Positions 1 through 64,000 of a stretch of DNA of 64,000 nt are shown here, piece by piece (the first letter of the stretch is position 1; each line of letters starts with the position of its first letter). A program made the position numbers and the translations under genes. The stretch is from the NCBI RefSeq assembly GCF_024713945.1, contig NC_134678.1, positions 5,022,001 through 5,086,000 on the forward strand. Reading direction: 5' to 3'. The notes beneath the pieces are model-generated. The model saw only the letters and a list, made by a program, of their open reading frames with translations. It ran no database searches and had not been told where the DNA came from. The stretch comes from Dermatophagoides farinae. Taxonomy: Eukaryota; Arthropoda; Arachnida; Sarcoptiformes; Pyroglyphidae.

Positions 1-2149
1 ATCACAAAATCGGTATAAATCAAACGGTAAAAAAAACAAGGGCCACACACATACAATCATGTATCAGTCTTATTAATATCATCATCATCATCATTAAATT
101 GTTCACTAAAGAAAATATATAAAGAGAAGATTAATTAGAAAAAATAAAATGGAATTTAAAATCTAAAATTTTTCTTCTTCTTACCATGATTACAAAAAAA
201 AATTGGATGGGCTTGTCGTTGTTATTATTGTTCTACTACCTAATAATAACGGTTATTCGTTTTGCAAAGAAATAAAAATCGAGACAATCCCATATAAAAC
301 GATATTGGTGATTTATGCCACAATACATTTTGTGATTTATCTATTTGTAATGACTTAATTAATTTATTATATTATATATATGTGTGTATGTCGTGCTATC
401 ATCATGAATGAATTTTTCGTATTGAATTATTAATAGATTTAAAATAATGAAGAAAATATTATCATTCGAAAAATTTTAGTGATAAACTTAATTGTTTAAA
501 GTGGATAAAACAAAACCAAATGAATTGAAATGATATAATTACAGGGTATACCATAGTAGTATTATAATAAAGAAAATGAATCATAAAGAAAAATTTCCAA
601 TTGAATGAAAAATCAAAACAAGAAAAGAACCGCTAATTTTAATTTTTAATCAATTTTTTCTTAGCCTATTTATACAATCATATATAAATGATGATAATTC
701 ATTATCGAATATGTGAAAAGAAAAGAATAAAAAACTTTAACCGAAAATTAAACTGTTAAATGGGTAAATAAATGATTGAATGAATGAATGAAACCGCATA
801 ATTATAATTACAAATGTATCCATTATTATTATCATCATCATCATCGATTGTATAATTGAATAGGATGTAATTGACCCAATTGAATTGAATATATCAAAAA
901 AAATTTTTTTTGTTTAGTAAATTTATCATTTTAAACATCATCATAATTTCTATTTGAAATACAAGAAAATTATTTTTTTTTGTGAACAAAAAAAAAAAAA
1001 AAAAATAACGGTGCGGCTAATTCTACGATTACGATGATGATGATGATTTGTATTATTAAAATGATTTCATTATCTCGTTTCATCATCATCATCATCATCA
1101 TCGGGATGATTATTTGGATTGAGAAGGATGGGCCAAAATTTTTCATGTTATGCATTCGGTAATATATAATTGTAAATCCCTCTCCTTAGTCTCTATCGGT
1201 AGTTATCTATGTGTGTGTGTGTGTGTGTGTGTATTTGTCTGTTGTTTCTCACATTTACAATTTGCTCTGTATCTATCCATCTATGTGTGTGTGTGTGTGT
1301 GAGTATATATATCTATGTTCTCTTTTATTGACGCCTGACGCCTTATATATATATAATATATATATGTTATATTCGATCGTATTCACCTCACCATTCATCC
1401 ACATTTCAATCATTCAAAAGATCGGAATGAAGAAATGAATGGATGAGAAAATTGAACGTTACGCCCGAATCATTATAGAGCACTCTACATTCGAATACAA
1501 AAAAAAGACTTACAAACATAGTTCCCATTCAAAATGTTGTTTCTTACATTACAATTGTTTGTCCAGTCTTGATATATTTGCTCCAATTTGATTCATTGCC
1601 ATATCCTATAATAATATAATTATGATGATGGTTATTATTATTATCATTGGAATCGATTGGTATGTTTTGTAGAGAAAATTTACTTCTTTCAATCTAGATC
1701 ATGAGATTGGAAAAAAATATTTAATTTTTTTCTGTCCAAAAAAAAAAGAAAAATCTGTTTCAAGAAAAAAAACAAACAACGAATAATGAATGAATGCAGA
1801 TTATTAAAATGATGTAAACTTACTTACCTACTTACAACACATATATACAACACATGGATGGATATGTTTTACATCATATATCACACATAGAAAATAACAT
1901 GAATTTCGTTCACCTTATCTAATTTGATCAGATTTGATGTTATCTTTGGTAGGAAAAAAAACACCTGTTGCATAAACAACAAGATTGATTGAATAACCAA
2001 TCTCAATAATGATGATGATGATGATGATGATGATATGATGAAAACAATTTTTTCGGTGAATAAAACGAATATAACAAAAAAAAACAATGAAATACATTTC
2101 GAACATGATAATAAAATAACAATAGAATTTGTGTTCGAAACGTAAATTT
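1..2149. other. Gene-free AT-rich stretch with microsatellites
   Basis: I see no gene here. The sequence is A/T homopolymers mixed with short ATC/GAT runs (about 79-95, 832-845, 1033-1048, 1081-1102, 2007-2033), TG runs (1210-1232, about 1283-1301) and GAAT runs (about 779-790). Open frames in it are read from these repeats (for example poly-Met, poly-Ile or Cys-Val runs) and do not look like proteins. Confidence 0.7.
1210..1232. repeat. (TG)n microsatellite
   Basis: An uninterrupted TG dinucleotide run of 23 bases. A second shorter TG run follows about 50 bases later, and an AT-rich alternating tract (TATATA) follows that. Confidence 0.9.
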
Positions 2150-2158
2150 TATATATAT
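2150..2158 (+). promoter_or_regulatory. Possible TATA box of the 117-aa ORF
   Basis: TATATATAT lies 166 bases before the ATG at 2316. A TCATA motif with its A at 2180 lies 30 bases after the first T, which is the right spacing for an arthropod initiator. Alternating TA tracts are common here, so this is only suggestive. Confidence 0.25.
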
Positions 2159-2315
2159 GGCAGAAATTTTTATTGTTTCATAAAACATTATATTATATCG
2201 TGGCCCAAAAAAATTTTTTTTTTGTTTCACTCGTTGATAATCGATTATTATTGTTTTCTTTTTGTATTGTTTTGCATCCACATCTGAAACAGTTGATTGT
2301 ATCTTATTTGAATGA

Positions 2316-2669
2316 ATGGACCAGAACAGTATTGATGCAAATAGTAAATCATGGATATGTCCAACATTTCGATCAATTTATGAACGTTATGCATATTTAA
2401 TGGCACCATATATTACGCCAAATGATAATACTGGCTTTCAACAACGTATTGAACAATCAATAATGGAATCATATCGTGTTGAAAGAGATTATCTTCATAC
2501 CATAATCAACCGATTGGAATGTAAAATCAATATACTACGAATTGAACAAAATGAATTAATACAATGGATTTGTTATCATTTACAAAGTGATAATAATTAC
2601 AATTACAATAATCGATCGATGATGAATCAAGGACGAAAATACTCGAAAAGACAGAAAAAAAATTGCTGA
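2316..2669 (+). CDS. Hypothetical 117-aa helical protein (orphan)
   Basis: I do not recognise this protein. The single ORF starts at ATG 2316, directly after an in-frame TGA at 2313-2315, so the start is well bounded; it stops with TGA at 2667-2669. Residues 13-40 contain aromatic residues and prolines (W13, C15-P16, Y22, Y25, Y27, P31, P35). Residues 41-90 read as long amphipathic helices, probably coiled coil, with regularly spaced I, L and V (L60, I63, I64, L67, I71, L74, I76, L81, I82, I85, L89). An Asn/Tyr-rich linker (about 92-98) and a basic tail (from R108, with several K) end the protein. There is no signal peptide or membrane segment. The mixed amino-acid use, absence of homopolymer-driven runs over the first 90 residues and clean composition favour a real gene. 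It could also be the last exon of a longer gene, but the in-frame stop before the ATG argues against this. Confidence 0.6.
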   Translation: MDQNSIDANSKSWICPTFRSIYERYAYLMAPYITPNDNTGFQQRIEQSIMESYRVERDYLHTIINRLECKINILRIEQNELIQWICYHLQSDNNYNYNNRSMMNQGRKYSKRQKKNC

Positions 2670-2757
2670 TTAATCCGTTCTTATTTATTATATGAAAACG
2701 ATCGCTCACAGATGGCAGCATGTGTGTCGATTAATTTTTGTTTTTATTCTCAATTCA

Positions 2758-2763
2758 ATTAAA
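2758..2763 (+). terminator. Possible polyadenylation signal (ATTAAA)
   Basis: ATTAAA, the common variant signal, lies 89 bases after the stop of the 117-aa ORF. No canonical AATAAA is nearer. In DNA this AT-rich such hexamers are frequent, so support is weak. Confidence 0.3.
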
Positions 2764-5101
2764 ATCTTTATTCTTGATATAATTTGGAATTTTTTTTTCG
2801 ATTTCATATTCAAATTTTCTCCATCAAAATATATGATCTTTGTTTTTATAGGTTTTTTTGTGCTGTGAAATCCTTGAATGATCAAAAAAAAAAAATAGAT
2901 CAGCCATTTATATCGGGAAAAAGAGAAAAGAAAACGACAAAGAACAACGAACCATTTTTTCCCGTTGATTTTGGCCATTGTTGTTGTTGTTGTAAACAAG
3001 AGCAACCTGTCCGAAGGACTGACGTAGGTTTGGCTTTGAATGAAATGATTGTAATCGTTTTTATTTTTTTATTTTTTTTTGCTCTATAATGATTTTCATT
3101 TAGTTGTATGTTATACATTTAAATATCATAAAAATCAGGGCGTAGGTTTTCGTTATATTATTGCTTGATTTTTTTTTTGTTTGTTTGTAGCTGCTGAACA
3201 ATCCTCTCGATATAATGATGTAAGACAGAGTATAATTTACAAAACCAAAAAAAAAAGAAAGAAAATCAACGCCTGATTTGTGAACCGGAAAATCCTGTCG
3301 TATCCAATGGTCATTAATGTTGTTATTAATTAATCGGAAATAAATGAATGTCAAAGTGAAAAAAAAACGAAATTAGACTGACGGTTTGAATGGATTCAGA
3401 GTGCAAAAAACCTAAAACATTAAGACATGGTAGTGTAGTAGCCGTGCAAAGAATTACTTTATTCACAAAATTTCCTAATTCAATTCTAATACAAAAAGCC
3501 AAAAGATAGATAGAGAGAGAGAGGAACAATTTATTCGTGCTCATGTTCAGGATGGTTGCATTTTATGATTTTTTTTGTTGCCTCGCAAAATTCGTGTTCA
3601 AATGATACTTTGAGCTGCTGCTGCTGCTTCATATTAGTTTACGTATTTAACAAACAACATACAAAAGAACACGAAATTTTTTTTTTGAGTGATCAGGATC
3701 ATCATCACGAGAATGTCATTTTAAATCGTTTGTCTCTGTCTATTTGTTTGAAATGTGGAAAAGAAAAAAAAATTCAAATCAATTGTTGCATTTAGCTGTT
3801 GAAATATTTCAATGATGAATTTTCAATTGAAAAATGAAACAGAAAATAAAGAGCAACAGCAACCAAAGTAAACCGGATATACATTGGACATAAATAAAAA
3901 AATATTATAAATGTACATCGTTTACATTTTTTTTTTCTTTAAACAACAAAATTAATCGATTATTTGATGATTTTTTCGTGATTATTTTTCTTATTTTGGT
4001 TCTGTTTTATTCGAATATTGGTAACGAACAGGTAAAATCCGAGATCAAGTTTTTATAGAATTCACATTGGATAAATTTAAAAGAAAAAAATAAAAGTTTT
4101 CTTTTTCATCCAGTTTGAAATGATGGTAATGTTAATCTAATTAATAAAACACGTTGATAAAAAAAAAGAATAATGATTGTGTCCATTATCATCATCAAAA
4201 AAGAAAGTATCATGGAGAATATTCACTGTTTGACAACAGTTAATTTTAGGTCGCGCCTAAAATTATAAACGTGTATTTTGTGTACAATAATAAGTAATGA
4301 CAAATAAATGAAATGAGATGAAGAAAATTTCAAGGATGGAAAAAATAGCCAAAATAAAACACTTGGAGGGTTGAATTTATTGTTATTTATCTTGGGCCAT
4401 GAATCAGTCTCTCTCTCTCTCTTTTTGCATATTGAAACAAAGACTGACACAAGCCTAAAGTCAATGTCCCATTGTTTCATACGGGTTGATCTCAAATTGT
4501 CTCTAATTCGGCCATCATTCATTTACTTGGTTGATCTTGTTATCAACCAAATATAACCAAAAAATGAAATTTGTAATCTTGATGACGACCATGATGATGA
4601 CTACAATTGTCGCCCAAAATTAGAATTAATGTCAAATATGATAATGATAATAATAAGGATACCCACCTTATTTCATTTTTTTTTGACAAATACAAAAAAG
4701 CTCATTTGAATGATTAAGAAATGGTGGTGTTTCACTTTCCAAAGAAAAGAATGGATGAATTCGAATTCGGTTGACGAAACAAATACAAAAGACCTCTACT
4801 TCAGATGGAAAATTTCTTTCATTCTATGGAAGATCTAGCCTAGTTTTTACAGATATTCAGAAAATAATAATGATAATCAAATGATAAATTCATGATATTC
4901 AACCTAATTAATATCAAGGTTGATAACAAAAAATTTTTTCATTGAAAACGAATAAATCGCTTCAAACGAATAATAAAATGTGGAAAATTCATTTCGTGTC
5001 TGTATATTGTTAATCTGAATTTTTAACTATATGAGATATAAATAAAGGGAAAAAAATATCATGAAAATCACTTTGTATACACACACACACACAGATGTGA
5101 T

Positions 5102-5184
<83 letters not shown>

Positions 5185-6309
5185 TGTGATGGAAATGTGA
5201 AGAAACAAAACTACGAAACAAAAAAATGGTGGAACGTATAACGAATTTTGTTGTTGTTGTTGTTCATTCATTTGTATGTACAATTACAATTCCTTTGCAT
5301 CATTCAATGACAAACCTTGTTATTTCTTTTTTTTTCATTTCATTTCTTTGTTTCTCTAACCGGATAAAATATTAGAAATCTAAAATTTGGAAAAGGGAAA
5401 ATTAAAATTTTCGGCCAAATTAAATGAAATGAATTGAATGGATGAATGGATGGATGGATGGAAGGATAGACGAATGAATAAAATCTAATTGAAGTGCCAA
5501 TCCCAAAATCGTGTCATTTAATTTGGTCCGGTTTTTTTATATATATCTAGTGGTTTGTTTTGTTGATTTTGCATCAGTCATAAATCATTGTCGTTTTTGT
5601 TTCCATCGTTTTTTCTTTTGTGGTTTTCCTCACATTCCGTTACCATTTTATTCATTAGAATTCCATCCATTATGAGAATGATTGCAACAAATGAATATGT
5701 CTGAGCACACAACTGTTTATCTTATTCATTTAAAATGGAAATTGAACTTGAGCTTAATAAGAACCAATTTCAATATATTTCAATCGACAATATTTTTCTA
5801 TGTAGAATAATTAATTCAATACATGTCTTATTTTGTGATAATCTTGTCAATTCATCATTTTGGTTGACGTGTGTAACTGCAAAGGGTTTTTTTCGTATAT
5901 CAGCGTTGTGTGTGTGTTTATTGATTGTGAAATGTCACCAAAAAACATTCATTTCCAAATATTAACAGATCTTAAATCTTGGATTGAAAACATAAACGAA
6001 ATATATACACATGTGTGTGTGTATTGGCCATAAAGCAAATTAGATCTTTATTATCTATTTATCAACATCAAGGCTACACATACACCTGTTTAAAGCGAAT
6101 TTTTGTTTCCATTAGCTCTTTGAATGCTTAGCTTTCTGAAAATTAAAATTCATTAAAATTTCTTATTCAATCATGTTTTCTTTAGTTATTTATCTTTTTT
6201 TTTGCTATGAAATGCACTTTTGGCGATGTAATGCATGTACATGTTTATATGTATGTGGTGTGTGAGTGTGATTAGATGTTTTTTTCGGCTTTTTTTGCTC
6301 CAATTTCAG
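2764..6309. other. No recognisable gene; repeats and short unassigned open frames
   Basis: The stretch holds homopolymers, ATC/GAT runs, a CA array at 5078-5191 and an ATGG-rich tract at about 5437-5465. Cleaner patches lie at about 3000-3035 (with a TGACGTA motif), 3191-3235, 3395-3500 and 5735-5890. These have open frames of 30 to 75 codons on one or both strands, but none resembles a known family. Some could be exons of the CUB-like gene suggested at 6310; I cannot show it. Confidence 0.5.
5078..5191. repeat. Compound (CA)n array with duplicated 11-bp flank
   Basis: A short CA run (5078-5093) is followed by CAGATGTGATG (5092-5102), an uninterrupted CA run of about 80 bases (5103-5182), and a second copy of the same 11 bases (5181-5191). 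The array is one of the two longest dinucleotide tracts of the window. Confidence 0.95.
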
Positions 6310-6424
6310 GCTGTCAAATACTATCGAATCTTATATACACGGGAATTTTATCGTTATCAGGTTTTTGGTACATTTTATATCGGCCAAAACGAAATTCAAT
6401 CTAAACTATGTTGAAGATTGTGAG
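6310..6424 (+). CDS. Candidate internal exon: C-terminal part of a CUB domain
   Basis: This is a 115-nt segment open in one frame. It follows a T-rich tract ending TTTCAG (acceptor AG at 6308-6309) and is followed by GAG|GTGAGT, a near-perfect donor. Read with one leftover base first, it gives 38 codons without a stop. The reading contains H-G-N-F-I-V-I-R-F, then F-I-S-A-K-T-K-F-N-L-N-Y and V-E-D-C-E. CUB domains end with exactly this kind of pattern: a G-N turn, alternating hydrophobic residues ending in R-F, a short loop, then G/K-F-x-L-x-Y. CUB domains are extracellular beta-sandwiches found in proteases, receptors and developmental proteins. The cysteine after the domain would suit a following cysteine-rich module. 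I could not find the first half of the domain or neighbouring exons, so the gene remains undefined. A 38-codon open frame alone is not rare in this DNA; the case rests on splice sites plus pattern. Confidence 0.35.
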
Positions 6425-9400
6425 GTGAGTATGATGATAATGAAATTCGAGAGCAGGAAAAAAATTGTTGATTAAAAATCGATGAGGATCGTATAAAAAA
6501 TAAAAAAATGAAAATATTTCAATCGATTTCGATCGACAAAATACTGGTCGATGTATCATTCTCACTTTTCGATTCTTAGAATTTTAATCCAGATATATAG
6601 ATATTTGACTTAAAAGTCATCATCATTCATTTTTCATGAATGAATGAATAAAGACCACCAACCAGAAAAAACGCTGCTGGATTTTTCTTTTGAGCAAACG
6701 AACTAATGACAAAGATGAATGAATGATTTTTAAATTAACAGATAATAATAACATTAATATTTTCTTACTCGATTCAACACTTTTTCTGCAAATCCATCGG
6801 GTTGGATATATGTTGATTTTCATCAAATCTTTATCTTCGAATCGGTTGACAGATTCACTGGCAATCAGTTACTAAACGCCACAAGGGTGATGGATCCAAT
6901 TTCTCTGCATGTGTTTTTCACAAGAAAACGTAAAAATAATTATTCAATTTGAAAAATTCGGAACTAAATAATAATGATAATTAAGGTTTGTGAAATATAT
7001 TTTCAAGTAAAGCGATATTTTTGATAACAATCGTTGGATTTTTTTCTTTTTCTTTCCATCAATCTATCATTATATAATCAAATGAAATAAATAAAAACCG
7101 GAAATCTGAGACAAATAATATGAATTGAAATTTGAAATATTGGGAGCGAAAAAAAAGAATTGATTAAAAAATTTGCAGTTGATATTTCCACCCAATTAAT
7201 CATCAAGGGTGTATTTTGACACAAATATATACACAATCATATGTTTGCAGAATAAATTCATTTTTTCCGAATGTTGTTTCATTTATCACCAACAACGTAG
7301 TCTTACTACTATAAAATGATATTGCAAATACAATCAATAAATTAATAATTAATTCAGAATAATTTTCAGCTAAAAAAAAGGTAAATGTTAATTTCGAATT
7401 ATATTTTTCTTTACCCTTTCTATTTTTTCACTTTTGAATCACTTGTTGCTCGAGTAATGTACTTGTTTGTGTTTGTGTGTTTCCTATTCCTACTTTTTTT
7501 TCCTCATTTCTATTTGTCGGCAATTATGAATAGGGTTTTTTTATTGAAATGGATTTAACAATTTGCAATAGTTTATCGATGATGATGATGATGATGATTA
7601 TGTGTTTGAATTCACTACGATTAAAATTGACAACAGCCAACAGCAATCAGCGGATATCATTCGAATCTTGTTGCTGTTGTATTCGTATTCAATTACATGT
7701 CAGAATTAGATTCAAGGTAAACCTGTATCATGCTGATTATAATCATTAACATGAGAATCAATAGAGTTTTTGTTGTTGTTTTTTTCCCGAAATACTTTGA
7801 CCTTTTTTTTCATTCCTCAATCGAATCGAATATATATATATTTTTTTATGTTCCGTATCAATGTTTATGTATGTGATGTGAGGATGATTTCATCTTTATT
7901 CCATTTGATTTGTTGTTTAATTTCATTTTGTTTTATTGAAGTAGAAATTTGAATCTCTCGCAATTTTTTCTCCGTTTTTTTTCTGACTGAATTATGATTT
8001 TTTTTTAAAATATATATCGATTTGATCTCCTATTCACATGGTTAGTCGATTTTGTTCGGATTATTATAATTTTTTTTTCATTTGAATATAATCGACTTAA
8101 CAGACTGGTTATTCATTCCGAGTTAGAATACCGGCTAAATCATAGTTGTTGTTGTTTTTTTTTTGTTTTTGTTTTGTTCCATAGTACACTGCTTCGATAA
8201 TCATATGGATGAAATGTGTGCGAAAAAAGAAATGACAAAATCTCTATATCATCAGCTAAGCTGTTAATCATCACCATGATTGTCATTATTATCATCAGCA
8301 TCATCATAGATTAGCTATATGATAGGAAAAAAAAACAGAAAAAAGTACAAGTACAAAATAAAAAAAAAACCACACAACTAAAGCCGACAACTAACAATGA
8401 TTTTTTTTTGTTTTTTTTGTTTAAAGAGGTGTTTTTTATGAATATTTTTAAATATATTTTCTCATATATAATTCTTATGTTGAAATGTATCCGATTTGTC
8501 GGCCACAAAAACAGCGGTACATCTTTCACACACACACACACACACACATAAACACTGAACTAGAATTTTCATTGAACAATAATAATAATAATCATGAACA
8601 ATAAATATATATAGAGAAAAATTATAAAGAAATTTACATGGAAATTCACATTGAAGTAAGTATAAAAAAAAATCAAATTGTCAGATAAATAATGATGAAT
8701 GGGATTTCCGGAACAACAACAACAAGTATTACACTGGTACATTGAAAAATTTTTTTTCTTTCTTTTCATCCTTTCTTCTTCAATGCTATATTCTACGAGA
8801 TTGTGTATATTTACATATGTATATTTTGCCATTCCATTCACAGGATGTCTCTATTTTGATCAAATAATTTTTTTTTTTTGATTTAACCAAAACAAACAAA
8901 AAAAAATGACAATGAGAAGAGTAAAAAAATTAATTTAAATTTCGATTTGATCATCATCATCATCATAATCATCATCATCCTGGATTGAATTACCTGTTTA
9001 TGTTTTCTGTGTGTGTGTGTATGTATAAGTAAACGGCTGTCAAAATCAATCATCATTCAATTATTGTATATTGAATCGGCTTTTTTTGTTGTTGCCATTG
9101 AGAAAGAGAGAAAAAAAAATTTTAAGCAATTACTAATCGAATCGATTTCGATTGATTTCTAATTGGAAATTTCTTTTCTTTTTTTTTGTTATTCGTTTAT
9201 TTTCGGTTTTTTCTTCTCAATTCTTCTTCTGTTGTTGTTCTGTTGTTTTCATCAAGCTAGCCACAGATTAATATTGTTCAAAAAAAATCTTAATGGTAAA
9301 TGATGATGACCATAGGTATCTGAAAAAAACGAAGAATGAAAAAAAAATTAATTTAATGAAAAAAAATGTTTTCCATGAAATTTTTTTTTTAGTAAGAAAA

Positions 9401-9600
9401 AATTCAAATCTACCGAAATAGAGAGAGAGATATATATATAGAGAAAAAATCCATAAGTATGACATTGAGATGAATGTCGGTTTTTTCTTTTTGTTTTTCA
9501 AAAAAAAAAAAATCCGATGAGAGAATCCACTTCTGTGAAACACTTTTGGTTCAGTTGTTCCATTTTTCTATAGTTTCTTTTCTTTGCCATGCAGTCATCG

Positions 9601-9625
9601 ATGATGATGATGATGATGATGATGA
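9601..9625. repeat. (ATG)8 trinucleotide array
   Basis: Eight ATG units in a row on the + strand. It is typical of the ATC/GAT class that dominates this window. Confidence 0.95.
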
Positions 9626-11715
9626 GGGATCTGTATACCATATACGCTGTTTTAATTTATTTCAATCTAATGTTTGGTTGAATTAAATTAAATTAAAAAT
9701 CATCACGAGCACGACCAAGATATTTTCATGTTGCGGTTTATATTCCGGCAATAATTACTATCATCATCATCATCATCATCATTATGGTTATGATTATGAT
9801 TATGAATCAAGCATTAAACCTATCATTAAAAACCTTGTAATTATTGTTTATTGTATATTATACAGGTTTTGCGTTGTATATGGTAAAATGAAACCTGAAT
9901 TAAATTGACCATATTCGCTTTGTATATGTGTGTGTGTGTGTGTGTAATAATTAATAAATTCATTCTTATTATTAATCTTCAGATTTAGATTTAGATATTT
10001 TCTTCTATTCTCTCTCCATCTATCTATAATGTTGGAGTATTTTCACATGGTCATAAGTTTTCTGGTTAATTTACCATGAGGTTTAATATGAGATTCTTTT
10101 TTTTCCTAGATTACTATGGTGGTTAGGTGTGTAAATTTATTGATTTATTCAATATATGAACGTCACAACGTGAATGTACGTACGTGAATGAATGATGATC
10201 AAAGATGGGACTGAAACACCATCAATTTGTCATCTTGTTGTTGTTGTGGTGGGTGGAAGGGAAGAAATTTAGGTGAAAAAAATCAACATTTTCATATTGA
10301 CAGACATATCCGATTTCAATGATTTTTTTTTGTAGAATAAAAATGAATATGACGAATTTTTCTTCTCTTTTCTTTATTCATTGATGTTTATAAGGAAAAA
10401 AAAATTTTTCCAAAGATTTATATTCTTAACTTAACTTGAAAATGTGTGTTTGTGTTTCTTTTTTTTCTTATATTCGAGTTCTTGTCATTATCATCATCTA
10501 TCTGTCATTGTTTGAGCACACAGGGTTGATATTGGTGCAACACATACAATTCATTGTTATTCATAATATATAATGATTTATGTTTTGATTTCATACTCGC
10601 ACACATCACTCACAACATCAGATAATGGACATTTTTTTCTGTCCATTTCAAGAATTCATTTGTATTTTTGTATTCTTGCAAATTTATCAGATTGACGTTT
10701 GTATGTGTGTGTGTGCGTTGTGACTCATGATGATGATGGTTCAAGAATGATGTCCAAATAGAAGATTTTAGTATCTCACGCGTTTCAAAAATCATCTTCA
10801 AATAAGAATGATAAAAAAAAAATAAATTTTTCCGAAATTTTTTTTCCGCTTCATTTACTTTATGTATTGCATCTCCATCGCAATGAATGAATGAATGAAT
10901 GAATAATAGTTTGGCAGACACATACACACACACAATGACGAGGTTTACTAAATCAAAGAAAAAAAAATTAACATCCATTTTTTCCATAAATATGAATATT
11001 TGGGGACAAATCAACCAACCGACAAACAACAACAACAACAACAGAGATGCCATTTTGGATGGACATGTGAAAAAAATAAAATGAAAATATTTCATTTTAT
11101 TTTATTTTTTTTCTCGCTGTTGAAAACCATTTTTCAATATGTCAGAATCGTATTTATGGAAAAAAAATGAATACAATACAATTGTTATCATTACGAATCT
11201 GAATCGTCATAATGCAACAGTAACAACAATGTTACCAATCAGCAATTTTATACGTTGAATTCATTCAAAATATTATTTAGATTCAAAGTGTTTTAATTTA
11301 TATAGGATGCTATGTGTTTGTGTGTGTGTGTATGTGTGTGAAACATCTTCATCTTTGGGACCAAGAAAATGGAATTTCAAATGTATAAAGAAAAAAATGA
11401 ACAGACAATTTGTATCAAAATAAATGATTACCATGTTTTTTTGTGTGTGTGTGTGTATGTGTCCCCTCTTATTTTCCATTTTTTTTTTCTGAGCGGCGAG
11501 AGCTTTCAAAATTCATTCAAATTTAACATTGCTTTTTATTCACTTTTTGTTGAAATTTAGTGTGTGAAAATTTTTGTCATTTTAATTTCAAATAATTGTG
11601 AATGAATTTTATGTAAAAAAATGATGATAATAATAATAATGATGATGATAATGATTTAATCAAATTGTGTCCTTTTTGTGGTTATGATTCTTTTATTTTA
11701 ATCATAGTTGATTAG

Positions 11716-11734
11716 GTCGTCGTCGTCGTCGTCG
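11716..11734. repeat. (GTC)6 CpG-containing trinucleotide tract
   Basis: Six GTC units plus a G give six CpG dinucleotides in 19 bases, strikingly GC-rich for this region. A T-rich tract ending in ATCATAG lies just upstream (AG at 11706-11707), so the tract could lie in an exon reading Ser repeats, but no gene can be built from it. Confidence 0.85.
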
Positions 11735-12913
11735 AAAGGGTCGCATCATTTTTTTCGGTTTGTGAAAATATTTTTCATAAATATATATGGATAATAATAT
11801 GCTTGATTTGAATTCAATTTAGAATATTTAGGATTCGTTTTAGTTTTTAGTTTTTTTTCTCTATGTGAACATCATTTTTTTCCTTGGTCATTGGTTTTTT
11901 TTTGTTAAACTGACCAATGTGCGTATGGGAATTCATAAAAAAAACGTTGATTTATTTATGATGATGATATACTATTTGGGAAGAAATATAACAACAACAA
12001 AAAACTGATTTTTTTCTGAAAAAAAAATTAGAATAAAAACTGTTTTTGTTTTTGTTTTCATCATCGTTATCTGTCAAATAATAACGATAAAAATTGGAAA
12101 AAATAATAAATTCAAACTTTTAAGATGACGAATGAATATAACAATAAAGAGATCACAGTTTGCATTTATCTAATGATTATTATCAATGTCAGATCAGATT
12201 CATACGAAAAAAACGATAACCATTTGGTGTGTGTGTGTGTGTGTATATAAGTGTAACAGCTAATTACATAGGTATCATCATTTAAACGGTTAGACATCTG
12301 AAAGAAAAAGACAAAAAAAACCGACCAGATGGATTTGCCATAGCTCAAACAAAAAAAACCGTTGAATAATGTTACAATTTTGAACAAATTGGAGCCAACA
12401 ATTCAAAATTAAACATGAGTTTTTTTTCTATTTTATTTCACCTGCGTTTTACATTTGATGAAAAGATATGCTCGTTATAATTCAATCATAATATATACAA
12501 CAACAATAACAGGGTATCAATGACCATCATAAAACATCGATAGCGGTCAGTCATCATCATCATCGTGATTGTAATAATAATTAATTAGTTGTTACAGAAA
12601 AAATGATCGTTGAATTGAATGGACGAAAAAAAAGCAAAACAAAACAAACGTCACAAATTGTTCCAAAACACGAAGGACAGTTGAAAAGTGCAACGAACAT
12701 TTTATAAGCTTTTTAATGTGATCCAAATTGTTTTAGTTTTGTAATTTTTTCGTTATTTGTATAGTCTAAATTTTGTTTTACGATTTTCAAAAATGATTTA
12801 GTCAAGATTTAATTAAATTTCGATGATGATAATTTTTGATTCGCCTAACCATTATTCTCCATCATCAACTAATATTAGATTTTTTCATTGTTTTTTCATT
12901 CATTTCTTTATCG

Positions 12914-12914
<1 letters not shown>

Positions 12915-12948
<34 letters not shown>
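12915..12948. repeat. (AC)17 microsatellite
   Basis: An uninterrupted AC run of about 34 bases. Confidence 0.95.
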
Positions 12949-12949
<1 letters not shown>

Positions 12950-13895
12950 TATCGTGGTGGTAAAGGTGGTAATATGGTGTACGATCTAAACCATGATATA
13001 TTATGGTATCGTTTACAAATAAAAATGTTTTGTAGTTTTTTTAGCTATGTTAAAGATTTCTTTTTACTTTTTAATAATGTGTGTGTTGAACATCTTTTTT
13101 TTTGCTTATATTACCAATGTCATGAAGATATCGAGCGTGTGTGTATATATTACTGTATCGATGATCATTATGTATGATAATCCAATGAAGATCAGTCAAT
13201 AGGGGGGGATGCTTTATTGTCCGATCCTGTTGAATCCAATAGTGTGTTTGTGCGTATGATGATGATGGAACGAAAGATCGAAAAAAAAGAGGATCGAATC
13301 TAGTCACGATTTTTTTCTATTTGCTATGTGAATATTTTGTTAGCAACAAAAAAAATTTTTTTTTGTCTCGAAAAAAATGATGTTGATAAAAAAAATTCGT
13401 ACATCTTTGCCACATAGAAATTATTTCATGTATGTTGTGGTTTTTTGTTTTCTTGTTGACGACCAGACCACGATGTTGATATTAATATTTGTTTTATTAT
13501 TATTATTATTGTTGTTGTTCGCTTCAACAAGTGTGTTCTGTTTTATATATATTTGTTTAATTCGTTAAGTTGAAATAATTCAGTTCAATAGTTTTATCTA
13601 CATATACAAAACTGTTTCGGGATCATTCAGTTTTGTTTCATTTTCATCGTTGACTAGTTGAATATTCGTATATATGAATTGAAAAAAAGGATACGAAATT
13701 AATCGAATTCAAATCAAACGTTTCACTTATTGATTCTTTTTGGTTTTCTTTTCAAATATTCATTTATAAGGAATTTATTTAATTCATTATTTTCGATAAC
13801 GAACCGATGACAGTTAATTAATCAGGAAATTTTCTATTGCTCTTATTTCACTTCGTCATCATCATCATTATTCAACTCGATTGCCTGGAAAATGT

Positions 13896-13918
13896 TGATG
13901 ATGATGATGATGATGATG
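13896..13918. repeat. (GAT)n trinucleotide array
   Basis: A run of GAT units of about 23 bases in a patch with ATC units on the same strand at about 13858-13868. Confidence 0.9.
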
Positions 13919-14010
13919 GTGAATACGAAGAAGAGAAAATAATTTTTTTTTCAAAAAAAAATTCCATTGAAATTTGAAAAAAACGAACATTTTTTTCCTT
14001 CTTATTCGAC

Positions 14011-14030
14011 CGAACGAACGAACGAACGAA
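14011..14030. repeat. (CGAA)5 tetranucleotide repeat
   Basis: Five CGAA units in a row, with a poly-A run directly after. Confidence 0.9.
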
Positions 14031-14061
14031 AAAAAACAAACAACAAAATCTAGAACAAACG

Positions 14062-14069
14062 TATAAATA
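14062..14069 (+). promoter_or_regulatory. Possible TATA box (TATAAATA)
   Basis: TATAAATA is a canonical TATA form. A transcript starting about 30 bases later would begin at roughly 14092. That is just before the ATG of the 109-aa ORF (14099) and about 500 bases before the ATG of the 223-aa gene. It could serve either, the latter with a 5' untranslated region that may contain an intron ending at the AG at 14576-14577. Confidence 0.35.
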
Positions 14070-14098
14070 TTATGGAACAACAAAAAATGGAATGACTA

Positions 14099-14428
14099 AT
14101 GGCAGGATTTAGAATTCAATCTAGATATGATATGGTGGTTTTTTTCGACAGTCTTATCGTAGCCGATATTATCAACAACATTCGTCTCTTTGAAATCGTA
14201 TCGTACAAACAAACACACACATACCACTTTATTTCACAACGAGAAATAAAGAAAAAACAAAATAACTTGACTGATCACAAATTGATGATGATCAAAAGAT
14301 TTTCCACAGTAAAGGAAAAAAAATTAATCGAGCACAAAACTTTTTCTAAAACATCACCATATAATAATCTTGATTTTTTTTCTATTCCTCTATTTTTTCT
14401 AGGCTTTATATGTTTTTTCTTTTCATAA
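14099..14428 (+). CDS. Doubtful 109-aa ORF upstream of the 223-aa gene
   Basis: I do not recognise this reading. It starts with ATG at 14099, 30 bases after a TATA-like box, and stops before 14429, leaving 164 bases to the next gene. The first 37 residues look protein-like (mixed hydrophobic, with D-M-V-V-F-F-D and I-V-A-D-I-I). The middle (about 38-90) is rich in K, T and H, and the last 19 residues are a hydrophobic stretch rich in F that could span a membrane. About one frame of this length is expected by chance in a window with this base composition, so it may well be noncoding leader of the 223-aa gene. Confidence 0.25.
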   Translation: MAGFRIQSRYDMVVFFDSLIVADIINNIRLFEIVSYKQTHTYHFISQREIKKKQNNLTDHKLMMIKRFSTVKEKKLIEHKTFSKTSPYNNLDFFSIPLFFLGFICFFFS

Positions 14429-14592
14429 TATTGATATAGTCTTCCACAATAATCAACATTTACGAATCATCTGAAGAGAAAAAGTCCATAGATCACGGCT
14501 TTATCATCTCACAACACCTGTTGGCAATTCTTTTTAACATTCTGTTTATTTGTTTGTTTTTTTTCTATTGAAAATAGAGATCAACTTTAATA

Positions 14593-15264
14593 ATGAAAAA
14601 ATCTCGCCGTTCTATTAAAAGAAAATCAATATCAGATGATCGACCATTACAAGATGAAATGGTTAAAATTGATGATTCTGATTCATCCAGTCAAGATGAT
14701 AATGATGTTGATGATAATGAATTATCCTTTACTGGTGTTGGTACGACAAAAAATGCATCATCTTTTCATTTGGATAAACAAATTAAACGTATTGAAAATA
14801 AACAAACATCCAATCCTATATTGAATCGATTAAATGAATGTTTGAAACGGATCCGGTTTTCAAATATTCGTTTAATACAGGGCGAAATGACAATAAAAAA
14901 TTCAACGATAAAAATGAAACTTAAAGTGATTAAAGATGTGATTAAAGAATTTGAACAATTTCTTATTGAAACTGAAGTCATTTGGCCATTAGATGATCAT
15001 CGAAACCTTGAATGTTTGCCATGTGATAAAGAAAAGAATATAATTTTAAATTATGGTGAAAAAATATTACTTGTATATGGTCAACAATTACCATATCCTG
15101 AATCAATGTTTAAATCCGGTACAATCATAGAACTTTATCCAGATTGGTTTGTACATCGATTCAACAATGGACGGCAATCCGTATCATCATCATCATCATC
15201 ATCATCATCTGAGATTAAATATTTTATTCTATCTGCTTTTAATGTATTGATAGTGGATGATTAA
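14593..15264 (+). CDS. 223-aa probable nuclear protein, possibly SPIDR-like
   Basis: A single uninterrupted ORF from ATG 14593 to TAA 15262-15264. An in-frame TAG at 14575-14577 just upstream fixes the start; the same AG could be a splice acceptor after a pyrimidine-rich tract. Residues 2-11 are strongly basic (K, R, S; a likely nuclear localisation signal). Residues 27-43 are an Asp/Ser-rich acidic patch. Residues 70-150 are mixed and partly helical. Residues about 158-223 read as a beta-rich module: G-E-K-I-L-L-V-Y, then F-K-S-G-T-I-I-E-L-Y-P-D-W, and a final hydrophobic strand ending in V-D-D. The order 'I-x-I-x-P-x-W, then a strand' resembles the OB-type region of SPIDR, a scaffold for homologous-recombination repair. 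That match is from memory and weak. A nine-serine run (198-206) coming from a TCA repeat sits inside the module. Animal SPIDR is far longer, so this would be a truncated or divergent relative. Confidence 0.75.
   Translation: MKKSRRSIKRKSISDDRPLQDEMVKIDDSDSSSQDDNDVDDNELSFTGVGTTKNASSFHLDKQIKRIENKQTSNPILNRLNECLKRIRFSNIRLIQGEMTIKNSTIKMKLKVIKDVIKEFEQFLIETEVIWPLDDHRNLECLPCDKEKNIILNYGEKILLVYGQQLPYPESMFKSGTIIELYPDWFVHRFNNGRQSVSSSSSSSSSEIKYFILSAFNVLIVDD
15181..15211 (+). repeat. (TCA)n repeat inside the 223-aa coding frame
   Basis: Eight TCA codons plus TCT code for Ser198-Ser206. The same ATC/TCA repeat class is common in the surrounding noncoding DNA. Its presence in frame shows that the class has entered a coding region without breaking it. 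Confidence 0.9.
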
Positions 15265-15305
15265 AATTAACAATTTATCAACATCATTATACTTGATGAA
15301 ATCAA

Positions 15306-15309
<4 letters not shown>

Positions 15310-15391
<82 letters not shown>
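15310..15391. repeat. (TG)41 microsatellite in the 3' flank of the 223-aa gene
   Basis: An uninterrupted TG run of about 82 bases that begins 46 bases after the stop codon. It ends about 97 bases before the nearest AATAAA, so it would lie in the 3' untranslated region if that signal is used. Confidence 0.95.
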
Positions 15392-15392
<1 letters not shown>

Positions 15393-15487
15393 ATGAGAAA
15401 AAAAATTAATTTCATCTATTGTATTCAATGTAAAACATATGTAAAAAATTCTGTATAGAAAAAAAAATATTGATATCGATCTTTCAT

Positions 15488-15493
15488 AATAAA
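15488..15493 (+). terminator. Polyadenylation signal candidate (AATAAA)
   Basis: The first clear AATAAA after the 223-aa ORF, 224 bases after its stop and beyond the TG array. It is the best candidate for the end of that transcript. Confidence 0.45.
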
Positions 15494-18400
15494 AATCTTT
15501 AATATTTATATTCGTGAATCTAACAAAATCAGTTAATCATTTCAATCTTTGGATAAACTATCACGATCTTTATTCATAAAACACACACACACATCTTATA
15601 GGTGGAAAAAATAAAATTAACAAACAAACAAACGAAAAAAAAACAAGATCAAATTAAACAAAAACTAAAGATAGAGAGCGAGAGCTATAGCCGGTACGAT
15701 GATGATATGAATCTCACTATATATAAGATATTTAAGTGAGTGTTTTGCTAATTAATTTTCATCTTAACTTGTCATCAGTATCATCTATTTATATATATAT
15801 GAGATTGCTGTCATCTATATTGTATATATATACTGCATGAAAACATAAAACGGGAAATGAATAGAATGAATTAAAAAACGATAACGAATTGAATAACAAA
15901 CAAAACAAAACAAATAAAATAAAATGAATTCTGAAAGAATCAAATTAATTGTGCCACACACATGCATATCAATATTTATCAAGATTTTCGTCTGTTTGTT
16001 TGTTTGTTTTTTCTTGAATTTGATTTATGTTTAAATTTAAATCTTTATCGTGTATTAGAATTCAAATCAAAAAGACTGATGTGTGATGGCCAGTTCAATT
16101 TCTTTTACATTTAGATCTCATTTATCATTTGGTAAAGAAGATTAATTTAACTCGTTCGTTATTGTAAGCTGAATAGTATTTTCCATTGCTTTATTTCTCA
16201 TTACATTCGTGATAATCGAATGATCATCATAATAAGTGTATATTAAAATTGAAACTAATTCGACAAATATCGTATTACAATGAATATTAGCGCCCAAATT
16301 TCGGTCAGAAGAAGAAAAATTATTTTTTTCTTGTCTACATGGTCAATATTTTTTTGGAACATATATCTTATTGTTTTGCAATTAGAATCCATTGATCGAT
16401 CTATCAATAACGGTCGCAAGAAAAAACATATTTATAGATTTTTTCCTTTTTCTTTCTTTTTTTTCAAAGAAACTCTTAACCAGGTAATTCATGTCCAGGT
16501 AATCATCATGTGATTGTGTGTTTAGACATTTAATGATAATGATGATGATTATTATTATCAAAATATAACAATGCTAATAATGAACAAAAGAAAAGAAAAA
16601 CAACGCTAATTACTTGTTTGTGGATAATTGATTTTTAGCCTAATCGATTTGTACATCGTTAGGTTATTTATTCATAAATTTTTTCGCTCATGATCACCAT
16701 CAATTGTTGGCTGACCATCATTTATTCTTATACATAGATCATGCATGATAAACACTTCGAAAACAGGAACATCATTTATGAATGGAACAATAGTGGTAGA
16801 TAACTTTTTACATCTATAAAAAAATGCATGATTAGAATGGAATCTTTTTTGTATTGTCTTTGTATACCATGATAAGTAAAATGGTCGATGATGATGAAAA
16901 ATGATGATCATTTTGTGTGCATGTGCATTAATAATCTATCTATGGCTAAATACCTAAAAAAATGAATAGAAACTAAACAGATAATAATAAGTCAATAGAT
17001 CAATCGATTAACATAATCGATATATCACAGAAATCATCGATTATTATTCATAGATTTATTTTACCTATATATTTGTTTGTAAAATATTTTTTTTTTGCTT
17101 TGTTTTTGCGTTATTTCAATGAGAGAATAATATTAATTGGAAAAATATTCATTTTTCTGCCCATTTATTGATGTGTAGAAATATTGGATTCGTTCCTGTC
17201 ATCAGCATCATCATCATCATCATGAATGTATGGATTGGATTGATTAGCTTGTGTGTGTATGTATGTGGATGATTACAAGTTTTTTTTATATTGATAGTTG
17301 ATATCATACAACATATCTATAGATAGCTTGTTCATCATGTGGCAGCGATCAATATAAATATAACTTTTGTTTGGCCAAAGAAAATTAAAAAAAAAACAAT
17401 AATATGAGAATGGCCATCGAAAATTTTTCACAAAAGATTGTTGTTTGCAAATTCATAATAAAATTCACTCATCATAATATAATTATATTAAAGGTAAAGG
17501 CAAAAAAATTCATATATCTCATATATAATCTGCTGCTTGTTAGGCTATGTGAATTCATTTTGTTTTCATGATGTATATTTCAAATTGATTTATATTGTAT
17601 TCTGAGACAGAACAAAAACTCCATATAAACAGATAGAAATCAATATTTGAAAATGAAAACAGAGCCAAATCTTCGAATACACATTTGTCATTGTTTCTTG
17701 TTGATTATTTGAGATTTCACAATTTCATTCAATCTCATCATCATCATCATCACACGTATCAATTTAAAAAATTTTTCTCAATCAATTATTCAGATAAGAA
17801 TGATAACAACAACAACATAAATTAAGATGTTAAATCATTGATAAAATCTTTAAGTCTATTTGATCATCATTGCTGCCGAATTCATTTTTGTGAAGACAAG
17901 AAGAAAAAAAAAATTTCCATCGAAATCATTCATCATAGAGATGGTCACACTTTCATAGCAATTATATTGTATTGACTTGATTCGATTTGATTGAATCTCA
18001 AGCATATAATATACATGAAAGATATATCATTTGTGTTGTATGCCGGTCTTTACATCTTTGTGGTAGATTTTTTTTCTTTGTTTCATCAAAAAGGTGAAAA
18101 TTAAAAAAAAAATATATTCAAAAAGCAAATTGAAAAAAAACAAATAGAGATTTTCAAGGTTTTCAATGTATCCCTCCGCCTCTCAAACTCTTTTTTTCAA
18201 TTACTATTCCATTCAATTCGGGTGTCGAGGAAAATAAAACAAAAAAAAACAACAAATAAACAAACAAATCATACATTACACATTTTGCTTGTTTCTTCAT
18301 CTTCATGATTGATTTCTTTGTTGAATATTTTTCCTCTTTCTCTCTAGAAAGATATATATATTTTTTTTCATTTCTGTTTGACTTTGAATCTATTATTTCT

Positions 18401-18985
18401 AAATAGAATGAAAAAGAAAAAATTACGAATTAATCTTGGTTGTCGATTGATGATGAATACAACATGATGATGATGATGTACAAATCATCTGGAAACACAA
18501 AAAAAAATGAATAATGAAAAGAGATGGATTCAATGGCGTGTAATAATAATAATAATAATAATGATGTCAATTTGTTCAATTTTTGAATGGCAAGGAAGTG
18601 CACGTGTTGTTTGTTTCCAGAGTGTTTGTGTGTGTGTGTGTGTATGTGCTTTATTCAAATGCACGAACAATTGCCATTTGATTTGTGGCTATTTTTTTTC
18701 TCTTCAACATATAGATAAATAGATAAAAAAAAATTAAGGAAAATGAAATTCCAGTAACGATAAATGAAAATAAGTTGAGAAACTAATTGAAATGAACATG
18801 ATGAGAAAAACGAAAATGAAATCCGATTCCAATGCCGCAATAATCAGGCAACGTTATTTTCTTTCGATGATGATGATGATGAATGGATTGATGTGATACA
18901 ATTTATAAACTTTTTTCTCGAATAAAATATCACCTGAATATTTGGTTTTTAAAGATTTTAGTTCATTTTTCTATTCGGTCTTGAA

Positions 18986-18989
<4 letters not shown>

Positions 18990-19019
<30 letters not shown>
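18990..19019. repeat. (AC)n microsatellite
   Basis: An AC run of about 30 bases, ending in ATACATT. Confidence 0.95.
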
Positions 19020-19022
<3 letters not shown>

Positions 19023-20355
19023 TTGTGCAAATGACCATTATGATAATAATAATAATGGCCATAAGAAACGAGAACAAAAAACAACCATGTTCATATTTCC
19101 ATGTCTATCCAAATTTTAAATTGAAAAATTTCAACAAGTTTATTGATGATGAGTGCAATTTTCAAATGATGTTGTGTTGAAAAGATTATCATCATCATCA
19201 TCACCATAAGCATTGCTCGCATTGATTTGATTTGATTGGAACAACATTATGACAACAATAAAATTATATTCATGTTATACAATTGATGTGAGATATATTT
19301 TTCATGGAAACCAATTGACAATTGAAATCCAAATCGATGTACAGATGAAGAGATTACAACCTTACAATATGATTATATATACATCAATGTCCACATATTA
19401 TCATATAACACACACACGTACACACACACACAAACAACGATTATGATGTCCAATCATATTCAACATACAATTTTTATTTTCTTCATTTTTTTTCTGTAAC
19501 GAAAAACTTTTCAATCCAATTTGAATCAATTGATTAAATGTTAATGATGATGAAAGCAATATAAGCTTCAATTCTATTTATCAATCTTATTCATTGAACA
19601 TTACCATTACATTCAGATAATTTGATATTTATGTTTTTTTTTTCATCACTCAGAAATACACACGCACATTGAATCGGCCAAAGAGATGAACAATTTTTAA
19701 ATTTTTTTTTTCAATTTCTAGATCATCATCAGTATTGTTATCGTATATATCGATTATGATTAGTATTCTATTTAGCTATTGATTGTGAAATCATAAATCA
19801 CACAAACACACAAATTTTTTCCCGATATTATTAATAATCATCATAATTTATTGATGATATAGAAAAAAAATATAAATGTTTTTTAAATCCCATACAAACA
19901 TATATCACTTGTATGGAACCAAACACGCACACACACACAGGAATATGATAATCGAATAAACCTTGACATCGATTTTGAATCAAATCATTTTTTTCCCTCA
20001 CCTTCCCCCTCCTCCCCTGATCGAACAATTGTACTACAATATTGTTGATCACACAATGTGTGTATGGCTTTCAATTTCTTGTTGGAACTTCAAATTTTTT
20101 TTTTTAATTCAAAACAACGACAACAACGATGGAAAAAAATCTTTTCATCGTTATTGTCAATTACCAATCACTTTCATCACAATCATCATTTTCAAGACAA
20201 AAACAACAACAACAACAACAAAATGATTGAAAGTATTCGATCTTTTCTAGTAAAGAAAGTAAAAAAAAGAAAGAAAAAACGAAACATAAATTGAGAATCG
20301 AATGATTGAAAATTGGATTCTTTTTTGATTCGATGATGATGATGATGATGATCAA

Positions 20356-20383
20356 TTCAATGATGATCATGATCATCATTGAA
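20356..20383. repeat. Perfect 28-bp palindrome
   Basis: The 14 bases TTCAATGATGATCA are followed at once by their exact reverse complement, with no spacer. The left arm contains GAT units and the right arm ATC units, and it lies within 20 bases of a GAT array. It may form a cruciform or hairpin. Confidence 0.95.
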
Positions 20384-23300
20384 CAATGATATTTGTAATA
20401 ATAATGATGATGATAATAGAAAATAAAAAAAACTATTATCTTGACAATTATCGATTCGAAACAACAAAAACATTTTCATTATCAATGATCAATGGCCATC
20501 ATCGTTTATTTTTCAAATCATTTCATTGATTGAATCTTCTTTTTTTCTAATATTGTCCACTATGCATGTCTAACATATACTTTGAATTAGTAGTGGTGGT
20601 GGTGGGGGGCAGAAATTTTTTTTTTATTATCGAATCGTATCAGTTAATGAAGCAAAAACACATATTTATGTGCACGAGAATCGCGATTGATTTTTTATTT
20701 TATTATTATATGTATTTCGCTTGAACATCATCATCGAATTGAATGAATTGTTCAAGGAAATTATTTTTATTTCATTCATCATCATCATTATCATGATTGA
20801 TTGTTTTACAAATATTATGATCGATTTTGTCATCATCAAGATCGCTCCGTTATTCATGGATTTAAAATGAAATTTTTTTTTTTAATTTCTTAAATAAATT
20901 TCAAAACTTTTTTTTATGATTTCGTAAATCAATTTTTTTTGTTTCATCCTTTTTCAATGCGTATATATTGGCGATGAACACAAAACGAACCACCACAACG
21001 ATCAAATCACGATGGAAGCAAGTTTTTATTTTATTTTTTGTAAATGGAAATTTAAATAAAAATAAGAACAAAATTTGTGAAACCAAAACCCTCTGCAAAC
21101 ACTCTAATTTTAAGTGTGAAATTCTAAACAATTCAATGAAATTGATGTAAAAAGTGTGAATTCCAAGCAATGATTGTAATCATCATCAATAAAAAACCAG
21201 ATAATACCATCAATCAATTTACTAACATTTGCTTGGCATTTTTAGAACAACAAAAATTGTCAATTCAATAGTTTTGTTTCATTTTTCTTCCAATGTGGAT
21301 GATACGAAAAATAAAATGATTGCGATAATCGGTCATCATCATCAACAACATCATGATTGTTAAATATGTGACTTAGATGAACACACAATAACAAATGGTG
21401 ACAAAATTAAAGAAAGATAATGGATGATGATAATATATAAGTTTTGTGTGTAATGGTTTTGTTTCTCTGTTTTCTTCTTTTGTGACTTTTACTTTTTTTT
21501 GTGGTTTATAAACAAGTGAAAAAAAAGTAATAACACAGGTACAAACACGAGAACAAAACAGAATGAATGGAATGAAATGACAAAATAAAAAATAAAAAAA
21601 AGAGTTGACTCATTTGATTACCTTGAAATTGAAATGAAAAAATGTTGTGAAGAGTGAATAGAGTGATTTTCATTTGTCAACTCTATTATTTTTATCCAAG
21701 ATGATGATGATGTTCAGAAAAGGACCATCATCGCTTGTCATAATAAACACATGATTGACCAACTTTTTTTTTCCTGATGATCAATACCGTCAAACGAATG
21801 AACAAATTAAAATGATTCGATCAAAATAAAAAAAGTAGAAAGAAATAGGCCTTCAATTTTGATGTGATGAATTATTTGAAAATTGTTGACTATTATAAAT
21901 GTGACACACTTGTTTGTGTTTGACCACATTGAACAAACCAATATATACGAAAATTGAATTTTGCCATTTACAATCAATAATAAATAAACTCCTATTCGAT
22001 GTAATTGAATGTCATTAGAAAAAAAAGAGCAAAAGAATCTGTATTGATAGTGAAAACAAAAAATCAAATCATCATTCACAATTTTTATCGATCATCATCA
22101 TCATCCATTTATATATATATGTTGGCTTTGAATTTGTCCAAAAGAAAAGAAAAACATTTTCAATGACAAATATTAGACAAACAAAAGACTTGAACAACAA
22201 CAAGAAATGAAGATCCAAAAAAAAAACAATGATTGTTTCTACTTGACACAATGAAAACAGTGAAAAAAAGAAAGAATAGAAAGAAAAAATTAAAACAATA
22301 GATTTAACATGGTAAATTTTGCCATCATCCATTCATCTATTCTCTTTTGTCGTCTAAAATGGAATTCGGAAGAAATTCAAATTCAAATTTTTTCAAATTT
22401 GTATTCCACGCTATCACTTATATACATTTATTCACTGATAATTTCTTGTTTTTTGTTTCATGAAATGTCATTCAAATTAGCAATTTCACTTTTTTTTCAT
22501 TTTTCATGTTTCAAAGAATTCTTTTCCATCAATTGAATTTCTATTTCTATTTCTATTTTCTTTTCTGTTGTTGTTGCTGCTGTGAACATGAAAACCAAAA
22601 ATAGCGAATAGGTCATATTATATGACCTTGCTATTATTGTTATCATCATTATTTGAAAAAAATGTCCATTTTTTTCTCACTCAGTATGTTTGGTTTCGTT
22701 CATCCGTAACAGTAATCCATGATCATCATCATAATCATCATCATTTCGGAGACAAATGGATTAAAATGTGTGTCTGAATTATATTCTGGCTAGTATTATA
22801 AACATATAAAAACAATGGTCAACACACTTTTTTTTCAATGATAACAATTACATACGAATGAATGGTCATCGTGGACACATTTTATTTTATTTTTATTGTA
22901 AACTGTAAATTGTAAACCACCTTGAAAGTATATTTTTCATTTGTTCCATGAACAAATGTTTTAATCACAAGAAAAAAACAATTGTTTCATACAGAAAAAA
23001 AATGGATTCAAAACAAAAAACAAAATGCTTTTCATTAGATCTAAAATAAACAGATATAACAAGATAGCAAAAAAAAAGGAAGTGTCAACAATAATGACAG
23101 ACAAAACAGCGGAAAAATTTAAATTCTTTGAATTGAACACATGGATTCAAGGAAGAATTCAATGATAAATAAATAAACAGAACCGGTGAACGAAAACATG
23201 ATTTATCTGTTCAGAAAAAGTGGACAAAATGGCTAAATATCGTGGAAAAAAATGCAATTTTTTTTCTATCATCCCAATAGTTTCTTTTCATTTTTCATTC

Positions 23301-23836
23301 AATATTAATGAAATAGCACAGAAAACGGATACATTTAAAAATAGCTATTGCATCTGTGCACATTGACTGATGATGATGATCATCATCTATTTTAATGGAT
23401 ATTGATCAAAAATGATGATGATAATGTCGTTCGAATAAATCAATTCCAATGATGATGAAGATGAACGTATCATAAAACATAAAGATGTGCAACACACACA
23501 CAATCGATACATTATTATTATTATTGTACATGTCATCGCCATTTATATTTCAAACCGATTTATATTGTTTTCATTTTTTTTCAGACTTTGTCAATCAAAA
23601 ATGGCATTGAATTTTGAATCGATTTCAATCATCATCATCATTCGATGATGATTTAATAACAATGGAAAACAACCACAAAAGCAGACAGAAAGGAAAAACA
23701 GAAAATGAAAAAAAAAATCATATCAACAATAACAAGAAAAAATGTTGGAGGAAGACAAATCAAATGGTTGCAACATGAATGGATTTTTTTTTTTTGGATC
23801 AAAGATGCATCTGGTAAGATATTTTTTTCTTTTATT

Positions 23837-23853
23837 TCTCTCTCTCTCTCTCT
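23837..23853. repeat. (CT)n dinucleotide tract
   Basis: A CT run of about 17 bases within a pyrimidine-rich stretch. Confidence 0.85.
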
Positions 23854-24275
23854 TTCTTTTGTTTAGCCATTCCGGATGGCCGATGGATTAGGAAAAAATG
23901 GATCAAATTTTGAAATTTTGAAACAAAAAAAAAATGGATGAACAAATGGATCATATATGATCATCACATATGATAAATGGGCAAAATCAATCAAGGTTTT
24001 TTTGCATTTTTGATGATGAACGAGTTGAATGTGTGATAACAAAAGAACGAGTTGATTTTTTGTTTTGTTTTGTTTTGTTTTTTTATTCAAACAAGTGTTC
24101 CATCCTCATTTTATTTTTTTTTGCATATCTTCATGAACACTTGGATATGCAAAAATAAAACACATTGTTTCGACACACACACACACACATCAAAATCGCA
24201 TGACATTTGAAATTTTATTATTTTGTATTCATGTAAGACGTAAAGTGTTTGTATGTTGGCGAAATATTGATTAAT

Positions 24276-24276
<1 letters not shown>

Positions 24277-24308
<32 letters not shown>

Positions 24309-24309
24309 G
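24277..24309. repeat. (ATC)11 trinucleotide array
   Basis: Eleven ATC units in a row, the longest trinucleotide array I see in the window. Confidence 0.95.
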
Positions 24310-26145
24310 ATATTGTTGTATGGAAGCGAGAAAAGAAGAGAAAAAAAAATTTCATTTTTTGATCATGACATGATGAACAGTAGACAAGTATTTTTGAAAA
24401 AAAAGAAAATTTTTCACAATAATGAAAAAAAAAATTGTTTTTTTTTGTTTTGGAATTTTTCGACACATCTTAGTAAAGGAAAGTTTCCCGCAAAAAAAAA
24501 ACATTTCATTTTGACATTTATGAATTTTTTTATGTAAATCGAGTCACACACACACACGAAACAATGGTGAAGAAATAATAATTTGATTAACTTCTGGTAG
24601 CTGAAAACGGAATGGATTTCGGAACATGTGTATATTAATTGATTGACAGATCTCAATTTGAAATGAGGAAAATGTGAAATGGAAAAAATTTTATCAAATC
24701 ATAATGACCATCAACCATATCATATTGATCATAATAATGATAATCCGAACAAAAAAATCGATTGATCATTGAACTTTATTATCGAAAAAAATCATACATC
24801 ATGAAAAATCAAATCGAATGACCATCAATGTGTAAGATATCAAATAAATGTATTTTTTTTTCATCTTCATCTTCTAATAATCATTCTTATTCTTGAATAG
24901 GAAATCCAATTGTTCATCTAAAATCGGAATATCATACAAATGTCTATCCAATGTCCATTTTGTCTCTTGTGTTTCATCGTCTTTTCTTAGCTATTTTTTT
25001 TTCTTCTAATACAAAGATTTCAATTTGTATGCATATATACTATACTTGATAATCAACATAATCATCATCATCATCGGATAAATCGCATAAAATCTTTACG
25101 AACTTATCAACAACATCGTCACCATGAGAATATAATCTTTAACGGTTCATCATCATCATCATCGTCATCATTATCAATGGGCTAATAATGAATCCGTTTA
25201 AAGTTCTATTATTATTATCAACGAGATGTAAAAAAAAACTTGAAACCGAATGAAATAAAACGTTTTTTTTTTGCTTTATCTATCATTTTTTTTCGTTATT
25301 ATATTTCAAGATCATCAAGGTTATTGGTCATCGAGATGATGATTATTATTATGACTACCATGAGTGAGGATTAATGTAATTATATTTCATATATATAGTT
25401 TTTTTTTGAATGGAATGGATCAACACAAATATAAATGAATGAATAAAGAAGAATAGAATGAAAAAAAAATTGAATTCGAGCATTACCGAAGAAGAAGATT
25501 AGAGCCATCTTCATCATCATCATCAAGAGTTGATGAAATGATGAAAGAGTGACTGATGAAATGAAATTGAAGAAGAAAAAAAATCTTCGATCTTATTTTG
25601 TTGTTGTTGTTGTTGTTTTGTTTTCATTCATCCATCAAGATATGTATTTTCTTTTTCTTGTTTATATTATGTGTGTGTGTATGTATGTTTGTGTTCCAAA
25701 TGTTATAATCGTCTTTGCAATAGATTTTTGTGACGTTTGTTTTTGTTTCTGATCACCACTCGGAATGAAAACAACGTTAATTCAAACTAGCATTATTTTT
25801 TTTTTGTTTTGTTTAATGTCAATAAAAACCTTTTGAAATTTGTAACAATTGATAAAATTTTTAAAATAGAGTGATTACAATTGCATTACAATATATATAA
25901 TTATTAATACTAAAAAAAAGTCAAACAAAAAAAGATTTATGACATTATTAATGGTGTGTGGTGTATAACAGGATCATTATTGTACCATTTTTTTTCTATA
26001 TCCAATTTATGGAACATTTAATTCCATGACAACCATTTTTTACGTACTTGTTTATCGACAGTTGGGACAAGTCTGAAGTATTCATCAACATTACAATCCA
26101 ATATGGCATGACAATATTGTTTGTTGATATGACAGAAAAAAAAGA

Positions 26146-26153
26146 TATTTAAA
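26146..26153 (+). promoter_or_regulatory. TATA box of the acid phosphatase gene
   Basis: TATTTAAA has its first T 32 bases before the A of TCAGA (A at 26178), an arthropod-type initiator. The spacing is canonical for a focused promoter. Transcription from 26178 would give a 52-base leader before ATG 26230. Confidence 0.5.
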
Positions 26154-26175
26154 TGCCAGTAAAAAAAACCATAAT

Positions 26176-26180
26176 TCAGA
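26176..26180 (+). promoter_or_regulatory. Initiator-like element (TCAGA)
   Basis: Matches the arthropod TCAKT/TCAG-type initiator in four of five positions, and lies at the proper distance from the TATA box. Confidence 0.4.
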
Positions 26181-26229
26181 TCATTTGTCCAAATTGTATA
26201 TCGTCTTCACTATCATCAATAAAGAAAAA

Positions 26230-27420
26230 ATGTTAAAATTATTTTTTACATCATTTTTTTTATCATTCCCGTTAATAATTGTCGATTGTTCATTAGTTTT
26301 AAATTCCGTTTCTATCATTCTTCGACATGGTGATCGTAATCCATTATATATCTATCCAAATGATCCGTACGATGAAACTTATTGGAAACAACAAGGTGGT
26401 GTAGGTACTATGACCGAACAAGGTAAAAATCGGATAAAAATTGCCGCAAAATTTTATCGTCAACATTATGAAATGTTATTGCAAGAAAGCGATGGAACCA
26501 ATTATCAAGTTATAACATCAACAGTTGATCGTGCCATCGAAACGGCCAATATATTTATGAAAGAAATCAATAAAAATGCAACATTTCAACGTAATAATAA
26601 CATGTTATTTATGTATGCGAAATGTGATAAAGCTACAAAACTTCGAGATGATCGATTGAATGAAATAGCAACAGAATTATTGCCAAATAATACTTTTATT
26701 GATTTTCTTCGCAACAAAACTGGTGATGAATTTACTGATGAAGATACGGTAAAAAAAATACGACTATTGTTTGATTTAGCAGATACGTTAAAAATTGAAC
26801 GAGATCAGTTAAAATTGAACGTATCCGATTGGATTACTGATAAAGAAACTGTTAAAACTATGTCCGAAACGGAGCGAAAAATTTTCGCAAAAATGTCAAA
26901 TACTCCAGAAATTCAACGTTTACGTGTTGGACTTTTATTGAAAGATATTCGTGATCAAATGGCAAAGAATTCAAGTCAACGATTCTATCTATATTCAACA
27001 CATGATTTTAATCAAGCTGTATTGTTACAAGCATTGGATATGTATGATCGATTGGACAAAATTAATCAAATGCCACCAACATACGTTAGCAGTGTTGTAT
27101 TTGAAGTTTTTCACAATGAAACCAATGAACAAGAGAAATGGATCCGTTTTATTTATCGACAATTCTTGGATGTTAATGGTACAATAATGAATTTAGATGA
27201 AAAAATTCTACCTGAAAAATGTCAAAATGAATTTGAATTTCATGATGGAACAGTTTTAAATACGGGAAAATTCTGCAGTTGGCAACAATTCACAGATGAA
27301 TTATTGAAAAATTTAATACCAGACAATTGGGATAAAGAATGCCAAAATAGTTCGTTTGCCAACAAACCAATGTGGATAACATTGATGATATTCATTACCA
27401 TATTGATAAGCAATTTTTGA
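26230..27420 (+). CDS. Secreted histidine acid phosphatase (lysosomal/prostatic type)
   Basis: This enzyme family hydrolyses phosphate monoesters at acid pH through a phospho-histidine intermediate, in lysosomes or outside the cell. The single exon codes for 396 residues, the usual length. The frame is open back to a TTG at 26185, but the first ATG is 26230, which gives a proper signal peptide (residues 1 to about 20, mostly L, F, I). The catalytic motif R-H-G-D-R-N-P is at 32-38 (nucleophile H33), and the second motif T-H-D at 257-259 supplies the other catalytic histidine and the acid D259. Four C-terminal cysteines lie in the pattern of the family's disulfides, including F-C-S-W-Q-Q-F. Eight N-glycosylation sequons support secretion or lysosomal targeting. 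Residues 381-396 are a hydrophobic tail ending at the stop, which suggests a membrane anchor or a GPI signal. No intron is needed. Mites carry many such genes; which family member this is cannot be told. Confidence 0.93.
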   Translation: MLKLFFTSFFLSFPLIIVDCSLVLNSVSIILRHGDRNPLYIYPNDPYDETYWKQQGGVGTMTEQGKNRIKIAAKFYRQHYEMLLQESDGTNYQVITSTVDRAIETANIFMKEINKNATFQRNNNMLFMYAKCDKATKLRDDRLNEIATELLPNNTFIDFLRNKTGDEFTDEDTVKKIRLLFDLADTLKIERDQLKLNVSDWITDKETVKTMSETERKIFAKMSNTPEIQRLRVGLLLKDIRDQMAKNSSQRFYLYSTHDFNQAVLLQALDMYDRLDKINQMPPTYVSSVVFEVFHNETNEQEKWIRFIYRQFLDVNGTIMNLDEKILPEKCQNEFEFHDGTVLNTGKFCSWQQFTDELLKNLIPDNWDKECQNSSFANKPMWITLMIFITILISNF

Positions 27421-27504
27421 ATATTTTGAATTTTTTTTTTCATTAGCATCATTTTATTGTTATTTATATTTTCGATTATTTTTAATGATTAATAATCATG
27501 AAAA

Positions 27505-27522
27505 TTCATTCATTCATTCATT
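27505..27522. repeat. (ATTC)n tetranucleotide repeat
   Basis: Four ATTC units shortly after the acid phosphatase stop codon, within its likely 3' untranslated region. Confidence 0.85.
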
Positions 27523-27697
27523 TTTGAATAATTATTATGAAACAATGAGAAAGCGCGGCTCCTATTTTAATCTGAAAAGAATCGAGAAAATTAAAAAAAA
27601 AAAATTTTGTTTTGTTTTGTTCATTTTGATACGAACCTTGGATGAAGATTTCGAATAGGCCATCAAATCGTGATGACAGATTTTTTTTATCTTCTTA

Positions 27698-27711
27698 AAT
27701 AAATAAATAAA
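27698..27711 (+). terminator. Overlapping polyadenylation signals (AATAAA x3)
   Basis: Three overlapping AATAAA hexamers about 280 bases after the acid phosphatase stop, the first canonical signals on the + strand downstream of it. Confidence 0.45.
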
Positions 27712-29211
27712 ATGTTGATGGATTATATTTTTGTTTGTTTGTGTGTGTGCGTTGTAAACGTGTAGTATTATATACGTATGATTTATTCAGAAAAAAAAAA
27801 TTTCATCCAATAATCATTTGGGCGAACATTATCTTTGGGAAACGATAAAAAAAAATTGAATATCGAAACGGTTTCATCCAAATGAAATCAATGATAATTT
27901 CCATTCAACGACGACTACGACGATGACGAAAAACAAAAACAAAAGCAGTTCTTTTATCGATCAGACAATTTAATTTTAGTCGAGTTTTTTTTTAAAAAAA
28001 AACGATGAATTAGTTAAAACTAAATTTAGTTTAAATTTTTTTGTTTAATTGAAAAAAAACGTATGTTACATGTGTCATGAAATGAAATAAATAAGTGCAT
28101 TTATGTGTATGTGTGTGTGTGTGTGTTCACCAATAATTATTATTGGACCGTAGTAGTATCATCATCAATATCGTTTGGGAGATATCAGATCGGAAAAAAA
28201 TCTTGATATATGTGCTATGTATGTATTATTATTACTACGATACATTTATGTTGAATGGTTTGACTATTAAAATCATTCAATTCTAATTAGATTGATGTTT
28301 TCTAATTCAATATTAGGATAATGTCGAGCAAAATACAGCAACAAGGAAAATGACAAAACATTGAAAAAAGATTGATGTAATTAAGATAAGTGGTTTGATA
28401 AGATGAAATGATGATCAGATGATTGATATTTTGATTTTCGATGATGATTTGAAAAATAAAAATTTTTTTTTTTAAGAGTTTTCAATATTTTTACGAAAAA
28501 AACTTTGAAAATTTTCTATTTCTAATAAATGAAAATTCTTTAGAGAAAATGAAAAATTTAATCCTCGCAAATCGGCACATTGGTGTGAAAACAACAGTAT
28601 GGATAATAATTTTACCATCAATTTATTCGTGTGTGTGTGTATGTGTCTATTCTTGATTTGGATATGCCCTGAAAGCGTTGCGATGATAGTCGCGATTTTA
28701 GTGTAATAAAATTAATTGAATTGAAATTTTTTTTCATTTGAATCAAATCACTGTTTATAACTCGATCATTCTAATTCAATTTACCTTGTTGTTTGGATCA
28801 AACAAGTATAACAAGCTCTGTAAGCATTTTTCAAACAAATGACATTAATTAAAACAATAATTGATTTATTATTATTATTCAAAATTCCAATCGCAACCAT
28901 CATCACCACTATCATCCACGATTATCGTCACACCATAAACACCAATAATAATAAATTAATCACAATGACCGTCGATTATATTGAACGACAAATTCTTCGT
29001 GATTAACATGGGAAGAAATTTTAAAATTTTTTTTTGCAAAAAAAAAATGTGTGTGTATATATAGACCGTTTTGGCGACAAAACAAAAAATTTTCATTAAT
29101 TGGATTTTCAATTCAACATTCAGTTCGTTTTACTAGTTTGGAAACGAGAAAAAAAAATTGAAACTAAACTGAAGAAACATCATGATGATGATCGTGTCCA
29201 AACAACAATCC

Positions 29212-29242
<31 letters not shown>

Positions 29243-31172
29243 ATCGTATTTTGTGCCAATTTTTAATTTAATTTAATTTTCTTGGATCGAAGATGAAGAA
29301 GAAGAAGAAGGGAAAAATGCTTAAAAGATTTTGTTTGGATATGACCTAAATAAAACGAAAAACGTTGATCTAGAAACAAAAAAAAAATTTTGTTTGCTAA
29401 CTAAAAATTGTTGAGTTGGTTCGATTGGATTCGTTACGATTCGTTTATTTCCTCCTTCTGCTTCATTCTGTTTATTTGTTACAATTTCATTTGGAATTGG
29501 AAATGGAGAAAAAAAACTCGTGCGAATCGCATTGAATCAAATCAAATTGAACAAATTAAACAGTGAATGATAAAAACTGGATGATAAAATGGTAAAAAAA
29601 AAATGAAATTGTAAAATAATAAAAAAAATAATGACATAATGAAAATGGAAAATGAAAAAAAAAATTATCAACATCCAGGTGGACGACATAAACCTGTGAC
29701 TAACCAAATAGAGGACACACATACATACACCGAAAACGATATCTTTATATCTAATTTACAATTTTATGTACAAAATTTTAATTAATTAGAGCATCTGCGT
29801 TGTTTAGTTATGTTTTTCACGTATTAATGTCCTTGTGTTTTGTGTGCATGGTGGAAGTTGGACATATAATAAATTGAACAGAAAAAAAACGGGGCCATCA
29901 AATAAACTTTGGATCCATACAGGTAATATAATCAGCAGCAGTTATAATGCTCATTCAACATTAAATAATGTTATTAAAACAGACATGACATAACCAGAAC
30001 TGATGATGATGAACAACAACAACAACAAAAAAAAATGAATACGAAATCGAAACTAAATTCAATTTTTTCAATTATACAAATGAATATGATCGAAAAAAAA
30101 TTGTTCATTTGTACGTGATTACCATTGTATCATTTGGAATGAACGAATGACTTGAAAAACATCTGTGTTCTGTTTGTTTTATTTTTTTCATTTTTTTTCG
30201 TTTCCATTTGTGAATTAATTCATTTTCATTCGGAAAATGAAAATAAATATAAAAATCAATTTTTTTCTATGAAAAGCTGAATTATGGATACACATGAAAA
30301 AATTTTAGGAAAAAAATGATTTCCGGAATTAAAATTCCGTTCATTGAGGTGTGGTTTGAGACAGACAAACAAAAATGCCTACACCCAATATCGTATTCCG
30401 GTTAAGTTTATCATTGTCATTTTTATCATATTTAAGGGGTAATAAAACAAAATTAACTACAACTGCTGTTGTGTTTTTTTTTGGGCAATTTTAGTTCAGA
30501 AAAAAAGGAAATTGATAATAGGAGGATTTCAACAAAAAAAACAACAACTAGAAAAAAACACGAACATCTTTGACATTACAAGGTTTAAACAGATTTTTCT
30601 CTTTTTTTCTAATTTGTTATTATGCCTCTCTTCTCAGATATATCAATACTAATATAACGACACAGGAATACGACATGAAACGGGAGGGAATTAGCCTAAA
30701 ATAAATTCAAACAATGATAACAAAATGAACCTCTGAATTTTTTTTTGGGGGGGGGGAAGAACATTGTGAAAAAAATTAGTTAAAATTAGTTAGTAAAACA
30801 TCATCATAATCATCATATGATTAGTGATTCATCAATCAATTTTACATTTCAAATTATTATTGTTGTACATTTTTTTATTCTATTTTATTTTGTGATGTGA
30901 TTAACAGCAGCAGCAACAACAACAAAACTAACATACATATGACAGCATTAATTCAGTCGAAACAAAATTTTATTTTTCTACATATAATTATGGTCATGAA
31001 AAATGGCAATAATAGTGACATTTTTGATAGTATTAGATCAGTTGATGATTATAGTTGGTAATTAGCTACCAAACAATAATGATAACAAGAATAAAAAGGA
31101 TGTTTCTCAAAAAAAGGGATAAATTGTAAAAGAATGAAAAATTGGAAAACTAAATGAATGTGGAACAAACAC

Positions 31173-31195
31173 CATCATCATCATCATCATCATCA
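31173..31195. repeat. (ATC)n trinucleotide array
   Basis: About seven to eight CAT/ATC units in a row. Confidence 0.9.
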
Positions 31196-34100
31196 ACGTG
31201 TAAATTATATGGCCTATCTTTAGGCCGTTTATCAACAGCAAGAATTTTTGACGAAAGAAAAAGCAAAAAAATAACCACATAAAAAGAGATTATTCCTTAT
31301 GATTAAAAGTGATAATTTTTTTTTTTGAATAATCTCACCAGCATACACTGAATGGATATTTTTTTTGATGAAAGAATTTTTTTTCGATATCGTTTAGACA
31401 TTAAACGACCAAAAAAAAAAAAAAAATAATAAAATAAAAACTTGAACTTGTTGCTCCTGTATTTCAATTTTTATTATCATCATCATCATTATTATTATTC
31501 ACCTTGTTTTCATTTGAAAACAAAATGTCTTTCACACACACATACACACAAACTCTGATACGATTGTTTCAAAATAACGACAAAATTCATCCATTTAATG
31601 AACATCGGATGATGATGATGATGTGACATTGAAACAAAACGAAGAAGAAAAAAATATACTATGATACTATGAAACTTGTCATTTTAAATAGGAAAGAGTA
31701 GTGGGAGAGAAAGAGATCGAAGAATATTATCAATGTATAAAATTTGATTGATTTTTGATTGAAAACACACATTAACCTAATGTAAATTTATTATTATTAT
31801 TATTATTCATTGGATTTGATGATCTACTCTTCAATGTAAAAATAGAGAGAGAGAGAGAATGAAAAATGCATACAATTAATACTGACACCTTGATTTTGTC
31901 TTTAGGCTGCAATAATTTTTTGTTTCTTTGATTTTTCTACTCTTCTTTAAGACTGAACAGAAAGAAATAATCATTGGTCATTCAAATTTCATTTATTATA
32001 ATTCTGGTTTGTCGTTATAATTTTTTTTTGTTTTTTGTTTCTTTCATTCAATTTTCTCAATGCTCATTTTAGATTGGATTGATCGAAATAGCCCGTTTCG
32101 TTTTTCGTCTATTTTATTATGATGATCATTATCGAAACGATCAGATGACGGATTCAAGGACGAGATTACTACATGGACATACATAGAGAGTGAGAGAGAG
32201 AGGAAGATTTTGGCTTAACACTAACACATATACACATTGCACAACGACGTGACAACATAACCAACGAAATAAAAAAATAAATTAAAGAAAAAAAAATTTA
32301 GATGGTCATCATGATCGAGTGGAAATCGTTACAGGAAAATAAAAAGAAATGAAAATGACAAGAAATAAAGCGCTTTATATTTACCTGGCTTGAATCGATC
32401 TTTCATTGATATTAGTATATATCATATCAAGAAAAAAAGATCAAGTCCGTCTTAACGCAAAACCAAAACTTAACGATATGTATTTCATTTCTTTCACCAC
32501 ACACTTTCAATCCAATGTGGTTAAATCGACAAAAGCCTGAAAAAAACTACTACCACCAATTTGTTGCTCATCATTACCATCATGATCATCATCATTTTAA
32601 TCATCAACAGATGACAGTCACCATTTTCATCACCATTACGAATGAATGAATCAGATTGTAAGTGAAAAAGAAAAAAAAATCAGATCGGATTTTAAACGAT
32701 TAATATTAAAATTATTCGAAAGCAAAAAAAAAAGAAAAATTCAAAAATGATATTTTTAATGAAAATTTTTTCGAAAAACAAAAAAAAATGTATTTTTAAA
32801 TTATCGTCAATCGTATTACCATAAAGTCTCGGTTTTTTTTAACAAAAAACACTTTTTTGTATAAGTCGCACGATATAAACGAGAATTTAGGGTAATAAAA
32901 TTTAAAAATAAGTTCCATCCATTGATGACATAGTTAAGATTTTAAATCATTAGATAGATAGATAAATGTGTTTCAGGTGGAAAATAAGAAAAAAGGTGAC
33001 ATAATTATATTGTGATTAAATAAAGATGAAAGATTGTTGTAGATTGATGCTTATGTATTCACATAATGATGATGGTGGTGGACAGATCATCTATTTAGTG
33101 GCTCTATTTTTATATCACTTAAATGTAACGTTTTTGTTTTGTTTTGTTTTTTTTTTGGCGATTAAAATAATCAAGAAAATCATCTACTTTTTCGTTGTTG
33201 TTGTTTTTTCAAAAAAAAAGTGAAAAATTCATGTACATCCTGATTTGTCATTACATTATTCTCTGTTTTAGAATGCTACTGAATAATGATGATGATGATG
33301 GCGATAATAGGATGCCCAAATTTCCATCATTTTCAAGAAAAAGATAACCAGAAAAAAAACTTTCGAGTGTTAAGATAAAAACAACGATTAGTAACAATTT
33401 TTTTTTATTTATCTATTTAACTGAAAATGTGTAACACAATTAATTGTAACAATGGCTCATGATGATGATGATGATTCGAGTAGTCCTATCATTATAAGAT
33501 TATGGACCATTATGATTATGAATTTTCAGCAGAAATAAATAAACATCCAAAAAGACAAAAAAAAACCAAATTACCTGAATGTTGATACAGTATTATGGAT
33601 GAATGAGAAATTTTATAAAAAAAAATTAGAGTTAAGGAAATGTCATTGTTAATGATAATTGATTATCAAAATGACAGATGGACAATTTAAAAAAAAGCGA
33701 AAAAAATGACCATCTAATGGACAACAGAGTAGCAGATACTAATTTTTACAGTATTAATAGAATTAAGCAGTATATATGAATCCAATGAAAGGCCAATGAT
33801 AGTAAATTTTTCACTACATAGGAACAAAAAAAAGTTCGTTGAATAATGAAAATCCATAAAGAATTGAATGACGGAAAAAAATTGGTCATCAAATAGAACA
33901 AACGAATTTTTTTTATTTTGTTTCAATTCGTTGTTGTTTTATTATAATATATAGCGATAATGACCCAAATGATTATTACGATGAGATGATAATCGTGTGA
34001 ATGAATGGCATCTGGAACCCGCACACACACACTCACACACACACATACAAACACAAGGACTCGTATACGTGTGTGGATCTGGGAATCAGATTATAATTAC

Positions 34101-36306
34101 ATTGTGATTTTACGTGGCCATTTTAGGACCAAAGACAAAAAAAAATGTTTACGCACCATACATAATCAAGTTTGGTACGTTTCATTTTTGGTTCACATTC
34201 AATAATCATTATTATTATTATCATCATCTCATTCAAGTCTCATCATCATCTTCATCATTTGAATCCATTCAAATTATTCACATCATATACCAAAAAATAA
34301 AACAAAAAAATCACGCAAATGTTCATTCATAAGAATCATTCACCTGTTTAGTCGAATTGGCCCATAGAAAGTGATTTTCAATGTGTATGTAATTCCCAGT
34401 GGAAGAGATTTTATTCCAACGGTCAGTGAAAAAAAAATAAATTGATGATAAAATTATCACCGCATCTAATCTGATCGCTTCATTGACCATCAAAAAAAAA
34501 TAAATAAATAAATTATGGACGCCAAAAGAAGGCTGAATAGAGGAAAAGGGGCAAAAAAAATTCGTCGTTTTTTTGTCGTTCCAAAATGTTCGTTATTTTT
34601 TTTTCTTTTTCATTTCTATTCCTGAAACATCAAGATATTCAAGTTTCAGAAAATCAAACCGATCAAATAAAGAGAAAAAGAGAGACACGTTAATCCACGA
34701 CATATTCCGATTCGATTCAGTGATCATCATCATCATCATCATCATCACCATTGTTTTATTTTACATATTACATACATACATGTGCACGTGCAAATACTTG
34801 TGCCAAATGAAATTTACAAAATCAAAAAAAAATTGAATCAAGGCTAATTAGTAAATAATGATTATCATTATGATGGCGATGATCATTTTAGGAGGGGGCT
34901 TTGAAAAAAGAATGGAAAATTATACAAAAATACCATGGTGTGTGTGTGTTGAACCTGAATCGAATCATGAATTCACAATGATCACGAAGAACCTCTCTCT
35001 CAATCCACCATTCCACTGCTACAACAACACATTCATTTATTGATTCAATCACATCCAGTAAATATTAGATGTGTATATACACACTATTAATTTGATTTGA
35101 TTTCACCTGTGCGTGAATAGCAACAGCAAAAAAAAAGAAAAAGAAAATAAAAAATACACTTTATAATGATTAAACTCGTGCACACGATGATCATAATAAT
35201 AGAGATAATTTTTTTTGTTTTGTTTCTATTCATCACCTAAAACATTCAGTACATACATATAATATGTATTGTATATGCAGCAATTAAAAAAAAAAATATC
35301 TGGACCTACCGACCGACAAGAAAACGAAAGCAAAAAAAAAATTCCCAAGAGAAATTATTGGTAACATTGAAACAACATTTTTTCCATGTTGATCATCAAA
35401 ATTGCATTTCCTTTTGTTTGATTGTTTGTTGTTTACAAACATCATATACACAGACAGGTGATGATGATGATTTCAATCAAAATAAAATTAAATATATAAA
35501 TTGGATTGTTTTCCTTGTGTTCTGAAAGAAAAGAAATCTAGAAAAAAAATCAACAACCCTACTGCTAACAAGCGAATCAGTCAGTATGCTTTGTTTCATG
35601 TTTTTTAGTTTAAATTAAAGATCAATTTATCAATGTCCAATTTTGTGTATGTAAAAATAGAAAAAAATAAATAAAACAAGAAGCGAGAAAACAACAAATC
35701 ACACATTTATTTATTGGAATATACAAAAAAATTCAAATGAATATGAATAATAATAATAATGAAAAATTTGATTATATTCATCATCATCATTATTATTATG
35801 ATGATGATGATAATCATAATCATCGTAAAGAATAATGGTCACTGTCGTTATCATCATCATCATTATTATTATTGTTGTTGTTGGATTGAAATCAAGGTTA
35901 TGCACATGTACAAATACATTGAAACTATTGTTCTTTTTTTTCGTGAAAAAATAAATATATAACAACATCACCTGATGATCATTTTGGAACATGTTGGATC
36001 GCGCACACACACACACACACAAAAGACATGAATTTATAAAGAACAATTGTCTTTCTAGTTAACCATTTTTTAATTGTTTATATATTGAATAAGTGAAATA
36101 ACAAAAAAAAAAGTTTTGTTCTATTTCCGAATGGTGATAGAATTTATGAGAACATGAAAAAAGTATATGGATATATGCGAAAAAAAATTGATAAAAAGAA
36201 TCAATCAATCGAATATAATCATTTTTTGGTGTACTAAATAATTATTCACAAACAAGTTGGCCATTTTTTTTGTTGTTGGCTGTCGATGGATGCTGTGGAT
36301 TCAATC

Positions 36307-36331
36307 GATGATGATGATTTTCATCATCATC
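36307..36331. repeat. GAT/ATC inverted repeat (hairpin)
   Basis: GATGATGATGA is followed after three T by its exact reverse complement. Opposed arrays of the same trinucleotide class make an 11-bp stem with a 3-base loop. Confidence 0.9.
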
Positions 36332-37782
36332 ATCATGTACAATGATTAATTGATTGTTTTCAATGATTCAACCTTCGACGTATTGGAAAATTTGCACCAA
36401 ACTTTTTTTTCCTATATACATTAGTAGTAGAAAGTTAAATTGCGACCATTTTGATTTTGATTTTGCGAATGGCGAATGTTTGATAGAGAAAAGAAAAAAA
36501 AATTCAAAGAAAATTAATGAAAGAAATGATTGAAAGAAACAATGTATCATATTTTGATTACAGACAAATTCAACTATAGTGTAAGTAAATAATTATCCAT
36601 CAATCCATAATTAAGACATTTGATTAGACAACATTGTTGTTGATGCAAACACACACATACACACAGTATTTGAACAAACTGAAATTAAAAATACAAGTCC
36701 GAATGCAAATACCAGAACCCAGAACAAATAAACAAAAAAATTTCGATCACACAATAATTTCAACATTATTTCCTTTATTTGATTGATTTGATTATAAAAA
36801 CTAATCAACAACAACAACCAAAAAAAAAATCAATAATTGATAATCATCTTATGAATGTAATGGTAATTGCATGTGATGGTGAAATATGTCCTAGATAATA
36901 TTTAATATTAATAATTTTCAAAAATTAAAAAAAAATCTAATCATGGGTCAAGGTAGATCAGATTCAAATTTTTCGTTTGTTGTTGTTGTGTCTGTTATAT
37001 ATTTCATCAACGGCAATCAAATGGCAAAAGATCATTGTTAAAGAGGAAAAAAAATTGAAATCCTGGTAAATATTGATTGTGAATAAATCTTTTGCATATA
37101 ACAATAATTATATAACATTGACATTGATTAACAATTGCTGTTGCTGTTGTTGTTGTTCACCAACAAACAATGGAGAAAAGGTGAAAAAAATTTAAACACC
37201 AATTGGATTTACACAGTACTAATAATTATCCAACATGGGATAAGCAGCAGATAAAAAAATGTTATCCTATGTGGGATGCATATGATATGATCAACACACA
37301 CAATATGCATCTAATATGATCATAAGAAAGAATTTCAGAATGTAGCACCCGTTCTAAAAAATTTTTATTACACAGAGAAAATTAGAAAAAGGTTCGCACC
37401 CATTCTATATGTGTGTTTGTAATCTAAATTTTGTTCAATAATAATAATATAACTTATCTAATTTATTAACATCCAACAAACAAATTCTACAAACAAAGTA
37501 GTAGGTGTGGCAAAAATAGTTATGGGTGTGTAGTGTTTTCTATCCATCAATAATGATTATCGTTTTTTTTCTTGATGATTATGATGACGATGATAATGAC
37601 AATTATATATCATGAAAACATTGCATCCATTGACAATAAAACAAAAACGATTTTTTTTCTTGTTTCAGTAATATCTTGTATGAAATTATATTAACATTGA
37701 CAAATAAGAATAACAAAAAAAAAGAATAGACAATAGAAATCGAAATCATTTCATTTTAAAGAAATTGTCATCATCATCATCG

Positions 37783-37783
<1 letters not shown>

Positions 37784-37819
<36 letters not shown>
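37784..37819. repeat. (TG)18 microsatellite
   Basis: An uninterrupted TG run of 36 bases directly after an ATC array (about 37767-37781). Confidence 0.95.
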
Positions 37820-37820
<1 letters not shown>

Positions 37821-38159
37821 CAACAATAATAAGGGAAAGTAAAATAGAAACAACATCAGTGTGTATGATTAGCTGTTGATGATGATGACAATTTTTGGAC
37901 AATTAACAAATCAAAAAAAAAACTACTGGCATTTGGGCCTATTACAACTACTTGATATACCTTGAATCAAAATGATGGTGTTGAAATCATCATCATCATC
38001 ATCATAATCATCGTTTTCTGTTGATGATGATGATGATCATAATCAAGCCAACATGAAATGAAAAAACAAAAATTAATATGAATTGGTTTGGCCATCATCA
38101 TCTAAAAATGAAAAATAAATAAATAACGGCACAATTTTTCTTTTCATTTATCTTTGTTT

Positions 38160-38195
38160 TACACACACACACACACATGTGTGTGTGTGTGTGTA
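38160..38195. repeat. Perfect 36-bp palindrome, (AC)n meeting (TG)n
   Basis: An AC run of 17 bases (38161-38177) passes directly into a TG run of 17 bases (38178-38194), with one more complementary base on each side. There is no spacer, so the two halves are exact reverse complements. Confidence 0.95.
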
Positions 38196-38606
38196 TTGTG
38201 ATCGCCATTGCCAACAATAATAAAAAAAAAATTCGGTAACGGCAATTAAAAGAAAAAATCACATCTAATTTGAATGTTATTCGATGCCAAAAAAAACGAG
38301 CGTTTCTCACGTTATCCTAATATGAATATTGAAAAATTGAGAAATCATCACATCAACTGATTATTTTATTATTATTGTTGATTTGATCACATTTAGATGA
38401 TTTTCATTCATTTTTTCCCTAATTCAATTTTGTCAACGATATTGACAGGAAAATTATAGCAAATTGTAATGAGATAAATTTAAAATAAAATTTTTTGAAA
38501 AAAAAATTGAAATCAAATCAAAATTTTTCCCTGATTACATAATTGTTTATAGTATTTAAATCGGATTAATAGGATTGTTTCAATAGATAATGGATGGATC
38601 AATCAT

Positions 38607-38625
38607 TCGATCGATCGATCGATCG
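38607..38625. repeat. (TCGA)n self-complementary repeat
   Basis: Four TCGA units plus TCG. Every unit is its own reverse complement, and the tract contains five CpGs in AT-rich surroundings. An ATC array follows at once. Confidence 0.9.
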
Positions 38626-38701
38626 GTTCATCATCATCATCATCATCAGCTTGTTAAATCTTGAAGACAATTCTTATTCAATAATAAGAAAACTTTCAAT
38701 C

Positions 38702-38720
38702 AAAAAAAAAAAAAAAAAAA
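38702..38720. repeat. A19 homopolymer followed by T-run
   Basis: Nineteen A, then C and eight T: an A-run facing a T-run, able to form a small hairpin. Confidence 0.85.
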
Positions 38721-39000
38721 CTTTTTTTTCGTTTGATGAAATGATGGGGACATCAAGATTCAAAGATAGTTTCAAGGTTTGGAAAAAATAAATTTGATGA
38801 CGACGACGATGACGACTATGATGATGATGATGATGAATACAATAAGCAAATTAACAACAATGACGTTTGTCGAGCATTTAAGTATGAAAAATATAAAAAA
38901 AATGAAAATGAAAATAAGAGCAATCAAAGCTTAATCATACACATCGCTCATCATCATTATTATTATCATCATCATTGTTTCATCACACCATTGTGGTTAT

Positions 39001-39022
39001 GATGATGATGATGATGATGATG
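39001..39022. repeat. (GAT)7 trinucleotide array
   Basis: Seven GAT units followed by GTT units. The neighbouring 38950-38975 carries ATC/ATT units of opposite orientation. Confidence 0.9.
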
Positions 39023-42000
39023 TTGTTGTTGTGGTCATCGTGGTAATCGTAAATGTATTTAAATATATGATGATGTCCATGTTTGTTCGTGTAATCATTG
39101 TATGTGTTGAACATTTTTGAATGAATAAAAAAAAACGTTTTTATGAATAAATTTTGTTGTTGTTGTTTTCGAACCGACAACAATGACCAATAGACTAATT
39201 ATAACACTTTTTTATGCAAATCGATTGATGGATTCGATCCATATGGTCATATGGTTTGTTTGTTTATTCGCTGTTGACATTGGTCATTGTTGTATTAGTG
39301 GTTTGATTTCATTATAAATGTTTCATGGATCATTATCATCATATAATCATAATAATCAAACAAGGATTTGGATCATCAACGTCTACAAATAATAAATAAA
39401 GTGATGAATTGGGATCAACATTTGAAAATATGAATCTTTTATGATGTAAAAAAAATGCATGATAGTTGGAAATACAAATTTTATAAAGCGCGTGGGATTT
39501 TTGAATGCATGCAAAAATTTTTTTTTTGGTTTTTGAAAACAACACATCTACATTTGGCGCCTTTTTATATTTCTTATTTTGTCATTCAATTCTATCACAA
39601 ATATTTTGTATTTCATTCTTTTCGATTCACGATGATTGTGGGTGCAAAAATGCTGGTTTTTTTCATTGTTGTCGGCAATTTGAATCGTATCAATATATAG
39701 CCACCAAATGGCCTTCATTGAGATTATAATAAATACATACATACACACAGATGGAGAACAATAGAATTACCAATTTGATGATGAAACAACAACCATAGCC
39801 TTACCCAGAAAACATTATTGAAAGAAAACGCGCCATTTTTGTCTATTTATTACAATTGAATTACAATTCAATTTTTTCAATGATTCTGTGTTATTATTAG
39901 TATTCGGAAGGAAGAAATCACACATCACCACACACACACATTCTATTCAACATTACCAGAACAACATCCATGTGAATCTTTATCCATTTTCTTAAACTAT
40001 GATGACTACTACCACATGAACGTAGGAAAAAAAACTAAAGACAGAAATTACGACAGTTATCAATACTGATAGTGTGTGTGTGTGGTAGCCTGTGTGATCC
40101 AACATGGTCATAGAAGCAAACAGGTGAGCTATATACGAATTCATTTGTTAACATTGATAAATGCTACTAGCAGCAACAGGTCTCATTTGAAATTTTCATT
40201 TTTTTTTTTAGAGAAGAAACGAAAAAAAAACTTCGCCACTGTTGTTGCTAACTACTGGCTGAAGTAGTTTTTTTCAACATATTCTTCATTTCGCCATTCG
40301 TTACATGATCATATTAACCATTCATCCATCCATCCGAGACATCCTCGTTTCTAAAAAAAAAAAAAAATTTCAGCATTTTGAAATTTTTATTTTTTTGCTT
40401 CATTTTTTTTTTAATTTAGTTGGTTACCACTCTCTATTCAATTCGGATGTATTCAATTTTTCTATTGATGCTATTTATCTACTGATTTTTTTTTGCATGT
40501 GTATAATATGTATGCAATAATTCGTTGCTTAACCTTTTTTTTTGGCAGAATGATTTTCTGAAGAAGATCCAATTACATTGAATGAAAATTTTTTTTCTGG
40601 TTATTTTCTTCTTTGTCATCTTGAATTTGCAATTCTTAACGGAATTTTTGTTTTTTGTTTTTCGTGAAAAAAAATTTTTTTATCGATTCTGTGTTTTGCT
40701 TAATTATTCTGAGCTCATCTATCATTTTTTTTTGTTGAAATGTGAATTTATTAAGACTTCCGCTAATTGTGAAATTTTTTTTTGTTTGTTTGTTTGTTTG
40801 TTTCGACTTTGACAAATTTTTGTTTTATCATAAATTGATTGATAAAAATTTCAATACAATTAATTTCACCGGAATCAAACATAAAAGTGAAAAAAAAGAA
40901 TTCAGAAAAACGACAAAAACAGTTATAGTTTGTCGAAAAAAAAAAAATTAAATTACCATTGCTATTCATGTGTACTAAGAACTTGTTTTCATCATTTGAT
41001 ACCTTCATCATCATCATCATCATCGTTATTATTCCTGGCAAATTCACAATTTTGTTCCAATGAAATTTAAATTTATTCATCATCACTATCATATATGTGT
41101 GGATTTATATAAATCATAATTTTGTCATAGCATAAACAACAAAAACTGTTCATCTGATGATTGAATTTATCACGACAAATAGCACGTGTTTTTATTTTTT
41201 ATTTTTTCTGCGTGCATGTAAATTGCAAACATAACTTACATTTCCTATGATAATGATAAAGTGTACTGAGTATAACTGTGTACCAAATCATTTTATTATT
41301 TTTCTTTACAAAAATACTTCTGGTCCAATTTTATGAATTTGAGCATCAAATCGATTAAAGTTTTTTTTTTTGCCCAATGGAATAATTTATCATCATCATC
41401 ATCATCATCAACATCAAATGATCATATTTGATATTCTGTTTACGTGTTTGTGTAATTTGGATGTGTATAACGACATAACATTTGTGTTTAAATATATAAA
41501 ATCTTCAACTTTAACTTGAAATCCAACACACATGTACTTGTCATCATCATCATCATCAAATAATAATAATAATAACAACAACAACGAATCTTAATCAAAT
41601 CGAATCGACCAATTGATTTTGTTTTGTCGCTTATTTGGTTAGTAATTTTCATTTTTTTTTCGTTTATTTGTTTTGCATCATTTTTCTCAATTGTTAATAT
41701 TATGTTGATGATATGTCATTGATGATGATGATGAATTTTCAGCAAGAAAAAAAAATAAATTTTGGATAAAAAAAATGTTTGGATTCATTTTTTTATAGTG
41801 TGTTTGTAAAAAGGCAAAAAAAAAATTTTCCATTCGATTTTTTTTTTGGTACATCTTTTTGCGTAGTTTTTCTTTGTGATTGACACTTGAAAAATTAAAT
41901 TGATTCAAAAAGGAAAAAAAATGATAATGATAATAATTTTTTTTGTTTGTTTGTTTGTTTGGAATGCAAATCAAACATTGTATAATGAAATTATTATTGC

Positions 42001-43204
42001 CACTTATCTCTTGATCTAGTTAGATTCAAGTTCAAGTGTGATCTGAATTTATTATCATTTTCATTCATATTATTATTAGCATTCAAGGAAAATAAAAAAA
42101 AAACGAACACACACATACACACATACACACATAGTCAATCGATTGGCAATTATGAAATCAAATTTCTCTCTTTTCTCCATTGTTTTCGATAAATCGATTC
42201 TCATTCAAATTATCATTGGCTGAATTTTTTTCGTCGTCGTTGTTGTTGTTGTTGTGAAAATAACAAATAAATTTTCGATTAGAAAAAAAATATTCCATAT
42301 TGAACTAAACACACACAAAAAAAATCCATTTTCCATCAAATTAGTCGAATCTTGTCCATCTTGTGAATTTAAATAAACAAAAAAAAACTATGAAGAACGA
42401 ACAACAAAAAAAATCCAATCAATTTTTTTTTTATCAAAATAGCCTATGATGATGGTTTTTTTTCTTTTATTATTATTTTTGAATGATTGATTCGTTTGAT
42501 CACCAAAAAAAAAATTACGTTTGTTTATTTATTTGTTTGATTTATTTATTGTCCATCTATCAATATTCATACCAATCGATTTATCGGTCGATTTGGTCAA
42601 CTGATTGGTGGCCATTCATGATTGGTAATTTTTATTTTTTATTTTTTTCAATGATAATAAAAAAAGGAAGCCATCATAATCTCATTTTTGAATTTTTTTT
42701 CTCCCACTTTGCTGAATTAAATTTTCATTGAATTGTCAATCGGATTATTTTTTTAGTTTTCGATTGGGATTTTTTTTTCGTTTGTTTTTGTTTGTTTGTT
42801 TGCATTTTTTTTGTTAAAGTTAACAACAAAACATATCATAATCAATGACAATGATAGATGAAATTTTCCGCAAATTAATTAATTTGATTCGATCCATATG
42901 GTTTTGTATGTAGATAATTAGTGCTCATCATGCTTATCATCATCATTAGACTAAGACATCAGAGAAAAATAAAATTTTCAAAAAAATTTAACAGTTCATT
43001 ATTTTTGATCGAAAGCATCATCATCAATAATACTTATTATCGACGATCAAATGGTTGACAAACGAAATTAGTTCGGACAATTTCTACATCACATACACAC
43101 ACACACACACACTGAATTCTTTCCAATCATTCATCTCATCACTACTTTTTTTCATCATTTCTCAATGCTCATACCCGACAAACTAAAAATCGATTGCAAT
43201 CATA

Positions 43205-43226
43205 ATGATGATGATGATGATGATGA
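43205..43226. repeat. (GAT)7 trinucleotide array
   Basis: About seven GAT units; ATC arrays of opposite orientation occur at about 43408-43425, 43498-43514 and 43539-43559. Confidence 0.9.
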
Positions 43227-43838
43227 GGATGTCGATGTTGTTTTTTTTCTTATAATAATGATTTTATTCCTCAATACAATTTTTATTTTTCGCACCTTTC
43301 ATTTCTCATTTTGTTCTTGTTGTTGTTCTTATTTTGTTTTTTAATTTTATTTCAAATCAATCAAAATTATCTTTTCTACACCATATTAAATCTCATCACC
43401 CAAATCATCATCATCATCATCATCATTATCATCACATCAATAATATTGGAAATAGAATAGATTCTTTCTAGTTATTATCATTATTATTATTATGTTTCAT
43501 CATCATCATCATCACTACCATCAACACATTCGGACCATCATCATCATCATCATCATCATAAAATCTGATTTCAACACTTTCATCGTCATCAAAAAAAAAA
43601 AAAAAATCAAAATCAAAAAAAAAATGAGAGAAAAAAATTCAAATCGATCGATCGATTGATTCGTTCATTCGTTCATATATTCGGATTCGAATGACGTACC
43701 GTGCTAGCATACATACACATACAGTCTATAACAAGAGATGCACGCAATCGAATGATGTTGTCCATTTTTTTTTGACCATTATATTCATGATTATTATGGA
43801 TATCGGTTAGTTGTAATGCAAGTGTATTACATGTCTGT

Positions 43839-43864
43839 ATGATGATGATGATGATGATGATGAT
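43839..43864. repeat. (ATG)8 trinucleotide array
   Basis: About eight ATG units in a row. Confidence 0.9.
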
Positions 43865-46800
43865 TGGATCCAGAAAATGTATTTTTTTTTCTTTTTTTAA
43901 CATTCATTCAATTCATACAATTCATTCTGAATAGTGATGTCTCGAATATCTTGTTATAGTTAAGTATAGTTTTATCGATTCGATTCGAATTCATGATTCA
44001 AATTTGAATTGAAAAATTTCTACTTATTTTTTTGTTGTTGTTGTTGAAAATATTCATTCCGCACATATTTGTGGTACGTTCTATATATTTTTTTTTTTTG
44101 ATTTCTTTGTACTTAAAAATCAAAAAAAAACAACAACAACAATGTTGTTGACCAAAATCATCACCTTGATGGGAACCATGCATGATTCATTTTTCATGAC
44201 GATGATGATGATGAAAAAAGAAAGAAAATCAGTTTGCTGATGATTATGATGATGATGATCATTTTTTTTTTTTTTTTGGATACAAATACCAATCGATCGA
44301 CTTATCCTCGAATTGGTTCGAAATAAAAAAAATTGTATTAAAATTTCTATTTTCAAATACTCATTCTATGTGTGTGTCTGTGTGTGTGTGTGTGTGAGAA
44401 CAACGACACACAAGTTTGACAAGTCGGGTCATCATCATTGGAAAATAATTTTTTTTCTTCAACTCAATCCTCATGTAACTCTGGTCAGAAATTTGTTGAT
44501 GTTTTTTTTCTACATTATCATTCGTGAATAACTACCTGATATATTTTTTTTCTCTTGATACAAAGTATCTTGGCCCCAATTTTGTTGTTTTTTTTCATCA
44601 TTTTGTTTTGGCAAAATTTTATGTGAATTTTACGGTATCATTATTTCCATTGGATACTAGAAGAATGAAATCATTTTGATTTTTCAAGTTTTGTTTTTTT
44701 TCTTTTTTTTTTGGTCAATTTGATGTCAAAATCTTTGTCGGCTAATTAGTTCATAGTTAATTAATTAAATTTGTTATTTTGTCCATCATTGGTGTCGATA
44801 TATCATGATTGAATTTATTAATCCACATTCTATGGTCGATGTTGTTTATATCACGATAATTAGATGTAGAAATACAAATTCAATGGATGAACTGATTTTT
44901 TTTTTTCGTTTGATTGCTCAATTTCAGACATTTACAATGCATGCATATGTATCGCATGTCGAATCACCGATATAAATCTAAATTAGTTTGAAAATTTTAA
45001 GTTCCTGTATCGATTTTTTTGCCATCTATACATTCATGCAACAAGTGGCCAGAAAAAAAAGAACAAACATTCAAGTTTTGCCACCATTGGAATTATTTCA
45101 TAATATTTTTTTTTGGACGAAATTGATCCAAAAAATGACCCTTCAGGGCTTAAATGTCACATTTTTCTGTGGTCGGTAATCATAATTTCTTTATGTTTTT
45201 ATTTCAAGGAATGTTCCTTTTGTTCTGAAAAAATTTCAAAAGTAAAAACAAATATAAAATAATACAAATCGCCTTAAGACCCAGAAAATATGGTCAACCA
45301 TAAATTAAACATAAATAATATCACATTATAGCCAATTTAGAAAAAAAAACACGATGATTAGTTAAATTGTTTTGTTTGGTGTTTGTTGACCTCAACAATC
45401 AACTGTCAACCCTTCATCTCTCTCTCTCCCTCTCACACACACACACACACACACGTGCATGTATCTCATTTGACAAATTCATAGCCGTATTCATCATATA
45501 TTCATTATTAGTCTAAAAAAAGAGTAAAAATAAAAAGAAAAAAAATTGTCGCCATTGTAATCCACGAAGACCAGGTTAAGCGGCGTGAAAAAGAAACGAA
45601 AAGCTTTTCTAACTTGTTAACTAAATTATTACGATTTTTTTTTTCTTTCGTCCATCGAATTGTTTCTGTGGGTTTCACCATTTTTATTTCTATTTTTTTT
45701 TTGTGTTTGTGTTTTGTGTCCATGGGCCATAAAACAAAAACTCAACACTTCAAAAGCTCTATTGAAATAATCTTTTTGATGGTTACCATGTTGGCCAAAA
45801 AAAAAAATATTTTCATTTTTTTTATTAGTATCATATTCATCTGAAACACATACCCCTGAATAATTTAAACGTATATGCATACGTGTAGTTGACCTTTGTC
45901 AATCAAATTAGATTTAGAACAACAACAACAACAAGAAATGTTTCAAATTTTTTTATGTATTAGTTTCATTTTCTCTATCTAACGACAAATTATCACTGTT
46001 GTTTTTTCTTTCACTTGTGTGATCATGATTGAAAGTGAAAATTTGAAATAGCTAAGCAACAGGTTTCAACACATTCATTTCTATACATCTTTTAAATATT
46101 TTGTTTGATGATTTGATCAGCTTTTTAAATCGTTTTGGTTCGTGTTTTGATTGCGTATATGTTTTTTTTTCATTCAATCCTTCATTCAAATATAATATAA
46201 AAACATAGATAAAAGATTTACGAATAAGGAAGAATCTTCTTTCATGGTCATCGACTAAATCATCGTCATCGTTTTATATTTGATTATTCTACATTTTTTT
46301 CAAATAGATTCAATGGATTGAATCTATGTTGATTGATTGATCTTTTTTTTCTACCTCTTTCTCTGTTTCTTTTACACCATTTTGGTTTTGTTATATTATT
46401 ATTTTTTTTTGGTACTGATTATCAATGTCAATCTTTGTTTTTTATTCTGTGTGTGTGTGTGGATCACAGAAAAAAATGATTCCATGATGATGATTATTAT
46501 TATGATTTGATAATGAAGATCTTCATCATTGAATGTATAAATATGTAGTGAAAGTTATTAAGCTATTTATACATTGATGATGATCAAACGTATGTGTGTT
46601 TACTGTATACAAATAGCCGAAAGCCATTTTCTGTTAGAAAAAAAAAATGAAAATCCATTTATGATAGGAAATATCTAATGATGACGATGATGATGATGTC
46701 ATCCAATGTCGTTGATTCAATTAGATTCGATTTTTTTTATGTTATTGTTGATACCTTCAAATTATGTATTCATGATTAAATGTCCTTGACAAACAGACTG

Positions 46801-49800
46801 ATTGATTCCTTTATTCTTCATTTTATTAATACAATCTTGTATTGAATGATGATTATCGATTCTATAGCTTTCTATTCAACCACGAACATTACGATGAAAT
46901 TAAAGACAAACAAATGTTTCCTGTCAAAATCAAATTAAATGAAATTTTTATATGGATTGATGGGATAATAATGATTTAACGCTTAAGGGGCAATTAATTT
47001 TTTTTCCATTTTGATTGATTTGATTTTTTTTCAAAGTTTAAAATTAAATTTTTATCATTTTTCCTGCTTCTTCATCATCATCTTTTTCTTTTGTTACCAT
47101 TGTTATTGGTTTAGGTAAATTCGCAAATTTAATCAATTGTGTGTGTGTGTGTGTGTATGCGGCAAGCCTATCAATAAACAGAGTCATTCATTTGGTATTG
47201 ATTTTTATTCGATTAAGATGTTAGTGAGGGTTTGTTTGTTGCCATCCTGATGATGTTGATTAGATTTTTCAATTTGATTGGCTACCTTGATTTTTTTTCT
47301 CTCTTTTACTCATTATTCATTATTCGTATTGATTCCAAATTATTTGTTGATTGACTATCACTATCATCGATGATCAATATCAATGGAAAATAATAATAAA
47401 AAAAAAATAACAACAACAATTTGTACTGTTAGCTATATTGTGGTTGAGCTAGTTGATGATGATGATGATGATTATGATGGTGGTAGCATAAGCATTGAAA
47501 TTTTTTTCAATTTAATTTCTTTTTTGACTTTCACTCATTTGCTCTTTCTTTTCGCTTCTATTTTAAAAATTGTTTCTTTTGTTTTACTCTTTTCATTACA
47601 AAATGACATACATGAAATTGGCAGTAACAATGAAATTATGGAGAGAAAGAAAACAAAAAAAAAATTTCAATGTCAACAAAGAATAATGACCAACTTAAAT
47701 TAAATTCAAATTCAAATTTTCAGATTTTTTTTTCATTCTTTCTTGCTTACATTCAATAATTATTACCAATTTGTCATTGATAAATTCATCATCATCATTA
47801 TAACGGTTGATTCTGATTGGTCAAAATCGATGGGATCAAAGACACCATAAAATTTTTAAAAAAATGATATTAAATTTTAAATTGTCGATTTTTTTTTCGC
47901 TTTCACCAAAATATATAAATTGGTTGGATTGATCATCATCGTTATTCTTCATTCAATATTCATAGAATCGATATGTGATTCATCTGTTAGCTTCATCTGT
48001 TTTTCTGACTTGTTCTTTTTTTGACTTGAAAACCGTAAGTCCATTTGACCATGTTCTCATTTGTAAAAAAGATTGCTCTTGTTGTTGTTGTTTTGGCTCG
48101 ATATTCATCATAAATTATGGCCAAATATTAACAACAACAACAATAGATCATAACAATTATCTGATGACCAAAATAATGGAAAAACTTCGTTTTTCTCTTA
48201 TGTGAAATAATAATCGTATTAGATGCACAAATGATTTAGATATTTGTTCTCGATTTTTTTTTCTCTCTTGTTTTTTCTTTTGATGTGATCGAATTTCATC
48301 AACTTTAATATGTTATGATTTATAAAAATTTTTTAAAATGAAAATAATTCGATTCGTTATAAACGCTATAGGTACAAATTATCATCCATTATATCATTGA
48401 TGTTTTTTTTTTGTATGGATCACATTCGTATGGTTGGCTAAAAATCATCATCATCATCATCCATCATTCTAGATATGATGATGCCATGAAGAAACAAAAA
48501 TTAAATTGATTTTTTTTCGGTAGCTTATCGATGTTTTTTTTTTATTTCTTTTTCTCTCCTTTCCGTTGCTTCAATATTGATATCGATGTTGTCCGTTTTT
48601 CATGATGATAGTGGATGGACACCAAAAAAATGTTGTTCAACTACCTGAACATTTTTTTTTGTTGAGCAATTGATTTTATTTCTAGACCCATTCAATCATC
48701 ATCATATATATCATCAATCAAATAATCGATTTGTTGTATTGTTTATCATTTATATTTGATCACATTTTTTTTCTCCACTCCGTTTTAGAACGTACATTTT
48801 TTTTAAATGTTGATCTCAATGATCCAATCAGATCGATATCGATAATCAAACTACTGTGTGTAGTACCATTATGGTTTATACGTTGATGATGATGATGGTC
48901 AATTGTTAAAATCATATCATATCGCTTTCGATATCTGATTGAATCAAATAGTACATGTTAAAGAATTTTTCTATTTCTACTTGATGATTTTTTTTTGTCA
49001 TTTTTTCTTCTTCTGTCTATTGTTGATCCAATTGATGATCATTCACGTATACGAATGAATGATATGTACACCCGATATGATACGTTGACCTAGATTCTAT
49101 TTTGTTGTTGTCGTTTTTTTTGTTATTTTTCATTTTGATTCAATTGAATTTAATTCAATTCAATTTTTTTTGTGCAAAAGCATCGATTTCAACTCTTTAT
49201 CTTATATATGTCATCCAATCATCATGAAATGTTTGTATTGATGTTTGGATTGCACATTTTTTTTCTTTGGCTAAATGAATCAACGATGATGAATTACGAG
49301 TCTTTAAAGAGTGAGAGAGGGAGAGAGAATCCGTTTATCTTTTTTTTCGATTTAATTTTTGTTCATCATTATTGTTGTTGTTTGAAACGACAAACCAAAG
49401 TTTTCTTTTTTTTTTAAACTCGTGTTTTATTTGATTTAATACACACACACAATAGAAACAGCGATGAAGAGTTTACCGATCATGAACACATACGCCCCAA
49501 TAATATATCTTATTAGGACACATATACACCATACATATTGAAGATCGCATTACTTTATTTTTTTTTTTTTTTGATTTCCTTTATTTTTCTCTCTGGTGTT
49601 TGATAGCATATAAATAAATAAATAAACGTCAATGCTCTAATTTGATTATTATTTTGAAAATTATCGCACAATCTCTATTTCAATTTCTACTGATATTATC
49701 CATAAGATATGAGAAAAAAAAATGTAAATCATATTGATTAATTGATTGATATTGGTTTTCTTTGGCTGAAAAAAAACTCTTTCATTCCATATCTAGTACA

Positions 49801-50190
49801 TTATTATTGTAAATTTATGAATCAAATATACTAATGTAGACCCCTTTGCTATTAATCACATACTGATAATAATAACTCTAATTTAATTTAATAATTTTTT
49901 TTTCTCTTTTATGTTCAATTCTAGATTGCATTATTTGGAATTTTTTTTCTTCTCTTCATCATCATCTTTATATACTGTGATTTTACCCTGAAAAAAATAA
50001 CTCTGTCATCGGTTTTATTACTTGTTACAAAAATTCAAAAGTCAAAAGTCAAACTTGTTGCTTCACACATTAACATCGCTATTGTTTTTGTTTTTTTTTG
50101 CTGTGCTATCTGGTCATCCGAAATCATCAGAAAAAAAATCTATTTCTATTTTTATAATTTTTGTTTTTTTTATTGTGAAGCCATTCGATT

Positions 50191-50198
50191 TATATAAA
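50191..50198 (+). promoter_or_regulatory. TATA-like box next to the nuclear-receptor start
   Basis: TATATAAA lies only 19 bases before ATG 50210, so transcription from it (about 50220) would start after that ATG and leave the ATGs at 50225 or 50249 as starts. It may be only AT-rich leader. It is listed because the last of these ATGs is where the fly Knirps protein begins. Confidence 0.2.
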
Positions 50199-50209
50199 AT
50201 ATAAAATAG

Positions 50210-50326
50210 ATGAAACCAACATCTATGAATGAAACCGATCGTCTTATCATGAATCAATTGTGTAAAGTTTGCGGTGAACCTGCCGCCGGTTATCATTTTG
50301 GTGCATTCACCTGTGAAGGATGTAAG
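50210..50326 (+). CDS. First coding exon of a knirps-family nuclear receptor (partial)
   Basis: The exon codes for 39 residues, from ATG 50210 (after an in-frame TAG) to K39, and ends in AAG|GTAAGT, a perfect donor, in phase 0. Residues 18-38 are the complete first zinc finger of a nuclear-receptor DNA-binding domain, with zinc ligands C18, C21, C35 and C38 in the C-x2-C-x13-C-x2-C spacing, ending in the P-box start C-E-G-C-K that sets half-site choice. The signature G-E-P-A-A-G-x-H-F-G-A-F-T is that of the knirps/knirps-like/eagle group (NR0A). Most receptors instead have G-D-x-A-S-G-x-H-Y-G. Group members are DNA-binding repressors without a normal ligand-binding domain, acting in segmentation, trachea and neuron fate. 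Three ATGs are in frame (50210, 50225, 50249); the third gives M-N-Q-x-C, like the fly protein's own start. The second finger is not in the window. A nearby related receptor class cannot be fully excluded from one finger. Confidence 0.88.
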
Positions 50327-51292
50327 GTAAGTGTTTTTGAATTTAATTTTTATTATTATTATTGTTTTGTGATTTTATTCCGTTTATATTATATTTGTTT
50401 TTTTGCCAGACTAAATTTCGTATTTAAATCGGATTTTTTTTTCTAAAAAACCTTTTCAATTACGAAAGTGTGTCTGTCACGCTCCTTTATTTATTTCGAA
50501 TTTTTTTTTGAAGATAAATCTAACAGGTGCTACCTCACTTGGATGAATCGATATTATCTTAGCATTTGTATAGTTGTCACTTTAAGAATTTGTTTTTCTG
50601 TATTTTGTAGATTATTTTCTTTTTCATTTCAATTTTTCAACACATTCATCTGTTAGGCTTTTTTAGATAAATATTAAAAAAACGAGGATAATGATTAATA
50701 AGTTGAATTTGAAATGAAAAAAAAAACAAAAAAAAATTGATTTCAAATCCTCAAATAAAATTTGTGTCATAAATCATTTTTCGATATCGTTATTGTTTTT
50801 TTTGTGGTTTGGGTGTATTTCTATGATCTCGATTTCAATGATGATGAAGGCGATTACCGGCTTGAAATATGAAATTATTCAAAAGAAATGGCAAACTTTG
50901 ATTATTATTTAAACAAAATTTGTGAAACAAACAAAACTTTGGCAATCGATCAATAATATAATATATAAGTCAAAATTGAATATTTGAAAATGATTTTTGA
51001 TATATCAAAAAGGATAGGTTTGTCATTGTTTTTGTTCATTGTAGCTTAGCTGTTATATTTATTTGTTTATTTTTCCTTTACATACCTGTATCAAATTCAT
51101 TCAAGGTTTAAATAAATCTTGGTAAATCTTGATTGAATCAATGATGATGATGATGATGATTTCTAGTTGTTGTGATGCACCAACCACAATACTAATCACG
51201 ATTGTTGTTGGTGGTGGTGGTTTGTTTTTCGTACTGTGTAATAATAATCTAGGTATATTTTTTTTTTTGATAATTGATTAATTGTATATCTG

Positions 51293-51607
51293 ATGATCGA
51301 GAAAAAAAATGAATTGAAAGAATGGGAGCGAATCACCTTTTTTTCCTCTCTCTTTCTTGACCAATTGGTCAGCAAACCAACCAGTAATCAAATAAATCAA
51401 TATAAGAAGATTTCATTTGTTTTTTTTTGTTTTGTTTTTGTTTTGTTGCCTTGTCTATTCATGTATGATGGAGATGATCATCATATTTCAATGCAAATTA
51501 TTAATCATTTCATTCGAATCATATCATATTATATTTGGTCCATCTCTACACTAACATGTCTAAAAATTCGATCATTTCTCATAGTAACAACAACAGGAGC
51601 AAAATAG
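51293..51607 (+). CDS. Doubtful 104-aa ORF inside the receptor intron
   Basis: I do not recognise it. The ATG at 51293 opens a frame with a charged N-terminus (E, K, R, W within the first 13 residues), a strongly hydrophobic segment at about residues 40-57 (F, V, L) and a mixed C-terminal part with W and Y. It could be a one-pass membrane peptide. It is largely free of microsatellite-derived runs, which sets it apart from most long frames here. About one or two frames this long are expected by chance in the window. There is no TATA box or polyadenylation signal at convincing spacing. Confidence 0.18.
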   Translation: MIEKKNELKEWERITFFSSLFLDQLVSKPTSNQINQYKKISFVFFCFVFVLLPCLFMYDGDDHHISMQIINHFIRIISYYIWSISTLTCLKIRSFLIVTTTGAK

Positions 51608-53337
51608 ATAACATAATCTAGATCAATTTATCAAATTTGTCTATGGTTGTTGTATTAATTTTTCGATCGCTTGTTATTTTGTCTTGTCATTTGGATTAAT
51701 TTTTTCTTTTCCTATTCCTGTGATGCCTGTTGTTGAACTTTCAATTATAAATTATATATTTCTAGTGGTTAATAATGATCCTGTGGATGAATTTTCCTGT
51801 TTGTACTTCAATCGTCTTCATCTATTTTTTTTTTGACCATTGTGTCTGTCATATCTGGACAGACATTCTAATGTATTTGTTTTTGTTTGATCCAATTTTA
51901 AGGGTTTTTGTATTCAATTGTTGTTTCTTGTTATTATAATTTTAATTGTAATTACTATATGTTAATTACTACAATAGAAAAAAAACTCGTGATTAAATGA
52001 GATGGATTTCAATTAATTCATTCAATCATATCATCATATGAATATTCAAATGTTTTTTTTTCTTGTTCGTATAGCATTAATTGGTTTGTTATGTGTCAAA
52101 TCATTTCATGAGAATAATTTTTTTTCCTATACAAACAAAGATAATAAATGCCGATGCAATAACATTCAATTGGTATTGTTTTTACATCAAATACCATCAA
52201 TTGTTATGGATTGACTTGAATTTTTTTTTTTGGAGTGATTTTGTTGTCGTCGTTCTAATTTATATATACAAATATCGAATGTTGTTGTTGTTTTTTGTTG
52301 ATGATGTTGATAATGTTTATTATCCCTGAAACATATATAGCCATAGTATTCACAATTGAATTCCATAGAGATACATTTTTGTGTGTGTGTGTTCCATGTC
52401 TAATCTGGTTCATCATTTTGGTGACACACATCCTTTTTTTTTTGTAACTAATTTTGTTAATATTATAATCATTCTTTTTTTTCATATACTGTACGTGTGA
52501 TCGTTATGGTGGCTTTACCATGAGGAACACACACATACACACACAGACACATAAAATTCCAATAGATTCCAACAGCCTAGATACCAAAATCTGTTCATCC
52601 TATTTTAATGGGAAAAAATGAGAATAATACAATTTATATGTTTCTATTTATGAATAGTGTCTGATGAATTCGTGATTTAGATTAATTGATGCTGATTATC
52701 ATATTTTGTGTGTATGTGTGTGTCGCTGTGTGTCGTACATAACTCGATCATTGCATAAAATCATAACAACCATATACATACAACCTGTTGAATTTAATAT
52801 CCATAATATGGTTATTTTCATTATTATTGATTTGTTTTACAGTTCCGGTATTTTCCTATCTATCATCTTTATTGTCATTCTTAATTTTACACTAGGCTGA
52901 ATAAGAATTTTTTTATTTTGAATAATGATAATAGTTTCAACAAGAAAAAAAAATCCAAAATCAATTTGATTGATTTGTTTGTCATTCAATCAATCATCAC
53001 TATATTGTGTTATTGAATTTATCAATAAATTGTATTGGATTACACAAAAGCGAGCCGAAGAGATTAATATTTGGAAAAAAATAATTTCATTTTCAATTAT
53101 TGGATAAACTTTTTTTTTCGTTGTTTAGACAACAACAACAACAACAACGAATTTTCTACGAACAATAGTCTAATGTTGAGAAAAAAAAGATTAGATGAAA
53201 ATCAAAATTGAATTTACGAATTTTCATCTTCTCTCTATCTCTCTTGATTAGGAATAGTTTCTGTATATGGAATGTACGTAAATAAATAAATATAGACAAA
53301 ATATCACTAATCGTCATCACGATTTAACCTTGATTTG

Positions 53338-53362
53338 TCATCATCATCATCATCATCATCAT
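53338..53362. repeat. (TCA)8 trinucleotide array
   Basis: Eight TCA units, then a CAAA tetranucleotide run at about 53368-53382. Confidence 0.9.
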
Positions 53363-56300
53363 TCAACAAACAAACAAACAAACATCCATAGTGCACACGC
53401 ACATATATCATCAAATACAATGATTTTTTTTTTTTGCAGATAGACAATCCATAATCATGTATGGATGTTGATGGATAAAAGAAAATGATTTTTCGATTTC
53501 TACATTTTCCCCTTTCACCATCACTATTTCATCTCATTTCATAGTAAATGATTAGAAATCCACTTGAAATTCAATTGATGTTCAGTTGTTCATTGTCATT
53601 ATTAATAATTTATTTTTCCCTCTCACTTTTTCCACATTATTATTCTTATTATTGATTTAGTTTTTGTACCTGTAATGCTCACAAAGCGATTGCGATTCCT
53701 TAGTTTGTTTTTTTTATTAGTTGATTTTTACCTGATTAAATGCACCACTGAAAAAATTCAATTTACCTACAAAATCGAAAGTTTTTCCTCAGACACAATG
53801 CTAAGCTAAACTTTTACCTCTGAGTTTGATCTCATTCTTCTCCTCATATATTCAGTGTTGCGCTCAATTACCTCCTGATTTTGAATTTTATTTTTCTGCT
53901 ATGATTCTTTTCGAGGTCTCAAATGACTTTAGGATTAATTTTCATTTAAATTCTATAATTCGGGCAATGACAAAAGACACACATACACAAAGGAAAAAAA
54001 ATAAAGTCGGCAGGTATGCAATTTTGTTCTTTTACATTTGTTTTAATTTTTTTTCCGTATATCAATGTTTGTTTAGGCTAGTTTTTAATAAAAAAAAATG
54101 TACTCAAGGTTGCCACGATTCAAGCTAGGCTTATTTTCATAACATTAGGGATTTTGTCCATACAGTTTCTATTGTCTTTTTCGTATTGTTGCTATTTAGG
54201 GTATCATCATCATTGTTGACCATTGTCACAATATTTTTTCTACCGCTGTTGTTTTCTTTTAATCGTCTTAAATATGAATTTTTGTTGCTGAAAGCGAGAC
54301 TTTTTTTAATATTCTTTCATTTACTAGAAGAACAAAGTTTTAAATTTTAGTTCATTTTTTCTATGACATTGATCATCATTATCATTTTAAATTGATCTAG
54401 ATGATTATGATCATCCATATATGATTCATTCATATTTTTCTTTCAAAAAATCATAGCCAATCTATTTTTTGCCCGCTCTTCCTTGATAGTGATAATTGAT
54501 TTATTAAATGATTATGGATTTTCTGGTGTATTTTATTCGAATGTTCCAATTATTTTCAGCTAAATTCAGTTCATGTCATATTTTATCTTATAAAGCTTTT
54601 TTTTCACCTGAGAGATATTTGGATCAGAACATGTGAAGGGAAGGGAAAAAAATGACGATGATTATAATGTTATGGTCATTATCATCTTAATTTTTTTTAG
54701 CATTCAACTTAATGTAAATGTGATAAGTATGATGATGATTATCATTATTTTGTAATCTTTTCTATACAATCTACATTTGCTTTCTCTGTATAGTGATAAT
54801 TTGTTGATAATTTTCATCATCATCATCATATGGTAAAATTTATTGTATGAAGAAAAAAAGGAGCAAAATAAAAAACGATGAATCTATGATTGATTTGAAT
54901 TTGTTTCCGTTTTGAATTATGTTATGAATTTTTTCGATGAGCATTTTTTTTATTTAAATGAAAAATGTGACCTTTAATAAATGATATTAAGATATGTTAT
55001 TTTTTCTATGGTACATCCATAATTTTTGTGACATTCAAAGATTCTGGTTTTTTTATAACGAAGAAGAAAATCAAGAAAAATCTTAAATAACCAACAGGTG
55101 ATGCTTAGCAACTGGTTTGTTCACAAAAAAAATGTTTCAAATTCATTTCATTCATTCCAAACAAATAAAATAATAATCATATCGTATCATTTAGCATCTA
55201 TTTTGTTTCTATTATACAACAGCATTGAATATATTGTTATATATTATTTTACAATCCTTTTGCGTGTCATCATGAGCTTATTATTTCTTCTTTTTTTTCG
55301 AGCAGCTTTATGTATGCTAATTTGTTGCTTTCATTTTTTTTCCACTGATTTTATGATTTGTTAAAATGCTTTATATTTTACGGCCATTTCTTTTCATCAA
55401 TCTGCTACCATATCATCATCATGCTATCATTTGCTGTTGTTGTTGAGCACATTTGTTTTTTGATTGTTTTTTTTTGTTGATTATCGCTACTACTGTTGGC
55501 TATTGGATTTTTATTCCATTTTTTTTTTATTTTGCAATTGCATTTTCATGTCATTATTATTTTGATTTTTTTTTCGCTCTTTTTTTTGTAGCATCTGATC
55601 ATCGGCTTTCCTAATTTTTTTTTTGAATACAAAAATAAAAAATATCACCTAGTTAATAAAATATAAAAATAATTGTATCGCCGGGATTGTCTTCTTCATT
55701 TTTGTTTTCATCAAATTTTTAAAGCTGAAGCAATTTCATTGTCTAACTGCTAGACTTTTGCATTTTATTGAAGCAAAAAAAAGGCAAAATCGCACCCATC
55801 ATTTCATTTAAATAGCTTTATTATTATTATCATCATCATCATCATTTCAAACTTTTTGAATATTCAAACACAATATATACTAATCCTATGCAACAGAAAA
55901 AAAGAGTTTCATTTTCTGTTGTTTGTTTTTCATTTAAGGTTGTCTTTTTTATGTAAGAAAACGTATACAGTCTATTTAATTGCCATCATTCGATAAAAAC
56001 AACAAAAAAAAATTCAGCCCTAAATATCGGATGGATTTTGAAACAATTTTTTTTCTGGACAAAATGAGCCTAATTGTTTTTCACCACTTCATAACATGGA
56101 AAAATTTTAATAGAAATAATAATTGTTCAACACTTGACACTTGATGATGATGTGTGTGTATATTAGAACAAAAATGATGAAGGCTAGAATATTGAAATTG
56201 ATTTTTTTTCTTTGATGCGCTAATTGACCAAAAAAAAACTGTTTCACTTTGTTTTTACCTGTTTTCGATGATTCTTTTCAACACACACACACATAACATC

Positions 56301-57107
56301 AAAGACAAATATCTCCATTAAGATCAATAATAATAATATAATAATGGATCAACTTGGAAAAAAAAGAACTCTTGACATTCTTATCTAAATATTACGTAAA
56401 TATAAAATGGTGGCCTTGTTGTTGTTGTTGTTTTTTTTTTTGCTTTTGGTTTTTACATGACGATCGATGATCCACTTAATTTTCTGTTTTTTTTTGCATC
56501 GATTTTCTTAAAAACTTTTTTTTGTGGTTTCAAGAAAAAATTATTGTCGATTGTTTTAGCTGAAATGATGGATGAGTGTAGAAAAAAAAATTTCAAGCTA
56601 CCTGATTGATGTCTGACATGTGAAGATTTTTATGTTTTCTGATTCACATATTGATTTATATCTTATCAACAACAACAACAACAAAAAACCGTTGATGATT
56701 TGACTGAAATAGTTTAATTCAATGATGAGAAATCTTAATTGTTTTTTTTTTTTTTGCTGAAAAATTTCCACATAATAAATGGATCCATTTATTTTATTAT
56801 TTCCACTAGTGTTAATTGTGATTATTTAGTATTGATAATTTTGTCTGTTGGCTAAGTGTGTGTGTGTAGACAGTTTCAAAACAAAACAAAAATGAAAGAA
56901 AATGAACCACTCCAATTTCCACGATATATATTTATGACATCTTCATCGTTATCATTCCAAATGTATGTTTTTATTTTATATGAAATTCAGAACAGAACAG
57001 AAAAAAAAATCTGATTCATTCCAATTTCATAATTATATTAACACTTTTATTTCTAAATAAAAATGAACAAATGAAAAATGTCATCATCATATCATAAGAT
57101 ATATAAC

Positions 57108-57133
57108 TGTGTGTGTGTGTGTGTGTGTGTGTG
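57108..57133. repeat. (TG)13 microsatellite
   Basis: An uninterrupted TG run of about 26 bases in the receptor intron. Confidence 0.9.
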
Positions 57134-57413
57134 GTTTTCTTGGCAGTAATTTGTTGCATCTTATGCTAATAATAATGGTGAGAATTTTTGTCTTTTCTCT
57201 CTTAATTTTGTCGATCTATTTCACTCTAGAAACATTTTTATATATAAAAACATAACGAAATTATGAACACATTGTATATATACATACATGTGTACACATA
57301 ACCGCAAAAGAAATTCTAGTTGATTTCACATCTTTGATAGTGTGAATTGAATCTCTCAACAGAAAAAAAACAAATGATCCATTCTGTGATTATGATATTA
57401 TTATTATTATTTT

Positions 57414-57440
57414 CAACAACAACAACAACAACAACAACAA
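57414..57440. repeat. (CAA)9 trinucleotide array
   Basis: Nine CAA units after an ATT-rich patch; in one + frame they read as a Thr run. Confidence 0.9.
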
Positions 57441-60400
57441 TTAATTTAAATGATAATGATAATGTGATTAATAGTAATAATGTAATAAAATTCAAAAAAA
57501 AACTGTATCTAATCTATGTGTCATCTTTCCATCATCATCATCAACAAGAACAAAAAAAAAAGACCAAACAGAATGTATGTATGTATGAAGAGTGTTGTCA
57601 ATTCCCATGTGAATGTCTCAGAACAAAAAAAAAAGAAAAAAGAATTTATTTCATCATTATCATTATGTCGTTTTTTTTCTCTTTCTCTATGTGTCTACAT
57701 TTACTAGATTTTAGGTTTAGGTTTTATTTCGTTTTTTTGAATTTTAATAGAGAAAGCAATCTTGCGGTTTTCATCATCAATCCCCACCAAACACTCGTGG
57801 GTACATGCAAATTATCTTATGAAATAATATTTTTTGCATTTGTTACTTAAGGTTGACCCATTATCGATGTTTTCGTTGCTATATTTAATAATGATACCAA
57901 AGATCGACAATGGAATTCTTTTCCAATGAATAGCTGCTTTTTCTTCTCTCATTACCAGATTGCTTCAATCGATTTTTTACTTTACAGTCAGTCGTTGTTA
58001 CAATTTTTTTACGAAATTTTTTTTTGCTCTGTTGTCTTGCCTCATCAATTTCCTCTACGCATCTTTAATGCATAAATGAACAAATCAAGGATAAAATAAA
58101 GAAAAGAACTTTATTTTACCAATGAAATCGGCATTTCCATAAATGTTTTTTAACGATGAAAATTGATGCACGTGTGCGTGTGTGTGTGTGTTATACTTTT
58201 TTTCATTTTATTTTGACTGAATTTGGATTTATTCGACATGTCAATTGTGTGTGTATGTGTGTGTGTGTGTGTGTTTATGTTTTTCTCTCTTACTAAAAAC
58301 GCTGAAAGGATTCAGCTTCTGAGATTTTTTTTTCGTTTTCATCTCCATTTTTATTTTTATTTATTACAATGATTACCTTTCGTTTTTGTTTTTTTTTCAA
58401 TTATTTATGTTCCATTTGGAACGAAAAATCCATTGTTTTTCCTCAACATAATCATAATTTCATTTTTATAATTTATATTTGAACAAAAATGGTATGATGA
58501 TGATCCAGATGTTTTGTTTTTGTTTGTTTATTTCGACGAAAAGGTGTTTTCATCACACCAATTGAATAGTGAGAAAAAAATGATGATTATGATGATGATG
58601 ATGATGGTAAACCGCATCATTATTATTACTATTACCAGAAGCTTATTTGTGGTTTTGAAAATCCACATTTGATCCTAAATCCAATGATCACATTTTCCGA
58701 TTCATTCCGAATGAATGGAACACATTCTCTCTCTCTTTTGACTTTTGTTTGTTTTTTGTTTTTTTATGATTTATGTGCTTTGTTGATTTTCATTTTAATT
58801 CTTTTTTTTTCACTTTTTTTTGTTTTTATTCATACAACACTAAATTACTGTAATGAATGGAAATAAAATGAATGTAGATTATGTTTTTTTTTGTTGTTGT
58901 GTGCATATTATTTTGAATGATTTTTGAGCCTTTTTTGATTTAAATTGTTTTCACTCTCAACCTATCTCTTTGTGTTTGATGAATGTAGGCGACATATATT
59001 TACGATGGCGTACATTGTATTTCATCATCATCATCATCATGATTTAATTCATTTGGATCTTCATTCATGATGTTAATGTGTAATAATAATAATAATAATC
59101 ATGAATGCAAATATGCGCTGTCCTTTTTGTTGTTGTTGGTTTCGGTAATTGTTATGGCTGGTTTAATTCACATCAAACAAACATAAATCAGGTTGTGACA
59201 TTATTATGGTTGATCCATATGTGGTGTTTGGTTATGTTGTCCTTGGATATTTATTGTCATTTACCGAATCTTATGATGTTTTTTTTATTAGCTGGAAATG
59301 AAATCAAGATTGTTACATTGTTAAAATGAGAAAAAAAATTTTTTTATTCAATTAGGACTTTTGATGATAATTTCTATTTTGAGTGTCATCGTACGATTAG
59401 TTTAAAAATCAATTTTTCTTGTTACTTTTGAAAATGCATCACATTAACCTGATTGATTTTTTTTATATTATGATTCAAAAAGTGGTTAACGTTGTTACTT
59501 TTTTTTGCAATGAATTAAGGTGAATCTTTTTTTTTCTTTCATTCATTTATTGGAATCTATTATCATTATGGTTATTGCTCGATTAATATTCATGAAATGT
59601 ACACTTATGGGATGGAAGTAAGTGGAAAAAATCTGAAATCATTATGTGATCTTTGTTTTGTTGTTGTTTTTTTTTTGCTACGGTTAGTTATAAAAGGGTT
59701 TAGATCATCATCATTAGAAAAAAAACGATGAAATCTGATTTACCTGGCCATAAACTAAGCCATTCTATTTTGCGTTTTGTAATATACTCGCACACGACTT
59801 GAATTATATCGAGTAAAACATTTTGATCTCATCATCATCGTTTATGGTTTTCTATGTAGAAATTAATATATTATGCATAGATTTTGCTTTTCATCAGAAA
59901 GTTTTTAATTATTCTGATATGATCTAGTTTTTTCTAGATTCGTACATCATCACATTTCTTATTTTATCATATCGTACACATATTTCTACCACAAATTTTT
60001 AGTTGATGAGATCTTCATTTTCTAGCATTTATTCGTTATTTTCATCTTTATGATTATCAAGTTGTCTGTCTGTGATATTATTTTACCATAAATCGTCCAC
60101 TTATCAAACCTGTGTTAATGTTTGTGTTTTGCATTTAATCATGAAACATTTTTTTCTGGATCATCATTCATCTTCATCTCATCAACGATTTTGACAACTT
60201 ATTGATGTAATATTTAAATTTCTATTACACTGTTGGCCATTGAAAATTGATTATAAATTTTTTTTTCTTTCAAAGAAGAAAGAATCGTATTAATGAAAAC
60301 TTTAATTTGGAATTTTTCCTTGAAAAATTCTTATTTAATTTAATCGTTTAAATTTTAATTATCAGTTTCATTTTCATTTGTGTTTCATCATATTTTGACA

Positions 60401-61621
60401 CTTCAGACAGATCAGGAAAAAAATATCAGGTCTAAATATGGTTCGGATAAAGCTTGCACTATGCACGTGTGTGTGTGTGTCTTGCCATATGAAATAATGT
60501 AAAATGGTATTAATGATGATGATGATCCTTGGATGTTGTGTTGTTTTGTTCATAATTTGACATTATCAATTGTCACGAAATACATAGGTCAAACAAAACT
60601 TTATATCCTGGAAGTATAATATTTTCTTCACACCTGAAATGGTAATTGTAAGTCTATATGGTTATTTCTGTTTTCTGTTTGTTTAAGTAAATATTACGGT
60701 GGCCTTTATTCTTGTTTTTCCTCGTTTTTATAATCCACTTATTTTTTTCCAGAATGATTTGGAGAGAAAAAAAAGACAATATGTGGCCACGTCTGTCATC
60801 TAATTTTTTTTTGTTTTTGTTTTTATTTGAAAATTAAATTTTTTTGTTTCTTGGATCCAATTCATCATGATCATTGTTTATTGTTTTTTTTCTTTGATCA
60901 TCTGTTATGGGGAATCAAATACGATACGTGTGTGTGTGTGTGCGTGTGTGCATGTAATGACGATAATGATCTTCTTAAACATCCATCATTGTTGAATGTT
61001 TGAAAACATTTGCAAAAATCTACATTGATGATCTTATTTGATTTAATTTCAAATTTTCAATTTTTTTATTATTATTATTTGGACTGTCAAATTCATCTTT
61101 AGTTTATCATTGAAAAAAAATCTTGATTGCGATTAAATTATAATGATGATGATGATGATGATATCAATACACAATACGTTTGGACAATAATAATAATTCA
61201 TTTAACACCGTAACAAAAGATGAAATTGATTGCCCAAAATATTTTAATTTTTTTATTTTTATTTTGATTGATTAATTTCCGTTAATAAACGGAAGTATTA
61301 TCAATGATTGAATGTATGTATTGGCAAATTAATCGGTAATCGAAATGTCGGAAATGATTTATTATTTATTATTATTGTTGATTCACTTATGACTTTTTTT
61401 TTGTTGTTGTTGTTTTGTTTTGTTCTGATCATCACCTTTCAGTATTCTGTCTCATGATTTGATTCGGCTCAGTATATCACAACTTGTGTATTTGTGCCTG
61501 CATGATGGTGGTAGAAATATAAATATCCATTCATAAGGAAGAACTGAGGGGATGGGGGGAAAGCAAATTTTCTTTCATATATAAGAAGGTGTTCATCACA
61601 TGTGGTAGTGTTTAATAGTGC

Positions 61622-61645
61622 TGATGATGATGATGATGATGATGA
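61622..61645. repeat. (TGA)8 trinucleotide array
   Basis: Eight units of the TGA/ATG class. Confidence 0.9.
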
Positions 61646-62456
61646 CATGTTGATTTCAATTTAATTATTCGTTTGTTTTTTTTTCTTTGTTGATTATTAT
61701 TATCATCATCATCATCATTGTTTGTGTTTGGGCGCTTGTCATTATTTAATGATTTTTTTTTGTACAAAACAGATCTCCAAATTTGCTGATTTATGGAATA
61801 TAACGTTCTTGTTTTGGAATGAGTTTTTTTGTTGTTGTTGTTGTTGTTGTTCCACTACATATATTTTCTTCTACCTGTTTAATTCATTGTTTCAATGGCA
61901 CCCATGTGTATATTTTTTTCTGTCTATTGATTTGAATCTGTTTTCTGTCTAGGTAGAAAAAAAAATTTGAATTTGAATTTGAATATATATGTGTCAAATT
62001 GGAAATGTAACAGATCTTTTTTGATGACATGAATTGTGTTGTGTTTGTGTTTGTGAAGAGACAAAATCATATATATATTCATTATAATTTGATTTCATTT
62101 GTTTATTCGTTCGTTGAAATGAAATAGGAGATACATTTTTTTTGTGTGTGTATTTAGATCAAAAATAAAAAATGAAAATGAAATGAAAAAGAAAAAGAAA
62201 AAAGAGGTTGACATGGAATTGCGTGTTGTGTGTTTGTGTGCCATCTTTAATTTTTCCATTTGAAATGTCCAAATAACATGATGATGATGATGATGAATTT
62301 TCCATTCATTCATGTTCTCAAGGTAATCTTTTTCTTTCGCTTTTTTTCAAATTTTTTTTTTCGTTTATAATTTTCTCAAGATTTTTTTTCGTTCTTTTCT
62401 GGATCACAATATTTTCATCAAGTAATCAATGTTGTATATTCGACGATAGCTGATCA

Positions 62457-62476
62457 TGATGATGATGATGATGATG
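62457..62476. repeat. (ATG)n trinucleotide array
   Basis: About six to seven ATG units. Confidence 0.85.
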
Positions 62477-63087
62477 GCTTCTGTGCGTGCCCATCTGTTT
62501 GTTGTATGATTAATTCCAAAACTTTAAAAAAAAATGAAAAAAGAAAAAACTTTTCATTTCACTCGTCATATTTATCGTTGTTAAGATTTATTATTATTAT
62601 TTTTTTTTATTTAAAATTATTGTTGATCTGATCACCAACTAGTGAAATAAATGACAAATACACTTGCATAGAAATTGTCAAATTTTATTTCAATGTGTTA
62701 TAATCTGAATTTTGATTTTTCAAGGTTGATTTTTTTCTTTCATGAATGAAAGATATTTAAATTTAAAAATTTTGATAATTATGCTATGTGTACATGTGTT
62801 TATTTATTTATTTTTTTTTAATTACTCTACATCATGTAAATCCATTCAATTTATAGACATTTCATTTATCCGGACAACTGTTGTTATTATTGTTGTTGTT
62901 GTTGTCGTTTACGGATTATCATTTTTAGTAAATAAAAGTAAAAATTTCTCATAAGGAAACCGATAACTTGTCATATTGTTATTATTATTACTGCCCAGGT
63001 CATATCTTAATCTATCTTTCATATATACAGTATAATTACTTTTGCTTGGAGATTTTTTTTTTCTTGAAAAATTAAAATCATTTTAAA

Positions 63088-63112
63088 ACAACAACAACAA
63101 CAACAACAACAG
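63088..63112. repeat. (CAA)8 trinucleotide array
   Basis: About eight CAA units within an A-rich patch. Confidence 0.9.
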
Positions 63113-63433
63113 AAAAAAGGAAGAGACTTTTGTTTGTTTAATGTAAAAAGTGAATAGAATAACCTTGCGCTATTTATATGTTAAAAAATTATAAAACGTG
63201 ATTATCACGTGTTTTTTTTCTGTTTTGTCCACTACACGTGTTTTTTTTAAGCTAAATTATAAAAAAAAATTTATCAAATCTACAGTGAAGTCTAATATAG
63301 TGGATTAGGATTTTTTTCTTGTTTGTTTAATTTGTTCTTTAGTTATCCTTGATTTAGATTGTTTCATACTCTGTTTACTTTTTATCATCATCATGATATA
63401 TTTAAATCATTTACTTTGAATGTATTTTATTTC

Positions 63434-63458
63434 AAAAAAAAAAAAAAAAAAAAAAAAA
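63434..63458. repeat. A25 homopolymer
   Basis: Twenty-five A in a row, the longest homopolymer in the window. I see no retroposed gene in front of it. Confidence 0.9.
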
Positions 63459-64000
63459 TTAAAACTGTGTATTTATGTGTTCGGTGTGTAGGTAGAAAAA
63501 GGAAGCATTCAATGACTATGATCTAATTGTTTATTTATGAAGGTAGGAAACAAAACCAGACACACATAGACTGGAATAAAAAATGTCGACATTGTCGAAT
63601 AAAATGATCCATATTGTCACAACACTTATTATGGCCATACATTATAAATAGGAATTCTTCACGACGATGATGATGATAATATCCATTATTTCGACATGAT
63701 AATTTTTCAAAATATTTTCATTGTGACATTCTCATGAATGAAAAAGAATGATTTAGTTTTTTTTTTGATTCATTATATGAAATCATTATTATTGTCATCA
63801 TGGACATATCGAAAATGATCAATAGGCCACACACACACGTACATACTTGTTGCTGACCATCTCTCTCTCTATCGCTCTCCCTCTCATTTGGATTGTAATC
63901 ATCATCATCATCATAAAATAACATTAACTACTGAAACAAGTAATATTTATGTGTGTGTGTGTGTTTGTGCATACATTTGTATGTATGTATAACAAGGTTC

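Follow-up and report, generated by a model that had tools for sequence, protein, structure and literature searches.

A nuclear-receptor exon of the mite Dermatophagoides farinae that encodes one complete zinc finger and then stops raises the question of whether it belongs to an intact gene and, if so, where the remainder of that gene lies. The exon is found at 50210..50326 (+) of the 64,000-nucleotide stretch of DNA analysed here (the window; G000:C2:5022001-5086000, contig coordinates being window coordinates + 5022000). The first-pass annotation had taken it for the first-finger exon of a knirps-type receptor, followed by a very long first intron, and had seen no second finger in the 13.7 kb that come after it. 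We conclude with high confidence that this exon opens the coding sequence of a D. farinae knirps-family (NR0A) gene, a judgement which takes in the repressor mechanism and the regulatory introns proposed below. The gene is ordinary in kind and unusually stretched out.

The first coding exon and the gene model

The 117 bases of exon 1 translate into 39 residues, namely the N-terminus and a complete first C4 zinc finger placed at the very end. Residues 16-39 align to positions 1-24 of the 70-position Pfam profile zf-C4 with an E value of 3.5e-09, scoring 37.4 bits where the cut-off is 21.1, and a PDB search with the exon returned nuclear receptors in all of the best 60 of 89 rows, with E values down to 1e-07. 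Given these scores, the first-finger match is not a chance one. The 3' border reads TGT AAG|GTAAGT, a perfect donor in phase 0 (GTAAGT at 50327..50332, +), so that the exon indeed stops directly after the finger, as had been claimed.

The exon holds three candidate start codons. The upstream ATGs at 50210 and 50225 have T at -3, and the third (50249..50251, +; residue 14, opening MNQLCKVC) has A at -3, the best context of the three. Since it is also in register with the start of Drosophila Knirps (MNQ), translation probably begins mainly at 50249. The string TATATAAA at window positions 50191-50198, which ends 12 bases 5' of the ATG at 50210 and 51 bases 5' of that at 50249, could be a TATA box for the 50249 start, although strings of this type are common at 27% GC. 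An in-frame TAG (50207..50209, +) directly precedes the first ATG, so coding sequence can extend further 5' only through another exon that is joined downstream of the TAG. The mite gene may have such an additional 5' exon; a further 5' exon has been described for some insect knirps genes (PMC9632033).

The search for the remainder covered the genome (62,435,336 bases in 22 contigs). In keeping with D. farinae, a group-2 allergen gene on contig C1 agrees with solved Der f 2 at 119 of 120 residues and scores lower against Der p 2, while another group-2 candidate is a distant paralogue; the published D. farinae assembly has Der f 2 on chromosome 1 (PMC11074847). The PF00105 profile matched 52 places, 48 of them over the cut-off; as a control, the same search gave a signal in 1 of 14 other named genomes, and there under the cut-off. 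One match, on the strand of exon 1 and starting 31.2 kb 3' of it, corresponds to finger 2. The exon carrying it (exon 2; G000:C2:5103536-5103680, +) lies outside the window and itself ends in a donor. A knirps-box query located exon 3 (G000:C2:5110841-5112447, +), which is preceded by an acceptor (...TTTCTAG) and contains the knirps box in a long frame open to a stop codon. With sizes of 117, 145 and 1,607 bases, the three exons join in phase 0 and then in phase 1 to give 622 codons plus a stop. Intron 1 thus measures 31,209 bp (13,674 bp of it in the window, 50327..64000, +; its end is at G000:C2:5103535) and intron 2 measures 7,160 bp, so that exons 2 and 3 lie about 31 and 38.5 thousand bases 3' of exon 1. 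From ATG to stop, the coding span is 40,238 bp in three exons, and the region contains 0 N. A six-frame pattern search over 164 kb (the window and ten 10-kb stretches) returned a single match for each of the two fingers, that for the second being in exon 2. The very long first intron and the lack of a second finger in the 13.7 kb that follow exon 1 therefore both held up, and extending the search beyond the window, as the first-pass annotation had suggested, yielded the second finger and the knirps box on the same strand, in order, in frame and with proper splice sites.

Family membership and proposed mode of action

In the 622-residue model, zf-C4 is the only Pfam family matched at E <= 1 (PF00105, residues 16-86, profile 1-70 of 70, 95.2 bits); no ligand-binding domain (LBD) is detected at this threshold. 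The DNA-binding domain (DBD) is adjoined C-terminally by a kni-box, GSRYGRRSNWFKIHCLIQD, which shares 17 of 19 residues with the fly box. The C-terminal tail is long and of low complexity (Asn/Ser-rich, with Ala and Gln runs), and holds PIDLS at residues 392-396 and PLDLT at 445-449; the pattern P.DL[ST] thus occurs twice in the model, against 0.024 occurrences expected by composition. The mite DBD is identical to that of Drosophila Knirps at 55 of 71 positions (77%), whereas its identity to ten other receptors read from the mite's own genome is 37-50%. The former value is in keeping with family membership for a mite, given that bee and fly NR0A DBDs have been reported to be 82-91% identical to each other (PMC1847479). 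A 94-residue core together with PIDLS has been described as common to the knirps family (PMC9632033), and the 19-residue kni-box and a missing LBD as marks of NR0A (PMC2774871).

The best PDB rows are FXR, EcR, VDR and others. None of them is named as knirps-type (among the best 60 of 89 and the best 60 of 88 rows), so their rank bears neither way on NR0A membership. NCBIfam has no family for the first 117 residues. A collection of genome contigs scanned for relatives gave 20 matching stretches, 0 of them confirmed, and a collection of viral contigs gave 2 matches, 0 of them confirmed, as expected, since neither collects animal genomes. Judged by its sequence marks (the two-finger DBD, the kni-box, the PIDLS motif and an LBD not found), the mite gene is a member of the knirps family, and the knirps-type reading of exon 1 in the first-pass annotation is borne out by these features of the full model. 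It is probably the sole knirps-family gene of the D. farinae genome: the knirps-box query, a consensus, had at least one genome match, the single one recovered being 90% identical.

As for function, the two fingers and the knirps box would bind DNA, and PIDLS would recruit the co-repressor CtBP, as Drosophila Knirps is reported to do through PMDLS (PMC9890238); the outcome would be a hormone-independent developmental repressor. DNA binding coupled to CtBP-dependent repression is the most likely mode of action, because PIDLS lies in a long low-complexity tail and no LBD was found. The long introns, for their part, would most likely hold regulatory sequence (enhancers) retained around a developmental gene.

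Intron 1 and its surroundings

That a long intron splits the DBD had been presented as notable. The length indeed stands out, and the split itself is less unusual than this suggests. In three other D. farinae genes, presumably E75-, E78- and HNF4-like (labels given by motif), the between-finger intron likewise follows C-[ED]-G-C-K in phase 0, so that at least four receptor genes of this genome, the knirps-type gene included, share the codon and phase of the between-finger intron, at lengths from 65 bp to 31 kb. Calculated by hand from coordinates, this intron is 2,925 bp long in the E75-like, 1,950 bp in the E78-like and 65 bp in the HNF4-like gene. In an EcR-like gene the intron, of 68 bp, sits one base further on, and several other D. 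farinae receptors carry both fingers within one exon. The position of intron 1 is thus ordinary, and what stands out within the measured set is its length, 31 kb versus 65-2,925 bp in three genes. A contrast drawn earlier with intron-free genes elsewhere in the window is weak, as one clear single-exon gene and one possible open reading frame (ORF) are too few to sustain it.

We looked for an occupant of intron 1 that could account for its length. A codon-usage scan (ORFs >= 40 residues; trained on 36 ORFs; intron 1 itself as background; threshold 22 bits) flagged no ORF at or above 22 bits in introns 1 and 2; exons 1 and 2 were themselves not flagged, so short nested exons may escape the scan too. 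A repeat search covering 23,674 of the 31,209 bp of intron 1, in pieces of 13,674 and 10,000 bp (common words skipped; 39 candidates scored out of 114 and out of 97, respectively), found no long repeat, matches elsewhere in the genome being at most 152 bp long. The tandem repeats of the in-window part comprise 12 rows, with a longest array of 68 bp. Neither the window nor three 10-kb stretches (L029-L031) contained an Rfam match, and ARAGORN, run with the bacterial code, detected no tRNA genes in the window. A nested gene, a repeat or an RNA gene as the source of the length was therefore not found by the codon scan, the repeat search of 23,674 bp or Rfam.

The surroundings are gene-poor as well. 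From window position 27,420 to exon 3, exons 1 and 2 included, no ORF reaches the codon-scan threshold; this stretch takes in roughly 23 kb 5' of exon 1 (window 27420-50210) as well as both introns. It is likely to represent a regulatory landscape around a developmental gene. By comparison, the genome of D. farinae is compact, with 10,709 predicted genes (PMC11074847), or about one per 5.8 kb. The stretch is bounded upstream by a single-exon gene of the histidine acid phosphatase type (window 26128-27420, +; PF00328, profile 2-353 of 354), whose product, as judged by eye, starts with a signal peptide and is hydrophobic at its C-terminus. A 228-residue ORF at window 14578-15264 (+) is possibly coding; it scores 26.9 bits in the codon scan, in which antisense shadow frames reached 22-55 bits, and has no Pfam match better than E 0.17. 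A Pfam scan of 100 of the 200 filtered window ORFs (>= 60 residues) returned the phosphatase, zf-C4 and five further matches with E values of 9e-05 to 0.0083 and one member each, the best being to a taste-receptor family; these five are provisionally taken as chance matches on hydrophobic AT-rich frames. Outside the window, the upstream neighbour (G000:C2:5014839-5016164, +; L037) encodes, over three separate coding stretches, a nucleotidyl transferase whose C-terminal domain is of the GMPPB type. Downstream, tail to tail with the knirps-type gene, lies a gene encoding half-a-TPR-like repeats followed by RNA-binding motifs (G000:C2, about 5114130-5116550, -; L031:8129-10000), which, from a reading of its translation, is SART3-like. 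Further on, a single open frame of 3,655 residues with LDL-receptor-like cysteine repeats, recognized by eye, forms a very large uninterrupted exon (G000:C2:5121482-5132446, +).

Splicing of exon 1 to exon 2 across the 31-kb intron is predicted from sequence. This, together with the distance between the two exons, leaves room for a reading in which exon 1 would be an orphan, or the decayed remnant of a receptor, while finger 2 and the knirps box would belong to another gene with a first exon of its own. We consider this highly improbable. Exon 1 is intact and ends in a perfect donor, and all three exons follow one another on a single strand, their phases agreeing. In the genome, exon 1 has its only close match at its own locus (the next best of 14 matches being 64% over 25 residues), the next best of 20 matches to finger 2 is 44% over 48 residues, and the knirps box had its one match. 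An orphan fragment or a pseudogene is accordingly rejected, intact partner exons having been found in frame.

Two other alternatives accept the gene as modelled and differ on what intron 1 does. One would place an extra promoter within it, giving rise to an isoform without finger 1 that would bind DNA poorly and keep the repression tail, similar in outline to E75B, which lacks one finger. An intron that is long, in phase 0 and exactly between the fingers would suit this arrangement, and E75B has been called dominant negative (PMC3388334); however, the codon scan shows no alternative first exon, and we regard such an isoform as unlikely. According to the other, intron length would serve as a timer: as with Drosophila knrl, early cell cycles would be too fast for the whole gene to be transcribed. 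The mite gene's coding span of 40.2 kb exceeds the 23-kb knrl unit, for which length sensitivity has been reported (PMC8998493, PMC4895327), but intron length may equally be neutral or enhancer-driven. This second alternative is doubtful, if somewhat less so than the isoform. A delay of expression as in fly knrl is thus a possible additional effect, by analogy, of introns whose most likely role is regulatory.

Comparison with known knirps-family genes

A long knirps-type transcription unit is already known from Drosophila knrl. Its introns total 19 kb, and it is reported not to be finished in the early short cycles, whereas the 3-kb kni is (PMC4895327, PMC8998493, PMC3388334). In a delay of the knrl type, the long unit blocks early expression, and the block is relieved by an intron-less copy. 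The ancestor has been proposed to be long, with fly kni shortened under fast development (PMC4895327). Alongside fly units of 3 kb (kni) and 23 kb (knrl) (PMC8998493), the mite coding span of 40.2 kb is longer than either. In its finger sequence, knirps box, P.DLS motif and LBD not found, the mite gene resembles Drosophila knirps and knirps-related (NR0A1/NR0A2), but the fly is reported to have three knirps-family genes (PMC1847479), against one knirps box found in the mite. Eagle (NR0A3) is an LBD-less receptor of the same group; its GASS motif has been described as confined to Eagle (PMC9632033), and in a plain string comparison the letters GASS are absent from the mite model. The E75-, E78- and HNF4-like receptors of D. 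farinae share the intron codon and phase with the knirps-type gene, and their DBDs are 47-50% identical to its own.

The NR0A group was first known from insects alone and later from Daphnia (PMC2774871). Daphnia pulex KNR-R1 and KNR-R2 are non-insect NR0A genes that likewise possess a kni-box and lack an LBD (PMC2774871), although there are two of them, compared with the one knirps box found in the mite. For the related D. pteronyssinus, 31 nuclear-receptor genes have been reported, and the word knirps is absent from the main text of that report (PMC12105342); the set may include a counterpart of the D. farinae gene. A gene whose DBD is split over 31 kb would, we infer, be easily missed or broken by automatic annotation. 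No paper on Dermatophagoides and knirps was found in a search outside of which most subscription papers fall, and the gene is not thereby shown to be undescribed. The D. farinae knirps-type gene belongs to a known family, in which a mite member was to be expected. It adds a chelicerate case and, with it, an outgroup for the long-ancestor proposal. On a less probable reading, the single, very long knirps-family unit of the mite would be an ancestral one in which the 31-kb between-finger intron times expression; if this is true, the compact fly kni is derived, in line with the proposal made from flies.
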